Part shown: piece by piece, positions 1 through 64,000 of the stretch
Numbering within the stretch: the first letter of the stretch is position 1
How the letters are laid out: each line of letters begins with the position of its first letter
Origin: Methylacidiphilum sp. Yel
Lineage (GTDB): Bacteria > Verrucomicrobiota > Verrucomicrobiia > Methylacidiphilales > Methylacidiphilaceae
DNA length: 64,000 bases
Assembly: GCF_004421185.1 (NCBI RefSeq)
Contig: NZ_LXQB01000078.1
Location: 1-64,000, forward strand
Direction: 5' to 3'
Position numbers and translations under genes: made by a program
The notes under the pieces: generated by a model
Told to the model about the DNA's origin: nothing
Databases searched by the model: none
The model's input: the letters and a program-made list of their open reading frames with translations, nothing else

Positions 1-118
1 CCGATGAGAATGTCAGGGTCTATCAAAACCTCAACACCCTCATCGGAGAGCTTGCCCTGGCTAAATCTGGTCAGTTATCTCCAGGAATCCCCTGCCTTTA
101 GGCATGGGGAGGATGTCA
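1..118 (+). mobile_element. Right end of an IS200/IS605-like insertion sequence (cut by window edge)
   Basis: A strong hairpin lies at 89-109: CCCC-TGCC pairs with GGCA-GGGG, with a TTTA loop and one bulged T. It overlaps the end of an open frame and is followed by GGATGTCAA. Such a subterminal hairpin, overlapping the 3' end of the TnpB-type gene, is typical of IS200/IS605 right ends, where it is recognised by the Y1 transposase. The rest of the element lies before the window. Its end is only about 30 bp from the next start codon, so the element sits where the promoter of the following gene would be. Confidence 0.55.
3..101 (+). CDS. C-terminal tail of a probable IS-encoded protein (partial)
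   Basis: An open frame enters from the left edge and stops with TAG at 99-101, inside the right-end hairpin. Only 32 residues are visible (ending LSPGIPCL), with no diagnostic motif. The assignment to a TnpB/OrfB-type transposase rests only on its position over the IS200/IS605-like hairpin. It could also be a fortuitous open frame. Confidence 0.35.
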   Translation, partial: DENVRVYQNLNTLIGELALAKSGQLSPGIPCL

Positions 119-149
119 ATATCAAAAATCTACTGATGCGATTTCGCCG

Positions 150-1232
150 ATGCAGACGGAAGAAAAAATAAAGAGCCTTAGTGAACTTTCTGAAAGAATA
201 GGACAAATAGAAAGTTTAATTGGGACTCTTCGCTGCCAATTAGTATCTACAAAAGAATCTACCACCCGAAACGGTTCTTTTTTCCTGGATATAGAAATAG
301 CAGACCATTCAGGAAACAAAAAAATTAAAATATGGCAGGAATCACAAGCCTATGCTTCTTTTTTAACACTGCCCAAGAACGCCTTTGTCGAATTTTCAGC
401 GACTTTTCGCAATAGCTCTTATGGCTTGCAAGCGATCGTCCATACTCTGAGGGTTTTAAGCCAAGAAGAAATACAAGAGCTTCTTGAACAAAACCGAAAT
501 GCTGAAATTCAATCGGATTGGGAACTGCTTGAAAAAAAAATAGGTTCCATAGCAGATCCTCGCCTTTGTCGCTTATGTTCCCAATTTCTAATCGACTATG
601 GGGAAAGATTCAAAAGGGCGGCAGCTGCTAGAGAATACCATCATAATTTCCGTGGTGGCTTGCTCAGACATGTATGCCAAATGATCCAAGCTGCCGAAGG
701 GTTGATGGCAGCTTATCCTGTGTACAACTGGGACCTTATCAAAGCGGGGATCCTTTTCCATGATTGTGGAAAACTCTGGGAAAACGATTTTCAAGAACAG
801 GGATTTGTCATGAAAAGAAGCAAAACAGCCGAACTCATTGGACATATCCCAATAGGGGTAGAAATTGTCAACTCCTTATGGAGAAGCCTGCAACATAGCG
901 AGGAATTTCACAGAGCGTTGATTCCCCCTTCGGATCTGGTCCGAGTCCATCTCCTTCATTTAATCGTTTCCCATCACGGACTTAGAGAATATGGCTCACC
1001 TGTGACCCCAAGGACTCCAGAGGCTTGGATTCTCCATATCCTCGATAATCTGGATGCAAAATTAGAGATGTTTCGTTGCGCTTATGAAGAGGGAAAAGAA
1101 GTCGTTCCTGGTATCTTTGAAAGAAGGCCTCCTCTAGAAGGCTATCCTATTGCTCCCTTAAGCAAGTATATATCTAAACCAAAGTCTTTAGAACAGACCG
1201 AGGGGACCTCTCCAGAAAACCTTATTGATTAA
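150..1232 (+). CDS. YhaM-family 3'-5' exoribonuclease (OB fold + HD domain)
   Basis: The protein has 360 residues. An N-terminal OB-fold nucleic-acid-binding region (about 18-100) is followed by an HD-type metal-dependent phosphohydrolase domain (about 150-320). Likely metal ligands are H164/H165, H174 (LLRH), H204-D205 (FHDCGK) and H275/H276 (SHHG). This order and length match the YhaM family of cytoplasmic 3'-5' exoribonucleases, which act on RNA and single-stranded DNA. The ATG at 150 lacks a clear Shine-Dalgarno sequence. The start is supported because the OB fold begins soon after it, as in the family. An IS end lies just upstream. The 3' end overlaps the convergent purC by 11 bp. The family is clear; the exact substrate is not visible. 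Confidence 0.85.
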   Translation: MQTEEKIKSLSELSERIGQIESLIGTLRCQLVSTKESTTRNGSFFLDIEIADHSGNKKIKIWQESQAYASFLTLPKNAFVEFSATFRNSSYGLQAIVHTLRVLSQEEIQELLEQNRNAEIQSDWELLEKKIGSIADPRLCRLCSQFLIDYGERFKRAAAAREYHHNFRGGLLRHVCQMIQAAEGLMAAYPVYNWDLIKAGILFHDCGKLWENDFQEQGFVMKRSKTAELIGHIPIGVEIVNSLWRSLQHSEEFHRALIPPSDLVRVHLLHLIVSHHGLREYGSPVTPRTPEAWILHILDNLDAKLEMFRCAYEEGKEVVPGIFERRPPLEGYPIAPLSKYISKPKSLEQTEGTSPENLID

Positions 1233-2118
1233 TGGAGGCTTCTAGCTTTTTAAGTCGTTCTGGGAAAAGTCTTGAAAGGACTTCTTTATACCGCTTTTGT
1301 GTTTCTTCTATAATTTCTTGACTGAGATGTGGGGGTGGTGGCTGCTTGTTCCATTTCGATTGTTCTAGATACATGCGTATAATCTGCTTATCGTAATAGG
1401 CAGAATTTCCTTTGTGTTTTTCATAATCTTCGACTAACCAAAATCGAGAACTGTCCGGAGTAAGCATTTCATCGATCAAATAGAGTTTTTCATCTCTTCT
1501 ACCGAACTCAAATTTTGTATCCACAAGAATCAAGCCTTTTTGATAGGCATATTTTTTCCCAAAAAGATAGAGATCTAGGGTAATATTTTTTAAAACGTCG
1601 TAATTGTCCCCTAGGATTTTTTTGGCTGATTCTACATCAAGAGCCTCATCATGCCCTTCTTTTGCCTTTGTTGTAGGACTAAATAAAGGCTCAGGCAATG
1701 GACTGCCAAATGTCAAATGAGGGGGAAGTCGGTAGCCGCCTACTGTCCCTTTTTCAAGATATTCTTTCCAACCGCTACCCACTAGATAACCTCTGGCGAT
1801 AAATTCAACCGGAATTGGATCGCAAGGAAGCATTCGCATCAGTCTACCATTCCATTCTGGCAGGTTCACTTCAGGGGGAAGTTCCTCACTTAATAGCGCA
1901 TTGGGAAAAAGCAAGGAGGTTTTTTCCAACCAACCCAAGGCTATTTGATTAATAATAATTCCCTTTGTTGGAATAAGTTCCGGTAGGATGCAATCAAAGG
2001 CAGACACTCTATCAGTGGTCACCATCCAAAGTTCTTCTTTCCAGTAATAGAGATCTCTCACTTTCCCGCTTCTAATTTTTCGAAGACCGAATCGTTCCAA
2101 ATCTTGCTTTGCTTCCAT
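1222..2118 (-). CDS. purC: Phosphoribosylaminoimidazole-succinocarboxamide (SAICAR) synthase
   Basis: PurC condenses CAIR with aspartate using ATP to give SAICAR in cytoplasmic purine synthesis. At 298 residues it has the longer SAICAR-synthase form rather than the short version of about 240. The family signatures are visible: GKVRDLY near the N terminus, TTDRVSAFD, the IPVEFIARGYLVGSGW segment, and LVDTKFEFGR with LIDEMLTPDSSR in the C-terminal half. It starts at ATG 2118 with AAGGA upstream. It stands alone, divergent from the glycosidase/glycosyltransferase gene (109-bp gap) and overlapping the tail of the convergent yhaM-like gene. Confidence 0.95.
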   Translation of the reverse strand: MEAKQDLERFGLRKIRSGKVRDLYYWKEELWMVTTDRVSAFDCILPELIPTKGIIINQIALGWLEKTSLLFPNALLSEELPPEVNLPEWNGRLMRMLPCDPIPVEFIARGYLVGSGWKEYLEKGTVGGYRLPPHLTFGSPLPEPLFSPTTKAKEGHDEALDVESAKKILGDNYDVLKNITLDLYLFGKKYAYQKGLILVDTKFEFGRRDEKLYLIDEMLTPDSSRFWLVEDYEKHKGNSAYYDKQIIRMYLEQSKWNKQPPPPHLSQEIIEETQKRYKEVLSRLFPERLKKLEASINQ

Positions 2119-2226
2119 CTTTTTATTTAAATCCTTTTATTCTTTAAGCTATAATACTTTTTAAAGAATGTAATTTTCTTTCTTTTCAGACAGCTTAAAA
2201 TTAAACTTTTGCCCTGACATTTTGCT

Positions 2227-4761
2227 GTGACAACTTCAGCACCTTCTGAATCTCAACTATTTTCTCAAAGAATAAAAATTCATTCCAAATTTTTTTACGA
2301 CAAAGGGAAAAAATTCTACATCCAAGGAGTTAATTATGGCCCCTTCCGACCAAGGGATTCGACAAATTCCTATTTTCCTCTAGCTGAAGAAGTCAGAAAT
2401 GATTTTCTGCTCATGCAGCAAGCGGGAATAAATACGGTTAGAACCTATCATTTTCCTCCTTGCTGGTTGTTAGATCTAGCAGAAGAATATGGGCTAAAAA
2501 TTTTAGTTTCTATTCCTTGGACAGAAAGATACCACTATTTTTCCGATTCCCAGTCTTTCAATGCTTTTAAGCAGTGGATAATACAGAAAGTAAAAGAGTA
2601 TGAGGGACATCGAGCCCTAGTAGGTTATTTTGTCGACAACGAACTGCCGCCAGACTGTATTCGTTTTTATGGAAGAAAAAAAATTGAAAAACTCATTTCT
2701 GATCTGCTTCTCCTTATTAAGGATACTGATGGGGAAGCCCTTGTCAGCTATGCCAATTTCCCCCCAACGGAATACTTCCAACCATATCCTGTGGATTTTT
2801 ATAGTTTCAATGTTTATTTGCACAACCCCAAAGATTTGGAAGCCTATTTGTACAAGCTACAAAATCTAGCAGGGGAAAAACCGCTCATTCTAAGTGAGTT
2901 TGGCATGGATTCCTTAAGGCACGGACAGAACAATCAAGCATGGTTACTAGGAGAACATATTCGGATTGTTTTCCAATCAGGCCTAGCTGGAACGATCATA
3001 TTCAGCTGGACAGATGAATGGTTTACTGGAGGGATGGATATAGAAGATTGGGCTTTCGGATTGGTAACCAAAAATAGAGAACCTAAAAAAAGTTATTGGA
3101 TTATTCGCAAACTCTTCCAAGGACACCACCTTCCCCTTTACCAAAGATTTCCTTTGGAACGCACTCCGAAAGTCTCTGTGGTCGTTTGCAGTTATAATGG
3201 AGCCAATACTCTTTCTGATTGTCTTTCCTCATTGAGGGCTATTCAATATCCAGATTATGAAATTATAGTGGTCGACGATGGCTCAACGGATCATACCCAG
3301 GAGATACTCAAAAAATTTCCTGAAGTTATTGCCGTTCATCAAGCAAACAAAGGATTAGGAGTCGCCAGAAACGAAGGTATTAAAAGAGCTTCTGGAGAAA
3401 TTGTTGTTTTTACAGATTCAGACTGTATGGCCGATCCCGATTGGCTATATTTTCTTGTCAAGACACTGCTTGATAAGCAATACGTAGCCTGTGGAGGACC
3501 TAACTATTCTCCTATTCCCAAAGGTCTTCTACAGGCAATTATATCCCTAGCACCTGGCTCTCCCAGTCATGTACTGCTGACAGATAGTTCTGCCGAACAT
3601 ATTCCTGGCTGTAATATGGCCTTTTGGAAATGGATATTTGAGAAAGTAGGCTATTTTGATCCTACTTTTCGGAAAGCTGGAGACGATGTGGATTTTTGCT
3701 GGAGAATCTTATTTAATGGATACCAAATCGGATTTAATCCTTCGGCAATCGTTTGGCATTATAGAAGATTTACGATCAAAGAATATCTCAAACAGCAAAT
3801 AGGTTATGGAGAAGCCGAAGCGCTTCTTCGTTTTAAACATCCCCATTATTTCGGAGCGTTGGGCAGTGCAATCTGGAAGGGGCAAATATATGAACAAAAT
3901 TTTAATCTTTTCTCTTTGAGAAAATCTTCCATCTATCAAGGTATTTTTGGAACCGGATTGTTTCAATTTTTATACCCTGGAAAAGAAAATTATTGGGCTA
4001 CTCTTACAAGAAGTTTCGAGTATATGATGGCTGCTTTTTTGCTTTCTCTGCTCCTTTTTACTATTGAAAGAACTAGACTGTGGTTCTTTCTTCCTTTCCT
4101 TCCTCCTCTTTGGTCGGCCTTAAGCTATATTGCTCAACTGAAAGCAGATCCCAAAAAGTTGAGATTTAGTTCTAAACTTCTGCTTTTTTTCCTCGTCGTT
4201 ATCCAACCCATTGTTAGGGGCATTACAAGACATAAGCAGTGGTTTTTTTCTCGGAAGCTGCCAATAGCTTTTCCAGGGGACAGTACCCCTCTGATCCCTA
4301 TAATATTCACAATACAAACGCCTCTTATCCTCTCTTATTGGTCCAAAACAGGCCAAGATAGAATTAGCCTTTTAAAAAAGATTATAGAAAAACTCGATGA
4401 AAAAGCTTGCAGATATGCCTTAGATTCTGGTTGGGACAGTTGGGATATTTTTCTCTATGCAGACAACTTCTGGGACTGCCCTCTGCTTAGTCTTACTGAA
4501 ATCTATCCTCGAAATGAGAGGATTATAAAAATAAAATTGGATGCTAAACCAACATCTCTACACAAATTAATCTTCTTTGTTATGCTGCTTACTACATGCT
4601 TTCTATGGGTTGGAGTAGGACAGACTTCACTTTTAGCTACCCTACCTCTGCTAGCCCTTCTTTCTTTTTACTTGAGAATCAAACAAAGAAGGCTGTTCAT
4701 TAAACTTATTGCTTTAATCGATCAAGCTGCCAAAGAAACCCTTTTGACAAAAATCAAATGA
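2227..4761 (+). CDS. Clan GH-A glycosidase-like domain fused to a GT2 glycosyltransferase, with membrane segments
   Basis: This is a multidomain protein of 844 residues. Residues 20-305 form a TIM-barrel like clan GH-A glycosidases: NE at 138-139 fits the acid/base and E224 (SEFG) the nucleophile. Residues 314-560 are a GT2 fold: PKVSVVVCSYNG, DDGS 350-353, the DSD metal site 397-399 and GDDVDFCWR near 485-493. Three hydrophobic segments lie at about 600-670, a soluble stretch of about 100 residues follows, and two more segments lie at about 781-818. It starts with GTG and has no clear Shine-Dalgarno sequence. It overlaps the following ABC exporter by 4 bp, so the two are co-translated. The likely role is synthesis and trimming or branching of a glucan or exopolysaccharide at the inner membrane. 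GH17-GT2 beta-glucan synthases with NdvA-like exporters offer an analogy. The sugar is unknown. Confidence 0.8.
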   Translation: MTTSAPSESQLFSQRIKIHSKFFYDKGKKFYIQGVNYGPFRPRDSTNSYFPLAEEVRNDFLLMQQAGINTVRTYHFPPCWLLDLAEEYGLKILVSIPWTERYHYFSDSQSFNAFKQWIIQKVKEYEGHRALVGYFVDNELPPDCIRFYGRKKIEKLISDLLLLIKDTDGEALVSYANFPPTEYFQPYPVDFYSFNVYLHNPKDLEAYLYKLQNLAGEKPLILSEFGMDSLRHGQNNQAWLLGEHIRIVFQSGLAGTIIFSWTDEWFTGGMDIEDWAFGLVTKNREPKKSYWIIRKLFQGHHLPLYQRFPLERTPKVSVVVCSYNGANTLSDCLSSLRAIQYPDYEIIVVDDGSTDHTQEILKKFPEVIAVHQANKGLGVARNEGIKRASGEIVVFTDSDCMADPDWLYFLVKTLLDKQYVACGGPNYSPIPKGLLQAIISLAPGSPSHVLLTDSSAEHIPGCNMAFWKWIFEKVGYFDPTFRKAGDDVDFCWRILFNGYQIGFNPSAIVWHYRRFTIKEYLKQQIGYGEAEALLRFKHPHYFGALGSAIWKGQIYEQNFNLFSLRKSSIYQGIFGTGLFQFLYPGKENYWATLTRSFEYMMAAFLLSLLLFTIERTRLWFFLPFLPPLWSALSYIAQLKADPKKLRFSSKLLLFFLVVIQPIVRGITRHKQWFFSRKLPIAFPGDSTPLIPIIFTIQTPLILSYWSKTGQDRISLLKKIIEKLDEKACRYALDSGWDSWDIFLYADNFWDCPLLSLTEIYPRNERIIKIKLDAKPTSLHKLIFFVMLLTTCFLWVGVGQTSLLATLPLLALLSFYLRIKQRRLFIKLIALIDQAAKETLLTKIK

Positions 4762-6602
4762 AGAAGGCGACACAATTTTCAACGCATCGACTCAAGAAGC
4801 TTTCTTTTCTACCTGCCCTTTTTGATTCCTTTGCCATTTATAAGCGGACGTTGCCTTACTATCAACCTTTCTTTCCAAAACTCCTTCTCTGCGCATTGTT
4901 GATTATTCTTTCTGTGGGGTTGAATATCTTACGACCTTGGCCAGTGAAATGGCTCATTGACGACGTGCTACTAAAAACTATCAATCACCTCCCCCATGGT
5001 TATAGGCACAATCTTCTGACCACTGCTTTTATTGGCTGCGCAGCCTTATTTCTAATCTATTTGATCCATGGCCAATTATCCCTTCTAATCAATTCTTTAC
5101 TCTATCGCATAGGGTTATCGGCCCTTCTAAAATTAAGAACTGATACTTTCTCCTTCCTTCAATATCTTCCATTGCGTTTTCATGAATCGAACAAAAGTGG
5201 GGACATAGTCTATCGAATTGCCTATGACAGCCAATCAATACTGACCATGTTGATCAGAGGATTTAGCACTATCTTTAGTTCTTCTCTCCTTCTCATCGGG
5301 ACATTACTGGTGATGCTGAAGCTTAATCTATATCTAGCCACAACAGCCCTAGGCATTGCACCTTTGTTATGGGCAATTATCTCAGCCAATACTGCTAAAA
5401 TCAAACAAAAAAGTACCCGAGTCCAAGAACAGGAAAGCAATCTTTTGGCAGAGACCTCAGAAAGAATTTCTTCGATGCGGTTGATTCAAGCTTTCTCTAA
5501 AGAAGAAGAATCAATAGCATCTTTTGAAAAAGCAGCTTGGAACAGTCTGAACGCCAACTATGAATACCTGCAGACTAGTAACTTCTCTTCCCTTCTTATA
5601 ACAATGACCACAGCCTTCGGAACAGCCCTGATACTTTTCATAGGGACGAATGAAGTCTGGAAAGGAAGATTATCTATTGGGCAATTATGGATTTTTCTAA
5701 GTTATCTGGCTTCCTTATACCAACCGATGGAACAGCTCAGTTACACGTCTTGGGCTTTGGAAAGTGCCACAAGTAGCATGAAAAGAATTTTCGAACTCTT
5801 TGAGATTCCTAATGAAGTTTCAGAGCCTTCTAATGGAATTGTTTTGAAGGCTCCACAAGGTAAAATAGAATTTAGAAACGTCTCTTTCGAGTATCACCCA
5901 GGAAAGCCAGTTCTCAAAAATATAAGTTTCACTGTCAATCCTGGAGAACGGGTTGCTATTGTAGGTCCCACAGGATCCGGAAAAACAACCATTCTCTCCT
6001 TACTCTGTAGGTTTTATGATCCTATCGAAGGCGCTATCACTATCGACGGCATTGACTTACGAAACATGACCAAAAAATCATTACGCCAACATATTTCTCT
6101 AGTCTTACAAGATACCATTCTATTCAATACGAGCGTCGAAGAAAATATCAAATTCGGAAAAGAGGGAACGAGTCACGATCAAATCATCGAAGCAGCAAAA
6201 GAAGCTTCAGTCGATTCGTTTATTACCCAACTTCCAAAAGGATATGATACGATTGTAGGAGAAAAAGGGGCACTTCTCAGCGGAGGACAAAGACAAAGAA
6301 TAGGCTTAGCCAGAGCTTTCTTAAGAAATTCTCCAATCCTTCTTTTGGACGAACCAACCAGCTCTTTAGATTTAAAAACGGAACTAGAACTTATGTCTTC
6401 TTTACTACACCTTATGAAAAATAAGACTACTCTCTTCGTTACCCATAGGCTACACATCATTCATTCTTGGGAACGCATTCTTGTGATAGTAGATGGGAAA
6501 ATCTGTGAAGAAGGAAGCGGTAAAGAACTATTAGACAAAAAAGGGCTCTTCTATCAGCTGTGGAAAGCAGGCAATTTTTTCTCACCTTCTACTATTCTTT
6601 AA
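4758..6602 (+). CDS. MsbA/NdvA-type ABC exporter (fused permease and ATPase)
   Basis: This is a half-transporter of 614 residues. Six transmembrane helices lie in roughly residues 35-330, and an ABC ATPase domain in 365-600. Walker A is GPTGSGKTT starting at G403, the signature LSGGQ is at 507-511, and Walker B ends in D531-E532 (LLLDEPTSSLD), followed by a TH-R H-loop region. It should work as a homodimer exporting a lipid-linked or polymeric substrate across the inner membrane. The start codon overlaps the stop of the glycosidase/GT2 gene (ATGA), so the simplest reading is export of that enzyme's glycan. MsbA-like lipid flipping is possible. Its 3' end overlaps the convergent regulator by 11 bp. 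Confidence 0.9.
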   Translation: MKKATQFSTHRLKKLSFLPALFDSFAIYKRTLPYYQPFFPKLLLCALLIILSVGLNILRPWPVKWLIDDVLLKTINHLPHGYRHNLLTTAFIGCAALFLIYLIHGQLSLLINSLLYRIGLSALLKLRTDTFSFLQYLPLRFHESNKSGDIVYRIAYDSQSILTMLIRGFSTIFSSSLLLIGTLLVMLKLNLYLATTALGIAPLLWAIISANTAKIKQKSTRVQEQESNLLAETSERISSMRLIQAFSKEEESIASFEKAAWNSLNANYEYLQTSNFSSLLITMTTAFGTALILFIGTNEVWKGRLSIGQLWIFLSYLASLYQPMEQLSYTSWALESATSSMKRIFELFEIPNEVSEPSNGIVLKAPQGKIEFRNVSFEYHPGKPVLKNISFTVNPGERVAIVGPTGSGKTTILSLLCRFYDPIEGAITIDGIDLRNMTKKSLRQHISLVLQDTILFNTSVEENIKFGKEGTSHDQIIEAAKEASVDSFITQLPKGYDTIVGEKGALLSGGQRQRIGLARAFLRNSPILLLDEPTSSLDLKTELELMSSLLHLMKNKTTLFVTHRLHIIHSWERILVIVDGKICEEGSGKELLDKKGLFYQLWKAGNFFSPSTIL

Positions 6603-7743
6603 CCTCTTTGACTATTTTCCCTAAAGCCTCAAAACTATAACCAGGTAATAAGGCTAAATCATCTTTAAGATCCCCAGATTTGAGAAAATCAAGAAATTTT
6701 TCTACCGCAGGCTGCAAAATTAAATCATGAGGTATAGCTAACCAAAATTCCATCTCATAGAGAGGAACAAAATCCAAGGAAGTAATCTCCGCACAAGCCC
6801 TCGAACTTAATCCAACATCGGCAAATCCATACCCAACCGCCTTGGCAACATCCAAAGCAGTAGCTAGCTCAATCCGATATCCGTTAATTTGATGTGGTTG
6901 GATCCCCGCTTTATTGAGCAAGCTGTCAAGCAATATACGGGTTCCAGAGCCATCTTCTCTATTGACAAAGCGGACATTTTTTTGGAGGAGATCTTCTACT
7001 TGCCGTATTTTCAATGGATTGCCAGGTTTAACCACAAACCCTTCTTCCCACTTACTAAAAGCGAAAATTAAGCCTCCTGTCTTGGCCAATGCTTCGGTGC
7101 CACTTGCGATATTGTTTTTTGGATGCTCCTTAGGAAAATGGAAACCACCTACATGAGCAAATCCCAATTGCAGAGAACTTAAGGCTTTAAGACTTGGTTG
7201 TCTGAACCACCATAGCTTAAAGTCAGAATACCTAGCAAGACGATTGGAGAGCATTCCAAGAGCGGGATCACACCCAACCAAAAAAATTTGCTTTTCTATT
7301 TCTGAATATGGGCAAAGAAGCCTCAGTTGTCGACAATTCCCTTCAGAACTTACCCGAAAAGCATTCGCTTCAACATAGCCAAGATTTAACTCTAGACTGG
7401 CAGAAGGCCATGCAATCTTTTTTCCTCTTACCTCTCCCACCACCAATCTGTCTGGGCTTTTTTCAGTGAAGGTATTTTGCTGATCCACCCCAACAATGCA
7501 ATCGACATCTACAAAATCGGGGCTATAAGGAAAAAGAAACTCGACACTTTTTCCTAAAACTCGAGCCAACCTAAGAGCCACGGCCGTATTAGGTATATAG
7601 CGCCCATTTTCCATCGCATGAATGCTTTGGCGACTTACCCCAATTTTTGAAGCAAGTTCCTTTTGGGATAGACCTTTGCCAATCCTTGTCAACCGAAGAG
7701 GATTATTAATGAGAGAATCTTTTAAAGCCATCTTTCTACGCAT
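6592..7743 (-). CDS. XRE-type transcription regulator with periplasmic-binding-protein-like ligand domain
   Basis: The protein has 383 residues. Residues about 17-70 form a Cro/C1 helix-turn-helix (GLSQKELASKIGVSRQSI, MENGRYIPNTAVALRLARVLG). Residues 150-370 resemble the type 2 periplasmic binding fold seen in molybdate-sensing one-component regulators: VGCDPALGMLSNRL, NREDGSGTRILLDSLL, GYRIELATALDVAKAVGYGFADVGLSSRA. It has no signal peptide, so it is a cytosolic ligand-responsive regulator. An oxyanion such as molybdate or tungstate is suggested by the family but not shown. The gene begins 18 bp after ftsZ ends on the same strand, so it may be co-transcribed with the dcw cluster. Its targets are unknown. 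Confidence 0.8.
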   Translation of the reverse strand: MRRKMALKDSLINNPLRLTRIGKGLSQKELASKIGVSRQSIHAMENGRYIPNTAVALRLARVLGKSVEFLFPYSPDFVDVDCIVGVDQQNTFTEKSPDRLVVGEVRGKKIAWPSASLELNLGYVEANAFRVSSEGNCRQLRLLCPYSEIEKQIFLVGCDPALGMLSNRLARYSDFKLWWFRQPSLKALSSLQLGFAHVGGFHFPKEHPKNNIASGTEALAKTGGLIFAFSKWEEGFVVKPGNPLKIRQVEDLLQKNVRFVNREDGSGTRILLDSLLNKAGIQPHQINGYRIELATALDVAKAVGYGFADVGLSSRACAEITSLDFVPLYEMEFWLAIPHDLILQPAVEKFLDFLKSGDLKDDLALLPGYSFEALGKIVKEVKE

Positions 7744-7760
7744 GCCCTAGGAGTCAGTTT

Positions 7761-8882
7761 TCAAATTTTAATAGAGATCCCTTTTCTTAAAAAAGCTGGC
7801 AGATCCAAATTAACTCCTTTATGGACCGTTTTATAGCCTTTGGTAAAAATACCAGTTGAAATGCTGTCTTTTTGAAGACCATCGTCAGGTTGTGTAGAGC
7901 TTTTATTATCGGCAAGGATAGTATCGGTCCTTTCGAGTTGTTTTTCTATCTCTGTTTCAATAAACTTTTCTCCAGCAGCATTACCAATAAGAACAAACCC
8001 CTCCTCTCTAGCATCCATATTTTCTCTATTTTCTCTAATAATACTTAGATAGAAACGGTCGAACAAGCTTTCTTCAGCCTTGAAAAGGCTTCGTAAATCT
8101 TCCTCAGTTTTCGTAGGAGAAAGAAAAAAACAAACCCAGGCCACCTTCCTATTCTGTTCTAAACCGACATCCTTAGCCGGCTGCAAATAAGGTTGTATCT
8201 TGTCGGGTAGTTTCTCTACACCTCGTAAGGAAAAACTATAAAAGTCTTCGACAAAGAGAAGGGAAGGGAAATTTGTGCTATCAAAAGGAGCTTCTTCTGT
8301 AGCCGCTTGGGTTAAGTGGTACCAACAGGAAATGATAGAGCTTACTTTTTTATTAAGATTTCTATACACTCGAAGGGGATCGTCTGCTGGACCAAAAACT
8401 CCCTTTGCTTTTTCGTTAGAGAAAAAAATGAACTGATGAGGAAACTCTAAAAGTTCTTGCACTGTTTTTCTTGCAGTGTCTTGACGCGAAAAGGCCTCAG
8501 AATGGAACGGAAGAAAAGCTATAGAACTAAGCGTCTTGATTCTTTCGCTGGCTTTTCTAGAAAAAAATTGGAGCCCTGCACTGCCCATAGCCCCTCCAAG
8601 CCCAGATAAAACTAACAAATGCTCACATTCCTCCAATATCTGTTCAATTCTCGGTTCTTCTTCCTCGAAAATCTTCGACGCCAATTCCAAATCCCCACAA
8701 GTTCCTAACCCCTTTGTCGCCTCTTTGCCAAGTAGTATTCTTCTTTCAGCAAGGCTTCCTTCTACACTCGAAAAATCAGCATCCAAGGCATAAAAGAGGC
8801 CACTAGGCTCTTCAGCTAAGATCCATTCGTCCAATAGATTAATCCCCGCTTTCCCTATCCCCACAACGACATTTTTCGTCAA
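7761..8882 (-). CDS. ftsZ: Divergent FtsZ, degenerate GTP-binding and catalytic motifs
   Basis: The protein has 373 residues and lies directly downstream of ftsA, the usual place of ftsZ. The fold can be followed along canonical FtsZ: VVVGIGKAGIN for the first glycine loop, FYALDAD for the FFAVNTD segment, TKGLG at 57-61, and a conserved C-terminal peptide DLPAFLRK at 360-367, which in FtsZ binds FtsA and other partners. The tubulin signature GGGTGTG is replaced by GGAMGSA (96-102). The T7 loop, normally NVDFAD, reads around DSTNFPSLL (201-209), with no acidic residue where the two catalytic aspartates should be. GTP hydrolysis is therefore doubtful, while docking to FtsA seems kept. Upstream is ftsA (37-bp gap); downstream is the XRE regulator. 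Confidence 0.85.
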   Translation of the reverse strand: MTKNVVVGIGKAGINLLDEWILAEEPSGLFYALDADFSSVEGSLAERRILLGKEATKGLGTCGDLELASKIFEEEEPRIEQILEECEHLLVLSGLGGAMGSAGLQFFSRKASERIKTLSSIAFLPFHSEAFSRQDTARKTVQELLEFPHQFIFFSNEKAKGVFGPADDPLRVYRNLNKKVSSIISCWYHLTQAATEEAPFDSTNFPSLLFVEDFYSFSLRGVEKLPDKIQPYLQPAKDVGLEQNRKVAWVCFFLSPTKTEEDLRSLFKAEESLFDRFYLSIIRENRENMDAREEGFVLIGNAAGEKFIETEIEKQLERTDTILADNKSSTQPDDGLQKDSISTGIFTKGYKTVHKGVNLDLPAFLRKGISIKI

Positions 8883-8919
8883 AAGAACCCTTCCTTTTGT
8901 AGTGTAAATGAAATGGTGA

Positions 8920-10158
8920 TTAATTTAAAAATTTGATATTTCCTAAAAATCGCAAGAGTGAAGAACGCATTTTTCCAAGCAGTCCTTCTTTTAGACTCTC
9001 CATTTCGAATATCCGCCCATATCTGAGTAAGCCTAAAACGGTATACAGATCTGGCCTATCGAGATAGGATTGATCTCCTTTAAAAGGCAGCGATTCAGCC
9101 AATTTAACAGGATGGCCAAAGATTTTTTGAGCTAGCTCTTCTACTCCATCGATCTTGCTCCCTCCGCCAGTCAAATAGATGGTTCCTGTAAAATGAGGCC
9201 AAAAAGATTGCATTTCCAAATCCTCTTTGATAATTTCAAAAATTTCTTCTTGCCGGGCTCGCATAATTTTTACAATTGCATTATAAGGCACCAACCTTTC
9301 TTCGGGAAGCAGATGATTGCTTGTTGTCAGTCTCTTTTTAATGGATTCAGAGCCTAACTTAAAGGAACCAAAATGTTTCTTTATTTCTTCTGCTTGAGGA
9401 AATGGAATTCTTAAGGCCAGAGCTAAGTCATTGGTTAAATGATCTTGTCCTACCCCAATCACCCCAGAGTGAACAATAATGCCTCCATGATAAACGATAT
9501 AGTCGGTTAGCCCTGCTCCTAGGTCAATAACGATCGCTCCCTGCATTTTCTGACTCCGTGTGAGCACCGCTTGAGCTGTTGCAAAGATACTCAGACAGTA
9601 ATTGCAAATATCAATAGAAAGCTCTTTTACGCACCGGACAGTCGTTTGAAGCCTCGTAGCAATGCCTGAAATGAGATGATACTCCGCCGTCAGCTTCTTT
9701 GAAAAAAGGCCGATAGGATTTTCCGTCAGGGTTCCATCATCTAAAGAATAGGTTTTCAATAGGTCATGTAAAAGGATTTGTCCAGTCGGCAAGGCCTGCT
9801 GTCTGACCAAAGACCTGAGTTCCATTAAGTGCTTTTGATCGATGCGATCTCCATCTTCTCCAAGGCTGATAACCACTTTCGAATTGAACGATCGGATATG
9901 TGCCCCACTAATGGCAAGATAAACTTCTTCGATCGCAACATTGGTTTTTGCTTCAGCTTCTACAATAGCATCATGTACCGATTTTTGAGCTAGCTCAAAA
10001 TCGACGATTTCCCCCTTTCTCACATTGAGCGAAGGGCTCTCAGCAATACCCAATAAGTAGAGCTCACCCCCTTCCCTTAGTTCAGCTACCGAACAAGCAA
10101 TTTTGCTAGTCCCTATTTCAAGCCCAACAAGAATTGGCCATTCTTTCTTCCAAAACAT
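8920..10158 (-). CDS. ftsA: Cell division protein FtsA
   Basis: FtsA is the actin-like ATPase that tethers FtsZ to the inner membrane. The 412-residue protein shows LVGLEIGTSKIACSVAE (phosphate-1 loop), the 1C subdomain region (about 85-165), VIDLGAGLTDYIVY (phosphate 2) and a TGGGSKIDGVEELA adenosine motif near residue 340. The C terminus, KMRSSLLRFLGNIKFLN, is a plausible amphipathic membrane-targeting helix. All main ATPase motifs look intact, in contrast to the neighbouring FtsZ. It sits between ftsQ and ftsZ in the standard order and is probably co-transcribed. Confidence 0.95.
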   Translation of the reverse strand: MFWKKEWPILVGLEIGTSKIACSVAELREGGELYLLGIAESPSLNVRKGEIVDFELAQKSVHDAIVEAEAKTNVAIEEVYLAISGAHIRSFNSKVVISLGEDGDRIDQKHLMELRSLVRQQALPTGQILLHDLLKTYSLDDGTLTENPIGLFSKKLTAEYHLISGIATRLQTTVRCVKELSIDICNYCLSIFATAQAVLTRSQKMQGAIVIDLGAGLTDYIVYHGGIIVHSGVIGVGQDHLTNDLALALRIPFPQAEEIKKHFGSFKLGSESIKKRLTTSNHLLPEERLVPYNAIVKIMRARQEEIFEIIKEDLEMQSFWPHFTGTIYLTGGGSKIDGVEELAQKIFGHPVKLAESLPFKGDQSYLDRPDLYTVLGLLRYGRIFEMESLKEGLLGKMRSSLLRFLGNIKFLN

Positions 10159-10189
10159 TACCGTTTCCTAATAAAACAAACTTTATAAA

Positions 10190-11059
10190 TTACTGAAATA
10201 TTACTGGTACATTTTGCTCCGGAGTCAGATCGACCATGGAAATTTTACGGCCATGGCTCTGAGAAAAAGAATAAATTTTTTGCAGTCTTTGTACCTGTTC
10301 ATTCAAATGATCGATCCGGAAGGTAAGCCGGACTCCATCTCTCGTAAGAAGACCTATAGAAAGTGGCCTTGAGACATCGATAGTTTGCGGATCAAAGGGG
10401 AAGTGTAAAGAAGAATTTTCTAATATATGAAGCAAATTAAGGGCAGCAGAAACCTCCGGTTCTTCTATTCTTTTTTTTCCTTCAATCAATTTCAAAGGAA
10501 CCCCCACCATTTCTGGCAAAGAAAGAAGATCCTCTCTATTTTCTGTTACAAACGGATAGCCTTTTTCATCAAGACAATATTTCCTATTCTCTTTGGATTT
10601 CACTGCCAATCTCACAACAGGTTTTCTTTCCCAAATCCTTATTAGGAGGCGATCGGGAAGTTCTCTCCTTACAAGGGCTTTATCTACTTCTTGAATGGAA
10701 CAAACTTTCGAATAGATATCCCTCAATGACAAATTAAAGATGTTATCTCCAACATGCACATTCGAAGCACGGATGACCTCGTCTTTTGTGATTCGTCCGC
10801 TCCCGATCAGCTCAACATCAATGTGTCTAAGCTGATAGCCATAACGGGCTAATAGATTGTTTTTAAAATAATCCCAGCTTTTGAATCCTCCGACAGTTCC
10901 AATCACAAGCAATCCGATATATAACAATGCTCTTAATAAAAGAGAAAATTTGATCCTTTTTTTAGGTAGTCTTTCTTTGCCTTCGACGTGCAAAAACTCC
11001 ATTGGAGCTTTCTTGAGTCGATTCTTTTTTCTCTTTTTTGGCCTGTTCAATACCTTCAT
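10190..11059 (-). CDS. ftsQ: Cell division protein FtsQ
   Basis: This is a bitopic inner-membrane protein of 289 residues. It has a strongly basic cytoplasmic N terminus (RPKKRKKNRLKK), one transmembrane helix at about 40-60, a POTRA domain of about 75-150 (IDVELIGSGRITKDEVIRAS, GDNIFNLSLRDI, ERKPVVRL) and a beta-rich C-terminal domain. FtsQ links FtsL and the septal synthases to the divisome. Sequence identity is low, as usual for FtsQ, and the call rests on topology, the POTRA domain and position between ddl and ftsA. Confidence 0.88.
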   Translation of the reverse strand: MKVLNRPKKRKKNRLKKAPMEFLHVEGKERLPKKRIKFSLLLRALLYIGLLVIGTVGGFKSWDYFKNNLLARYGYQLRHIDVELIGSGRITKDEVIRASNVHVGDNIFNLSLRDIYSKVCSIQEVDKALVRRELPDRLLIRIWERKPVVRLAVKSKENRKYCLDEKGYPFVTENREDLLSLPEMVGVPLKLIEGKKRIEEPEVSAALNLLHILENSSLHFPFDPQTIDVSRPLSIGLLTRDGVRLTFRIDHLNEQVQRLQKIYSFSQSHGRKISMVDLTPEQNVPVIFQ

Positions 11060-11096
11060 ATCACGCTCCTTGGAAAGATTTGCGCTCTACCGCTTT

Positions 11097-12026
11097 TTAG
11101 ATCCTAACACCAAAAGACTCTCTGGCTCGCCATTTGAAGAAAGAAAGTTCTACAATCCTTTCACAAAGCTCTGCAAAATTCAGCCCAGCTGCTTTTGCAG
11201 CCATTGGGAATAGACTGGTTTCAGTCATTCCAGGGATGGTATTTATTTCTAAAACCCAAGGAACCCCGTCTTCTGACAAAATGATATCGACCCTTCCATA
11301 AATAGAGCAGCCCAGGACATGAAAAGCATCCAGAGCTGTTTTCTGCACCGCCTCCCCTTGACTCTTAGTCAACAAAGCCGGACAAATGTATTCTGAAGCT
11401 CCCTTAGTATACTTATTTTGGTAGTCATAAAAGCCCTTTTTGGGTTTAATTTCCACAATAGGAAGCGCTTGGTTATCTAAAATTGCCACCGTCAATTCTC
11501 TTCCCTTGATAAGGGTTTCAGCTATCACGACATGATCAAATTGTTTTGATTTTCTGACCGCTTCCTCAAAATCCTCCATAGCATAGACGAACTCTACCCC
11601 AATGCTTGAACCCTGCCTGGATGGTTTGATGACGTAGGGAGGACCAAAAGGAACTTTTTTTTCTTCACCCACAACAAAAAAAGGTGGGGTAGGAATACCT
11701 CCCTGGACAAAAAGTTTCTTACTCCAAACCTTATCAAAAGCCTTCTCACTGGAAGCAGCATCACTACCTGTAAACGGAATGCCTCGACGCATTAAGAGTC
11801 TTTGTATTTGTCCGTCTTCTCCAAATGTCCCATGAATACACAAAAAACAGATCTCCGTTGATTCAGGCAGTTCGAACTTTTCATTAATTAAGTCGACTGA
11901 TGTCAGCTCATAGCCCAAGGAAAAAAGCGCACTTTCAACTGCCGAAGCTGTCTTAAGAGAAATCTGTCTTTCTTCGGAGGGACCTCCTTTCAAAACAGTT
12001 ATATGTCTAGGCAATCCTTGCTTCAT
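11097..12026 (-). CDS. ddl: D-alanine--D-alanine ligase
   Basis: Ddl makes the D-Ala-D-Ala dipeptide for the pentapeptide stem using ATP. The 309-residue ATP-grasp protein shows VLKGGPSEERQISLKTA at the N terminus, CIHGTFGEDGQIQRLLMRRGIPFTGSD, the ATP-grasp loop KPSRQGSSIGV, and the metal/substrate motif EINTIPGMTETSLFPMAAKAAG. Its ATG overlaps the end of murCB by 4 bp (ATGA type), pointing to translational coupling. All catalytic segments appear present. Confidence 0.95.
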   Translation of the reverse strand: MKQGLPRHITVLKGGPSEERQISLKTASAVESALFSLGYELTSVDLINEKFELPESTEICFLCIHGTFGEDGQIQRLLMRRGIPFTGSDAASSEKAFDKVWSKKLFVQGGIPTPPFFVVGEEKKVPFGPPYVIKPSRQGSSIGVEFVYAMEDFEEAVRKSKQFDHVVIAETLIKGRELTVAILDNQALPIVEIKPKKGFYDYQNKYTKGASEYICPALLTKSQGEAVQKTALDAFHVLGCSIYGRVDIILSEDGVPWVLEINTIPGMTETSLFPMAAKAAGLNFAELCERIVELSFFKWRARESFGVRI

Positions 12027-14308
12027 TGTTCTTCTCCCAAAATGACGACTTCTGTTTCTAGCTCGATGCCCCTTTTTTCAAAAGCCTCCCTTTGAATCAA
12101 GCTAATAAGATCTAATATGTCTTTTGCCGTAGCCCCTCCCTCATTGATAATGAAATTCCCATGTTCTTCCGAAACCCTTGCTTTGCCTACTGCCTTATTT
12201 TTTAAACCTAGTTCGTCAATCAATTTTCCTGCTGGAATGCTTTTTGGATTTTTAAAAATACAGCCTGCACTAGAACCTGCAGGTTGACTTTCCACCCGTT
12301 TCATTGAAAACTCTTTTAATTCCCTTGCGATAGTCTCGCTATCCATTGGCTTAGCCACAAGTTGAGCTGAAAGAGCAATGTGATTCTCAAAAAAAGGGAC
12401 TTTTCGATAAAAAACTTCCAGTTCTTGCCGATCAATCTCTCCAATATTCCCTTCCATATCCATAAAGCGGACTCTTCTGACCACATCCATGGTCGATCCC
12501 CCCATAGCTCCTGCATTCATTCTTAAGGCACCCCCTAAGCTACCAGGTATGCCTTCCATAAAGGAAAGGCCTCCAAGCCCATGCTTTTTAGCTTCATAGA
12601 CTATAGTCCGCAACTTGACCCCGCATCCTGCAAAAATCAAATGATCTTCAAAACGGATCTCACAGAAATTGGGATGGGCTAAATGGATACAAAGACCTTT
12701 GATGCCACCGTCACGAACAAGAAGGTTCGTTCCCTTGCCAATCCACACCACAGGCAAAGCCTGTTCTTTGGCAAATCGTAAAAGCAAGGCAAGATCAGAC
12801 TCGGTTGCTGGTTCTGCCCAGATTTCAGCAGGCCCTCCAACCCTCAAAGTCGTATGCCTACTTAATGGTTCATTTATCAAAAGCTTTGCATCAGCCGACA
12901 ATTTACTTTTAAGGTGATCAATCATACGCAGATACTCGGTTAATTTTTCCACTGTTTTATAAATATCTCCTGCCCCCATAGTTACTATGGTGTCTCCAGG
13001 TTGCAAGATGGAGATTGTTTTATGGATCAGTCTCTTTTCATCCGGTTCAAAAAAAACCGCTGGATGACCCTGTTCTCTAATGGCTCTAGCTATTGCTGCT
13101 CCATCAACCCCATTAGATGTCTCTCCAGCAGAGAAGATTTCCGTTACCACAACGACATCGGCTTGAAAAAAAGATTTTGAAAAAAGGTTTTGCATCTTTT
13201 GTGCTCGGCTATATCTATGAGGCTGGAATAGAGCAACCGTTCTTCTGCCACGTCCTTTTGCCGAACTCAACGTCGTTTTAATCTCTGTCGGATGATGGGC
13301 ATAATCATCGATGAGTTCGAAATAGTTGCCTTTAAATTTCAATTCAAACCTTCTTCTTATTCCTGGGAAGTTCCCAAGGGCACGAGCTGCTCTCAAAGGC
13401 GAAATTCCAAGGGTCGTTGTCAGCGATAGAGCAGCAAGAGCATTTTGCACGTTTTGAATACCCGGAATCGCCAAGGAAATTTCACACAGCCATTCCTCCC
13501 CTTTATAGAAATGATAGCCTGAAGTGCTTGTTGAAGCCTTCATCCAAAATGCCGCTGCTCTTTCTCTTAAGCTATAATTGATGACTCCCTGTTTTTTCCA
13601 CTCTGCGATGAGTTGGCAATGAGGGTCATCCTGATTATAGACCACTGTATCAGTCGTTCTGGCAACCATTTCTCTAAAAGTCAAAACGATAGAATGAATA
13701 TCTGCATAATAATTGAGATGCTCTTCCTCAATATTTAAAACAACCAGAGCATGCGGAGAGAAATACAAAAAACTGCCATCGCTTTCATCTCCTTCAATGA
13801 CCATATACTCTCCAGGACTCCACCGCGCACTCTCTCTAAGAGAAATCGGTTCAGCTCCCAAATAAAAGGAAGGATTTAGCCCACATTCCTGGAGGATCCA
13901 GGCAATCATGGCAGAGGTCGTACTTTTTCCATGCATTCCACTAACAAGAAGGACTTTTTTTTCTGCAGCCAAAAGAGAAAGTAAAAAGGCCCTTTTGACA
14001 AGGGGTATGCCAAATTTTCGGCAAGCCTCCAATTCAGGGTTGGCTAAGGGTATTGCCGATGAATAGCACACTAGATCAGCAGCTACTACCTGAGATTGGT
14101 CATGCGTTGGATAAAACTCCAATCCATGGGCTATTAGTTTTTGGGCTTTTTCAGTCGGTTCGTGGTCTGAACCACTGACTTTGTAGCCTCTTGCAAGTAA
14201 CAGGAGAGCCAGCGGAGCCATCCCGCTGCCACAAACTCCTAATAAATGAATCTTCGAGCGGTTGTTCTTGAGGATGTTTTGAACTAGTTCTCTTTCTTTA
14301 GCAGACAT
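12023..14308 (-). CDS. murC/murB: Fused UDP-MurNAc:L-alanine ligase / UDP-GlcNAc-enolpyruvate reductase (MurC-MurB)
   Basis: A single 761-residue frame holds two successive but chemically distinct steps. Residues 1-455 are MurC: HLLGVCGSGMAPLA at the N terminus, the ATP loop GMHGKSTT near 124-131, DDYAHHPTEI and FQPHRYSR. Residues about 470-761 are MurB: the FAD-binding TLRVGGPAE and GKGTNLLVRDGG, SFMEGIPGSLGGALRMNAG, and the proton-donor segment AGCIFKNP, in which C683 stands where many MurB proteins have serine. A methionine at 462 marks the junction, but no separate ribosome binding site or break is seen, so one polypeptide is expected. It overlaps murG by 25 bp and ddl by 4 bp. Confidence 0.93.
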   Translation of the reverse strand: MSAKERELVQNILKNNRSKIHLLGVCGSGMAPLALLLLARGYKVSGSDHEPTEKAQKLIAHGLEFYPTHDQSQVVAADLVCYSSAIPLANPELEACRKFGIPLVKRAFLLSLLAAEKKVLLVSGMHGKSTTSAMIAWILQECGLNPSFYLGAEPISLRESARWSPGEYMVIEGDESDGSFLYFSPHALVVLNIEEEHLNYYADIHSIVLTFREMVARTTDTVVYNQDDPHCQLIAEWKKQGVINYSLRERAAAFWMKASTSTSGYHFYKGEEWLCEISLAIPGIQNVQNALAALSLTTTLGISPLRAARALGNFPGIRRRFELKFKGNYFELIDDYAHHPTEIKTTLSSAKGRGRRTVALFQPHRYSRAQKMQNLFSKSFFQADVVVVTEIFSAGETSNGVDGAAIARAIREQGHPAVFFEPDEKRLIHKTISILQPGDTIVTMGAGDIYKTVEKLTEYLRMIDHLKSKLSADAKLLINEPLSRHTTLRVGGPAEIWAEPATESDLALLLRFAKEQALPVVWIGKGTNLLVRDGGIKGLCIHLAHPNFCEIRFEDHLIFAGCGVKLRTIVYEAKKHGLGGLSFMEGIPGSLGGALRMNAGAMGGSTMDVVRRVRFMDMEGNIGEIDRQELEVFYRKVPFFENHIALSAQLVAKPMDSETIARELKEFSMKRVESQPAGSSAGCIFKNPKSIPAGKLIDELGLKNKAVGKARVSEEHGNFIINEGGATAKDILDLISLIQREAFEKRGIELETEVVILGEEQ

Positions 14309-15393
14309 CGTTCGATTATCTCCACTATTTTATCAGTTGCATCAGCCTTGAAGAGAGCATGAGCAGCTGCACCCATCTCCTTGGCAAGTTGGCTGTTGTG
14401 AAGGATTAAGTCTATGGACTCTTTTAAAGACTGCGGCGTCGTTTTCGATTCTTCAAATACAAAAGCCGCTTTTTCTTTTGCCAAAACCCTCGCATTTTTG
14501 GTCTGATGATCATGAGCCGCATAAGGATAAGGAATAAGGATGCTTGGTAGACCAAAGGCGCAGATCTCTGTTAAAGTCATTGCTCCAGCTCTACTAATAA
14601 CCAAATCAGCTAAACTATAATAAAGATTCATCCTATGCGAAAAGGGCTCCACCACGACTCGATACCCGTAAGAGCTATAAGCTTTCAAACAGTCTTCATA
14701 GTCGTTTGGCCCAGTCAGATGTATAAATTGAATAGTTTCTTTTTGCTCTCTCCATAGCGGTAATAATTGAAGCATCAGACGATTAATGCCACTAGCCCCT
14801 TGACTGCCTCCAAAAATAAATAACGTTTTACGGCTTAGCTCAAGCCCCGTTCTTTGGCAAGCTTCATTCCTGGATAGCCGACAGAGCTCCTTGCGAATTG
14901 GTATGCCTGTGAATATTTTTTTCTTTGGAGTCAGGGGAACTTCACATTCTTCCATCCCTAAGAGCAAGAAATCAGCACGTTTAGAGAAAAGCCGCGTCAC
15001 AAGGCCTGGAACAGCATTGGCCTCATGGATAAGTAATGGCAACTTTCTATTCGCTCCCATAAAAAGGGGCAACGCACTGATAAAACCACCAAAAGCCAAA
15101 ATCAAATCAGGCTTAAAAGATGAAAAGATCGACCGACACTTTTTATATCCATCAAAAAGTTTTATAGAAAAAGAGATAATTTTACTTGAAAACAATCCTG
15201 GCCATCCTGCCACAGGGAGTGAGTCCCAAGCAATATTTTTTTTGTTTTTTATCACTTCCCTATCGACCGATTTGTCTGATAGGATAAGTAGAGGATGATG
15301 ACCCTTTTCTATTAGTTTTTCGGCTACCGCAATACCCGGAAATAGATGACCTCCTGTTCCTCCGCAAGGAATGAGAATATGGAATGGTTTCAT
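14284..15393 (-). CDS. murG: MurG N-acetylglucosaminyltransferase (lipid I to lipid II)
   Basis: MurG transfers GlcNAc from UDP-GlcNAc to lipid I at the inner face of the membrane. The 369-residue GT28 protein has the glycine loop GGTGGHLFPGIAVAE at the N terminus, the second loop FGGSQGASGINRLM near 200, and the UDP-GlcNAc site SRAGAMTLTEICAFGLPSIL with PYPYAAHDHQTKNA. Its length is normal. It begins 5 bp after ftsW ends and its end overlaps murCB by 25 bp, so the genes are tightly coupled. Confidence 0.96.
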   Translation of the reverse strand: MKPFHILIPCGGTGGHLFPGIAVAEKLIEKGHHPLLILSDKSVDREVIKNKKNIAWDSLPVAGWPGLFSSKIISFSIKLFDGYKKCRSIFSSFKPDLILAFGGFISALPLFMGANRKLPLLIHEANAVPGLVTRLFSKRADFLLLGMEECEVPLTPKKKIFTGIPIRKELCRLSRNEACQRTGLELSRKTLFIFGGSQGASGINRLMLQLLPLWREQKETIQFIHLTGPNDYEDCLKAYSSYGYRVVVEPFSHRMNLYYSLADLVISRAGAMTLTEICAFGLPSILIPYPYAAHDHQTKNARVLAKEKAAFVFEESKTTPQSLKESIDLILHNSQLAKEMGAAAHALFKADATDKIVEIIERCLLKKEN

Positions 15394-15398
15394 AATCC

Positions 15399-16580
15399 TT
15401 AGAGATTGATAGAGCGTTGCGCCCCTTTCTCTTCTACTTTAATGCGAAATTCCGGAGGCCTTTGTCGATGTATGTTCAATAGCAGGCCTACGGACATAAG
15501 GCAAAAAACAAGATTCGATCCTCCATAACTAATGAAGGGTAAAGGAAAGCCTTTATTCGGAAGCAAGCCAGTTACTACGCCTAAATTTGCTAGCGTCTGC
15601 ATGCCTATCAAGGAGGTGAGACTGGTACCAATCATCAACCCCTCTTTATCCGGAGCAAAAAGAGAAATCCATCCAGCGGTTAAAATAAAACTTAGATAAA
15701 GCCCAACGATAAGCAGGGTCGCCCAAAGACCCAGTTCTTCACCAATAATAGGAAAAATAAAATCGGTAGTCGACTCTGGCAAATAAAACATCTTCTGACG
15801 ACTGTTTCCTAACCCAAGACCGCTGATCCCCCCAGAACCTAAAGCAATCAATGATTGCCAAACCTGATAAGACTTGCCTTCTTTATCTTGATCCATCGCC
15901 AAAAAAGCCAAAAGTCTAGATCTTCTTTCAGGCATTAACAAGGCAACGATAAAAACAAAAAGGATACCCGAGCCTAAGATAGGAAGGATCCATTTCAAGG
16001 AAATCCCCCCCAAGTACAAAAAAAGGACAAAAACCATAAAGTAGAGAAGACTCGATCCAAGGTCTCCAGAAATTATCAACAGACTAACAAAAAGTCCCAC
16101 CGTCACAAAAGCCGTAAAAAAGGGAGACATATAAAAAAGGCTTTTCTTTTTGGCATTCGACAGGATGCGAGTAAAAAAAAGGGAGATAAAAATTTTTGAA
16201 AATTCCGAAGGCTCTACATTGAATCCACCTACTGAAATCCATCGGGACGAACCATGGACTTTATGCCCGATTCCAGGAACAAAACAGAGAATGAGAAGAA
16301 AAAAGCCAAGGATCAAAAGCCAACTGGACAGTTGTAAGAGTTTGTGATAATCGATCAGGCTAAAAATCAAGCAGCTGAAGAGCCCAATAGCAATCCAAAG
16401 GAATTGGCGCAACATTAAACTAGAAATCTGACTTTCTTTTTCCAATACAAATTTCCCGGAAGCACTAAAGAGGGCCACAATCCCAATAGAGAGTAAAGTT
16501 AAAGCAATGGCGACTAGCAAATAACCAGAAAATTGATTGATTTTCTTTGTTTTTTGGTAAAACAGATCCAATTCTTGCAT
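15399..16580 (-). CDS. ftsW: SEDS-family peptidoglycan glycosyltransferase FtsW
   Basis: This is a polytopic inner-membrane protein of 393 residues with about ten transmembrane helices. It has the SEDS signatures HGSSRWISVGGFNVEPSEFSK and, near the C terminus, GLLPNKGFPLPFISYGGSNL. It polymerises lipid II at the septum with its partner penicillin-binding protein, here the FtsI encoded in the same cluster. RodA is the alternative SEDS member; position between the LysM gene and murG favours FtsW. It follows the LysM gene by 15 bp. Confidence 0.93.
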   Translation of the reverse strand: MQELDLFYQKTKKINQFSGYLLVAIALTLLSIGIVALFSASGKFVLEKESQISSLMLRQFLWIAIGLFSCLIFSLIDYHKLLQLSSWLLILGFFLLILCFVPGIGHKVHGSSRWISVGGFNVEPSEFSKIFISLFFTRILSNAKKKSLFYMSPFFTAFVTVGLFVSLLIISGDLGSSLLYFMVFVLFLYLGGISLKWILPILGSGILFVFIVALLMPERRSRLLAFLAMDQDKEGKSYQVWQSLIALGSGGISGLGLGNSRQKMFYLPESTTDFIFPIIGEELGLWATLLIVGLYLSFILTAGWISLFAPDKEGLMIGTSLTSLIGMQTLANLGVVTGLLPNKGFPLPFISYGGSNLVFCLMSVGLLLNIHRQRPPEFRIKVEEKGAQRSINL

Positions 16581-16595
16581 CGGAAAAACTAGAGT

Positions 16596-17288
16596 CTATT
16601 GTGGTGGTAAGTTTTGTAGGGAACTGGAACCAGGGGATGGAGAAGAACTATCCTTTTCTTTTTCTTTTGGATTAGGAATGACCAATTCCTGTCCTATCTT
16701 TAACTTTGTAGGATCCTTGATTGCATTGGCATCCACGATGTCTTTCACAGAAAGATGAAACTTACGCGCTATCTTCCAAAGGCTGTCTCCCTGTCGAACG
16801 GCATAGATCCTTTTGCCATCAGCTTCTTTAAGAAGCATAGATTGTTCAGTCATTTCTTCTTCTGCCATGGGAATCCTTATTTTTTGACCCGGGACAAGTG
16901 TATCGCCTAGGGAGGGATTATACTTTTTAAGTTCATAAACACTGACTTTATAATGCCTAGCAATGCTCAAAAGATTCTCCCCTTCCTTGACTATATGAAC
17001 GGATATTTCCCTTGTGGGCGAACTAACTTGTGGCTGCTGTTGGACTTGCAAATTTTGAGGTTCTGATTCCGGATTTTCCGATGGCATTTTTTGCTGAGAG
17101 GGGGGCTGAAAATTCAAATTCGGGGATCCTCCTGTATGCTGACTTAATACTTTTCCTTTGGAATGAAGCAAATAATAGACGGCCACCGAACCGATTACTA
17201 AAAGATGAATTCCCAGAACCAAAATCAAAACAGCAATGACTTTTAGGCCAAAAGAAGGCTTCGACGCTTTGCTTTTTTTTTCTTCCAT
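16596..17288 (-). CDS. Membrane-anchored protein with two LysM domains, in the murD slot
   Basis: The protein has 230 residues. A lysine-rich N terminus precedes one hydrophobic helix (about 13-40), then a Pro/Gln/Ser-rich linker, LysM 1 (about 96-140, KEGENLLSIARHYKVSVYELKKYNPS) and LysM 2 (about 160-208, RQGDSLWKIARKFHLSVKDIVDAN), with a short Ser/Pro tail. LysM domains bind GlcNAc-containing glycans, so the protein probably grips periplasmic peptidoglycan from the inner membrane. No catalytic domain is present. It lies between mraY (47-bp gap) and ftsW (15-bp gap), exactly where murD is found in most dcw clusters. Confidence 0.88.
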   Translation of the reverse strand: MEEKKSKASKPSFGLKVIAVLILVLGIHLLVIGSVAVYYLLHSKGKVLSQHTGGSPNLNFQPPSQQKMPSENPESEPQNLQVQQQPQVSSPTREISVHIVKEGENLLSIARHYKVSVYELKKYNPSLGDTLVPGQKIRIPMAEEEMTEQSMLLKEADGKRIYAVRQGDSLWKIARKFHLSVKDIVDANAIKDPTKLKIGQELVIPNPKEKEKDSSSPSPGSSSLQNLPPQ

Positions 17289-17335
17289 ATTTTCTAAAAT
17301 TCCAACTCATTATATATCGATTTTGACCCAAAATC

Positions 17336-18436
17336 TTATCTAATTTTTAGACTTGATAAGGCAAGCAGTCCAAAAAGCAAACTGAGGATCCAAAATCTTA
17401 TGGTTACGGCAGTTTCACTCCATCCTTTTAGTTCAAAATGATGGTGGAGAGGAGCCATCGCAAAAATCCTTTTGCCCGTCAGTTTATAGGAAGCCACTTG
17501 TAAAATAACAGAAAGAGCTTCGATCACAAATATTCCCCCCGCAATGACAAGGAGTAGTTCTTGACCGATTATGATCGCCACTACCCCTAGAGCACTGCCT
17601 ATAGCCAAAGAGCCTGTATCCCCCATAAACACTGCCGCCGGATAGCAATTATACCAAAGAAAACCCATACAAGCACCAATGAGCGCTGAACAAAAAATAG
17701 TCAATTCTCCGACTCCTTTGACATAAGGAATAAGCAGATAGCTGCTCATATCCGCTCTTCCAGACACATAAGAAAAGACGGCATAGACAAAAGCCACACC
17801 AATAGAACAGCCCGCTGCTAGTCCATCTAATCCATCTGTCAGATTTACCGCATTGGAGCTTCCCATAACAACTAGAATAAAAAAAGGAATGGCTAGCCAT
17901 CCAATATCAATAGCGTTCAACTCTTTTAAAAAGGGAATGGTCAACCTTTGGGCATGCTTACATGTTTCCGGATCAGAAAAGAGAACCACTCCTACGATCG
18001 CTCCGACTAACCCTTGGGCAACAAGTTTGACTTTACCAGGAATACCATAATGTTTTTTTTGAACCACTTTTCTAAAATCATCGAGAAAACCAACCGCTCC
18101 CATAAAAAGCATACTCAGAAGGGTAAGCCAAAAAAACTTGTTTTGCGGTATAACCCAAAGCAGGCAGCTAAAGCTTACTGCAAACAATATGAGTAGTCCT
18201 CCCATCGTAGGCGTACCGGACTTGGTCTCATGCAGGGCTGCAAGGTCCCGTACCACCTCTTTACCTCGAATGGGCTGACCAGCCTTTAATCTTTTTAAAA
18301 GCCGAATCATTGGCTTTCCCAATAACCAAGAAAAAACCAAAGCAGTAATAGCCGCCCCCATAGCCCGAAAAGAGATGTACTTAAAAACGTTCAATATCCC
18401 AAGATGAGCAGAATAGAGATGAAGATAATAAAGCAT
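17336..18436 (-). CDS. mraY: Phospho-N-acetylmuramoyl-pentapeptide transferase
   Basis: MraY transfers phospho-MurNAc-pentapeptide to undecaprenyl phosphate, giving lipid I. The 366-residue protein has about ten transmembrane helices and the family motifs: KSGTPTMGGLLILFA, FLDDFRKVVQKKHYG (acidic Mg2+ pair), NAVNLTDGLDGLAAG, WYNCYPAAVFMGDTGSLAIG and APLHHHFELKGWSE. It starts 10 bp after murF ends, so the two are co-transcribed. All catalytic aspartates look present. Confidence 0.97.
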   Translation of the reverse strand: MLYYLHLYSAHLGILNVFKYISFRAMGAAITALVFSWLLGKPMIRLLKRLKAGQPIRGKEVVRDLAALHETKSGTPTMGGLLILFAVSFSCLLWVIPQNKFFWLTLLSMLFMGAVGFLDDFRKVVQKKHYGIPGKVKLVAQGLVGAIVGVVLFSDPETCKHAQRLTIPFLKELNAIDIGWLAIPFFILVVMGSSNAVNLTDGLDGLAAGCSIGVAFVYAVFSYVSGRADMSSYLLIPYVKGVGELTIFCSALIGACMGFLWYNCYPAAVFMGDTGSLAIGSALGVVAIIIGQELLLVIAGGIFVIEALSVILQVASYKLTGKRIFAMAPLHHHFELKGWSETAVTIRFWILSLLFGLLALSSLKIR

Positions 18437-18446
18437 GATTTTAAAG

Positions 18447-19826
18447 CTAAACAGAAAGAAGTTTTTCTACGATCCTGTCAAGTTTTAAAAATCTCGATCC
18501 TTTAATAAGCAGTGTGAGCTTGCGGTTCAAATGCTTTTGCAATTGATAATAAGCTGCTTCCTGATCCTCTGTTCCCAAAACGGCATTGAGCGGAAAACCA
18601 GCATCCTTAACTCCTTCCAGCATCTCTTTCCAATGGGGTCCAATAAAAATAATAAAAGAAAGGGGCAAGCTACCAGCAAACACCCCAAGTTTGTAATGGA
18701 GAGCGTTTGCATGCTCTCCTAACTCTCCCATGGAACCTAGTAGAGCAATTTTCTCTGATTCAAAAGGAAATTCACAAAGAGCCCTTAAGGCGCTCATAGT
18801 CGACTGAAGATTAGCATTGTAACTGTCATCAATTAGATAACCCATTCTGATGGGATGCACCGTAAGTCTACCAAGAGGAAAAACCGTTTTTTCAAGCCCC
18901 AAAGCAATTTCTTCAGAGGAAAGAGAGGCCAAAAAACCAACAGCCGCAGCAAAGAGAGCATTTTTTGCCATCTCTCTGGAAATGGTCGCAAGAGAGACTT
19001 CAAAGCTTTCTCCATGACGAGAAATTCCACAACGGATACCCTTTAGAGTCAACCAAATCTGATCCAGCCAACACAGTGAATTTTCTTGGTTCCCTACCCA
19101 AACAACTTGTCCAGCACTACGAACGCTTAACCGTTTGGACCATTCGTCATCCTCCATAAGAATCGAAAATCCCTTAGGAGAAACAAAAGTCAACAGATCC
19201 GTTTTTTCCCATCCAATCGCTTCCACAGAACCGAAATTGCCCACATGCGCACTGCCAATGTTGGTGATAATGGCTATATCAGGAGAAACAATTCGACTAA
19301 GAGAAGCTATTTCTCCACAATGATTGGTTCCCAGTTCAAAGACCCCATATTCAGTTGTATGATCCATTTGCAATACAGAAAGAGGAAGTCCTATTTGATT
19401 ATTTAGATTTCCAGAAGTAGAAACGGTTTTGTATTTAACGCGTAATACACTGGAAATCATCTCTTTCGTGCTAGTCTTTCCATTGCTCCCCGTAATGGCT
19501 ATAATTTTAGCATGTAGTTTTTTTCTGTAAAAGAAGGCCAATTGCTGCAATGCCTCTAGCGTATTTTTTACCCGAATAACAGGAATCGAAAGAGTCATAG
19601 ACAAAGGAAGCTCACGATCCACTATAGCAGCAACAGCCCCTTTCTGAGCTGCCGAGGCTACATAATCCAACCCATCATATTTTTCTCCCTTCAAAGCCAC
19701 AAAACAGTCCCCTTCTTTGACTGTCCTAGAATCAGTGCTGATTGAACCAACCATGACCGATCCTTTTCCCCCAATGACCCTCCCTTGAGTCCATTCCGCA
19801 ATTTGTTCAACTGAAAGCTGCTCCAT
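18447..19826 (-). CDS. murF: UDP-MurNAc-tripeptide--D-Ala-D-Ala ligase
   Basis: MurF adds D-Ala-D-Ala to the UDP-MurNAc tripeptide. The 459-residue Mur ligase shows an N-terminal substrate domain (GSISTDSRTVKEGDCFVALKGEKYDG), the ATP loop ITGSNGKTSTKEM near 113-125, the FELGTNHCGEI motif, IGSAHVGNFGS, and the C-terminal DDSYNANLQS segment. The region upstream, where murE would normally be adjacent, is occupied by the remains of an IS607-type element, so murF and the genes after it may need a separate promoter or read-through. Confidence 0.95.
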   Translation of the reverse strand: MEQLSVEQIAEWTQGRVIGGKGSVMVGSISTDSRTVKEGDCFVALKGEKYDGLDYVASAAQKGAVAAIVDRELPLSMTLSIPVIRVKNTLEALQQLAFFYRKKLHAKIIAITGSNGKTSTKEMISSVLRVKYKTVSTSGNLNNQIGLPLSVLQMDHTTEYGVFELGTNHCGEIASLSRIVSPDIAIITNIGSAHVGNFGSVEAIGWEKTDLLTFVSPKGFSILMEDDEWSKRLSVRSAGQVVWVGNQENSLCWLDQIWLTLKGIRCGISRHGESFEVSLATISREMAKNALFAAAVGFLASLSSEEIALGLEKTVFPLGRLTVHPIRMGYLIDDSYNANLQSTMSALRALCEFPFESEKIALLGSMGELGEHANALHYKLGVFAGSLPLSFIIFIGPHWKEMLEGVKDAGFPLNAVLGTEDQEAAYYQLQKHLNRKLTLLIKGSRFLKLDRIVEKLLSV

Positions 19827-19969
19827 TCTTATTTCGGCCCTACAACCCTAACTAATTAGAATGGTGGTTGCAGTAAAAATAGCCGCCTCGTTGTTCCTTA
19901 ACCTTTTGTATAACTACGCTGATGCTCTTTCAAGAATTTAATGTATATCCGCCTTTCCATGGCTGCCAC

Positions 19970-20478
19970 CTAACCATTTGCTCCGTCAGACTTACTCATT
20001 TCTATTAACACAGGTTCGAAGCTGACTTCCTGGTTCACCGAGGCTGGTTTCTCTCGGGCCTTGCGACCCGAGCCAGAGCCTTCCTCTCCACAGGCTTCAC
20101 ATTCAGCCGGCCTTCTCTGTAGAGCCGATTAGGACGCCCAATCCATACGCTAGGAGAATTTTGACCACATTCACCTCCCAGTCCTGAAGGGGTTCTACAG
20201 TCCGGACATCACCACTCTCGGACGGCCAGCGGCATTTTTTCCTACACCGCCCTACCAGTCGAACAGCTCTTGCTGGACGGAAACCAGCGGTCGGCCACCA
20301 CCACTAGCTCGCTACCCAACTTTGCCTTGTATTCCAGTTTCCGCCTTAATTCGAAGAAACCCACGTCGGATAGGGAGCTGGCCAGATGCCGGTTCCTCAC
20401 TATGCCGCCACCCGCCTTGGCAAAGTAGTTGACCTGCTTATGGTTTGGGTCTAGCGCGATTTTATGGGCAACGATCAT
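19970..20478 (-). pseudogene. Degenerate TnpB/OrfB transposon-associated nuclease
   Basis: The frame opens at ATG 20478, overlapping the end of the resolvase remnant. It reads IALDPNHKQVNYFAKAGGG, the usual TnpB N terminus, then jumps directly to NRHLASSLSDVGFFELRRKLEYKAK and VVVADRWFPSSKSCSTG, the RuvC-III/zinc-ribbon end of the family, so most of the centre has been deleted. Several stops follow. A late stretch, CEACGEEGSGSGRKAREKPAS, resembles the normal C-terminal tail and ends at the stop at 19970. Intact TnpB is about 400 residues. Confidence 0.75.
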
Positions 20479-21106
20479 AGCTGGGATTCCTTTAGGGCTT
20501 TTTTGACACCAGAAAGCAGCTTCTGGGTCTTGCCTGAGCGGCTATCCTGCAGCCGGGCGCTGAACACAGGGATGCGCTCCAGCACCTCCTTGGCCAAATC
20601 TTCCTCAAAGGTCGTCTCCTCACCCTGGTTGAGGATCACAACCTCAACCCCCGTTGGCCTCGCAATTAACGAACTCCAGTTCCGCACCAAAGCCCATCAG
20701 CCGGTCTTTGTGGGTGATGGACCAGGCGTCCAACCTGCCCGTCGATGATCGCATCCAGCAGCCGCTTTAAGCCTTTCTTATGGTAGTTCATGCCAGAACC
20801 CAGGTCGGCAATGACTCGAACGTCCAACCTTGCCGGGCGCAGTTGTGTTCAAGCAGCTGCTTTTGCCGCTACAGCTGATCTTTCTGCTCGAAGCTGGACA
20901 GACGGGCGAAGGCGATGGTGCGACCTACCGCCTCCGGCGCATAGAATTGATCTGGTCGAAGTCGCGCAAGGTCGTAGCGACGCTTCCCCCCCAGCCGTGC
21001 GTTCATCGAAAAGAAGCTTGCCCTCGAGCTCCCAGAGCAACAGCGTTTGCGGCGAGACCACCAGGAACTCGGCGACCTCTTGAATGCTGATTAGCTTGAA
21101 AGACAT
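20475..21106 (-). pseudogene. Degenerate IS607-type serine recombinase (TnpA)
   Basis: From ATG 21106, with GAGG just upstream, the frame reads MSFKLISIQEVAEFLVVSPQTLLLWELEGK, a MerR-like winged-helix start. A frameshift near RTAGG follows, then RRYDLARLRPDQFYAPEA and TIAFARLSSFEQKDQL in another frame (the resolvase start, where the catalytic serine is expected), then an in-frame TAG. Further frameshifts separate VIADLGSGMNYHKKGLKRLL from the final VEVVILNQGEETTFEEDLAKE and KKALKES. At least three lesions are visible, so the gene is dead. It is followed by the TnpB remnant. Confidence 0.8.
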
Positions 21107-21160
21107 CCTCAAAAAACATCTATCTTTGCGCAAGAAAGTGCGAACTTAAATTGAAACTGT

Positions 21161-22648
21161 TCAAGCCCTTAACGACAAACATTCTTTAACCACAAGCCTA
21201 TCATCAAAAGGATAAAATACCCCACCAATCTCTTGATAGGTTTCATGACCTTTACCTGCAACACATACAATATCCCCTGGATTAGCTATCTGAATTGCTT
21301 TTCGGATCGCTTCCTTTCGATCCACTATCCAATAGATCTTTTTAGAACTATTAACTCCTCTTTTCATGTCCTCAAAGATTCTTTCTGGTGATTCACTTCT
21401 TGGATTATCAGATGTAAAAATAACCAAATCCGCATAATCAGCAGCTACTTTAGCCATCTTTGGTCTTTTGGTTCTATCCCTATCACCACCGCAACCAACC
21501 ACAAGAATAATCTGTCCAGAGGACTGAATTTCCCGAAGCGTCAAAACTACCTTCAGTAAAGCATCTTCACTGTGGGCATAATCGACAACAGCCAAAAGCC
21601 CATCCTTAGCATAAAATCTTTCCATTCTACCAGGAACTCCAGGAAAAGATTCTAAGGCGCCTAGGGTAGGTTCTAACGGTATCCCTAACAGAAGTGTTCC
21701 TCCAATGGAAAGCAAGAGGTTTTCAACGTTGAATCGACCTAAAAGAGGACTGTGTAGTTGATACAACCGCCCCTCCCACTCTGCCAAAATAACTGTCAGC
21801 AACCGGTCATATTTGATGAATCTTGCTTTAAGTTTGGCTGCTGGTTTGCCTTGGGCACTAACAGTTATCATATTTACTCTGCCCTTTAACTTTTCAGCAA
21901 GATCACTCCACTGCGGATCATCAATATTCAAAACCACTCCCCCCTCTCCCTCCTTCCCAGCCTGAATATAAGAAAGAAACTTTTCTTTACTCCGCCGGTA
22001 AGCCTCCATGGTCAGATGGTAATCCAGATGATCTTGAGTAAGATTAGTAAAAATACCAATCCGAAATTCCGTGCCTTCAATTCTTCCCTGCTCAAGGGCA
22101 TGACTGGAAACTTCCATGACAGCAGCCTGGCAATTAGCCTTAAGCATTTGAAAAAGAAGCTGCTGCAAATCGCTTCCTTCAGGCGAAGTACGGCTTGCAG
22201 GGATTCGATCAACTGTCGTATCATAGTAGATCGTACCAATAAGCCCAGTTTTCCAGCCTTGGGTTGCTAACAGATGCTTCATTAAAAAAGAAGTTGTCGT
22301 TTTCCCATTAGTCCCCGTGATTCCAATAACGGGCAAATGACTGGAAGGATACCCATAAAAAACACTCGCTACTTTTCCTAGTACTCTTCTAGGATCCTTC
22401 ACCTGAATAAAGGTCGTTTCTTTTGATGTTGGCCAAGCAGGCACTTCAGAACAAATGACCCCCCGGGCGCCTCTTTCTATGGCCTCTTCAATATAACGAT
22501 GTCCATCGGTCTTTTGTCCTTTCCAAGCAAAAAAAAGGGATCCTTCTACGACATTTCTCGAGTCATACACTATATTGTTTATTTCCCAATCGATTGATCC
22601 CTTAATTGCAAGAGGCTGCAAATCAGACAAAACATCTGAAAGCTTCAT
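21161..22648 (-). CDS. murE: UDP-MurNAc-dipeptide--meso-diaminopimelate ligase
   Basis: MurE adds the third stem-peptide residue. The 495-residue Mur ligase has the ATP loop ITGTNGKTTTSFLMK near 111-125, MEVSSHALEQGRIEG, the catalytic-lysine region and, in the C-terminal domain, DNPRSESP, the motif that selects meso-diaminopimelate over lysine. This fits a Gram-negative envelope. The VAGKGHETYQEI signature near the end is intact. A 264-bp gap containing a perfect palindrome separates it from ftsI upstream; the dead IS607 element lies downstream. Confidence 0.96.
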   Translation of the reverse strand: MKLSDVLSDLQPLAIKGSIDWEINNIVYDSRNVVEGSLFFAWKGQKTDGHRYIEEAIERGARGVICSEVPAWPTSKETTFIQVKDPRRVLGKVASVFYGYPSSHLPVIGITGTNGKTTTSFLMKHLLATQGWKTGLIGTIYYDTTVDRIPASRTSPEGSDLQQLLFQMLKANCQAAVMEVSSHALEQGRIEGTEFRIGIFTNLTQDHLDYHLTMEAYRRSKEKFLSYIQAGKEGEGGVVLNIDDPQWSDLAEKLKGRVNMITVSAQGKPAAKLKARFIKYDRLLTVILAEWEGRLYQLHSPLLGRFNVENLLLSIGGTLLLGIPLEPTLGALESFPGVPGRMERFYAKDGLLAVVDYAHSEDALLKVVLTLREIQSSGQIILVVGCGGDRDRTKRPKMAKVAADYADLVIFTSDNPRSESPERIFEDMKRGVNSSKKIYWIVDRKEAIRKAIQIANPGDIVCVAGKGHETYQEIGGVFYPFDDRLVVKECLSLRA

Positions 22649-22781
22649 GATTTAAACTAGGTGCGATAAATGGCAATAAAGTATTTTTCCACTCAAAAGC
22701 AACAAGGCTAAAGAAGACTCCATTTTATTTTTCTTGAGAAAAGACCCTTGCAATCCCCCGAAGATGGTAAAAGACTGCCTT

Positions 22782-22808
22782 TGTTCTTCTTTTCAAAAGA
22801 AGAACAAT
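22782..22808. repeat. Perfect 27-bp palindrome between ftsI and murE
   Basis: Two 13-nt arms, TTGTTCTTCTTTT and its exact reverse complement, flank a central C. The surrounding gap (22649-22912) shows no gene. The arms are A/T-rich and no T-run follows in the minus direction, so this is not a typical intrinsic terminator. A dimeric repressor site, or an mRNA hairpin that tunes the ftsI-to-murE transition, is possible. Confidence 0.6.
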
Positions 22809-22912
22809 AATACAGCCAAGATGCAGGGCTAATCTTTGAAATTTTGTCATAAAAGGGGGAAAACTACAAAAGTTCTTCTCAGCCTTCACTTTTTGTTCTA
22901 TAAAGAATCGAT

Positions 22913-24745
22913 CTACTTTTCAGTTTCGATGCGAATCGCCTGGGCAGGGACACACTTGGGAGTCAAATTAAGGGCTTGTGCAATTTCAGAGCCAATATAA
23001 CTAAAAGCGGGAGCTGCCACTGAGGCTGCATAATATTGCGTACCATGCGGTTCATCAACCATGATCATCAGTACAAATTCAGGATCTTCAGCAGGAAGAA
23101 ACCCAATAAAAGAAGAAATGTATTTTCCCTTTACATAGTTCCCATGCACCGCTTTTTGAGCAGTCCCCGTTTTGCCCGCGACCGTAAAACCCATAATCGC
23201 TGCCTTAGCCCCTGTTCCTTTTGGAGAAACCACAGATACAAGGGCAGAAGTCACCAATTTCGCCGTTCTTTCCGAGATCACTCTTCTAATGATAACAGGA
23301 GAAAAACTTCGGAGAATTTTTCCCTGTGGATTCCTAATGTCTTTGATGATCATTGGCTTAACTAAATAGCCATGATTAGCAATAGCAGCCATTGCCCGAA
23401 TCATCTGAATGGGTGTTACCGCTATTTCTTGTCCCATTGGGATTCGTGTTATCGAAAGTTTTGACCACAGCCTTGGAGGATAAAGAATGCCTGGAGATTC
23501 TCCCTGCCCAAGCAACATTCCGGTTGGCTCTCCAAAGCCAAATGCCCTCGCATAATGGTAGAGTCTGTTTTCTCCTAATTCCAAGCCCATTTTGGCAAAA
23601 CCGATGTTACTTGATTTCATGACCACTTCCCGAACGCTAAGCATTCCATAGGGATGACTGTCATGAAGGGGTTTTCCCCCATAAAAAAAAGCACCATTTT
23701 CACAGTTGATCGGACTGTTGTCTAAACTAAATATTTTTTCTTCGAGGACTCCTGAAAGAGTAACAATTTTAAAAATCGATCCTGGTTCAACAGGATCGGT
23801 AAGATTTTTGTTTTTCAGAAAAGCAATGTTCCATTTTTCTCTTCTGTTTGGATCAAAAGAAGGTCTTTGAGCCATCGCTAAGATTTCTCCCGTTTTAGGA
23901 TTCATGACTATGGCCATAATCCCATTGGGCGAAAACTCCTTTTCAACCCTATCAATACCTTCTTCGACAATGTGCTGAATCACGCTGTCAAGCGTCAAAC
24001 TAACGTTGCATCCATCCACAGGTTTTACTTCCAATCCCCTGTAAGCAGCAATTTCTTTCCCAAAAACGTCTTTTTCTATCCACTCTTCTCCAGGCGTCCC
24101 CTCCAACCACTCATTCATTGCTTTTTCCACTCCCGCCGCTCCCTTACCATTCTCATCCAAATACCCAATCAGCGGGGCCGCTTCCCTTCCACAGGGATAA
24201 ATGCGGCTGTAGTCCTCCTCAAAAGTCAAAAAATGTTCCGCAGGCAGTCTTTTTTTCTTCCATTGCCTCAATTTTTCTTTTTCAAAGGCCTCAAGTTTTT
24301 GCACTTTTTCTTCTGAAAGTCCCTTCGCTAAAAGATAGGACCGGTCCATCCGACGGAAGTTCTGTAGGAGGCTATTTTTTTCTAAACCAAGAAGCTCTTC
24401 GAGCTCTTGTATGGTGATGGCTGGTTCCTGAACATTCATCCCATCCAATCGCACTTTATAAGTCAAAAAACTCTGAGCCAAGGGCACATTTTTACAGTCG
24501 ACTATGTAGCCCCTTTTGGGGGGAAGCACCTTGCGAACCGTATGAACCGTGGTCGCAAGTTCCAAATACTTTTCATGTTCAAAAAGCTGAATTTGCAACA
24601 AGCGTAGGGAAATCACCGTAAAGCCAAGGCTTAAAAAAGCAAAAACAACCAATGCCCTGGATCTGGCCCTGTCTGTCGAAAGATTATTTTTCTTGGGCAC
24701 TACAGGCTGAAACAAAGGACTATTCATTGCCTGCGAAAAAGTCAA
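22913..24745 (-). CDS. ftsI: Septal penicillin-binding protein (peptidoglycan transpeptidase) FtsI
   Basis: This is a class B PBP of 610 residues. It has a short cytoplasmic tail, a transmembrane helix at about 30-52, a pedestal domain and a C-terminal transpeptidase domain. The three penicillin-binding motifs are present: SIFK with S323, SSN near 380, and KTGT near 525. No PASTA repeats follow, unlike many Gram-positive homologues. It crosslinks septal peptidoglycan with FtsW. Its start overlaps the end of the ftsL-like gene by 26 bp, the classic ftsL-ftsI arrangement. Confidence 0.93.
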   Translation of the reverse strand: MTFSQAMNSPLFQPVVPKKNNLSTDRARSRALVVFAFLSLGFTVISLRLLQIQLFEHEKYLELATTVHTVRKVLPPKRGYIVDCKNVPLAQSFLTYKVRLDGMNVQEPAITIQELEELLGLEKNSLLQNFRRMDRSYLLAKGLSEEKVQKLEAFEKEKLRQWKKKRLPAEHFLTFEEDYSRIYPCGREAAPLIGYLDENGKGAAGVEKAMNEWLEGTPGEEWIEKDVFGKEIAAYRGLEVKPVDGCNVSLTLDSVIQHIVEEGIDRVEKEFSPNGIMAIVMNPKTGEILAMAQRPSFDPNRREKWNIAFLKNKNLTDPVEPGSIFKIVTLSGVLEEKIFSLDNSPINCENGAFFYGGKPLHDSHPYGMLSVREVVMKSSNIGFAKMGLELGENRLYHYARAFGFGEPTGMLLGQGESPGILYPPRLWSKLSITRIPMGQEIAVTPIQMIRAMAAIANHGYLVKPMIIKDIRNPQGKILRSFSPVIIRRVISERTAKLVTSALVSVVSPKGTGAKAAIMGFTVAGKTGTAQKAVHGNYVKGKYISSFIGFLPAEDPEFVLMIMVDEPHGTQYYAASVAAPAFSYIGSEIAQALNLTPKCVPAQAIRIETEK

Positions 24746-25058
24746 TTGGTGCGGACTCTTCCATCATGATTACTTCGAGCTCAGACATTTTGACTAACCC
24801 AATTTTCCACTCCTTTAACCTGTTCTCCAATTCTTGAGGAGAGCAGCCTTTAGCAAGCATCGCTTCCAGTCGGCTGTTTTTCCTTTTCATATCCGCAAGC
24901 TCCTCTTCTTGAATCTTCAGTTCATCGGAGATACGAAGCACCCTATTTTTCAAATAAAGGAATTCGATTCCCCCAAACATAGTAATTAAGACAGCCATTA
25001 TCCATACGAACATCATGGACAATTTGATCGAATGTCGGTCTTTCAGTCGATTTTTCAT
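24720..25058 (-). CDS. ftsL: FtsL-like divisome protein
   Basis: The protein has 112 residues: a basic cytoplasmic N terminus (KNRLKDRHSIK), one transmembrane helix (about 14-36), then a coiled-coil stretch (about 38-75, heptad-like LKIQEEELADMKRKNSRLEAML) facing the periplasm. FtsL proteins are poorly conserved in sequence, so the call rests on size, topology and position between rsmH and ftsI. Its end overlaps ftsI by 26 bp. Confidence 0.75.
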   Translation of the reverse strand: MKNRLKDRHSIKLSMMFVWIMAVLITMFGGIEFLYLKNRVLRISDELKIQEEELADMKRKNSRLEAMLAKGCSPQELENRLKEWKIGLVKMSELEVIMMEESAPIDFFAGNE

Positions 25059-25105
25059 ACATCCTCCCTTTTCATTTTTTTTTACGAAGTTAACTTGATG
25101 AGTTG

Positions 25106-26050
25106 TTAGCTTTTCTCTTCCAAACGGATTTTCCAGCCGATCCGTAGCCTCGCACTTCTTGCCCTTGGATTGTTTCTGCTCTCTTCTCTAGAAACCAAAC
25201 GACGCTCTACTCTATAAAAAAAAACCTCCCGCTCTTTCTCCCCTTCCGGCCCATGTCTGCCTTTGGGCAGAGAATGATTCTGGAAAAATCTTTTCACAAT
25301 CCTATCCTCTCCTGAATGAAAGCTGATCACCGCTAATCTTCCTCCTTCCTTTAAAAGCCTTGCGCCTTCTTCAAGCCCTTTTTGAAGATGTTCAAGCTCT
25401 TCATTGACAGCTATTCTTAAAGCAAGAAATGGCCGAGTGGCCACATGCCCTTTTGCCTTTGATAGGCGTGCTTTTAAAATAATTTCTAAAAAATCTTTGA
25501 CCCGAAGAATAGGCCGGATCGATCGAAATCGTTCCACCTCTTCCGCAAGCCTTTGGCTTTCTTTTGGCTTGCAGCTTACTAAAAAAAGCCTTATTAATTG
25601 CTCTTTGCTTAAGTTATTCAACAAAAAGGCAGCTGTTTTTTCTTTCGAACTATCCATTCTCATGTCCAAAGGAGCTTCAGGAAATTGGAAACTGAACCCT
25701 CTTTGTGGATCTTTCAATTGTCCTAAAGAAATCCCAAGATCCAACAACACCCCATCGACCCGATCCCAACCGATTTGAGAGCAAGCTACCGCCATTTCCG
25801 AAAAATTCATTCGGAAAAAGTAAAAATGATACCCTTTTTCTCTTAGCAACCCCGCTCTTTGCTGAGCTTGCTCATCCATATCCATCGCCAAGACCTTACA
25901 TCTTCTTTCCAGAAGTGCGGTCGTATGCCCCCCGTACCCAAAAGTACCATCGATCCATTTTTCATTTTCTTGCGGCTGGCAAAGCTCCAAAAATTCCTTG
26001 AGCATGACTGGAACATGGAGCAATAGGCCTTCCTCTCTTTTCTCTTCCAT
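25106..26050 (-). CDS. rsmH: 16S rRNA (cytosine-1402-N4)-methyltransferase RsmH
   Basis: RsmH methylates N4 of C1402 in the decoding centre of 16S rRNA. The 314-residue protein has HVPVMLKEFLELC near the N terminus, the SAM loop WIDGTFGYGGHT, VDGVLLDLGISLGQLKDPQRGFSF, and the C-terminal signature ISFHSGEDRIVKRFF followed by NNPRARSARLRIGWK. It is the second gene of the dcw cluster, 77 bp after mraZ, in the order usual for bacteria. Confidence 0.96.
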   Translation of the reverse strand: MEEKREEGLLLHVPVMLKEFLELCQPQENEKWIDGTFGYGGHTTALLERRCKVLAMDMDEQAQQRAGLLREKGYHFYFFRMNFSEMAVACSQIGWDRVDGVLLDLGISLGQLKDPQRGFSFQFPEAPLDMRMDSSKEKTAAFLLNNLSKEQLIRLFLVSCKPKESQRLAEEVERFRSIRPILRVKDFLEIILKARLSKAKGHVATRPFLALRIAVNEELEHLQKGLEEGARLLKEGGRLAVISFHSGEDRIVKRFFQNHSLPKGRHGPEGEKEREVFFYRVERRLVSREESRNNPRARSARLRIGWKIRLEEKS

Positions 26051-26127
26051 GCCACCTTTTTCTTTTCATAAATTTTAAGTTCTGCTACATCCATCCTCAT
26101 TCTTTTCTGCTCGTTTTTCCTCTCCAT

Positions 26128-26568
26128 TCATAGTCCCATGCCCTCAATTGCTTCCTCAAAAGAAGTGCTTTTCCCAGCCGTTTCTTCTTGCCATTTCTTT
26201 TGGTCCCAAATTTCAAAATGATCTAAACGGCCCACCAATACAGCCTCTTTCCCAATCTGTGAATGTTTTCTTAGTCTTTCTTTGATTGATATCCTTCCCT
26301 GCTGATCCCAACTCACCGCTTGAGAAATCTGAGCTAGAAGCTCTAGCTGTTGTCTGATCGGGTCTTGTAATCTTAAAGTTTCAATCTTTTGATGAATTTC
26401 TTCCATCCAGGACTCTGGATAGACTTTCAAGTGGTGAAATTTGGAAGGGAAAACAAAGAGCCGACTATCATAACCTTCCTGCCTCCATTCGGAAGGAACA
26501 GTTATTCTACCTTTCTCATCAAAGGCATGCTCAAAAATGTCTGTATAGGTAGCTCTCTTTTTCCCCAT
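26128..26568 (-). CDS. mraZ: Transcription regulator MraZ
   Basis: MraZ is the DNA-binding repressor that opens most dcw clusters. The 146-residue protein has two AbrB/SpoVT-like half-domains, marked by DEKGRITVP near residue 16 and QQGRISI in the second half. MraZ oligomers bind short direct repeats spaced by 10 bp upstream of their own gene. Such an array is visible here, 13-47 bp before the start codon, so autoregulation of the whole cluster is likely. Confidence 0.93.
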   Translation of the reverse strand: MGKKRATYTDIFEHAFDEKGRITVPSEWRQEGYDSRLFVFPSKFHHLKVYPESWMEEIHQKIETLRLQDPIRQQLELLAQISQAVSWDQQGRISIKERLRKHSQIGKEAVLVGRLDHFEIWDQKKWQEETAGKSTSFEEAIEGMGL

Positions 26569-26580
26569 AATTGGATTTTA

Positions 26581-26615
26581 TTCCATTTTTCTCTATTTTC
26601 TTCCATTTTTCACCA
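26581..26615 (-). promoter_or_regulatory. MraZ-box array, four repeats with 10-bp period
   Basis: Read on the minus strand, the region holds TGGTG, TGGAA, TAGAG and TGGAA, each separated by exactly five A/G-rich bases. The known MraZ operator in other bacteria is a set of TGGGN-like repeats separated by 5 bp. The match in spacing and position just upstream of mraZ is direct; binding is inferred. The array covers the expected transcription start. Confidence 0.7.
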
Positions 26616-26621
26616 CTATTA

Positions 26622-26650
26622 TTCATACTCAAATTTTTCTCCCCTGTCAT
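26622..26650 (-). promoter_or_regulatory. Candidate sigma-70-type promoter of the dcw cluster
   Basis: On the minus strand, ATGACA (26645-26650) and TATGAA (26622-26627, continuing TAAT) are separated by 17 bp. Transcription would start near 26614, at the edge of the MraZ-box array, which suits repression by steric block. The -35 box differs from TTGACA at one base. Confidence 0.5.
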
Positions 26651-26847
26651 TAAAAACTTTTGGTTTTGAATAAAACTTTTTGCTTGATTTTTTGTTAAAT
26701 TTTTTCTTGCTTTTCATCAAAGCTATCTCATCGATCCTTCTCTGGAATTTTTTCAAGTAACAAAAGGAATTCTATGGGTTGTTTTCCAAAAAAGTCTTTC
26801 CAAAAATGTCTTTTCATCGAAAGGACTGATACGTAATCATAAGGACT

Positions 26848-27537
26848 ATGGAAATTCCCTCGCTCCCTTCATTCCATCCAGTTCAATTTTTCGATCTTTC
26901 TCAAACACGCCATCAAAAATTGTTCCATGCTGCAGAAAAGATTTGGCAAGTCCTCTCCCTAATCGAAACTTATTTAGAAGAAATTCTAAGCCCTGGTCTT
27001 CATGGAGAAATTGCCCAGAGCTGTTACATCGGCCCAAAAGTCTACGTGGGCAAGGGAACTATTATCTATCCTGGAGCAATGATCGAAGGTCCTGCCTGGA
27101 TCGGAGAAAACTGTCAAATACGCACAGGCTGTTTCATAAGAAAAAACGTTATCATCGAAGAGGGTTGCATTCTTGGCAATTCTTGTGAATTCAAGAATTC
27201 TTTTCTCTTTAAAAATTGCCAAGTGCCGCATTTCAATTATATCGGAGATTCGATATTAGGAACAAAGGTCCATCTTGGAGCTGGAGTGATTTTATCTAAT
27301 TTGAAACTCGATGGATCCGAAATCAAAATAAAGTACAATGGGAACATTTATCCCACGGGTTTAAGAAAATTCGGAGCGATTTTGGGTGATGGTATCCAAA
27401 TTGGGTGCAATGCAGTCCTTAATCCAGGTTCCATTCTGGGTAAAAAAACGGTACTCTTTCCTGGAGTTATTTGGCATGGGGTTCTTCTGGAGGAAGGAAA
27501 AGTCATAAAGTATAAGCAAAAGCTAGAAATTACTTAA
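26848..27537 (+). CDS. Left-handed beta-helix (hexapeptide-repeat) transferase-like protein
   Basis: The protein has 229 residues. After about 50 residues with predicted helices come many hexapeptide turns (IGPKVYVGKGTIIYPGAMIEGPAWIGENCQIRTGCFIRKNVIIEEGCILG), as in the acyltransferase domain of GlmU and sugar-nucleotide transferases. The nucleotidyltransferase domain of GlmU is absent, so it is not full GlmU. It may acetylate or bind a nucleotide sugar. AAGGA lies before ATG 26848. It is transcribed divergently from mraZ, sharing a 279-bp intergenic region, and converges on the VWA gene 16 bp away. The substrate is unknown. Confidence 0.75.
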   Translation: MEIPSLPSFHPVQFFDLSQTRHQKLFHAAEKIWQVLSLIETYLEEILSPGLHGEIAQSCYIGPKVYVGKGTIIYPGAMIEGPAWIGENCQIRTGCFIRKNVIIEEGCILGNSCEFKNSFLFKNCQVPHFNYIGDSILGTKVHLGAGVILSNLKLDGSEIKIKYNGNIYPTGLRKFGAILGDGIQIGCNAVLNPGSILGKKTVLFPGVIWHGVLLEEGKVIKYKQKLEIT

Positions 27538-27553
27538 AACGAAAAAAAAGTCT

Positions 27554-28558
27554 TTAGGTTCTTTTTGAGATAAAAAAAGCCAAAAACCAAAAGAACAGAC
27601 CCAAAACCAAAAAAATGGGGAAAAGCTCTTCTTTTTTTGTGACTACGAGAGGTTCAAAAGGGATCTTTTTTTTGGTATCAATAGCCTGAAAAGCCGAAAG
27701 AATCGCATTACTATCGGTTGCTCTAAAATATTCTCCACCAGTCAATTGAGCTATTTTCCGTAAGAGTTCTTCATCCACTTCAGAAATTACCGTTTGACTG
27801 CCGATCTTCCGTCTTTCTTCATCTAAGACAGGCATTGTTACCTCCCCACTTAATCCCGCTCCGATAGCAAAAACCGGAATAGAACTTCGGGCCGCCAATT
27901 GGGCAGCCTCCAAAGGGAGGAGATTTCCACAATTATTTGCTCCATCAGTCAAGAGGATCAAGAAGGAGCCAATTTTATGTCGTGCTTCTGACTCTTTTTT
28001 TCCCTCAAGACGGCTTAAAGCCAGGCCTAAGGCATCTCCAATAGCCGTTCCATCTTCGATCGCTCCTGCCTGTAATTGATCAATCTTTCTTTTTATCCAC
28101 TGATGATCAAAAGTCAAAGGACATACGGTATAAGCTCTTCCTGCAAAGGCTACTAATCCAATACGGTCGTTGACTCTTTTATCTAAAAAGGTTTTCACCA
28201 CATCTAAAACGACGTCTAACCTGCTGACCATCTTTTGATCGATTTCATAATCTTCGGCAAGCATGCTCCCAGAAATATCAAGAACAAGAATGATATCGTA
28301 GCCTTCTTTCCTTATGGGGATTTTGCCTTTTTCTTCCTGTGGGCGAGCAAGCGCAACAATAAACAACACAAAAGCAAGGTAGCAACAGACCACGGGAAGC
28401 TTATTGATCGATCCTTCTCTTTCTGTTCCCACCCATTGAGAGGCAAAGGGGAGAAAAAAAGGTTCTTCTTTTCTATACCTCCGAAAGAACCAAACAAGAG
28501 GTAAAAGCAAAAGTAAGAAAAAAAATGAGGGATTTGCAAAAACAACAACAGCTACCAT
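27554..28558 (-). CDS. BatA-like von Willebrand factor A domain membrane protein
   Basis: The protein has 334 residues: two hydrophobic segments near the N terminus (about 8-25 and 55-75), a VWA domain (about 88-290) with an intact metal-ion-dependent adhesion site LDISGSM plus downstream threonine and aspartate motifs (LLTDGANNCG), and a final transmembrane helix (about 308-328). It is the last gene of a MoxR-DUF58-VWA operon. Such operons are thought to act as chaperone or stress systems in the envelope. The molecular target is not known. The gap to the DUF58 gene is 18 bp. Confidence 0.88.
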   Translation of the reverse strand: MVAVVVFANPSFFFLLLLLPLVWFFRRYRKEEPFFLPFASQWVGTEREGSINKLPVVCCYLAFVLFIVALARPQEEKGKIPIRKEGYDIILVLDISGSMLAEDYEIDQKMVSRLDVVLDVVKTFLDKRVNDRIGLVAFAGRAYTVCPLTFDHQWIKRKIDQLQAGAIEDGTAIGDALGLALSRLEGKKESEARHKIGSFLILLTDGANNCGNLLPLEAAQLAARSSIPVFAIGAGLSGEVTMPVLDEERRKIGSQTVISEVDEELLRKIAQLTGGEYFRATDSNAILSAFQAIDTKKKIPFEPLVVTKKEELFPIFLVLGLFFWFLAFFISKRT

Positions 28559-28576
28559 GGAACTCTATAAATACAA

Positions 28577-29494
28577 TTATTTAATGGTTGAGCGTTCAGC
28601 AAAAAAATGCAATAGATCTGCAAAGATGGACTTCCCAACGGTAAAAGAGCATCTCGAAGCCCGATTGGGAAAGAGGCTTTTCCAATATTTTTCTCTTTCT
28701 AACCTCCACTGTTGCTGTCTTTTTTTTGTTTCTGGTTTGCTAGGATCGATTTTGACCACTTTGCCAGCAACCGGATCAAAAGCCAAAAAACTTTCTTTTA
28801 TAGGCAGCGCTTGTTCCCAGGGATCCTCAACTCGAAAACCAAGAATTTCAAAACGCTGGGACAAAGCAAACCATTGTTGAGGGATCGGTCTTAGAGGGAA
28901 ATCTCCGATCCAAAACAATATGGTATTTCTCGGTAAGACTCTTTGGAGAAAAGACCAAGGAATTTCCACTGGTTGTTCTAACAGAAGGGAGGGTGGAGCC
29001 AAACTACAGATCTTCACCATATTAGACAAAACTTTTTTTCTTCCTTTGGCTTGAGGAATAAACAAATAGCCACCAGGAAAAACATGGACAATACCTACTC
29101 TATGTCTAAAACTGGTGGCCAGAATGGCTAAAATAGCTGCAATTTCCATAACCGTCTCTCTTTTGGTCGTCGCTCCTGAACCAAATAACAATGAGGGGCA
29201 ATCTTCGATGACTATAACAATGACCAACTCTCGTTCCTCAACATATTTCTTCCTGTAGAGTGCTCCAAGCCTGGCCGTGACATTCCAGTCAATATCCCTA
29301 AAATCATCTCCAAACTCATAGGCCACCACTTGGTCAAACTCCTTCCCCTTGCCTTTGAAAACCGATCGATACTCTCCTGAAAAAAGGTATGTTGAGGTGG
29401 TTTTTATCGTCCATTCAATCCGATGCAGAAGCCGCAAGGCTTCCTTAACTTTTTCTTTAGAAAAAACGAAGGGTTCAGCCTCTTTCTTCGCCAT
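28577..29494 (-). CDS. DUF58 (VWA-like) protein of the MoxR operon
   Basis: The protein has about 305 residues from the preferred ATG at 29494 (MAKKEAEPF). A longer frame opens at 29572, but it would overlap MoxR by almost 100 bp and carries an unusual Arg-rich extension. The DUF58 hallmark is clear: the VVAYEFGDDFRDIDWNVTARLG segment, then YVEERELVIVIVIEDCPSLLFG, a VWA-like strand-loop with a weakened metal site. It has no membrane helix. It probably bridges the MoxR ATPase and the membrane VWA protein. It overlaps the moxR-like gene by 20 bp. Confidence 0.87.
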   Translation of the reverse strand: MAKKEAEPFVFSKEKVKEALRLLHRIEWTIKTTSTYLFSGEYRSVFKGKGKEFDQVVAYEFGDDFRDIDWNVTARLGALYRKKYVEERELVIVIVIEDCPSLLFGSGATTKRETVMEIAAILAILATSFRHRVGIVHVFPGGYLFIPQAKGRKKVLSNMVKICSLAPPSLLLEQPVEIPWSFLQRVLPRNTILFWIGDFPLRPIPQQWFALSQRFEILGFRVEDPWEQALPIKESFLAFDPVAGKVVKIDPSKPETKKRQQQWRLEREKYWKSLFPNRASRCSFTVGKSIFADLLHFFAERSTIK

Positions 29495-30455
29495 ATTCTG
29501 TGGGAATGGAAACAGTTTTAAGAATTTCTTCGAGAATGCTTTCCACCGTCTTGCCCTCGGCCTCCGATTCATAACTTAATCCAACTCTATGTCGTAAAGA
29601 ATCGATATAGAGTTCCTGAATGAATTGAGGACTTAAGAAATCAGAGCCTCTGATCCAGGCAAGAGCACGGCTTGCTTGGAAAAGGGCAAGAGAGGCCCTA
29701 GGAGAAGCTCCATAGCTCAACCTTTGAATGCCCTCTGAAGAATTTTTTACCGCCTCTCTAGTCGCTCGTACCAAAGCCAGGATATAATGTTCAGCCATAG
29801 GACTGACAAAGACCTGATCAATTTCTTTTCTTATCTCCCGTATTTCCTCAGGGGAAGAGACCGGGCTTATTTCTGGCTCCTCTGTCAATCTACCCCAAAG
29901 TCTAAGCATTTTCATTTCCTCTTCTTCCGAAGGATATCCGATAATAAGCTTGAATAAGAACCGATCGGATTGTGCTTCAGGCAATGGATAGGTACCTTCC
30001 TGTTCGATCGGGTTTTGTGTTGCCATGACAAGAAAGGGATCAGGCAGTCGATGAGAAGTCCCTCCAATGGTAACCTGTTTTTCCTGCATGGCTTCCAATA
30101 AAGCACTTTGAACTTTGGCTGGAGCTCTGTTGATTTCGTCAGCTAACACAAGGTTGGCAAAGATGGGACCTAAATGTGGAAAAAAGCGGCCCTCTTTGGG
30201 CTGAAAAATCATCGTTCCTACCACATCGCTTGGGAGAAGATCTGGAGTAAATTGAATCCGTTCAAACTTCAGACCAACCGCTTTCGCAATCGTTTTGATA
30301 AGAAGTGTCTTAGCCAATCCAGGCATGCCTTCAATGAGAATATGACCTCCAGTTAGTAATCCAATCAACAGTCTTTCAATGATTGTTTGATGCCCAATAA
30401 TCGCTTTTTTGATTTCAGACAACACTCTTTCTGACCATTCTTGACCTCTTGTCAT
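29475..30455 (-). CDS. MoxR-family AAA+ ATPase
   Basis: The protein has 326 residues. Walker A is EGMPGLAKTLL near residue 40, Walker B is LVLADEINRAPAKVQSALLEAMQE, sensor 1 is VMATQNPIEQEGTYPLPEAQSDRF, and the C-terminal lid contains LSYGASPRASLAL. MoxR ATPases are cytoplasmic hexameric chaperones that work with VWA-domain partners encoded next to them, as here. First gene of the operon. The name goes back to methanol dehydrogenase maturation, but this subfamily is widespread and no moxF-type gene is nearby. Confidence 0.94.
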   Translation of the reverse strand: MTRGQEWSERVLSEIKKAIIGHQTIIERLLIGLLTGGHILIEGMPGLAKTLLIKTIAKAVGLKFERIQFTPDLLPSDVVGTMIFQPKEGRFFPHLGPIFANLVLADEINRAPAKVQSALLEAMQEKQVTIGGTSHRLPDPFLVMATQNPIEQEGTYPLPEAQSDRFLFKLIIGYPSEEEEMKMLRLWGRLTEEPEISPVSSPEEIREIRKEIDQVFVSPMAEHYILALVRATREAVKNSSEGIQRLSYGASPRASLALFQASRALAWIRGSDFLSPQFIQELYIDSLRHRVGLSYESEAEGKTVESILEEILKTVSIPTEYGEERG

Positions 30456-30685
30456 AGGATTGCATAAAACTACTGGACTTTATCAGCAGAATCAAAGGAG
30501 TTTTTGGCTATTTGATGACAAAACTTCTTGCCACTCCTCTTCTTACCTAGAAGGGTCCTAACTTTTTCTGTGGAAGAAAACATAAAAAGACTATATTTAG
30601 AATAGGATTCTTTTTGAGAGAGAGTTTCGGAAAAAAAATTGATGAATTCCTTCTCATTCTAGGACATTAAAATAGGATAGGAAAA

Positions 30686-31735
30686 GTGAAAAATAGACTT
30701 ATCAATGTTTTTTCAGCCATTCTTACTTTTTTTGTTTTTTTACTCATAGCGGTCGGAGCCATGGTGACCAGTACCAATTCAGGGATGGCTGTTCCGGATT
30801 GGCCAACAACTTTTGGCTACAATATGTTTAGCTTTCCCCTATCCAGATGGATTGGAGGAGTTTTCTACGAGCATAGTCATAGGCTCGTTGCTTCGGCTGT
30901 CGGTTTTTTAACCATTATTCTTTTCTTTCTTCTTTTATTTAAAGAAAAACGCACCTGGGTCAAATGGGCAGGCTGCTTTGCTCTTTTTCTTGTTATTTTT
31001 CAAGGAATCCTTGGGGGATTGCGAGTGGTTTGGATGAAAGATCAGATTGGGATTATTCATGCTGCACTGGCGCAAGCTTTTTTAGTGCTTGTGGGTATTA
31101 TTTGGCTGTCTACTTCTAAGTATTGGATAACCGAGAACCACTTGCAAAAAGCCAATTATTATCTGGCAGCCACCAAAAGCATTCCCCTTCTTTTTTTATC
31201 CCTGTCTCTCATTGTTTATATCCAGCTTCTTTTAGGAGCAGCTATGCGTCATGCACATTTAGGACTATCCATTACCGATTTTCCGCTTGCTTACGGACAC
31301 ATTATCCCCCGACTCACTCCTGAGGATCTGGCGAATATTAATGCAAAAAGGCAAGCCATGGGATTGCCTCCAACAACCCTTGGCCAGATTCATCTACAGC
31401 TTGCCCATCGGTTTGTCGCCTTAATTATTTTCTTGCTTACTGTCTATTCTTTTTTTGTCCTTAAAAAAAAGGCCCCCAGCTCCTCCGTTCTTTCAATGGC
31501 TAGGCTCTTACACAGCCTGGTGGCTCTACAGATCGTTCTGGGAGCCTTCGTCATTTGGACAGGCAAAGAAAATATCATTACCACCGCGCATGTTCTTGTG
31601 GGTGCTGCCATCTTGTTCCTCTCTTCCCTCATAACAGTTATCCTTTACCGAGGAGAATGGTTGATCAAAACCAAACAAAACGACTTAAGAGTGTTGTTCA
31701 ATCCTTCTTCTACCTACTCCAATCCTGGACAATGA
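30686..31735 (+). CDS. ctaA: Haem A synthase (CtaA/Cox15)
   Basis: This is an inner-membrane protein of 349 residues with about eight transmembrane helices. It oxidises the C8 methyl of haem O to make haem A for aa3-type cytochrome oxidases. Conserved histidines are visible in EHSHRLVAS, IHAALAQAF, HLQLAHRFVAL and TTAHVLVGA, two in each half, and TNSGMAVPDWPT marks the N terminus. Translation starts at GTG 30686, preceded by AGGATAGG. The next gene, ctaB, supplies its substrate. The 230-bp gap upstream is shared with the divergent moxR-like gene and shows no other gene. Confidence 0.93.
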   Translation: MKNRLINVFSAILTFFVFLLIAVGAMVTSTNSGMAVPDWPTTFGYNMFSFPLSRWIGGVFYEHSHRLVASAVGFLTIILFFLLLFKEKRTWVKWAGCFALFLVIFQGILGGLRVVWMKDQIGIIHAALAQAFLVLVGIIWLSTSKYWITENHLQKANYYLAATKSIPLLFLSLSLIVYIQLLLGAAMRHAHLGLSITDFPLAYGHIIPRLTPEDLANINAKRQAMGLPPTTLGQIHLQLAHRFVALIIFLLTVYSFFVLKKKAPSSSVLSMARLLHSLVALQIVLGAFVIWTGKENIITTAHVLVGAAILFLSSLITVILYRGEWLIKTKQNDLRVLFNPSSTYSNPGQ

Positions 31736-31766
31736 TCGTTTCAACAACCATTTCCTCTTTTTAGAT

Positions 31767-32717
31767 ATGAAAAGCTTTAAGATAGAAACTTCAAACCAAC
31801 CTCAGAGAAAAAATGGATTACTGCAGAGTTATCTGAAGCCCTCGTTGACGCCTCATCGCTCTCTGTTAAAAGATGTTGCCGAGCTTATCAAGTTCCGTCT
31901 TACCCTTTTGGTGCTAACCACCACTTTTTTCGGTTTTGTTTTAGCTTCAGGAAGTTCTTTGGATATAGGAAAAGCCTTTCATGTAGTGGTCGGTACTGGA
32001 CTGGTAGCTGCTTCGGCTGCTGTACTAAATGAAGTTCTAGAAAGCCCTCAGGATAGCATAATGTCAAGAACAAAAGACAGGCCACTACCAGCGCATCGTC
32101 TTGATGCTATAGAGGCCGCAATTACTGCCATTATTGGCGCCATTGTAGGATTTCTCTATCTGTGGAATTTCTCTAATCTTGTGGCTGCTGGACTTGCCCT
32201 TTTTAGCCTTATCATTTATGTTGGAGTCTATACCCCTCTTAAACAGATAAGCCCGTGGAATACCTGGATTGGAGCTATATCTGGTGCCCTTCCTCCAGTC
32301 ATTGGCTATGCTGCGCAAGAGGCAAACATCCTGCACTTAACGCCTATCTTCCTTTTTTGCATTCTCTTTTTCTGGCAAATGCCACATTTCTATGCAATTG
32401 CATGGCTTTACCGAAGCGATTACAAAAAGGCCGGTTTTAAAATGCTTGTCGTAGTCGATGCTAGTGGCAAAAAATTGACACTGCAAAGTCTTCTTTTCTG
32501 TTTTTTGTTACTGATGGCTTCTCTTTTGCCTTACTTCACCCATCAGGCAGGGCTTTTATATCTTTGGGGAGCTCTCGTACTAGGCATGCTTTTCTTTTTA
32601 TCTGCCCTCTTTTTACACCTCAAAAGAAATTTAACCGCAGCCCGTCTTCTTTTCTTTGCTTCGATAGCCTACCTGCCGTTACTCTTTACTCTTTTAGCCC
32701 TTTGCTGGAAAAAATAG
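31767..32717 (+). CDS. ctaB: Protohaem IX farnesyltransferase (haem O synthase)
   Basis: This is a UbiA-family prenyltransferase of 316 residues with about eight to nine transmembrane helices. It adds farnesyl diphosphate to haem B. The prenyl-diphosphate site is seen as NEVLESPQDSIMSRTKDRPLP around residue 90, with YTPLKQISPWNTWIGAISGALPP and the DYKKAGFKML loop further on. The first 30 residues form a polar extension. It follows ctaA by 31 bp; together they give haem A. Oxidase subunits are not in the window. Confidence 0.95.
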   Translation: MKSFKIETSNQPQRKNGLLQSYLKPSLTPHRSLLKDVAELIKFRLTLLVLTTTFFGFVLASGSSLDIGKAFHVVVGTGLVAASAAVLNEVLESPQDSIMSRTKDRPLPAHRLDAIEAAITAIIGAIVGFLYLWNFSNLVAAGLALFSLIIYVGVYTPLKQISPWNTWIGAISGALPPVIGYAAQEANILHLTPIFLFCILFFWQMPHFYAIAWLYRSDYKKAGFKMLVVVDASGKKLTLQSLLFCFLLLMASLLPYFTHQAGLLYLWGALVLGMLFFLSALFLHLKRNLTAARLLFFASIAYLPLLFTLLALCWKK

Positions 32718-32738
32718 ACTGCTTTCTTAGCCAATCAG

Positions 32739-34172
32739 TCAATTATCCGATTCATCGATCCCAGCTAGAGTGCTTTGATATGCCAACGGGCTAGTTGGCG
32801 GTTGATCGGTAGCAGCCGTTTTTTTGGATTGCAAGATCAACACCATATTCTGAAAATCAAAAGTAACGATAAAAGACTTCAAAAAGCTATTTCCCACTAT
32901 CGCTCCGATGTGGAACCCTTGCTTATGGTCAATGGCAGGTGGAAAATCATAGCTTTTTCCAATATCGGCCTTCACGTTTTCCATGACCATATTCCCAATC
33001 TGTATTTTGGGAACAATCGTGTAAATGGAAGGATATCTTCCACCCCTTCTTAAACCGATCATCCACCCCCCATATCGAGGCAAATGAAATTTCTCAAGCA
33101 TCCATTCAGAAAAGGTAAAGGCTCTTCCCACATCCAGGCTATCCACCATAAAAAAGATTCCTTCTTGATCATTAATCTTTCCTTGAATAAGAATCTGTCC
33201 TCCTGGAGTTAAGTAAAAAGGAAGCTTCGTAACCGATCCATCTTTTGTCTCTAGAAAAGAGCGTTCAGAAAAAGAGGCCTCTCTTTTTTGTAAGAAAAGC
33301 TCTTTTTTTGGATAATCTATCGTCACATTAAATTGTCTCATCACATCGGTTCCTATCACTCCATGGACAATCAGTGGCACATGTTGAGGAAAAAGATAGG
33401 TTCCTTTCCAACGGGCTAAAAGGATGGGAATTCTTTCTATTTTCATATTTCCTATTTGCATCGATTGGATAATCCCTGTTCTAGCTCGAATAGACCATTT
33501 GCCTGCAAAGTTGAACCAGAACTGCAGGGCAATGATATCAAGAAGCCTAATCTCTTTTATTTTTTCGTAAAGGGCTCTATCCAGAGCAGTGAACGAACTA
33601 CGAGTATCCAGAAAAAGCGAGACTTTTTTCCTGAATATTTTTACTGGAATAATCACAAAAGGATAGGACTCATCAAGTTTGACAGTAGTCTGTGGCTCCA
33701 GCATATCGAATGCCTTCGGTTCGAGTTGAGTCAGAAGGTTGGCAGTCCACCCTTCTCTAATCTCATTTAATAAGTCAGCCGATTGTTCGAGCTTTCCCTC
33801 TCTATAATAACAAATTGCCAATAGCCTCTTCATCTCGGTATCTTCTGGATTTAATGCCAATCCCTTTTGGAGAAACCTCCTAGCATCTTCAAGTTGGTTT
33901 TTCATCAAAGCCACCCACCCAAGGATCTTGAATGATTTCCAGTCCTGCGGATCACGGAGGGAAGCTTCAAAGGCTAGACGGGCCGCCGCCTCTATCCTCC
34001 CTTCATGAAAAAGGCGGCTTGGGTTTTGCCTATTTATTGCCTCAGGGATCGACTCTGAAAATCCATGGGAACAGAAAAAAAAGCATAAAAGGCTACCAAG
34101 AAACCAGAAAAAATTTTTAACTCCTTCTGTATTAGAGAAAGAAAGAAGAGGATTGAAAAAACCTATACCCAT
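32739..34172 (-). CDS. TPR protein with degenerate retropepsin-like aspartic protease domains
   Basis: The protein has 477 residues: a hydrophobic N-terminal segment (about 18-40, possible signal peptide ending near GFSES), TPR-like helices (about 55-140), then two beta-rich halves of the retropepsin-like fold. The first has VSLFLDTRSSFTALD, where the active motif would be DTGS/A. The second has MVDSLDVGRAFTFS instead of VDTGA. Related strands GVIGTDVMRQFNVTIDY and AIVGNSFLKSFIVTFDF confirm the fold. The key glycines are lost in both halves, so proteolysis is doubtful. It probably acts in the periplasm. It converges on ctaB, 21 bp away. Confidence 0.7.
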   Translation of the reverse strand: MGIGFFNPLLSFSNTEGVKNFFWFLGSLLCFFFCSHGFSESIPEAINRQNPSRLFHEGRIEAAARLAFEASLRDPQDWKSFKILGWVALMKNQLEDARRFLQKGLALNPEDTEMKRLLAICYYREGKLEQSADLLNEIREGWTANLLTQLEPKAFDMLEPQTTVKLDESYPFVIIPVKIFRKKVSLFLDTRSSFTALDRALYEKIKEIRLLDIIALQFWFNFAGKWSIRARTGIIQSMQIGNMKIERIPILLARWKGTYLFPQHVPLIVHGVIGTDVMRQFNVTIDYPKKELFLQKREASFSERSFLETKDGSVTKLPFYLTPGGQILIQGKINDQEGIFFMVDSLDVGRAFTFSEWMLEKFHLPRYGGWMIGLRRGGRYPSIYTIVPKIQIGNMVMENVKADIGKSYDFPPAIDHKQGFHIGAIVGNSFLKSFIVTFDFQNMVLILQSKKTAATDQPPTSPLAYQSTLAGIDESDN

Positions 34173-34196
34173 CTTAGTCTTTTTGATGCATAATCC

Positions 34197-35213
34197 CTAA
34201 AAAAGCAAATGAAACTTCACTACAAAAGCATTTGAATATTCCTTTTCGACTGTCTTTTTATCAATGGCGATCTGATACCCAATACCAAAATAAAGTTTCC
34301 AATCATCTTTGAATCGAAATCTTCCCACTAAAACTTCAGGGGTAACAAAAAGCCCAGGAGCTCCAATAAAGAAAAGCTGATCGATGCTTGAAGTAGAATT
34401 AATTTCGATTGTTGGAGTTACGTAGCCAATTCTATATTGCAGGGCAATGTTATAAAAGTAGGGTATACCGAAGGTTCTATTGGCTCCATCGGCCCATTGA
34501 CTTCCTAAATTGATCATAAAATCAAAATTTCCAAAGCCTTTGCCAAAGAGGACGATAGGATCCCATATCCAGTGTGCAGGATAGTCCGGAAGCGTTTGTC
34601 CTAAAGGGGAATGAGCAGCAAGCATGACCGAAAAGACATAATTTTTCTGTCCTTCAGGAGAAGCCATAATTCTGTTTTTAATTAAAAAACTTTCTCCTAA
34701 AAACCCATCGAGTCGGCCTTCTCCTGGGTAATACATGTATTGGGGCAGAGAAAAAGCAAATTCCATGGTTGGACCAACAATTAAATTGACTCCTTTACCT
34801 GCGCCCATATCCCATCTTTTATTCCCACTTGGTAATGTTTGATCATAGATATCGTATCGAATGCGTTGCTCCAACCTTGGAGTTTCAGTCACAAGGGGAG
34901 TAAGCCAGGTTGTTTGTCGGTTTCTTGTCTCTTCGGTCATCTTCCTCCACTTCCCTATCCATCCTTTCCCAGAATCGGCTTGATTCATCGTTTCAACGAC
35001 ATCCTGCACAGCGATCTCTTCCCCAGGCCAGAATACTGTATCAGCCCTCAGAATCCCTCTGGTAGAAAGCAGGACCATGGAAACTAAAAGAAATAAACAA
35101 AAAACTCCTATAGAAAGAGAGAAGTGAGGAGGAGACCATTTCTTGGCAAAGTAGAAAAAAAATAGAAACAGTAAAAAAGATAAAAAAAAAATATAACACT
35201 GAATATAATTCAA
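34197..35213 (-). CDS. Probable outer-membrane beta-barrel protein
   Basis: The reading frame has 338 residues. From about residue 60 onward it shows alternating polar/aromatic strands, many G/W/Y turns (GKGVNLIVGPTMEFAFS, FGNFDFMINLGSQWADG, YFYNIALQYRIGYV, WKLYFGIGYQIAI) and a C-terminal aromatic end KFHLLF, typical of outer-membrane barrels. It resembles the MetA-pathway phenol-degradation family of porin-like proteins. The N terminus is uncertain: the open frame starts at TTG and has two hydrophobic stretches, the second (about 33-56, ending ILRA) looking like a signal peptide. It starts 24 bp after the TPR gene's start side, on the same strand. Substrate unknown. Confidence 0.6.
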   Translation of the reverse strand: MNYIQCYIFFLSFLLFLFFFYFAKKWSPPHFSLSIGVFCLFLLVSMVLLSTRGILRADTVFWPGEEIAVQDVVETMNQADSGKGWIGKWRKMTEETRNRQTTWLTPLVTETPRLEQRIRYDIYDQTLPSGNKRWDMGAGKGVNLIVGPTMEFAFSLPQYMYYPGEGRLDGFLGESFLIKNRIMASPEGQKNYVFSVMLAAHSPLGQTLPDYPAHWIWDPIVLFGKGFGNFDFMINLGSQWADGANRTFGIPYFYNIALQYRIGYVTPTIEINSTSSIDQLFFIGAPGLFVTPEVLVGRFRFKDDWKLYFGIGYQIAIDKKTVEKEYSNAFVVKFHLLF

Positions 35214-35355
35214 AATAGATAGTTAGTTATAAAATTCTCTTTTATGTTTAAATTGAGGATATGTAGAAAAGTTTTAATTTTCATTTAGCTACTTGCCTTT
35301 AATAATCCTTCTATTAAAAAGAGCGTGGAAGGACAAAGGAAATTGTGGATGCTCT

Positions 35356-35940
35356 TTATTCTTTTTTCCAGTTTTCAAGGATCGAGGATACTGTGGAAAG
35401 CTCTACACCGTAAAATTTGTGAAGATATTCTAGCCCACTTTCCTGTTCTTGGGGACTAAAGGCACACACACAATCAACTGGTACAATCGTATGATAGTTT
35501 AAAAAGAAAGCATCAGCAGCCGTATGCCTTATACACAAATGGGTATGCAGACCCACTAAGATGATGGTATTCACCTTCAAAGATCTTAATACTAGGTCCA
35601 GCCCTGTTTCCCTAAACCCACTATAGGTTCTTTTTTCGAGTACGATATCGGTTGGGCTAGGGGCCAGTTCTTTGATAATAGAGGCTCCAGGAGATCCTTT
35701 CATGGCATGCTCCCCCCAGATTATCATTTCTGGATCGCTGGGAAGATGGGCATCCCCAACATAAATAACCGGCTTTTTTTTAGCTCTTGCAGCGATACTT
35801 AATTTTCTGATCGGTTCAATAATCTTTGCTGCTTCTCTACAAGCGAGCTTTCCCCCTACGAAATCTTCAAGCATGTCAACAACAACCACCGACTCCATAG
35901 AGATCTTTATTGTTGAAGTTCCATTGGAAAACACCCTCAC
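35356..35940 (-). CDS. Isochorismatase-like cysteine hydrolase (nicotinamidase family)
   Basis: The protein has 194 residues. The family's catalytic triad is visible: D22 (VVVDMLEDF), K103 (EKRTYSGF) and C136 (HTHLCIRHTA), with the cis-peptide region just before the cysteine. Members hydrolyse isochorismate, nicotinamide, N-carbamoyl compounds or related amides. A nicotinamidase is possible, but its usual metal-binding Asp/His set is not clearly complete (DAHLPSD at 63-69). The start is GTG at 35940, just after the typA stop. An ATG at 35898 (MESVVVVDM) is an equally sensible start. It is the last gene of the UPF0104-SAM hydrolase-typA run. Confidence 0.8.
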   Translation of the reverse strand: MRVFSNGTSTIKISMESVVVVDMLEDFVGGKLACREAAKIIEPIRKLSIAARAKKKPVIYVGDAHLPSDPEMIIWGEHAMKGSPGASIIKELAPSPTDIVLEKRTYSGFRETGLDLVLRSLKVNTIILVGLHTHLCIRHTAADAFFLNYHTIVPVDCVCAFSPQEQESGLEYLHKFYGVELSTVSSILENWKKE

Positions 35941-35941
35941 A

Positions 35942-37774
35942 CTATGTACCTACTTTTATGGCAGCTTTTTTTCGGTCATTCGAATCTAATATTTTTTTTC
36001 GAATTCTAATCTTTGTTGGAGTGACCTCAACAAGTTCCTCACTACTAATGAATTCAATCGCTTCCTCAAGCCTGAAAACCTTCGGCGGTTCTAGTCCAAT
36101 GGCTTTGCCTTCGCCTTGAGAACGGATATTCGTCAAATGCTTTGCTTTGCAAGGATTAACAAGAAGATCCCCAGGTCTTTTATGTTCCCCAACTACCATT
36201 CCTTCATATATTTCTTCACCTGGACCAATAAAAAGGATGCCTCTTTGTTGGAGGTTTTCCAAAGCATAAGTTGTTGAAATACCTTTTGCAATCGAAACAA
36301 GAACCCCATTGCTCCTTATTTCAATTTCTCCCTGCTTAGGGCCATATTCATGAAAGAGATGACTCGCATAGCCTTCTCCTCGGGTCAGATTAACAAATTC
36401 AGTTTCAAATCCAATTAAGCCCCTGGTTGGAATTAACGCCTCTATAAAAACCCTCTGCTGACTATTTCTCATCATGCGAATATTGCCCGCCCTTTTCGAA
36501 AGCATTTCCATAACTGGCCCAAGGCATTCTTGTGGGATATCTACCGATAATAGCTCATAAGGCTCGAAGAGGATACCAGAAGAGTCTGCTTTGTAAATCA
36601 CTTCTGGCCGGCTAACCATAAGCTCGAACCCTTCTCTGCGCATTTGTTCGACAAGAATAGCTATCTGCATGGTCCCTCTACCACTAATTTCAAAGGTTCC
36701 AGGCACATCGGTTTCTTCAACTCTAAGCCCTACATTGGTTCTTACTTCTTTGAGAAGCCTTCCATAGATGTGTCTGGCTGTCAGAAGTTTTCCCTCTTTG
36801 CCTGCTAAAGGAGAATCATTGACCAGGATCCGCATGCGAACCGTAGGCGGATCTACTTCTATTCGTGGCAGCGGAATAGTATCCTCTAGATCTGCTACCG
36901 TATCTCCAATATAAACTTCTTCCAAACCAGCTATTCCGACTATATCCCCAGCAGAAGCTTCGGAAAGCTCTATCCGTTCCAAACCTTTAAAACCTAAAAT
37001 AGCCCTGAGAGTTCCACGACTCGTTTTCCCAGATTTTTGATAAGAAAAAAGAGGAGAACCCACTTTAATTTTACCAGAAAAAATTTTCCCAATCGCTATT
37101 CTGCCTAAATAATCGCTGTAGTCCAAGTTGGCGACTAAAAGCTTAAAAGCTGGATCCTCAGAGATAGTCGGAGAAGGGATATGAGTCAAAATAGCTTCAA
37201 AAAGTGGCTTAAAGCCATTCTTCTTATCTTCAATTGAGATTTCTTTTTTCCATTCTTTCAAAGCGATGCCTTCTTTAGCTGAAACATACAATACGGGAAA
37301 ATCTAGCTGCTTATCCGAAGCCTCTAATTCAAGAAAGAGTTCGAATATCTGGTCTAGAACCTTAATAGGCTGGGCATTTGCTCTGTCAATCTTATTAATG
37401 AGCACAAGCGGACTGAGATTTTGGGATAAGGCTTTTTTCAAAACAAACTTAGTTTGCGCTTGAGGCCCTTCTACAGCGTCTACCAATAGTAAAACGCCAT
37501 CAACCATCCCTAGACTTCTTTCTACCTCACTTCCAAAATCGGCATGCCCAGGAGTATCAATCAAATTGATCTTGTAATCCTCATACTGGAAAGAGGCATT
37601 TTTAGCCCGGATGGTAATCCCCTTTTCTCTTTCCAGCTCCATATTATCCATTATTCTTTCGGTCAATTGTTGGTTTTGTCGAAAGGAGCCAGACTGTTTC
37701 AACAGTTGGTCGACTAACGTTGTTTTTCCATGATCAACATGAGCAATAATCGCAATGTTTTTTATCTTTTCCAT
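35942..37774 (-). CDS. typA: Ribosome-associated GTPase TypA/BipA
   Basis: This is a translational GTPase of 610 residues related to EF-G. The G domain has [15 protein letters not shown] (G1), RGITI-type switch region [22 protein letters not shown] (G3) and [10 protein letters not shown] (G4). Domain II and the EF-G-like domains III and V follow ([47 protein letters not shown]), with the BipA-specific C-terminal domain at the end. It supports ribosome assembly under stress and cold. It lies 52 bp after the SAM hydrolase gene. Confidence 0.97.
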
Positions 37775-37826
37775 AATCTACACTTTATATACAGACTATT
37801 TAATGAATTCTTCATCAATACCATAA

Positions 37827-38753
37827 CTATGGGTGAAGTAACAGGGAGTTACCGGATTGCGCTTTGAGCAATTTCGCCACTGATCCCTGATTTGATGAAA
37901 TCTCTAAGTAGCCGCTACTATTATATAATACGCCAATTTTTCCCAAAGGCAACTCACTATAGGTTTTTACACAGGGAGCTGCAAGCGTCATTTTCCCAAT
38001 CTGTACGCGAACCAAATTCCCTTCTTTGATCCAGGAAGCCATTCCCATAGGTATATTGGTAATAATGTTGCCAAAATGATCAATATACAGGATCTGTCCG
38101 GATACACTCTGTCCAATCGTCGACGGAGGAGAGAAATTCAATAAATGAAGATTTTCTTTTGGTATTCTAGAACCAGTAGTGTGAGGTTTTCCTCCCTTAC
38201 TTAGATAGGCCGCCACTGGACCAAAAATGTCCCTTCCATGAAAAGTATAACTTGGTTCTTTCCTTTTCCATATTTCTTTTTTATCCAGAGTCCAAGCCTC
38301 AACAACCCCCTCTCTCTCCATGACAAGACTGAAAATCCCATTATCTGGACCAATATAAAACTTATGGGCTTTGGTTTCTAGCAGTATGCCCTTACGTTCT
38401 GTTCCTACCCCTGGATCCACTACGGCTACAAAAATAGAACCTGCAGGAAATTCCATAGTCGATTGATCGATCAGAAAAGCCGCTTCGAAAAGATTATAAG
38501 GTTCAATTTCATGATTAAGATCAATGACCCGGGCAAAAGGATCTATGGAGTAAATCACTCCTTTTAGTTGTGCTACATAATGATCTTTGGAACCAAAATC
38601 GGTAATGAGTCCTATAATCGGCCTTGAATCAATAGCATACTCCATATGAGACTTTTTATTGCAGCCTGAATATACAATCATTATTCCAGTCAAAAAAAGC
38701 AAAAGAAAGCCTTTAGAATGGAGAGATTTTAAACATAAGGCTTTTTTTTCCAT
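37827..38753 (-). CDS. SAM hydrolase (DUF62 family) with lipoprotein-like signal
   Basis: The protein has 308 residues. Residues 44-305 match S-adenosylmethionine hydroxide adenosyltransferase, which splits SAM into adenosine and methionine: LITDFGSKDHYVAQLKG, VVDPGVGTERKG, YIGPDNGIFS, TFHGRDIFGPVAAYL and a C-terminal barrel domain (IDHFGNIITNI). Unusually, residues 1-31 form a basic start, a hydrophobic run (about 15-28) and YSGC, a possible lipobox with C31. The active-site segments look intact. A downstream ATG (residue 37, MEYAIDSRPIIG) would give a cytosolic enzyme, but the in-frame signal-like segment argues for the long form. It follows the UPF0104 gene by 18 bp. Confidence 0.85.
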   Translation of the reverse strand: MEKKALCLKSLHSKGFLLLFLTGIMIVYSGCNKKSHMEYAIDSRPIIGLITDFGSKDHYVAQLKGVIYSIDPFARVIDLNHEIEPYNLFEAAFLIDQSTMEFPAGSIFVAVVDPGVGTERKGILLETKAHKFYIGPDNGIFSLVMEREGVVEAWTLDKKEIWKRKEPSYTFHGRDIFGPVAAYLSKGGKPHTTGSRIPKENLHLLNFSPPSTIGQSVSGQILYIDHFGNIITNIPMGMASWIKEGNLVRVQIGKMTLAAPCVKTYSELPLGKIGVLYNSSGYLEISSNQGSVAKLLKAQSGNSLLLHP

Positions 38754-38771
38754 GTCAATCCCGCTTTTTTA

Positions 38772-39863
38772 TTAGGTAGGAAAAGAAATGCTGTTTTTTT
38801 TATTTCTTTTCCAAGTCAAGAAAAATAATCCTCCAATTAAGCTCCAGAGTATTCCAACGCTGAAAGATAGTAATGAAAAACCCAAAGCAAGTTCTGAGTT
38901 GATGCCATAAGAACCAAGCAGCAGCACCACTGCTCCTTCTCTTACACCTAGACCTGAGATGCTGATTGGAAGGGATACTATAAGGGTTATCTCGACCATC
39001 ACCACCGCTAGGAGCCATAAAGGCAAATGCAGGTGAAGAGAGGCAGCCACAAAAACAAACATTAGAATAGCCGATAGATGCACTCCAATAGAAAGAATAC
39101 AAGCAGCCAGAATTCGGCCAAAGCAATACTTAAAGACCTCTAAAACATGGAGAATATCCTTAAGGACCTGTTCTACTCTTTTCCATTTTCCCAGAAATCT
39201 TTGCGATAACTTGATGCCAACTTTCAGAAGCATAGAGAGGGTAGCTAAAAATAAAAGAGTTAAAAGTGTGAGTCCTAAAAGAAAAAGAACTGCTTTTTGA
39301 AGGAAAGGTTGACCATTGAGTTGCCTATAAAACAATAGCCCAAAGGAAGAACCCAAGACAAGAAGCACAACCCCCTCAATCAGTCTATCAAAAAGGATAG
39401 AAACAGACACTGCTGTTTTGTTCTTCGGGAAAAGCGCCATGGCATAATAGATCCTCACAAAATCCCCGCTGGTTCCCCCTGGTAAGGCAGCATTGAAAAA
39501 TTTTCCAATCATTGCTAGTTCAAAGGCTGTCCAACCCTTAATAGGGATGTTCAAAGCATAAAGCAGGATTTTCCAGCGCAGAGAAGAAAGAATAGTTTGT
39601 AAGGCACAAAATAAGAAGGCAAAACCAAGGAGTAAAAGATCGATCGATTGGAAATAAGAAAAAAATTTCTGCCAGTTGAGCTTTGCACCTAAATAAAAAA
39701 GAAGAGAAAAAGAAATGAGGGTTTTGAGTACAATCCCCCAAAAATTTTTACTTTCCTTTTTGCTCTCAATAGGATTTTGTTGAAGATCCTTGAAGTCGAC
39801 TGCAGCGGCATTCAAAGATCCTTTTTTAGACTCTATCGATTTTTTTTTCAACTCCCACTCCAA
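38772..39863 (-). CDS. UPF0104/YbhN-family integral membrane protein
   Basis: The protein has 363 residues. About 45 polar residues are followed by eight or so transmembrane helices. The family, related to the flippase domain of lysylphosphatidylglycerol synthase and to AglD, is shown by SSLRWKILLYALNIPIKGWTAFELAMIGKFFNAALPGGTSGDFVRIYY and, near the end, LPISISGLGVREGAVVLLL. Members are linked to lipid or isoprenoid-linked glycan traffic; no precise function can be given. First gene of the four-gene minus-strand run. The 205-bp gap to the divergent rmuC shows no gene. Confidence 0.85.
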   Translation of the reverse strand: MEWELKKKSIESKKGSLNAAAVDFKDLQQNPIESKKESKNFWGIVLKTLISFSLLFYLGAKLNWQKFFSYFQSIDLLLLGFAFLFCALQTILSSLRWKILLYALNIPIKGWTAFELAMIGKFFNAALPGGTSGDFVRIYYAMALFPKNKTAVSVSILFDRLIEGVVLLVLGSSFGLLFYRQLNGQPFLQKAVLFLLGLTLLTLLFLATLSMLLKVGIKLSQRFLGKWKRVEQVLKDILHVLEVFKYCFGRILAACILSIGVHLSAILMFVFVAASLHLHLPLWLLAVVMVEITLIVSLPISISGLGVREGAVVLLLGSYGINSELALGFSLLSFSVGILWSLIGGLFFLTWKRNKKNSISFPT

Positions 39864-40068
39864 TTGTTCTTCTCTAGCTTATAAGAGGAGTCTGCTGTCC
39901 TTACGATCGCTTTTCAAAAGAAAAAAGCATAGATGACTGTTGGCTCCCGTTCTAACTTTTTCTACCTCTATCTGTTGGGTCTTTCTCAATTGTGTATAAA
40001 ACTCTATAGGAAGAAAACTATTTACTTATCGCTCAAAAAAAGGACTGTATTGAAAGAAAAAAATTAAA

Positions 40069-41361
40069 ATGAACAGTTTTTTCATCGTAAGCTTTCTTGT
40101 TGGAGTGGGAATCGGGTTTCTTTTAGCGCTGCTGCTACTAAGACCCAGATACATTTCGCTTCAAAAAGACCTAGAAACATATAAGAATGAAAACGAAAAT
40201 TTGATCAAATTGCAGGCTCAAAACAAAGATTTAGAGCTACAAATAGCCACTCTTGAAGCTCAAAAGCAGGTTCAGCAAGAAAAAATTCTTTGGATCACGG
40301 CGGCTCAAGACAATCTCAAAACTATGTTTCAATCCCTCGCATTGCAGGTATTGGAATCGAATTCTAAAAATATCCTGGAGCAGGCTACTTATCAATTTCA
40401 TACCCTCTTTGAAAGCATGAAAGCGGACTGGAATCTAAAAAAACAAGAATTCAAAGAAATAGTCTTACCGATTGAAAAAAGCCTACAAGCATTGGATCAA
40501 CAGATAAAAAACTTGGAAAGCAAGAGAGAAGGAGCATATAGCTCACTGAGTACTCATTTAACCCATCTATCCGAGGCGTACAAAAAACTCCATGAATCAG
40601 CTATAAAACTGGAACAATCCTTAAAATCTCCTCTGGTAAGAGGATCATGGGGAGAATATCAACTCCAGCGTCTTGTAGAAATGGCCGGAATGAAAGAACA
40701 TGTCTCCTATATTCCACAGCCTCCTGATGCAGACAAAAGAGCCGATATGATCATCTATATCCCTGGGGGCAGAAAGATATATGTGGATGCAAAAACGCCG
40801 ATGGGAGCCTATCTTGAGGCTATGACAGCGGATAATGAAGCCACAAGAAAAACAAAATTAAAGGAGCATTTGGCTGCGGTAAAGGAAAGAATCAGAGAAT
40901 TAGGGAAAAAAGAGTACGGTCAGAATCAAACCGATGCATTTGAATATGTCATCATGTTCTTACCAAATGAAGGGCTTCTATCTGTTTCTTTCGAAGCAGA
41001 TCCAGAAATATTTCAATATGCCTTAGAAAGAAAAGTCCTTCTTGCTTCACCAATCAATTTTCTTGCCTTGCTCAAAGCAATTGCTCTTGGCTGGCAACAG
41101 CAGCAGATGACAGAAGAAGTCGAAAAAATTGCTTATGAAATCAAAGAACTTTACAGTTCCTTTGTAGAGCTTATGGAACTATTAAACAGACTCCGCAAAG
41201 CATTGGGAAGCTCGATGGAGGCTTTCAACAAAATTGCAACCCTCTGTCAGGGGAAAATTATTCCTTCGACAAAAAAGATTAAAACTAGTGGAGCTTTTTC
41301 CGAAGAGGTTGGTGATGTCCCTGAAATCGAATCAACTCTTAAGGACATACCATCTCAGTAG
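40069..41361 (+). CDS. rmuC: RmuC-family DNA recombination protein
   Basis: The protein has 430 residues. One N-terminal membrane helix (about 3-23) is followed by a long coiled coil (about 28-190, LQKDLETYKNENENLIKLQAQNKDLELQIATLEAQ) and a restriction-nuclease-like domain (about 195-370) with GSWGEYQLQRLVEMAGM, RADMIIYIPGGRKIYVDAKTP and FLPNEGLLSVSFEADPE. RmuC limits inversions at short inverted repeats; its exact activity is not established. The PD-(D/E)xK-like core (D, then DAK) is visible. A 15-bp tandem duplication begins at its stop codon. Confidence 0.92.
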   Translation: MNSFFIVSFLVGVGIGFLLALLLLRPRYISLQKDLETYKNENENLIKLQAQNKDLELQIATLEAQKQVQQEKILWITAAQDNLKTMFQSLALQVLESNSKNILEQATYQFHTLFESMKADWNLKKQEFKEIVLPIEKSLQALDQQIKNLESKREGAYSSLSTHLTHLSEAYKKLHESAIKLEQSLKSPLVRGSWGEYQLQRLVEMAGMKEHVSYIPQPPDADKRADMIIYIPGGRKIYVDAKTPMGAYLEAMTADNEATRKTKLKEHLAAVKERIRELGKKEYGQNQTDAFEYVIMFLPNEGLLSVSFEADPEIFQYALERKVLLASPINFLALLKAIALGWQQQQMTEEVEKIAYEIKELYSSFVELMELLNRLRKALGSSMEAFNKIATLCQGKIIPSTKKIKTSGAFSEEVGDVPEIESTLKDIPSQ

Positions 41362-41387
41362 TCCTAACAATGGTAGTCCTAACAATG
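41358..41387. repeat. Two tandem copies of a 15-bp unit across the rmuC stop codon
   Basis: The unit GTAGTCCTAACAATG occurs twice head to tail, with no mismatch. The first copy contains the rmuC stop codon. It looks like a recent slippage duplication in the 117-bp gap before ppk. Confidence 0.9.
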
Positions 41388-41477
41388 AGAAACGAAAAAA
41401 CCACCTTTTTGTTTTAAGGTTCGAGGGCAGGCTGTTGAAAGAAATAAACTTCAGAGTAGAGTTAAGAAACACCAGAG

Positions 41478-43631
41478 ATGATAGCAACTTTTAATAAAGC
41501 TGAATATTTTATTAACCGTGAGCTTAGCTGGCTTGAATTCAATGCGAGAGTTTTGGAAGAAGCTGCCGATCCAAAACAGCCTCTGCTCGAAAGACTCCGG
41601 TTCCTTTGTATCTTTAGCTCCAATTTAGATGAATTTTTTGAAATTCGGGTCGCAGGAATCAAACAGCAAATAGAGAACGGAAGTGAAGAACAGAGCGCTG
41701 ATGGGTTGACTCCCCTTCAGGTCTTCGAAGGAATCGAAAAAAGGACACATGAACTCGTTGAGCAACAATACAAAATTTGGAACGAGGAGATTAAGCCAGC
41801 TTTAAAAAAGAATGGGATCTTTTTATGCACCCACAATGAATTGACAGAGTCAGAGCTAGAATGGTGTAAAACCTATTTTGATAAAGAAATTTTTCCCGTT
41901 CTGACTCCTTTGGCAGTTGATTCGAGTCATCCTTTCCCTCAATTAGTCAATAAATGCCTTAATTTAATCTTGACCTTGAAACGACCTAATGCCTCTCATA
42001 TGCACAATTTTGGTATTGTTCAAATTCCAAGGATTTTGCCGCGTCTCATCACATTGCCTGGGAGCAATTCTAAATCGGGTTTTAGATTCATTCTTTTAAG
42101 TGATCTGGTCATAAACTTTCTGGACACGCTTTTTCCTGGAGATGAAATTCAGGATGTCAATTCCTTCAGAATTACCCGTAACAGTGAGCTTTATATTGAT
42201 GAAGAAGAAGCAGAGAACCTCTTACAAACCGTTGAAGAGGAGTTGAAAAAGAGGAACAGAGGCAACGCTGTCAGGTTAGAAATAGAATCTACATGTCCAA
42301 AAGAACTAGAAGAAATTCTGCTGAAAGCACTCCATCTTGATCACCGCGATTCCTATCGTAACCCTGATCCTTTGAACTTTCTTCATCTTTTACCTATCTG
42401 TAACCATGAAGCATTTCCACACCTAAGGGATAGGCCATGGACCCCTGTTATCCCTTTAGAGCTTAGTGGAAAACCGGATCTTTTTGAAGTGATTCGCAAA
42501 ACTGATGTGCTTCTCCACCATCCGTATGAAAGCTTTGGAATCATTGTCGATTTTTTGCAGAAAGCAGCCATTGATCCTTCCGTCCTTGGAATAAGAATGA
42601 CTCTCTATAGAACCAGTGGAGATTCTCCGATCGTTCATGCTCTTATCCGAGCAGCCCAAAATGGCAAACAAGTCACGACTTTGGTCGAAATCAAAGCCAG
42701 ATTCGACGAAGAAAACAATATTCAATGGGCAAGACGCATGGAAGAAGCTGGCATACATGTTCTTTACGGTATTGTTGGATTGAAAACCCATTGTAAAATG
42801 CTCGAAATCATCCGAAGAGATCCAGATCAAATCAGGCTTTACGTTCATCTCGCTACAGGCAATTATCACCCAAGCACGGCAAGGTTGTACACTGATCTAA
42901 GCCTTTTAACCACCAATGAGGAGATAACGAAAGAAGTAGCGACTCTTTTCAACATATTGACCGGGCTTTCTCGATTTCATGGCATCCAAAAACTTATCGT
43001 TTCTCCATTTAATATGGCCAGCAGACTAAAGGAGATGATCCAAAGAGAAATTGACAATGCCAAAGAAGGGAAAAAGGCTAGAATCATTGCAAAACTCAAT
43101 GCCCTCGTTGATGAAGATATCATTCAACATCTTTATGCCGCTTCTTCGGCTGGTGTTAAAATTGATCTTATAGTGAGGGGCATTTGCTGTTTAAGACCAG
43201 GGATTCCACAAGTCAGTGAAAATATTAGAGTCATTAGCATTGTAGGTAGGTTCTTGGAACATAGTCGGATCTTCTATTTTGAGAATGGAGGCAATCCTGA
43301 ATATTATTCAGGGAGTGCGGATTGGATGCAAAGAAACTTTTATAGGAGAATCGAAATTATTTTTCCTATTGAAAATCCCAAATTAAAAGAAAAGGTGCAG
43401 GAAATTCTAGAGGCTTATCTAGCGGATAATGTCAAAGCCAGAGAACTTTTAGCTAATGGTACTTACAGACGAATCAAACCAGAAAAAGAGCCTTTTCAGG
43501 CCCAACTCTATTTTAGAGAAAAAGCAAGAAAAGAACAACTGATCCAATCAAAAGGAAGAGAAGGAACGGAAATTCCCATCAAAGCAGTCCAACCAGTCGC
43601 TATAGAAAATCAAAACCAAAATTTTCTCTAG
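41478..43631 (+). CDS. ppk: Polyphosphate kinase 1
   Basis: PPK1 reversibly makes inorganic polyphosphate from ATP. The 717-residue protein begins with FINRELSWLEFNARVLEEA. The two phospholipase-D-like catalytic halves carry the phosphorylated histidine H438 in LKTHCKMLEI and a second key histidine H464 in ATGNYHPSTARLYTD. Arg and Asp partners lie in GIRMTLYRTSGDSPI and VEIKARFDEENNIQWAR, and RRIEIIFPIE near the end. Length and motifs are fully canonical. It follows rmuC at 117 bp and converges with rplQ. Confidence 0.97.
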   Translation: MIATFNKAEYFINRELSWLEFNARVLEEAADPKQPLLERLRFLCIFSSNLDEFFEIRVAGIKQQIENGSEEQSADGLTPLQVFEGIEKRTHELVEQQYKIWNEEIKPALKKNGIFLCTHNELTESELEWCKTYFDKEIFPVLTPLAVDSSHPFPQLVNKCLNLILTLKRPNASHMHNFGIVQIPRILPRLITLPGSNSKSGFRFILLSDLVINFLDTLFPGDEIQDVNSFRITRNSELYIDEEEAENLLQTVEEELKKRNRGNAVRLEIESTCPKELEEILLKALHLDHRDSYRNPDPLNFLHLLPICNHEAFPHLRDRPWTPVIPLELSGKPDLFEVIRKTDVLLHHPYESFGIIVDFLQKAAIDPSVLGIRMTLYRTSGDSPIVHALIRAAQNGKQVTTLVEIKARFDEENNIQWARRMEEAGIHVLYGIVGLKTHCKMLEIIRRDPDQIRLYVHLATGNYHPSTARLYTDLSLLTTNEEITKEVATLFNILTGLSRFHGIQKLIVSPFNMASRLKEMIQREIDNAKEGKKARIIAKLNALVDEDIIQHLYAASSAGVKIDLIVRGICCLRPGIPQVSENIRVISIVGRFLEHSRIFYFENGGNPEYYSGSADWMQRNFYRRIEIIFPIENPKLKEKVQEILEAYLADNVKARELLANGTYRRIKPEKEPFQAQLYFREKARKEQLIQSKGREGTEIPIKAVQPVAIENQNQNFL

Positions 43632-43714
43632 CGATTCTTCTCAATTTTGAATTGGATAGAGAGCCTTTTATTATAAAGAGATAACCATTGGCAATAGATC
43701 CTTGGTTGAGACAA

Positions 43715-44110
43715 TCAAGTTTTTTCTGGAGTCTTTTGGCTAGTTCCCACCACTTGCCCTTCTGTCCATTCAATCAATGCCATTTCTGAAGCATCAGATA
43801 GCCTCTTGCCTAGTTTCAAAATGCGGGTATAGCCGCCATTTCTGTTTTGCATCTGAGAAGCAATATCATTAAAAAGAACTCGAGCAGCTTTCTTATCATG
43901 GATTTTACTGACGACAAGTCGCCTAGCATGGAGCGTTCCCTTTTTTGCAAGGCTGACCAATTTTTCGGCAAAAGGACGCAACGCTTTAGCCTTGGCTAAA
44001 GTCGTTTTTATTCTTTTGTGTTCAATAAGCTCTACGGCCAGATTAGCAAGTAAGGCGGCCCTATGCTGAGAATCCCTACCTAACTTCTGAGTCCTTTTCT
44101 GATGTCGCAT
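43715..44110 (-). CDS. rplQ: 50S ribosomal protein L17
   Basis: The protein has 131 residues. It has the L17 N-terminal signature MRHQKRTQKLGRDSQHRAALLANLAVELIEHKRIKTT, then AKALRPFAEKLVSLAKKGTLHARRLV and GGYTRILKLGKRLSDASEMALIE. L17 lines the region of the polypeptide exit tunnel. It is the last gene of the alpha operon, 38 bp after rpoA. Confidence 0.97.
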   Translation of the reverse strand: MRHQKRTQKLGRDSQHRAALLANLAVELIEHKRIKTTLAKAKALRPFAEKLVSLAKKGTLHARRLVVSKIHDKKAARVLFNDIASQMQNRNGGYTRILKLGKRLSDASEMALIEWTEGQVVGTSQKTPEKT

Positions 44111-44148
44111 CTCATGCCTCCTCTACCATGCCCAGAGAAAGTCCCTTT

Positions 44149-45162
44149 TTACTCCCTGTATGTTTTCTCCTCTGGTTGTTCTAAAATACTCGGATCGAAT
44201 TTCATTCCTAGGGAAAGACCAAGTGCAGCAAGCTTTTCTTTGATCTCATTCAAGGATTTCTTCCCAAAATTCCTATATTTAAGCATTTCAGCTTCCGTTT
44301 TCATGGCTAACTGACCAACCGTAGTAATATTGGCGTTGTTCAAGCAATTAGCTGCTCTGACTGAAAGTTCTATTTCATTGACGCTCATATTAAGAATCTT
44401 TCGAAGCCTATTTTCTTCTTCTTTAACGGGTGGTTTCGGCTTTTCAAATTCCACCGGCTCTTTCCCAAATTGAACAAAAACATCAAGATGATGTTGGAGA
44501 ATAGCGGCTGATTGTACCAGTGCCTCGTCAGGCTCTATCCTCCCATCGGTCCATATTTCAAAAATGAGTCTATCGTAATCGGTCCTCTGTCCTACTCGGG
44601 TATTTTCAACCTCATACTTCACATGCCGTACTGGAGAAAAAAGACAATCGATAGGAATAACCCCAATGGATTGGTCCTGATTCTTGTTGTACTCGCCCAA
44701 TAGGAAACCTCTTCCCACTTTAACTTCCAGCTCCATCATTAAATGCTTTTTTTGGTCAAGCGTACAAATTAGCTGCTCTGGATTGACGATTTCCACACCT
44801 GGGTCAACTTGAATATCTGCCGCAGTCACGGGTCCTTCTTTAAGGACATCGATGCGGAAAGTCCGCGTCTCCCTATCTGGCATTTTAATCAAGACTTTCT
44901 TCAGATTAAGAACGATGTCTATCACATCTTCGACGACACCAGGAATAGAGGTAAATTCGTGCATGACCCCATCGATTTTCACCGAGGCAATGGCCGCTCC
45001 CTCTAAAGATGATAAGAGGATACGACGCAACGAATTACCTAAAGTATGACCATATCCCGACTCAAAGGGTTCAATGATATAACGACCAAAGGTTGCATTC
45101 GATACCGTCTCATCTTTGACGATGGAACGGGGCATCTCAAATCTTCCTAAACGTATAGCCAT
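44149..45162 (-). CDS. rpoA: DNA-directed RNA polymerase alpha subunit
   Basis: The protein has 337 residues. The N-terminal assembly domain shows RYIIEPFESGYGHTLGNSLRRILLSSLEGAAI, the FTSIPGVVEDVIDIVLNLK segment and the SPVRHVKYEVENTRVGQRTDYDRLIFEIWTDG signature. A linker joins it to the C-terminal domain that contacts UP elements and activators (ELSVRAANCLNNANITTVGQLAMKTEAEMLKYRNFGKKSLNEIKEKL). It lies between rpsD and rplQ as in most bacteria. Confidence 0.98.
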   Translation of the reverse strand: MAIRLGRFEMPRSIVKDETVSNATFGRYIIEPFESGYGHTLGNSLRRILLSSLEGAAIASVKIDGVMHEFTSIPGVVEDVIDIVLNLKKVLIKMPDRETRTFRIDVLKEGPVTAADIQVDPGVEIVNPEQLICTLDQKKHLMMELEVKVGRGFLLGEYNKNQDQSIGVIPIDCLFSPVRHVKYEVENTRVGQRTDYDRLIFEIWTDGRIEPDEALVQSAAILQHHLDVFVQFGKEPVEFEKPKPPVKEEENRLRKILNMSVNEIELSVRAANCLNNANITTVGQLAMKTEAEMLKYRNFGKKSLNEIKEKLAALGLSLGMKFDPSILEQPEEKTYRE

Positions 45163-45206
45163 AACACCCTACCACTCCTTCTATAAAGGATTTTGCATCC
45201 CTATGT

Positions 45207-45815
45207 TCATTTTGAATACAACTCCACGACAAGTTGCTCGTTGACGATAGGCTGTATTTCTTCCCTGGTTGGAAGCCGATTCACCGTCCCCTTTAGATTA
45301 TCTGCTTCTAGAGAGAGCCAATCGGGAATCCTTATGCCTTTCATGGCTTCAAGATTGCGTAAGGCCAACTTTCTCGATTGAGGCTTAGGGCAAATTTCTA
45401 TAACATCCCCAGGCTTAGTTCTATAACTTGGTATATTCACTTTCTTGCCGTTGACATAAATATGACCATGGTTAACTAGTTGCCTAGCTTCCATTCTACT
45501 TGTTGCAAAACAAAGCCTATAGACGACGTTATCTAACCTTTGCTCAAGAAGCTGAAATAGTACTTCTCCTGTCACTCCTTTCTTTTTATGAGCAATTTGG
45601 AAATACCTTCGAAATTGCTTTTCCATGATCCCATACATAAACCTCAACTTTTGCTTCTCTGCCAAGGCCACCGCATAATCCGATTTCTTCTTTGCAGCCC
45701 TCTGTCCATGAACCCCTGGTGGATAAGGCTTCCGTTCTAAAGCCTTATTTGGGCCAAACAAAGCTACATTAAACCGTCTAGAAATCTTCGCTTTTGGACC
45801 AATATATTTTGCCAT
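45207..45815 (-). CDS. rpsD: 30S ribosomal protein S4
   Basis: The protein has 202 residues from ATG 45815 (MAKYIGPKAKISRR), chosen because a strong purine-rich Shine-Dalgarno sequence (GGGGGGAG) lies upstream and because it matches the family N terminus. The frame extends 20 residues further, but that part overlaps the end of rpsK. S4 features are PPGVHGQR, the central LDNVVYRLCFATSRMEARQLVNHGHIYVNGKKVNIPSY (S4 RNA-binding domain) and the IQPIVNEQLVVELYS end. S4 nucleates 30S assembly on 16S rRNA and in other bacteria represses the alpha operon. Confidence 0.97.
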   Translation of the reverse strand: MAKYIGPKAKISRRFNVALFGPNKALERKPYPPGVHGQRAAKKKSDYAVALAEKQKLRFMYGIMEKQFRRYFQIAHKKKGVTGEVLFQLLEQRLDNVVYRLCFATSRMEARQLVNHGHIYVNGKKVNIPSYRTKPGDVIEICPKPQSRKLALRNLEAMKGIRIPDWLSLEADNLKGTVNRLPTREEIQPIVNEQLVVELYSK

Positions 45816-45844
45816 GATTTTGTTTCTCCCCCCTTTTTCTTCAC

Positions 45845-46387
45845 TTAGACGCGACGCGGCTTCTTTGGTCGACACCCATTATGAGGTATTGGAGTCACAT
45901 CTAAGATTGAGGTAACTTCCAATCCTACCGCTTGCAAGGCCCTGATCGCCGATTCTCTTCCGGTTCCAGGCCCTTTGACTTTTACAATGACCTCTCTCAT
46001 TCCATGTCCCATAGCTTGTCTAGCAGCATCCTGTGCAACCAGCTGTGCCACATAGGCGGTAGATTTTTTAGTCCCACGAAAACCACACTTGCCTGCACTG
46101 GACCACGCCACCGTTTTCCCACTCATATCGGTGATCGTCACAATAGTATTATTAAAGGTCGCCAAAATGTTCACTATTCCATTATAAATCGCCTTGCTAG
46201 CGCGAACTTTAGGTATCTTTATCTTTTCTTGCTCCTGTTCCAATGGCGTCGACAATAAATCTTCCCCCTGGTTTTCTTTCTTTTTTATACTCTGAGCTTT
46301 TCCTGCCAACTCTGTAGTTGACGCCATCGGCAAATTGCCTTCCTCCTTTTTTACTTTCGGTTTTTTTTCTTGATTCCCATCTGCCAT
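45845..46387 (-). CDS. rpsK: 30S ribosomal protein S11 with long charged N-terminal extension
   Basis: The protein has 180 residues. The S11 core (from about residue 58) is normal: [60 protein letters not shown] and [17 protein letters not shown]. The first 50 or so residues are an extra Lys/Glu/Gln-rich segment; the family is usually 125-130 residues in all. GGGAGG sits 7 bp before ATG 46387, so the extension is probably translated. A methionine at residue 21 lacks such support. S11 forms part of the mRNA exit platform. Confidence 0.95.
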
Positions 46388-46439
46388 TGTATCCTCCCTT
46401 TCTACTCCATCACTAACTCTCCATTAAAACAGAACTCCC

Positions 46440-46835
46440 TTAAACCTTGCCCTTCTTAGCCTCTTTTCTTCTTACCACACCGATGGTTTTTCTAGGTCCT
46501 TTTCTTGTCCTCGCATTCGTAGAGGTTCTCTGTCCTCTGACAGGAAGCCCACGAATATGCCTTAATCCTCTATAACAACGGATGGACTGCAATCTCTTTA
46601 TATTTTGCTGAACCTCTCGTCTTAAATCCCCTTCAATGACAAAACCATTTTCTTCGATTACCTGGATAATCCGATTAATCTGTTGGTTTGTCAGGTCCTT
46701 CGCTCGCATCTGAGGATTGAGTTCAGCCTGTTCACAAATGAGCTTTGCCCTCGATCTGCCAATGCCATAGATAACAGGCAATGCCGCAATCAAAGGTTTG
46801 TTACCTGGAATTTCTACACCCAAAATTCGAGCCAT
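46440..46835 (-). CDS. rpsM: 30S ribosomal protein S13
   Basis: The protein has 131 residues from ATG 46835 ([13 protein letters not shown]), with AAAGGA upstream. A start 7 codons earlier is less likely. The family features are all present: [78 protein letters not shown]13 contacts the P-site tRNA and the 50S subunit. It is followed by rpsK and preceded by rpmJ at 21 bp. Confidence 0.97.
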
Positions 46836-46856
46836 TCTATCCTTTCTGATTAACAA

Positions 46857-46973
46857 TTAACCCTGTCTTTGTTTCAAGCGAGGATTCTTTTTGTTTATAA
46901 TATAGATTCTTCCTTTTCTTCGAACGACTTGACAATTGGCTGTCCGTCTTTTTACTGAAGCTCTTACTTTCAT
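46857..46973 (-). CDS. rpmJ: 50S ribosomal protein L36
   Basis: This is a 38-residue protein, [20 protein letters not shown] followed by [23 protein letters not shown] lies 6-10 bp before the ATG. It is the single-cysteine form rather than the four-cysteine zinc-binding one: only C14 is kept, so zinc independence is inferred. Position directly before rpsM is the usual place. It is easily missed because of its size. Confidence 0.95.
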
Positions 46974-47051
46974 TGCTTCTCCTAGTGTTAATTAAAAAAG
47001 CAGAAGGTTTTTCAATATTCAAAAAAGAAAAAAAATCAAGATTTTTTTATC

Positions 47052-47870
47052 CTAAAAAGCCGTATGATACACTAACTCTACATTATCTTCGGTTAAAGTC
47101 AAAATTTCTGGACCCTTCTTGGTAATCAAAACGGTATGCTCAAAATGTGCCGATCTTTGCCCATCTTCAGTAACAGCGGTCCAACCATCTGGCATCATGA
47201 GCACTTTTCCAGATCCTCTGTTCACCATTGGTTCGATGGCTATGGTCATTCCTGCTTTTAACTTCGGTCCTTGACCTGGTTTTCCAAAATTCGGAACGTG
47301 GGGTTGTTCATGGAGTTTTCGGCCTACCCCATGGCCCACAAACTCCTTAACTACTTGATACCCTTGCTCAAGAACATACCTTTCAATTGCCGAGGAAATA
47401 TCCCCAATTCTATTACCTTCCTGTGCCTGAGCAATGCCAAGCATAAGAGCTTTGTTGGTCACTTCAATTAACCGTAAATCCTCTACATCAACCGTTCCTA
47501 CAGGATAAGTCTTTGCTGTGTCCCCTATCCACCCATCGAGAATAATACCTACATCTAACTTTACAAGATCTCCGTACTGGATTTTTCGCTTTCCTCCAAT
47601 TCCATGGACCACTTCTTCATTGATTGATATACAGATATTTCCAGGAAAGCCTCTATAACCTAAAAACGCACTCTTTGCTCCATAGGATTCAATAAGATGG
47701 GCCGCATACTTATCCACTTCCTCCGTAGTGATCCCTGGAGCAAGAATAGGCCTTATTTTTTCTATTATTTCTGTGACGACTCTGCAGCTACGCCGCATCG
47801 CTTCAATTTCTTTGCCTCTTTTAATGGGTATCACGGGAACAGTAAAAGGTGAAAAAATTAGAAAAATCAA
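47052..47870 (-). CDS. map: Methionine aminopeptidase, type I
   Basis: Map removes the initiator methionine from nascent proteins. Ligands of the two-metal centre are visible: D in KLDVGIILDGWIGDTAKTYPV (two), H in EFVGHGVGRKLHEQPHVPNFG, E in IAIEPMV and E in SAHFEHTVLI. Length is 272 from a TTG at 47870. The family normally begins near IPIKRGKEIEAMRRS, which makes GTG 47834 a good alternative start (260 residues). It lies between rpsT and rpmJ; the usual neighbours secY, adk and infA are absent. Confidence 0.95.
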   Translation of the reverse strand: MIFLIFSPFTVPVIPIKRGKEIEAMRRSCRVVTEIIEKIRPILAPGITTEEVDKYAAHLIESYGAKSAFLGYRGFPGNICISINEEVVHGIGGKRKIQYGDLVKLDVGIILDGWIGDTAKTYPVGTVDVEDLRLIEVTNKALMLGIAQAQEGNRIGDISSAIERYVLEQGYQVVKEFVGHGVGRKLHEQPHVPNFGKPGQGPKLKAGMTIAIEPMVNRGSGKVLMMPDGWTAVTEDGQRSAHFEHTVLITKKGPEILTLTEDNVELVYHTAF

Positions 47871-47905
47871 ATTAAATATAATATAAACATAGAAGAGTTA
47901 GCGAT

Positions 47906-48175
47906 TCAAACAGAACTAATTTTCTCAATTTTTTTCAATAATCGTTTCTTCTTTCGATTAGCAGTATTCGCCACAAGCTTCTTTCTTTTAACCAATCGAT
48001 CCAGTAAGGATTGAATGGTAGGGAAAAAAGACAGAGCTTCTTCTTTTTTTTTGGCATCAATCAATGCCTTGAGTTGTTTTAACTGCTCTTTTAATTCTTT
48101 CTTCGCTCTTAGATTAAAAATGCGCTTTCTTTGGCTTTTCCGTTGGTTCTTTTCAGCCGATTTTGTATTGGGCAT
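47906..48175 (-). CDS. rpsT: 30S ribosomal protein S20
   Basis: The protein has 89 residues, very basic and helical: MPNTKSAEKNQRKSQRKRIFNLRAKKELKE at the start, then LFPTIQSLLDRLVKRKKLVANTANRKKKRLLKKIEKI. This matches S20, a primary 16S rRNA binder of the 30S body. It begins opposite argS (142-bp divergent gap with no gene) and precedes map by 35 bp. Confidence 0.93.
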   Translation of the reverse strand: MPNTKSAEKNQRKSQRKRIFNLRAKKELKEQLKQLKALIDAKKKEEALSFFPTIQSLLDRLVKRKKLVANTANRKKKRLLKKIEKISSV

Positions 48176-48317
48176 AGGAAAAAGTAATTTCAGAACATTT
48201 GATGCAATGTCAAGTAAAAGAAAAATAATTTTAAAAACTTCTCTTCCTAACTATCTTCTTTTGGATCATCCAAACATTGGATAAAAAAGAATTGTAAGAG
48301 CTCAGTAAAAAAGAACC

Positions 48318-50060
48318 ATGAAAATTCCTCAAGATTGGATTTTTGAAAAACTTAAAGAGACCCTTTCTGAAAAGTTTGGTCAAACCGACTATATTCCACT
48401 AGTCGAACCCTGTTCCAATCCTTCATTTGGAGATTACCAAACCAATATCGCCTTTCTAATGGCCGGTCAACTCAAAGAAAATCCAAGAAAATTAGCCGAA
48501 GAGTTCGCGAGGATCATTGGAGAAAACTCCGTAACTTTTTATCCTGAAGTCGGAGGCAATGGATTCATTAATTTTAGAGTAAAACCAAAAGCTTACCTCA
48601 ATGCTTTCCTTGCGATCCGTTCCGACCCTCGACTTGGCATTGAGCAGACTAAAGAGCCACAGACAATCGTAATAGATTTTTCAAGCCCAAACATTGCAAA
48701 AGAATTACATGTAGGCCATCTTCGCAGCACGATCCTTGGAGATGTCTTAAGAAGACTTAATCTTTTTTTAGGCCACCGTGTCATTGCGGACAATCATCTT
48801 GGAGATTGGGGAACACAGTTTGGAATGGTGCTTTTAGGATACAAAAAATACGGCAATCGGCTTGCTCTAGCCGAAAAACCCTTGGAGTATCTGGAAGGAC
48901 TATATGTGAGAATCCAAAAAGAAGCAAAGGAATCTGAAAGGATTAAGGAAGAAGCAAAAAGAGAATTACAAAAATTACAATCTGGTGACAGCGAAAACTT
49001 AAAACTTTGGGATGTCTTTGTTCATGCTTCGCTAAAGGAATTAGACAAAATTTATCAAAAGCTTAATGTAAAATTCGATTATTCCCTTGGAGAAAGCGTG
49101 TATAATCCCATGCTTCCAGGGGTTGTCGAAGAACTTCTTCAAAAAGGGATTGCTCGATACAGCGAAGGGGCCGTTTGTGTGTTTTTCAACAAAGACTTCC
49201 CAGCATTAGCTGACAAGCCCATGATCATCCAAAAGACTGATGGTGCTTATCTTTATGCCACAACGGATATTGCTACCCTTCTTTTCCGTTTGAGCAACTG
49301 GCAAGCTCAGCGGATCATCTATGTCACTGACTCAAGACAAAAACTGCACTTCCAGCAACTTTTTGCCCTTGCTCGACTACTTGGCATCGATATCCAGCTC
49401 GAACACGTTTCTTTTGGATCGATCCTTGGAGAAGACAAAAAACCTCTCAAAACTAGGGAAGGGACCTCAATAAAGCTAAGGGAGCTTTTAGAGGAAGCGG
49501 TCAATCGAGCCTATCAGATCATAGATGAAAAAAGAAAGGATTTGTCTGAGGATAGAAAAAAAGAGATAGCCAATGCTGTTGGGATAGGGGCTCTGAAATA
49601 CGCCGATCTTTCTCAAAATAGAATCCTCGATTATATCTTTAGCTGGGAAAAACTCCTTTCTCTTGAAGGGAATACCGCACCTTATCTGCTCAACGCTCAT
49701 GTGCGAATTTGCTCTATTTTGAGAAAAGCTGCTTCCTCCGGTTATGGTTCTTCCCTGGGCTTTACCTCTCTAAAATTCGAAACCGATACCCTCCACCCTC
49801 AAGAAATAGAACTGATGAAAGCGGTGTTAAGCTTCAAATATTCCTTATTCCTTGCAGCCAAAGAAAATAGCCCGCACCATCTTTGTAACTATCTTTATAA
49901 CCTTGCAAAAGTCTTTCACAAATTCTATGAACAATGCCCTGTCTTAGGTGCATCGACCGAATCCTCAAAGCAGCTACGTCTAGCCTTTTGCGACTTTACC
50001 CAACGCACCCTTTCTTTAGGACTAGAGCTTCTGGGCATCGAGCCTTTGAAAGAAATGTAG
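48318..50060 (+). CDS. argS: Arginyl-tRNA synthetase
   Basis: This is a class I synthetase of 580 residues. The N-terminal Add-1 domain (about 1-100) is followed by the catalytic Rossmann domain with FSSPNIAKELHVGHLRSTILGD, where the HIGH motif reads HVGH (131-134), and NHLGDWGTQFGMVLLGYKKYG. As in many ArgRS the KMSK motif is relaxed; the equivalent region is KTREGTSIKL. The DALR anticodon-binding domain ends the protein (VFHKFYEQCPVLGAS). Translation is supported by the ATG at 48318. Alone on the plus strand. Confidence 0.97.
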   Translation: MKIPQDWIFEKLKETLSEKFGQTDYIPLVEPCSNPSFGDYQTNIAFLMAGQLKENPRKLAEEFARIIGENSVTFYPEVGGNGFINFRVKPKAYLNAFLAIRSDPRLGIEQTKEPQTIVIDFSSPNIAKELHVGHLRSTILGDVLRRLNLFLGHRVIADNHLGDWGTQFGMVLLGYKKYGNRLALAEKPLEYLEGLYVRIQKEAKESERIKEEAKRELQKLQSGDSENLKLWDVFVHASLKELDKIYQKLNVKFDYSLGESVYNPMLPGVVEELLQKGIARYSEGAVCVFFNKDFPALADKPMIIQKTDGAYLYATTDIATLLFRLSNWQAQRIIYVTDSRQKLHFQQLFALARLLGIDIQLEHVSFGSILGEDKKPLKTREGTSIKLRELLEEAVNRAYQIIDEKRKDLSEDRKKEIANAVGIGALKYADLSQNRILDYIFSWEKLLSLEGNTAPYLLNAHVRICSILRKAASSGYGSSLGFTSLKFETDTLHPQEIELMKAVLSFKYSLFLAAKENSPHHLCNYLYNLAKVFHKFYEQCPVLGASTESSKQLRLAFCDFTQRTLSLGLELLGIEPLKEM

Positions 50061-50117
50061 GAGGTAGAAGAGAGAGACAAGCTTGCCAGTAAAAAAAGAA
50101 GGAGGAGCAAAAAAAGA

Positions 50118-51335
50118 GTGGAACTCCAGAGAAAAATCAATCTCTATAATTTTTTTTTTGGAATAATCATTTTATATTCATACAATTATTGCCTATATTG
50201 TATAAGGTTATTATTTAGAAACGAAAATATTGTCTCTATTACGATGGATAACGGATGGCTCGATGAAGAGAAAAGATGTACTTTTACTATTTCTCAATGT
50301 CTTCAAGGAGAAGTAGAACCTTCTTACTGTAGTATCGCTCAATGGATTTTTAATGTTATCCACAATATTGCTGAAGGGTTACTTGTTCTAGATAGTGAAG
50401 GGAACATTAAGCTGTCCAATAAGGCCGCTGAAGAGCTTTTCGGCTATTATAGAATGGAACTTTTTCGCAAACCCTTCGTCGAACTCCTTGCCCCTCCCTA
50501 TCGCCAGAAATGGATCCGAATATTTTTAGCTAAAAAGAAAAAAAAACCTATCTACCAATATGAACTCTTAGGTCAAAAGAAAGACAAAACAACCTTTTTC
50601 ATGGAGATCTCGGTGAGCGAAGTCTTCTTAAAGGAAGGAAAAGTTCTAAGCGTTCTTGTAAGGGATATTAGAGAAAGAAAAGCGCTAGAAAAAGCAGCCT
50701 TAGAAGCTAGCGAACACGAAAGACAAAGAATAGGCCAAGACATTCATGATAGTCTCTGCCAGTTATTGATTGGTATTGAGTTTAAAGCTCAGTTTTTATC
50801 CCAAGAACTTCGAGAAAAGGCAGCCGTCGGTCATGAGCTAGCCTCTGAAATCGCCAAATTAGCTAGAGAAGCAGCAACTTCAGCTCGGGATATAGCCAAG
50901 GGACTTGCGCCACTGGCGATGTCTACTTCAGATCTGATTGCTTCCTTAATGGATTTGGCTCAAAATACGGGTAAAAACACGCCTATCACCTGTCAGTTTC
51001 ATTTGATTGGAGAACCTGTTATCCCCAACCCTTCTTTTGCTATCCAGCTTTATCGAATCGCCCAAGAAGCTGTTAATAACGTGATTAAACACTCAGGGGC
51101 CTCGCACATTGATATCACTTTTGGAGAAACATCCGGAACGATTTTTCTTCAAGTGGAAGACAATGGCATTGGGATGAAAATAAAAGATGGGATAAATAAA
51201 GGGTTAGGTTTCAGGTCGATGCTCTATCGTGCGGGAATGATCGGTGCTAATTTGAGTATCGATTCTCTTCCTGGAAAAGGGACAAAAATCATTTGCAGTT
51301 TACCTTCTGCCCAAAATACTAAAACCAATGGTTAA
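50118..51335 (+). CDS. PAS-containing NarL-type sensor histidine kinase
   Basis: The protein has 405 residues. A hydrophobic segment (about 9-35) may be a single membrane helix; it depends on the GTG start at 50118, which has GGAGGAG 11 bp upstream. A later ATG (50244) would remove it. A PAS domain (about 75-190) is followed by a HisKA_3 dimerisation helix with H210 in GQDIHDSLCQ and an HATPase domain: AVNNVIKHSGAS (N box), VEDNGIGM and GLGFRSMLYRAGMIGANL. It autophosphorylates and passes phosphate to the response regulator whose gene overlaps its end by 8 bp. The signal is unknown. Confidence 0.9.
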   Translation: MELQRKINLYNFFFGIIILYSYNYCLYCIRLLFRNENIVSITMDNGWLDEEKRCTFTISQCLQGEVEPSYCSIAQWIFNVIHNIAEGLLVLDSEGNIKLSNKAAEELFGYYRMELFRKPFVELLAPPYRQKWIRIFLAKKKKKPIYQYELLGQKKDKTTFFMEISVSEVFLKEGKVLSVLVRDIRERKALEKAALEASEHERQRIGQDIHDSLCQLLIGIEFKAQFLSQELREKAAVGHELASEIAKLAREAATSARDIAKGLAPLAMSTSDLIASLMDLAQNTGKNTPITCQFHLIGEPVIPNPSFAIQLYRIAQEAVNNVIKHSGASHIDITFGETSGTIFLQVEDNGIGMKIKDGINKGLGFRSMLYRAGMIGANLSIDSLPGKGTKIICSLPSAQNTKTNG

Positions 51336-52041
51336 GAACAATATGATGAAGGAACGATCTACCGAAACGAAAAAAAGAGGGGTGCTCATCGTTGACGATC
51401 ACGCCGTGCTCCGAGAGGGTTTAGCGTATATTATTGGAACAGATCCATCCCTCTGGGTGTGCGGAATGGCTGAAAATGCGCAAAAAGGCTTTGAACTTGT
51501 CGAAAAGTTAAAACCAGATATTGTTCTAGTTGATATTTCCTTACCAGGCAAAAGCGGTCTGGAGCTTGTAAAAGACATTCATGCTATTTACCCTGAAATT
51601 CCGATCCTTGTGCTCTCCATGCATGAAGAATCACTGTTTGCTGAAAGGCTGTTAAGAGCTGGTGCTAGAGGCTACTTAATGAAATCGGAAGGGGGTGAAA
51701 AACTGCTACAAGCTATAAACAGGATTCTGGAGGGCAACATTTTTGTTAGTGATGAAATTTCTTCTCGGATCCTAGAAGGCTTCACAGGGAAAAAAAGCTC
51801 ACCTTTCAAGGCTAGCCCTTTAGGAAAATTGAGCGACAGGGAACTGGAAGTCTTTCAATTGATCGGCAAAGGACTCAGCTCCAGACAGATTGCCGAACAG
51901 CTGCATTTAAGTATCAAAACTGTCGAGGCTTATAGAGCTAGTATTAAACAAAAATTAAAATTACAGAGTGGCACTGAGCTTGTTCATTATGCCATCTCAT
52001 GGCATCAATCAAATATTTCTTCTGGGCAAACAAATTTTTAA
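51328..52041 (+). CDS. NarL/FixJ-family response regulator
   Basis: The protein has 237 residues. The receiver domain (about 17-135) has the acidic pocket VDD, the phosphoacceptor D69 in VLVDISLPG and K119 in YLMKSE. The LuxR-type DNA-binding domain is at about 165-230 (LSDRELEVFQLIGKGLSSRQIAEQLHLSIKTVEAYRASIKQKL). It is the partner of the upstream kinase through the 8-bp overlap. Target genes are unknown; the membrane protein gene 66 bp downstream may be one. Confidence 0.93.
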   Translation: MVKNNMMKERSTETKKRGVLIVDDHAVLREGLAYIIGTDPSLWVCGMAENAQKGFELVEKLKPDIVLVDISLPGKSGLELVKDIHAIYPEIPILVLSMHEESLFAERLLRAGARGYLMKSEGGEKLLQAINRILEGNIFVSDEISSRILEGFTGKKSSPFKASPLGKLSDRELEVFQLIGKGLSSRQIAEQLHLSIKTVEAYRASIKQKLKLQSGTELVHYAISWHQSNISSGQTNF

Positions 52042-52107
52042 CTGTTTTTTGCAGGTATTTTTTTTAAGAAACCAAATGATTGCTTTTGTGCCTAAAACTT
52101 TTTCTGC

Positions 52108-53628
52108 ATGAATTCCTCTTACCTCCTACACCCCAGTATTACTCCCTCTCTTTTTGATTCCCCAGCTTTAGAGTCTTTTAGTTTCTTTTTAATCCTTCTG
52201 GGTTTCTCTTTGTGTTGGGGAATATTTATAAATTTTTTTCTTCTTGTCCCAAAAATTTTGAAGATTCTCCAACCTAGTTCTCAGAGAAACTACCAGCCAC
52301 TAAGAAAAAAGCTCTACTTTCTGTTATTTTTTTCTTTTGCTTGTCTTTCCGCAGGTTATGCATTTAAGCTGAATGTTAATCCTTTTCCCTTAATTGGACT
52401 AGGGATTTTCTATTGCATTATATCCTTTTTCTTGCACAGACTCCTACATGCTAACCAATCGAGTCTTCCCCCATTCATGGGATTGGCCAGTGGGGTTGTA
52501 CTACTCATCAGTGAAATTTTATATCTTAAAGGAGTGAAATCTTTCTCCACTTTCGGTTTTCTCACCTGTCTGGAAATAATTTCTTTAGAAATACTTTCTG
52601 GTAGTTCTCTGATTTTTCTTTTTAATGTTGTCCCCCTTGTGGAAGGACAAAGTATCAGAAAGGCGTTGAGTTTTTCCCTTGCCAGGCTAGGTAGCCTTCT
52701 GGATATTCCTATGGCGTTATTTTTTTTGAGCCTGCTTTGGCTCTCCTTTGAAAGCTCTCTCTATACAACCAGTCCTTTTTTCCTTATTACTCCATGGTTT
52801 TGCATCCTTTGTATTCTTTTGCTTTTCTATCGCATCTATCATCAACTTTTGGCAGAGCCACGATTCACTGGAATCCTCATGAGATCTTTAGGACCAAATC
52901 ATTTCCAGTTTTCCTTTAGAAAACTCCCATTGTCAGGCATAAAAATAACCTCCTTTTCTCTTCCTAGCTATGTTTTAGAATGCTGGACTTGCTGGATTCT
53001 TCTGCTATTGATAGCTTTTCGAGGCACTTCTCTTTTTTCTTCTGCCCTACTGCCTTTCCAAGAGCGTTTTGCCGGTAAAACCGGTATCTTTTCCTTCTCT
53101 TTCCATCCCTTTTCCCCTACTCCTTTCAAACTACAACTTTCTAGTTCGAAAAAGAATTCTCTGTCTTCTACACAAAGCCTTGTTCTTATCCTCAATGATA
53201 GTTCCAGTCCGTTTCATGTCATTGCTCCTTCCTTGAAAAAGGAAAAGGAAGGGGCTTATTACTTTTCAGCAAAAAATTTTTCTCATCCAGGAAATTGGCA
53301 GATAAAGATCTTGACTAAGACAACAGATGCCAGAGCTTTCCATACTGAAGGATCTTTTGAAATCCATATTCCTTCAGGATGGAATCCTAACCCCTTTCCC
53401 CTATCTCCTTTTGTTGTTTTTATGCTTGTAGCGATTTCCTTTACCATCCTTTTCCTCTTTATTTACCTCTATCGATTTAGTGTCTTTTTCGCTTCGGAAA
53501 CGAAAATCTTGGACAATGACACCAATGGAGCTGAAATATTCGTTAACTATTTTGGTCCTAATATCCGTTCTAAACTTGCCACTTTCAGTTCTGCCTTGAT
53601 CCTTCTTGGAATAGCTTTGTTGTTTTAA
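52108..53628 (+). CDS. Large polytopic membrane protein, weakly CopD-like
   Basis: The protein has 506 residues and about ten hydrophobic helices. Helices fill residues 20-260 and 290-320. A soluble, probably periplasmic beta-rich domain (about 330-425) contains LSSTQSLVLILNDSS and GNWQIKILTKTTDARAFHTEGSFEIHIP, a pattern like the immunoglobulin-like part of copper-resistance CopC/CopD/YtkA proteins. One more helix follows (about 432-455). No clear metal-binding His/Met cluster is visible, so copper transport is only a weak suggestion. Unusually rich in Phe, Leu and Ser. It follows the response regulator at 66 bp. Confidence 0.6.
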   Translation: MNSSYLLHPSITPSLFDSPALESFSFFLILLGFSLCWGIFINFFLLVPKILKILQPSSQRNYQPLRKKLYFLLFFSFACLSAGYAFKLNVNPFPLIGLGIFYCIISFFLHRLLHANQSSLPPFMGLASGVVLLISEILYLKGVKSFSTFGFLTCLEIISLEILSGSSLIFLFNVVPLVEGQSIRKALSFSLARLGSLLDIPMALFFLSLLWLSFESSLYTTSPFFLITPWFCILCILLLFYRIYHQLLAEPRFTGILMRSLGPNHFQFSFRKLPLSGIKITSFSLPSYVLECWTCWILLLLIAFRGTSLFSSALLPFQERFAGKTGIFSFSFHPFSPTPFKLQLSSSKKNSLSSTQSLVLILNDSSSPFHVIAPSLKKEKEGAYYFSAKNFSHPGNWQIKILTKTTDARAFHTEGSFEIHIPSGWNPNPFPLSPFVVFMLVAISFTILFLFIYLYRFSVFFASETKILDNDTNGAEIFVNYFGPNIRSKLATFSSALILLGIALLF

Positions 53629-53714
53629 GCTTGATTTTTTTTATGATCCAAGTAGCTTCTTTATTTTTCTTGCACCACTATGTCATGTCTGCTTTGCTAA
53701 ATCTATAACTGGAT

Positions 53715-53786
53715 GACCCCATGGTGTAGTGGTCAGCACTCCACCCTTTCACGGTGGCAGCACGGGTTCGAATCCCGTTGGGGTCG
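53715..53786 (+). tRNA. tRNA-Glu (anticodon TTC)
   Basis: A full cloverleaf of 72 nt is visible. The acceptor stem pairs GACCCCA (53715-53721) with TGGGGTC (53779-53785), with discriminator G. The anticodon stem CCACC/GGTGG encloses the loop CTTTCAC, anticodon TTC at 53748-53750. The T arm contains GGTTCGAATCC. CCA is not encoded. The sequence resembles other bacterial tRNA-Glu. Confidence 0.97.
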
Positions 53787-53804
53787 CTTTTGGTGCTGCT
53801 TTTC

Positions 53805-55007
53805 ATGAAAAGAAAAACGGCCTATCTTCCTTTACACTACGGAAAAGCCCCTAGTTATCTTTTTGAAAGGATGGTACGACTAGCCGGGGCGATGACCCAG
53901 TTGATTGTCGAAGAGTATGGCCCTGATGAAATGCTCAGAAGGCTTTCTGATCCTTGGTGGTTTCAAGCGTTTGGATGTGTTCTAGGTTTTGATTGGCATT
54001 CTTCGGGACTGACTACGGTCTGCTGTGGTGCCTTAAAGGAAGCACAAAAGAGATATGGGGATATTGGCATCTTCGTAGCTGGAGGCAAAGGCGGAGAATC
54101 AAGGAAGACCCCAGAGGAAATCGCTAGAATTGCTGATCGCTTAGCAATTAATGCTGCAGAAAGTCTTATCCGCACCTCTAGACTTGTCGCAAAAGTAGAT
54201 TCTGCAGCCCTTCAAGATGGATTTGCTCTTTATCATCACTGTTTTTTTTTCACCGCTTCTGGTTCCTGGTGTGTCATCCAACAAGGAATGAACGAAACTA
54301 CTCGCTACGCACGCCGATATCATTGGTTAGGAGAAAGCACTAAAAACTTTGTCTGTAACCCGCATGCAGCAATTGATGATTTATCTAAAGAAAATGAGGG
54401 ACTCATTTTTGAATCGGAAACCAACAAAAAGAGGCAAACTCCCGAAAAAAGCATCCTTCTCAATATGATTGCTGGGGAAGCCGAGCAATCAAGACAAATT
54501 TGTAGCGAATTGGCTAGAGAAAAACCTCAAAAAACCTTAAATTTAATTTCCGAAATTCTTTGTGGGCCCACCCTTTTTGCTCCAGCCCAACACACCATTA
54601 GCAGCACCGATATTCGTTTAATAAACCTTAAAACGCTTCATAAAGCCATCATTTCAGCTTACGAAAGAGACCCAAAAGACTTCCAATCGCTTCTTGAAAC
54701 CCCGCAGGTTGGTCCGGCTACAATTCGGAGTCTTGCCCTTGTAGCCGAGCTAATGTTTGGTGTCCCGATCTGCAGAAAGGATCCAATTGAAGACTTTCCA
54801 AAGCAGGTCAATGGTCGGCGTTGGGCCGATTATGCGTTTGCTCATGGAGGCAAAGATGGGATCCCCTATCCTATTGATCGAGTTTCTTATGACCGGAACA
54901 TTGGGATTCTAGAAGAGACTATAAGAAAAGCTAAATTAGGATATATAGAAAAAAAAGATGCCTTAAAAAGACTTGCTCGTATTGCCCAATCCTCCCTCTC
55001 TACTTAA
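53805..55007 (+). CDS. DUF763 family protein
   Basis: The protein has 400 residues from ATG 53805 (MKRKTAYLPLH). A longer frame reaches into the tRNA gene and is rejected. DUF763 signatures are clear: LPLHYGKAPSYLFERMVRLAG, DPWWFQAFGCVLGFDWHSSG, VAGGKGGESRKTPEEI, and the basic C-terminal end with GRRWADYAFAHGGKDGIPYPIDR. The family is common in archaea and thermophilic bacteria. Its function is unknown; a nucleic-acid role is sometimes suggested but not visible here. It begins 18 nt after the tRNA-Glu, with no Shine-Dalgarno sequence. Its 3' end overlaps the convergent antiporter gene by 8 bp. Confidence 0.88.
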   Translation: MKRKTAYLPLHYGKAPSYLFERMVRLAGAMTQLIVEEYGPDEMLRRLSDPWWFQAFGCVLGFDWHSSGLTTVCCGALKEAQKRYGDIGIFVAGGKGGESRKTPEEIARIADRLAINAAESLIRTSRLVAKVDSAALQDGFALYHHCFFFTASGSWCVIQQGMNETTRYARRYHWLGESTKNFVCNPHAAIDDLSKENEGLIFESETNKKRQTPEKSILLNMIAGEAEQSRQICSELAREKPQKTLNLISEILCGPTLFAPAQHTISSTDIRLINLKTLHKAIISAYERDPKDFQSLLETPQVGPATIRSLALVAELMFGVPICRKDPIEDFPKQVNGRRWADYAFAHGGKDGIPYPIDRVSYDRNIGILEETIRKAKLGYIEKKDALKRLARIAQSSLST

Positions 55008-56355
55008 AGATCCATTCTTTGAAAATAAAAAGAATAGCTACCAATATCGTTGGGACTAATGCCATTATAAAAAGCTTAGTTGAAGCAATCCCATCTGGAA
55101 AAAACTTTCTAAGAAGGGACAGTCCCACTAAGTTAGGAGCATTTGCTATAATCGTTAAGCCACCACCGGATAAAGCACCCCCAATAATAGCTCTTTTTTT
55201 CATTTCGTCTAATTCCGGAACAATTAATGTAGCTAAGTAGGATATAAGGGCATTATCATTAAAAGAACTCAGCATAACAGAAACTACATAGAGAGGCAAA
55301 AAAGACAGATGGCTTAATAGTCGATTGATCCACCAAGATTGAAGATTTCCAAAGACTTCAAGAGAGGCCAAAAAGAATCCTACTAAAAAAGCTTTTTGCA
55401 GAGGAATTTCTCCTTGATAAGATTTCGTGGCGTCCACAAAAGACAGAAAAAAAACGAGAATTCCAAATAAAAGTAAAAAATAGTCTTTTATAATGACCGT
55501 AGAAACAAGGAACCCAATATTGCCAATGACTATCCAAAGAGGAATTTTTTCTCGCAGAGATTCAGCTTGCCCAGTTTCAGCCAAAAGGCTCAATCTTTCT
55601 TTTTCTAACCTTTTAAATTCTTCTTGGAATACAAAATAGTACAAGAGATTGGCAAGGACTATGCCACAGACAAAGACAAATCCAAAATGAATAAGCATAT
55701 AGAAGCTATCCCATTGCCATTTTTGAGAAACCAGAACAACCGGTGGAGCTGCATAATTCGTAAGAGCCCCTCCAATTGAAACATTGAAAAAAAGGAGTCC
55801 TATCGTCCCATAAGCTAAAGACTGTTTGGGGTTTAAACAGAAAAACTTTTCTGCTAGCAACAGTGCACTGATCGTTATGGCCGAAGCTTCCGTTATGAAA
55901 GACCCGAAAATCGGGCCGAGTGTTAATATCAAAAACCACCAACATGTTACGCTGTCTTTTGTTATTCGAGCAAAACAGCCTATAAGCCTTTGCGATATAT
56001 AGAGAATTGGTTGAGCCGAAGAAATAATCATTAAAACGGCAACAAATAAAGCTTCTGTATATTCCGTTTTCAATTTTAACTTTTCAAGGGTTGCGTTCCA
56101 ACCAAATCGATACAAAGACACCATTAAAAGCGGCAAAAGCCATAATCCAAAGATGATTTCTACCTCTCCTAGATAGCGGACGAGAACCCCAAAGAAATAG
56201 AGCCAATGGCTCCTAGTCATTTTTCCACCGCTTCTCTGCCATGCATAATCGATCAACGCTTCTCCTTTGCCAAATAGTACAGGAGAAACCAACGTATGAA
56301 AAACGGCTAGGAAAAAAAATCCTGTCGCTAAATAATCAAAAGGATCTAAAACCAT
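55000..56355 (-). CDS. Putative Na+/H+ antiporter (Na_H_antiport_3 family)
   Basis: This is an inner-membrane protein of 451 residues with about eleven transmembrane helices. Segments typical of this poorly studied antiporter family are LGPIFGSFITEASAITISALLLAEKFF, GLLFFNVSIGGALTNYAAPPVVLV, SSFNDNALISYLATLIVPEL and GGGLTIIANAPNLVGLSLLRKFFP. Conserved Asp/Asn in membrane helices (E in FITEAS, SFNDNA) fit ion exchange. Sodium or lithium export against protons is inferred from the family. The start (ATG 56355) has no Shine-Dalgarno sequence but follows a 389-nt structured non-coding leader. Confidence 0.82.
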   Translation of the reverse strand: MVLDPFDYLATGFFFLAVFHTLVSPVLFGKGEALIDYAWQRSGGKMTRSHWLYFFGVLVRYLGEVEIIFGLWLLPLLMVSLYRFGWNATLEKLKLKTEYTEALFVAVLMIISSAQPILYISQRLIGCFARITKDSVTCWWFLILTLGPIFGSFITEASAITISALLLAEKFFCLNPKQSLAYGTIGLLFFNVSIGGALTNYAAPPVVLVSQKWQWDSFYMLIHFGFVFVCGIVLANLLYYFVFQEEFKRLEKERLSLLAETGQAESLREKIPLWIVIGNIGFLVSTVIIKDYFLLLFGILVFFLSFVDATKSYQGEIPLQKAFLVGFFLASLEVFGNLQSWWINRLLSHLSFLPLYVVSVMLSSFNDNALISYLATLIVPELDEMKKRAIIGGALSGGGLTIIANAPNLVGLSLLRKFFPDGIASTKLFIMALVPTILVAILFIFKEWIFK

Positions 56356-56744
56356 ACTTAAAAATAAAAAAAATTATCCCCAATTTTTTCAATGGGAAGT
56401 GCTCCAACCAGAAACAGGCCCAAAAAAGCAGCAAGTGCTTGTTGCCCTATCCAACAGATTATTATTGCAGCAGTCCCATAGTGACTATCAGATTAATTCG
56501 ACTGCCTCAGCTCCCCCTTATACCTGTCTAAACAGGTAGCAAGCGGACATTCAGCTTTGCCGAGGAGCCAGGTTTATGCAACGTCTGACAGGCCCAAAAC
56601 TTTTTTGCTACTTATCCCTATGTTAATTAATCTCTTCCTCTTGGATAGTCGAGAAGATATTTGAGCAGTCTTCAATCAAACTGATTGAATCCTCTTATTT
56701 AATTGTGGATTTAAGACTAATCCAATAGAAGGACAAACATTCTT
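56356..56744 (-). promoter_or_regulatory. Long structured leader of the antiporter gene, candidate ion riboswitch
   Basis: This is 389 nt without a gene between bioA and the antiporter, unusually long for this region. Minus-strand RNA could form a 7-bp long-range stem (56605-56611 with 56536-56542) enclosing a G/C-rich stretch that contains CCTGGCTCCTCGGCAAAGC. It could instead form a 7-bp hairpin (56521-56527 with 56532-56538), which shares 3 nt with the first. A terminator-like hairpin lies nearer the start codon. Competing stems plus a terminator before an ion-transporter gene is the layout of transcription-attenuating riboswitches; Na+ and Li+ riboswitches precede such genes. The class was not identified from memory. 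Confidence 0.45.
56422..56445 (-). terminator. Candidate intrinsic terminator in the antiporter leader
   Basis: On the minus strand the stem GCAACAA/TTGCTGC (one A-C mismatch) closes on a GCAC loop and is followed directly by six T. It ends 67 nt before the antiporter start codon. It could also end bioA-independent transcription entering from upstream, but bioA is read away from it, so it most likely belongs to the leader. Confidence 0.5.
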
Positions 56745-58139
56745 TTATTTGTCCACAGGTAGGATATCATTGAGAGCTTTATATAAGGCCCATACCATAC
56801 CTTCTATGTCCTCCAAGGACGAACAATAGGGCGGCACAAGAATAAGAACATTCTTGATAGCTCGAGTGACAAGACCATAGTCTTTTGCCTTTTCGCTGAC
56901 TGCCCATCCTATATCAAGATTAGAATCGGTAAGCCTGTTTTTATTTTTATCTTTGAGGATTTCTACTGCTAACACGGCTCCTTCTACCCTCACATCTCCC
57001 ACTAAAGGATGCTGCCAAAAAATAGTAGAAGAAGATTTTAATTGTCTAGAAAGAGTCTTTATCCACTCGAGTGTGTTTTCTTGCTCGAAAATTGTTAAAT
57101 TTTCCAAAGCCGAAGCACAAGCTAGCGGATTAGCCGTATAACTATGTCCATGAAGAAAAGCCTCCTCATAGCCCCCTTTGAAGTCATCAAAGATCTCTTC
57201 TTTGATAAGGGTTGCGGCTATGGGCAATGTACCTCCCGACAACCCTTTAGCCAAACAGATAAAGTCGGCATATACATCTTCTTTGTGGGATGCAATCAAT
57301 TGGCCTGTCCTTCCCATGCCACTAAAAACTTCATCGACAATAAAAAAAGCTCCAGCTTCCTTAGTTACCTTAAAAGCTTCTTTTAAATACCCTTCTGGAT
57401 GCATCCACATTCCCGATGCTCCTTGAATTTTGGGCTCTATGATCAGCGCTGCCAGTCTCTTTTTATTTTTTTCGATTGCCTTTTTCAGTGCATCAAGGCA
57501 TTCCCAGGAACAAATTTTCGATTCTCTTGCATCGATTCCCCTACAGCTTTTAGCCTTATTCCACCGGCAGTGGAAACAGGATGGGGCAGGCAGGCTTTCC
57601 GAATCAAAAAGCAACTCTTTAAACCGGCTCTGAAATGGGATAGAAGAAACACTCATCGCACCAACTGTATCTCCATGATAACTGCCTTCTAAACAAAGAA
57701 ATAAAGTCCTTTCCTTTTCCTTTCTTTGCTTTAAAGCCTGCCAAGCTATTTTAATTGCTGTTTCTACAGCGGTAGAACCATTATCAGAAAAAAAAACCCT
57801 GTACTTGTTTGCGCTACCTTGAGAAATAAGCAAAGAAAGTTTTTGTCCTAGATTAACCGCCCACGGATGCGTATTTCCTAAAAAGGAAACATGATCGATT
57901 TTTTCTAGACACGCTAATATCGCTTTAATAATACGCGGATGACGATGCCCATGGGTGGTAGTCCAAATTGAGGAATTGCCATCCCAAAACCTATTTTTCT
58001 TCCTATCAAAAAGATAACACCCTTGAGCTTTCTCTATAACAAGAGGTTCATACGGCGGATCGAACCATTTATTATAGGGAGTAAACGGATGCCAAAGGAA
58101 TTGTTTATCCGCCGCAATAATCGAATGAACTTCAGACAT
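56745..58139 (-). CDS. bioA: Adenosylmethionine--8-amino-7-oxononanoate aminotransferase
   Basis: BioA converts KAPA to DAPA in biotin synthesis, with SAM as amino donor. The 464-residue class III PLP aminotransferase begins with DKQFLWHPFTPY, and contains the WDGNSSIWTTTHGHRHP segment, GSTAVETAIKIA, IIEPKIQGASGMWMHPEGYLKEA, IVDEVFSGMGRTG and the PLP lysine K298 in CLAKGLSGG. HGHSYTANPLACA follows. The WHPFTPY-type start separates BioA from other class III enzymes. It lies 21 bp after bioF in the same operon. Confidence 0.95.
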   Translation of the reverse strand: MSEVHSIIAADKQFLWHPFTPYNKWFDPPYEPLVIEKAQGCYLFDRKKNRFWDGNSSIWTTTHGHRHPRIIKAILACLEKIDHVSFLGNTHPWAVNLGQKLSLLISQGSANKYRVFFSDNGSTAVETAIKIAWQALKQRKEKERTLFLCLEGSYHGDTVGAMSVSSIPFQSRFKELLFDSESLPAPSCFHCRWNKAKSCRGIDARESKICSWECLDALKKAIEKNKKRLAALIIEPKIQGASGMWMHPEGYLKEAFKVTKEAGAFFIVDEVFSGMGRTGQLIASHKEDVYADFICLAKGLSGGTLPIAATLIKEEIFDDFKGGYEEAFLHGHSYTANPLACASALENLTIFEQENTLEWIKTLSRQLKSSSTIFWQHPLVGDVRVEGAVLAVEILKDKNKNRLTDSNLDIGWAVSEKAKDYGLVTRAIKNVLILVPPYCSSLEDIEGMVWALYKALNDILPVDK

Positions 58140-58160
58140 AAGAGCTTATAGAAGATTTTA

Positions 58161-59336
58161 TTATACCAAACATTTTTTCAGAGCGCCCTTCAAATAGTCG
58201 ATTTGTTCGGTAGAATGGAGTGCTGTCAGCGTGATCCTTAATCTTGCTGTCCCTTTAGGCACAGTGGGATAACGAATAGGAGGAAGATAAATCCCCTTTT
58301 TTTCTAGCTCTTGGGATACTTGGATGGCTTTAGCCTCCTCTCCAATTAGAATGGGAATAATGGGAGAAAAGAAAAGACGGCTATTGGGGCTTTCTTCCAT
58401 AAAATAAGCAAGGTTGTCTTGTAGTTTCTTTCTTAGCTCTATGCCACTCTCTGATTTAATGATATTGAGGGCAGAGCAAGCCGCTGCAATGGATGAAGGA
58501 CTAAGAGCAGTGGAAAAGATAAACGATCTGCCTTTGTTGATTACCCAATCTATTAGCAGAGCTGTCGAGGCAATATAGCCTCCCTGAGATCCTAACGCTT
58601 TAGAAAAAGTTCCCATTAAGACATCTACCTTATCCATTAGCTTCAGGCAACTGGCCAGACCATTGCCCTCTTCTCCTACTATGCCTTCAGCATGGGCATC
58701 ATCTAATAAAAGCAACCCTTCATATCTCTCTTTGAGTTCAACAATCTCTGCCAGTGGGGCTACATCCCCATCCATAGAAAAAATAGATTCGCTAATAATC
58801 AATATCTTTTCGTAGCTTGTCGCATATCTATCCAAGAGCTGTTTTAAGTTTTGGATATCATTATGCCCAAAGACCCTGATTGTAGCCTGACTTAATCTGG
58901 CTCCATCCCATAATGAAGCATGGCAGAGCTTATCCATTAAAATCAAATCTGATTTGCCCACTAGAGCTGGTATAGTCCCAATAGCTGCACTATATCCTGT
59001 GGGGAAAATCAAGGTCTTTTCTTTCCCTTTCCATTGCGCTAATGCTTTTTCAAGAGGAGAAAAAAGGGGATTGTTTCCTGACAGCAACCGAGAAGCCGAA
59101 CAACTGGCTCCATATTCCTGGATCGCCTGCTGCGCCTTCTCCTTGACAAGTGGATGTCGGGAAAGCCCAAGATAATCGTTTGAGGAAAAATTTATGATCA
59201 GTTTTGCTTCGTATTCAGCCCGCATCCCTTCTATCGGCCGCAAATCCTTTAGTCTACGGAATAGATTTTTATTTTTAAGCTCATCAAGCCCTTTTGCAAA
59301 CTTCTGAACGAAGTTTTTTTCGCCTTCAACAATCAT
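58161..59336 (-). CDS. bioF: 8-amino-7-oxononanoate synthase
   Basis: BioF condenses pimeloyl thioester with L-alanine to KAPA. The 391-residue alpha-oxoamine synthase has NFSSNDYLGLSRHP, SRLLSGNNPLFSPLEKALA, LLLDDAHAEGIVGEEGNG, and the PLP lysine K246 in GTFSKALGSQGGY, followed by FSTALSPSSIAAA. Related family members (KBL, serine palmitoyltransferase) are possible by sequence, but the adjoining bioA settles it. The ATG overlaps the amidohydrolase stop (ATGA). No bioB, bioD or pimelate genes are in the window. Confidence 0.93.
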   Translation of the reverse strand: MIVEGEKNFVQKFAKGLDELKNKNLFRRLKDLRPIEGMRAEYEAKLIINFSSNDYLGLSRHPLVKEKAQQAIQEYGASCSASRLLSGNNPLFSPLEKALAQWKGKEKTLIFPTGYSAAIGTIPALVGKSDLILMDKLCHASLWDGARLSQATIRVFGHNDIQNLKQLLDRYATSYEKILIISESIFSMDGDVAPLAEIVELKERYEGLLLLDDAHAEGIVGEEGNGLASCLKLMDKVDVLMGTFSKALGSQGGYIASTALLIDWVINKGRSFIFSTALSPSSIAAACSALNIIKSESGIELRKKLQDNLAYFMEESPNSRLFFSPIIPILIGEEAKAIQVSQELEKKGIYLPPIRYPTVPKGTARLRITLTALHSTEQIDYLKGALKKCLV

Positions 59337-60556
59337 AAAGCTTCTGTAGAATGAACAACCTTTCCATTGATAATAACAACCGAAGGCTCTTTTTGCTCAT
59401 AAAGGAGAGCTTCCAATGGATCAGAAGAAGAAGAATTAAAAGGGATAACCGCCAGATCCGCATAGGCACCGACAGCAATTTCTCCAAGTTTGCCTTGCAG
59501 TCCCAAAGCCTTAGCAGGATTAACTGTAACCATCTTCCACCAATCTCCAATGGATATTTCTGGGAATGCTTGTCGAGCCTTCTGTATTTCTTTTCTCATA
59601 TCCAAAGAGTCGTTGGAGGCCAGGCTATCTGTCCCCAAAACGACATTGACTCCTCTAGATAAAAGCTGCCTTAAAGGAAAAGGATCATGACCAAAAAAAG
59701 CATGCGATTTAGGACAATAAACAACATTCCAAGAATTTTTTTTAAACCAATCCCAATCAGTCTCGTCTAGATAATTAAGATGGACTAAAAAGGCATTTTT
59801 AGTCAACAGCTCATTTTCAGCAAGAAAACGAAGTGGCGTGGATGTTTTAAACCTTGCACTCCTTTGCTCTATTCGAGAAATAAAATCAAACAACCCTCCT
59901 TTTTTTTGCGTGAACATCTCATATTCTTCATAGGATTCTGCCACATGAGTCATTAATAATCCATTTTTTTGAAGACACCACCTCTTTGATAACTCGTATA
60001 ATTCAGGGCTTGCCGTATAGGGAGCATGCGGAGAGAGTCCAATAGCTGTCGAAGAAGATTGGTTGGTAAAAAAAAGAAGAGAGCCAGCTAATTTTTCATC
60101 CGTCCAATAAGAGCAGTTGACATCGATAAGCTCAAGAAAACTAAAGACCCGTAATGGATAAGAGGATTCAAAAAGGAAAATTTCAGGTATGGATACGATA
60201 TCAAGTACACAGGTAGTGGCTGATTTCAAAAGCAAATCGATACCCATGCGATGGGCTTTGAGATAATCAATTGCCGAGAATGTCTTTTTAAATCGAATAA
60301 GAGTCTGCAGCCAATCCACAAAATATCCTTTGGAAGCTGACAATTTCCCCTTCAATAGCGTGTATTCTAAATGACAGTGAGAATTGATAAACCCAGGAAA
60401 AATTATGGAATTGCCTACCTCAAGGACTTTTTCTCCTTCCAGTGCTTCCAAAGAAGTCGCCACCTCGACGATTTTATTTCCTCTGATTCGAATTGCTCCA
60501 GGGGATAATATCAACCCCGGTTTACATACAACATGGGAAGCTTTGAGAAGAAACAT
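59333..60556 (-). CDS. Amidohydrolase, aminodeoxyfutalosine/nucleoside deaminase-like
   Basis: This is a metal-dependent hydrolase of 407 residues in the ATZ/TRZ-MtaD branch. Metal ligands are H60 and H62 (NSHCHLEY), a histidine in SPHAPYT, H in MTHVAES and D in GTDSLASND. GFINSHCH and the final VGAYADLAVI strands are typical. Relatives deaminate 6-aminodeoxyfutalosine (MqnF, menaquinone synthesis), S-adenosylhomocysteine or guanine; the sequence alone does not choose, and MqnF is the favoured guess. It is the first gene of the operon with bioF (4-bp overlap) and bioA. Confidence 0.82.
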   Translation of the reverse strand: MFLLKASHVVCKPGLILSPGAIRIRGNKIVEVATSLEALEGEKVLEVGNSIIFPGFINSHCHLEYTLLKGKLSASKGYFVDWLQTLIRFKKTFSAIDYLKAHRMGIDLLLKSATTCVLDIVSIPEIFLFESSYPLRVFSFLELIDVNCSYWTDEKLAGSLLFFTNQSSSTAIGLSPHAPYTASPELYELSKRWCLQKNGLLMTHVAESYEEYEMFTQKKGGLFDFISRIEQRSARFKTSTPLRFLAENELLTKNAFLVHLNYLDETDWDWFKKNSWNVVYCPKSHAFFGHDPFPLRQLLSRGVNVVLGTDSLASNDSLDMRKEIQKARQAFPEISIGDWWKMVTVNPAKALGLQGKLGEIAVGAYADLAVIPFNSSSSDPLEALLYEQKEPSVVIINGKVVHSTEAL

Positions 60557-60843
60557 TCAGTTTGAATTCTATTTGAAGGAAAATAAAAATAAAGGCAAAA
60601 TTGTATAAGTCAGACTCCTCATTCACCCAAAGATAAAAAGGCTTTTCCCTTATATTTTTTCCTCCAAATAGCTCCTCTCAAAAAGGGTGGAGTCTTATAA
60701 AATTATATTCCTTTAGCTTATAGAAGGCCTATCTGATAGGCTCATAGAAAGCTAAAAAGAAGAAAAGAAAAATCCCTGGGGAACTAAGAGGATTGTTAGT
60801 CAACCAGAGCCGCCTGAGCTTCAAAGAAAATAAAAGAACATGT
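60557..60843 (-). other. Intergenic region with two inverted-repeat structures
   Basis: There is no gene in these 287 nt between the PAP2 gene and the amidohydrolase. Two structures are visible. GACTCC/ACCC (60613-60628) can pair with GGGT/GGAGTC (60685-60694), giving a long-range stem in the leader of the amidohydrolase-bio operon. TTTAGCTT (60712-60719) pairs with AAGCTAAA (60749-60756) around an inner GCCTAT/ATAGGC hairpin, just after the PAP2 gene. The second lacks a clean T-run, so terminator function is uncertain. Confidence 0.4.
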
Positions 60844-61503
60844 TTAAGAAAGCTCTTTTTTCCCTTCCTTTTTAATGAAAGGAAGGTTAAGGGGCAAAGT
60901 AGGATATTGGGAATAGAGTTTTGGAAAACATAATGGAGCGTATTTCTTCCAAAGCCAATGCAAGCAATAAAGGAATGTGTAGGAATAAATTATGGAGATT
61001 ATCCAACCAGCACAAATATCTGAAGGATAATGCACTCCCATGTATATTCTTGAGTAGCTTACCATGAAAACCCATAACCAGAACCAAATAGCCGGTAACC
61101 CATAAACGGCTGTAGCCATGACCGCAGCAGCTGTATTATTGGCTGCATGTCCAGAAGGAAAAGATCTTCCCTTGGCCCGCTGTCCTGTCCTCGAAGGATT
61201 TGAATAGTATATTTGATTTGATTTTTCCACAACTCTAACATTGGGAAGGACCTGAAAAGGTCTTGGTCTTTGGACCACTTCTTTGATTGTATCAACGATT
61301 AGCCGATCACCAACGAGAACAGAAAAAAGCACTAAAATAACAAACAACCGTTCTCTAAATTTACCAAAATAAAGGATGAAAATTCCTAATACCCATAAAG
61401 GCAAACGAAAATTCCCCAAATCAGAAATAAAAGGCATCAACTTATCCAGCCATGGCGTATGCGCTCCATTGATCCAATAAAAGACAAAAAGATCCAGCGA
61501 CAT
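60844..61503 (-). CDS. PAP2-family membrane phosphatase
   Basis: The protein has 219 residues and five to six transmembrane helices. The three acid-phosphatase motifs are present: KEVVQRPRP, PSGHAANNTAA and SRIYMGVHYPSD. Such enzymes dephosphorylate undecaprenyl diphosphate, phosphatidate or similar lipids on the outer face of the inner membrane. Recycling of the peptidoglycan carrier is a sensible guess given the family. It lies 20 bp downstream of copA, so probably in one transcript. The C terminus is basic and hydrophilic. Confidence 0.9.
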   Translation of the reverse strand: MSLDLFVFYWINGAHTPWLDKLMPFISDLGNFRLPLWVLGIFILYFGKFRERLFVILVLFSVLVGDRLIVDTIKEVVQRPRPFQVLPNVRVVEKSNQIYYSNPSRTGQRAKGRSFPSGHAANNTAAAVMATAVYGLPAIWFWLWVFMVSYSRIYMGVHYPSDICAGWIISIIYSYTFLYCLHWLWKKYAPLCFPKLYSQYPTLPLNLPFIKKEGKKELS

Positions 61504-61523
61504 CGACCAAGAGAGAGAAAAGT

Positions 61524-63710
61524 TTATCGTTTATAAAGCCTCAAAGCATTCCCAATAACAAACAGATCCGATAATCCCATAGCGGCCGCGCAAACCGAAG
61601 GAGACATTTTTCCCATCACCGCAAGAGGAATAGCTAGGGTATTATACAAGAAAGCCCAAAAAAGATTTTCTTTTATCGTTTTAAGGGTTTTATCACTAAT
61701 TTCTAAGAGAACTGGAATAATTTCTATATCCGCATTCAGCAACACAATATCAGCGGATTCCTTAGCAATATCACTAGCATTCAAAACGGCAATTCCTAGA
61801 TCTGCTTGAGCTAGAGCTGGAGCGTCATTTATCCCATCTCCAATAAAAGCAATCGATTTACCCTTTTCCTGAAACCTCTTAACGACAGCGGCTTTCTCTT
61901 CAGGACGGACTTCAGCGATTATGTTTTCAGGGGGAATACCTATTTCTATTCCAAATTTCATGGCAATTTCCTTTTTATCTCCAGAAAGGATGTATACGGT
62001 ATAGCCTCTAGCTAAGAGTTTTGCAATGACCGTTTTAGCATGAGGTTTAATAGGGGCATACACAGGATAAAAAGCCAACAGTTTCTCCTCCATAGATAAT
62101 CCAATTCCGATAGAGCTATTCATTTGTTGATCCCAACCACTGACACCTAGGCTTTTTAGCCATGAAACAGAACCCAACCTTACTACTCGATCTTCATAAA
62201 TCGCTTGGATGCCCGCTCCTGGCTTTTCTTGCCACTGCTTCAAAGGAACAGGTTGAGAACTTTTACACTTTTCTGCCAGCGCACGGCTTATTGGATGGAG
62301 ACTTGATTCGCAAAGAGAATAAGCAAGTGCATCTGCAAAGGAAGGATCTTGAACGAAATAAGTTGGATTGCCTATACTTAATACAGGTTCCGTTAAAGTT
62401 CCAGTTTTGTCGAAAATAACATCTTTAATTTTTCCGCATTTTTCAAGGGCAGATCCGTCCCTGATCAATACTCCTAAAGAAGCCAGTCGATTTGATGCCA
62501 CCATAATTGCCGCAGGTGTCGCCAAGCCCATAGCGCATGGACAGGCTACTACAAGAACAGAGGCCGCTCTAATTAGTGCCGTTTCCCACTTGACCTTTGC
62601 TGACATCCCCCATCCCAAAGCTGTCATAATGGCTATAGCGATAACCACAATCACAAAAACACTACTTATCTTGTCCACAAAATTCTGGATGGAAGCCCGA
62701 CTTTCCTGAGCTTTCAAAACAACTTCAGCAATATGGGCAAGCACCGTTTTTTCTCCCGAAGAACTCACGCGAATCACCAGTCGAGCATTAAGGTTAAGGG
62801 TTCCCGCTAATACTTTTTTACCTGGAGCCTTATCAACTGGTCTACTTTCTCCTGTTAGCATGCTTTCATCTACAAGTCCTTCTCCATCAATTACCTCTCC
62901 ATCCACCGGAATCCGTTCACCCGGTTTCAAAACTACTCTTTGACCGACAGAAAGGGTCTCGACAGGTACTTTTTTTTCTACGTTATTGTCCAACAAAAGA
63001 TTTGCATAAGGAGGGGCCAGCTCCAAAAGCTTCTTAAGAGTCCTGTTGGCTTTACTTGAGACCCTTGCCTCCAGCCAATGTCCAGCACTCACCAGAGTGA
63101 TAATGGCTGCCGCTTCATCAAAGTAGTAATGTTCTATAATTCCAGGAAAGAGGAGACCCAAAGTGCTTAAAAGAAAAGCTGAAGAACTGCCTAAAGAGAC
63201 AAGGGTGTCCATGTCCAATCTGCCACTACGAATCTGACGATAGGCTCCTAGATAAAAGGAAGAGCCACTGATTATTTGAACAGGTAAAGCCAGCAAAAAT
63301 AGATAAAGTCCAAAGAAGAAATTCCAATGCACATACAACGTCGTCATCCACGAAGAGGGTACCGAAAGGCTAAAGAGGAAGTTCCCTAACCAGAAAGGAG
63401 GGGATCGTACGGTAAATTGGCTTATATAAAGGAGAGTTGTCAGAAACACACCTAGAAAAAGAGATCGGGTCCAACGCTTGGAAGCCTCCTCTTCCTCTTC
63501 TTCTTCCATCAACTTTGCCTCATAGCCAGCACTCTTAACCGCCTCCATAAGCTGTGCAGGCTGACAGCCTTCTTCAGCATTTACCACCGCTCGAGATGTT
63601 TCGAGATCCACATGAGCCGATACTACCTTGGGAACTTGTGTGAGGGCGTTTCGAACATGCCTCACACAATTACTACATGTCATCCCTTCAATTCGTAACT
63701 TTATTTTCAT
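61524..63710 (-). CDS. copA: Copper-exporting P1B-type ATPase
   Basis: The protein has 728 residues. A single N-terminal heavy-metal domain carries GMTCSNC (residues 9-15). Helices MA and MB (about 85-170) precede the core. The actuator has MLTGES, the membrane metal site is CPC (C390-P391-C392, in VVACPCAMGLATPAA), the phosphorylated aspartate is D434 in DKTGTL, and the hinge is GDGINDAPALAQADLG. CPC plus the Asn/Met-Ser pattern in the last helices (MGLSDLF) points to Cu+ export. It relieves copper stress and may supply metal to cuproenzymes. No copper regulator or chaperone gene is next to it. Confidence 0.94.
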   Translation of the reverse strand: MKIKLRIEGMTCSNCVRHVRNALTQVPKVVSAHVDLETSRAVVNAEEGCQPAQLMEAVKSAGYEAKLMEEEEEEEASKRWTRSLFLGVFLTTLLYISQFTVRSPPFWLGNFLFSLSVPSSWMTTLYVHWNFFFGLYLFLLALPVQIISGSSFYLGAYRQIRSGRLDMDTLVSLGSSSAFLLSTLGLLFPGIIEHYYFDEAAAIITLVSAGHWLEARVSSKANRTLKKLLELAPPYANLLLDNNVEKKVPVETLSVGQRVVLKPGERIPVDGEVIDGEGLVDESMLTGESRPVDKAPGKKVLAGTLNLNARLVIRVSSSGEKTVLAHIAEVVLKAQESRASIQNFVDKISSVFVIVVIAIAIMTALGWGMSAKVKWETALIRAASVLVVACPCAMGLATPAAIMVASNRLASLGVLIRDGSALEKCGKIKDVIFDKTGTLTEPVLSIGNPTYFVQDPSFADALAYSLCESSLHPISRALAEKCKSSQPVPLKQWQEKPGAGIQAIYEDRVVRLGSVSWLKSLGVSGWDQQMNSSIGIGLSMEEKLLAFYPVYAPIKPHAKTVIAKLLARGYTVYILSGDKKEIAMKFGIEIGIPPENIIAEVRPEEKAAVVKRFQEKGKSIAFIGDGINDAPALAQADLGIAVLNASDIAKESADIVLLNADIEIIPVLLEISDKTLKTIKENLFWAFLYNTLAIPLAVMGKMSPSVCAAAMGLSDLFVIGNALRLYKR

Positions 63711-64000
63711 TCAAAAAATATATGCAGAAGGCTTAACTGTTCCTAAAAAATTTCCTTTTGATTTCCCAAAAACCTACTAAATCTGATCATAAAGAGAGCT
63801 TGTCGGAATAAAGGAGGTCAAAAACTATCGAAAATCAACAAAAGCCCATAGCATGACAGCAGTCATTTGCGGCTCTGCTTTTTTGGTAACAATTGTAAGC
63901 AAGAGGCGAAGTTGGCTTTTAGCCCCACCCAACTGGGCAAAGGCCATTTGTTTAAGAAACAGAGGCAAAACAAGGCACAGCCCCTAAAGAAGAGCCTGAA
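63711..64000. other. Right-edge region without a recognised gene
   Basis: 290 nt upstream of copA. A good Shine-Dalgarno-like AAGGAGGT (around 63810) has no suitable start codon at the right distance. A minus-strand frame enters from the right edge and stops at 63952-63954, giving about 15 visible residues that cannot be assigned. No copper-responsive operator was recognised. Confidence 0.4.

Follow-up and report, generated by a model that had tools for sequence, protein, structure and literature searches.

A divergent FtsZ of Methylacidiphilum that retains its nucleotide pocket and FtsA-binding peptide but lacks several catalytic residues

Introduction

In the prevailing view, bacterial cell division depends centrally on treadmilling that GTP hydrolysis powers. 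The ftsZ gene of Methylacidiphilum, a free-living methane-eater of hot springs, raises the question of whether FtsZ must burn GTP to divide a cell. The gene lies in the window (the whole 64,000-nucleotide stretch of DNA that was analyzed), and a first-pass annotation described its product as an FtsZ with an intact FtsA-binding tail but lost GTPase motifs. With a sole tubulin-family division protein that has lost most of its catalytic residues, this free-living organism offers a natural test of the treadmilling view, and makes the question a testable one. A report of 2008 mentioned accelerated evolution of ftsZ in M. infernorum, with data not shown (PMC2474590), a 2016 survey recovered the protein only after an alternative query was used (PMC5147048), and verrucomicrobial FtsZs have been named among the most divergent (PMC9871819). 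The fast evolution of the gene is thus already known; the T4 and T7 losses appear to be new, as no published account of them was found in a search of largely open-access literature.

Identity and Structure of the Protein

The gene is a genuine ftsZ. Its N-terminal half matches the Pfam Tubulin/FtsZ domain (PF00091) at 73.9 bits against a cut-off of 33, while the full-length ftsZ equivalog model of NCBIfam (TIGR00065) is matched at 63.1 bits and its threshold of 295.2 is missed; this shortfall is divergence at an annotation threshold and not a functional criterion. Structure prediction gave a confident and complete two-domain FtsZ fold (AlphaFold2, 57 rows; pLDDT 84.4, pTM 0.80), with the N-terminal domain mostly above a pLDDT of 90. 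The best matches of this model in the PDB are all FtsZ (E ~1e-18, TM by target length up to 0.80), and the tubulin-superfamily chains matched in the PDB are FtsZ or archaeal FtsZ-like entries, not the bacterial tubulins BtubA/B. A Pfam search gave no match to PF13809, which separates the protein from the Tubulin_2 family. In the FtsZ tree, the sequences of the genus form one clade within the clade of the order (SH-aLRT 100 each), demonstrating vertical orthology within the phylum, and the stem branch of the genus is very long, at ~2 changes per site.

As had been claimed, ftsZ directly follows ftsA; it stands at the end of a division and cell wall (dcw) cluster in which ftsQ, ddl, and a murC-murB fusion precede (Table 1). 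A leader containing GAAGGG is found ahead of the equivalent ftsZ start in the congeners. The protein shares with the canonical FtsZs of E. coli, S. aureus, and B. subtilis the two-domain tubulin/FtsZ fold, the place after ftsA, the base- and ribose-binding residues, and the C-terminal FtsA-binding peptide. Unlike them, it has GGAMGSA in T4, a single T7 aspartate in place of NxDxxD, a helix H8 that is predicted to be missing, and a score of only 63 bits to the equivalog.

Table 1. Coordinates of ftsZ, its motifs, and the adjoining division genes in the window.
Feature	Position	Strand	Basis or remark
ftsZ, 373 a.a.	7761..8882	(-)	ORF; PF00091 E=2.7e-20; AlphaFold2 model; best PDB matches FtsZ
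TTG start codon of ftsZ	8882-8880	(-)	ORF reading; stop at 7761
Shine-Dalgarno-like GGAAGGG, 5 nt upstream of the TTG	8888..8895	(-)	Direct sequence reading
T4 nucleotide loop GGAMGSA, residues 96-102	8577..8597	(-)	Canonical GGGTGTG; alignment
T5 contacts E129 (=E138) to R133 (=R142), retained	8484..8498	(-)	Alignment
T7 segment between H7 and S7, residues 194-207	8262..8303	(-)	No equivalents of N207 and D212; model lacks H8
D201, sole T7 aspartate, probable D209 equivalent	8280..8282	(-)	Asp in 5/5 congeners; register uncertain
C-terminal FtsA-binding peptide LDLPAFLRK, residues 359-367	7782..7808	(-)	Kept in order and phylum
ftsA, membrane anchor partner	8920..10158	(-)	TIGR01174 291.5 bits, cut-off 175.9 (full equivalog)
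ftsQ	10190..11059	(-)	POTRA_1 and FtsQ_DivIB_C matches

The T4 Loop and the Nucleotide Pocket

Motif states were read after 86 FtsZs of the Verrucomicrobiota had been aligned with that of E. coli. The T4 loop departs from the signature GGGTG[ST]G and reads GGAMGSA, as first described; all five congeners are fixed for methionine in place of the threonine, and two of them retain the third glycine, and the four congeners with single-contig genomes read either GGAMGSA or GGGMGSA. It had been suggested that a sequencing error might conceal intact motifs. Error of sequencing or assembly is refuted by these four independent genomes, which have an equal motif state, and the window has zero N; the chance that remains for it is negligible.

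The description of the GTPase motifs as lost proved overstated. It holds for the T4 threonine and for the equivalents of N207 and D212 in T7, but the T4 equivalents of G103, G105, G106, and G109 are retained, as are, by alignment, those of N24, D45, P134, E138, R142, N165, and N186. The R142 equivalent is a glutamine in one congener (G001), and the D187 equivalent is a lysine. The proposal that the protein might use another nucleotide finds no support, as the guanine and ribose side is the conserved part of the pocket.

The T7 Segment and Helix H8

The T7 motif NxDxxD is not found intact, at most one of its aspartates being retained. The first-pass annotation held that T7 has no aspartate, which is incorrect: the T7 segment contains D201, an aspartate in every congener. 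In M. infernorum and G001, this residue stands, gap-free, at the exact E. coli D209 distance from the N186 equivalent, while in the window lineage a one-residue insertion has moved it one residue past the D209 position. The D212 position is occupied by serine or glycine in M. infernorum and G001, and, according to MAFFT, by asparagine in the window lineage. Profile-profile alignments give conflicting T7 registers and place D201 elsewhere; D201 is thus likely, though not certainly, the D209 equivalent. The ortholog of M. infernorum V4 (Hou et al., 2008; PMC2474590) is 52% identical to the window FtsZ, but differs in keeping the third T4 glycine (GGGMGSA) and in having no T7 insertion.

In the AlphaFold2 model, helix H7 (169-193) is followed by a strand (208-218), without H8. 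A control model of a relative from the same order, built from the same rows, has H8 at 201-209. Since H8 is missing from the one model and present in the other, the T7/H8 element appears to have been rebuilt in the window lineage.

Motif Erosion Across the Verrucomicrobiota

A search for PF00091 found a match in 235 of 241 verrucomicrobial genomes. The alignment with verrucomicrobial FtsZs, proposed as a check in the first-pass annotation, confirmed the T4 reading and revealed that many members of the phylum have an eroded T7: of 89 aligned FtsZs, one of them from E. coli, 12 have both T7 aspartates aligned, 33 have only D209, 32 have only D212, and 12 have neither. These counts are approximate because alignment is poor for the most divergent sequences, and are firm where it is gap-free. 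These states require 19 changes on the FtsZ tree. Motif loss is therefore phylum-wide and not peculiar to the window gene, with Methylacidiphilum as an extreme case.

In the Verrucomicrobiaceae, all 51 readable FtsZs lack D209 (glycine or serine) and N207 (lysine or arginine) while keeping D212, and 49 of them have GGGTGSG in T4. Their FtsZs (Verrucomicrobium, Prosthecobacter) share with that of the window the phylum, the dcw location, and the absence of one T7 aspartate, but the loss is reciprocal (D212 is kept, and D209 and N207 are gone), T4 is canonical, and a long disordered C-terminal extension is present. In three families (f12, f17, and f19), on the other hand, N207 and D209 are retained and threonine occupies the D212 position. 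The FtsZ of a sister genus (g3) is more eroded than that of Methylacidiphilum: N165 and N186 are lost, D45 is glutamate, T7 has aspartate, glutamate, or glutamine near D209, and the D212 position has proline or arginine.

The reciprocal D209/D212 pattern covers close relatives of V. spinosum, a species in which ftsZ is essential (PMC12283558) and for which genetic tools exist; Verrucomicrobium was sampled as Verrucomicrobium sp. BvORR034 and BvORR106, both among the 51 without D209. Given this essentiality and the lack of D209 in the sampled Verrucomicrobiaceae, an FtsZ of this phylum can likely lose one of its two T7 aspartates and still serve an essential function.

Conservation and Selection

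The ftsZ frame is intact in five species. Among congeners with unsaturated dS, the dN/dS of ftsZ is 0.22-0.30 vs. 0.04-0.16 for ftsA, and between far congeners the amino-acid identity of FtsZ is ~50%, compared with ~80% for FtsA. The gene is thus under purifying selection, constrained but fast-evolving. Constraint is unevenly spread. In the five congeners, 38 of 57 positions in the nucleotide loops are invariant, compared with 155 of 373 in the entire protein (hypergeometric p=3e-5), with 11 of 13 invariant in T4, and the last 31 residues (343-373) are 74% invariant vs. 42% for the whole protein. The GTPase-activating C-terminal domain is 24% invariant and the linker 10%.

Because the base and ribose residues are kept and the nucleotide loops are conserved well above the average of the protein, nucleotide binding seems to be under selection. 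The tail reads NLDLPAFLRK, and the claim that a retained DLPAFLRK peptide docks on FtsA is supported both by the conservation of the tail and by FtsA itself, which is a full equivalog (291 vs. 176 bits). The overall pattern is what would be expected if nucleotide binding and FtsA docking were selected and catalysis relaxed. A pseudogene is disfavored by the dN/dS values and by this conservation.

Other Tubulin-Family and Division Genes

The first-pass annotation had raised the possibility of a scaffold beside a second tubulin homolog, and of a canonical ftsZ elsewhere that carries out division alone. The genome of the window has one PF00091 gene above cut-off, and in the complete congener G001 the sole tubulin-superfamily match, even at E<=10, is the ortholog of the window ftsZ. 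Neither a canonical ftsZ elsewhere nor a second tubulin as partner is consistent with these results, as G001 has no other tubulin of any kind. The genome of the window does encode one Tubulin_2 protein (FtsZl1, PF13809; C78:92144-93169, outside the window). Like the window FtsZ, this FtsZ-like 1 family (PMC2875224) belongs to the tubulin superfamily and occurs in the same genome, but its member here is ~1,000 a.a. long and carries PF13809; the gene is present in most genomes of the family that were tested, is absent from the complete G001 and from G005, and is therefore dispensable in the genus. Of further division genes, MreB is present and ZapA was looked for and not found. The Min system and FtsEX have been reported lost in M. 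infernorum (PMC2474590).

Proposed Function and Alternative Explanations

The favored reading, given a probability of about 0.58, is that the protein is the vertically inherited, working division FtsZ of the genus, neither a relic nor the helper of another tubulin. As we infer from the conserved contacts, it would still bind a guanine nucleotide in the N-terminal pocket; it would also polymerize, be anchored by FtsA, and serve mainly as a slow-turnover scaffold. FtsA would tie the filament to the membrane through the intact C-terminal peptide. With no T4 threonine, no T7 asparagine, no second T7 aspartate, and no H8 in the model, the protein probably hydrolyzes GTP at a strongly reduced rate, although some activity may remain via D201 (probable D209) and R133 (=R142). 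The filament would then place septal wall synthesis (FtsW, FtsI), and wall synthesis would drive constriction.

Phenotypes of published mutants in S. aureus, E. coli, and B. subtilis favor an anchored filament with slow hydrolysis and make reduced hydrolysis plausible. In S. aureus FtsZ, the D209 equivalent (D210) swings and positions the catalytic water, while the D212 equivalent keeps its environment (PMC8936486). The E. coli D212G mutant has ~tenfold less activity in one assay, or <1% by an earlier report cited there, and still forms static rings (PMC7320174); it supports division with suppressors, and does not complement without them (PMC5405962). For instance in T4, the B. subtilis mutant T111A retains 13% of GTPase activity with near-normal cell length (PMC3618327). 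The main doubt about the scaffold arises from the same literature, as equivalent changes in other species also harm assembly: D210N, D213N, and N208L of S. aureus (D209, D212, and N207, respectively) abolish it (PMC8936486). By analogy, the N207 and D212 losses could cost polymerization as well as hydrolysis, unless compensated. Dividing cells of M. fumariolicum are visible by microscopy (PMC3460235).

The foremost alternative, which is unlikely yet deserves serious weight, is a divergent but normally active GTPase whose ring treadmills nearly as usual, in which D201 acts as D209, R133 and remodeling replace the rest, and heat offsets the lower catalysis. The aspartate that falls exactly on D209 in two of the congeners, the retained R142, E138, N165, N186, and N24, the swinging, water-positioning role of D210 in S. 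aureus (PMC8936486), and the frequency of a single T7 aspartate among verrucomicrobial FtsZs all agree with it; however, the equivalents of T108, N207, and D212 are lost, H8 is predicted absent, and single changes at comparable sites elsewhere cut GTPase activity ~10-fold or more. The combined loss of those same three residues, the stronger erosion in the sister genus, where N165 and N186 are gone, and the fast evolution of the C-terminal domain would instead suit a scaffold free of hydrolysis, with a structural nucleotide or none, filaments that either stay static or need other factors to dissolve them, and wall synthesis that suffices by itself. Selection on the nucleotide loops implies that binding still matters, and D201 is invariant in the genus, which renders this option rather improbable.

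Chlamydia divides through MreB and FtsK, and a decaying ftsZ with a comparable FtsZ-independent division in Methylacidiphilum would accord with the presence of MreB, the stem of ~2 changes per site, the loss of Min and FtsEX in M. infernorum (PMC2474590), and the loss of ftsZ by relatives in the superphylum (PMC12283558). It is very improbable nonetheless: the frame is open and under purifying selection, the tail and pocket are conserved in five species, and FtsA is kept and slow-evolving, whereas FtsZ-less relatives mostly lack ftsA too (PMC12283558). Beyond the slow-turnover scaffold favored here, a broader proposal is made only tentatively and considered doubtful, namely that much of the phylum divides with an incomplete composite active site of FtsZ, and that the ring of the Methylacidiphilaceae is a nucleotide-bound scaffold essentially without hydrolysis-driven treadmilling.

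Observations on the Surrounding Region

The murC and murB genes of the cluster are one fused gene of 761 a.a. (window 12023-14308), and such a fusion is reportedly present in V. spinosum. The dcw cluster is also interrupted: murE and murF are separated by a decayed IS607-like element (19827-21160), of which a MerR-type helix-turn-helix fragment (20849-21133, minus strand) and an internally shortened TnpB remnant (20242-20478, minus strand) can be recognized. Downstream of ftsZ by 17 bases, and on the same strand, 6592-7743 encodes a protein that combines a helix-turn-helix with a PBP-like substrate-binding domain and is perhaps a metabolite-sensing regulator beside the division genes.
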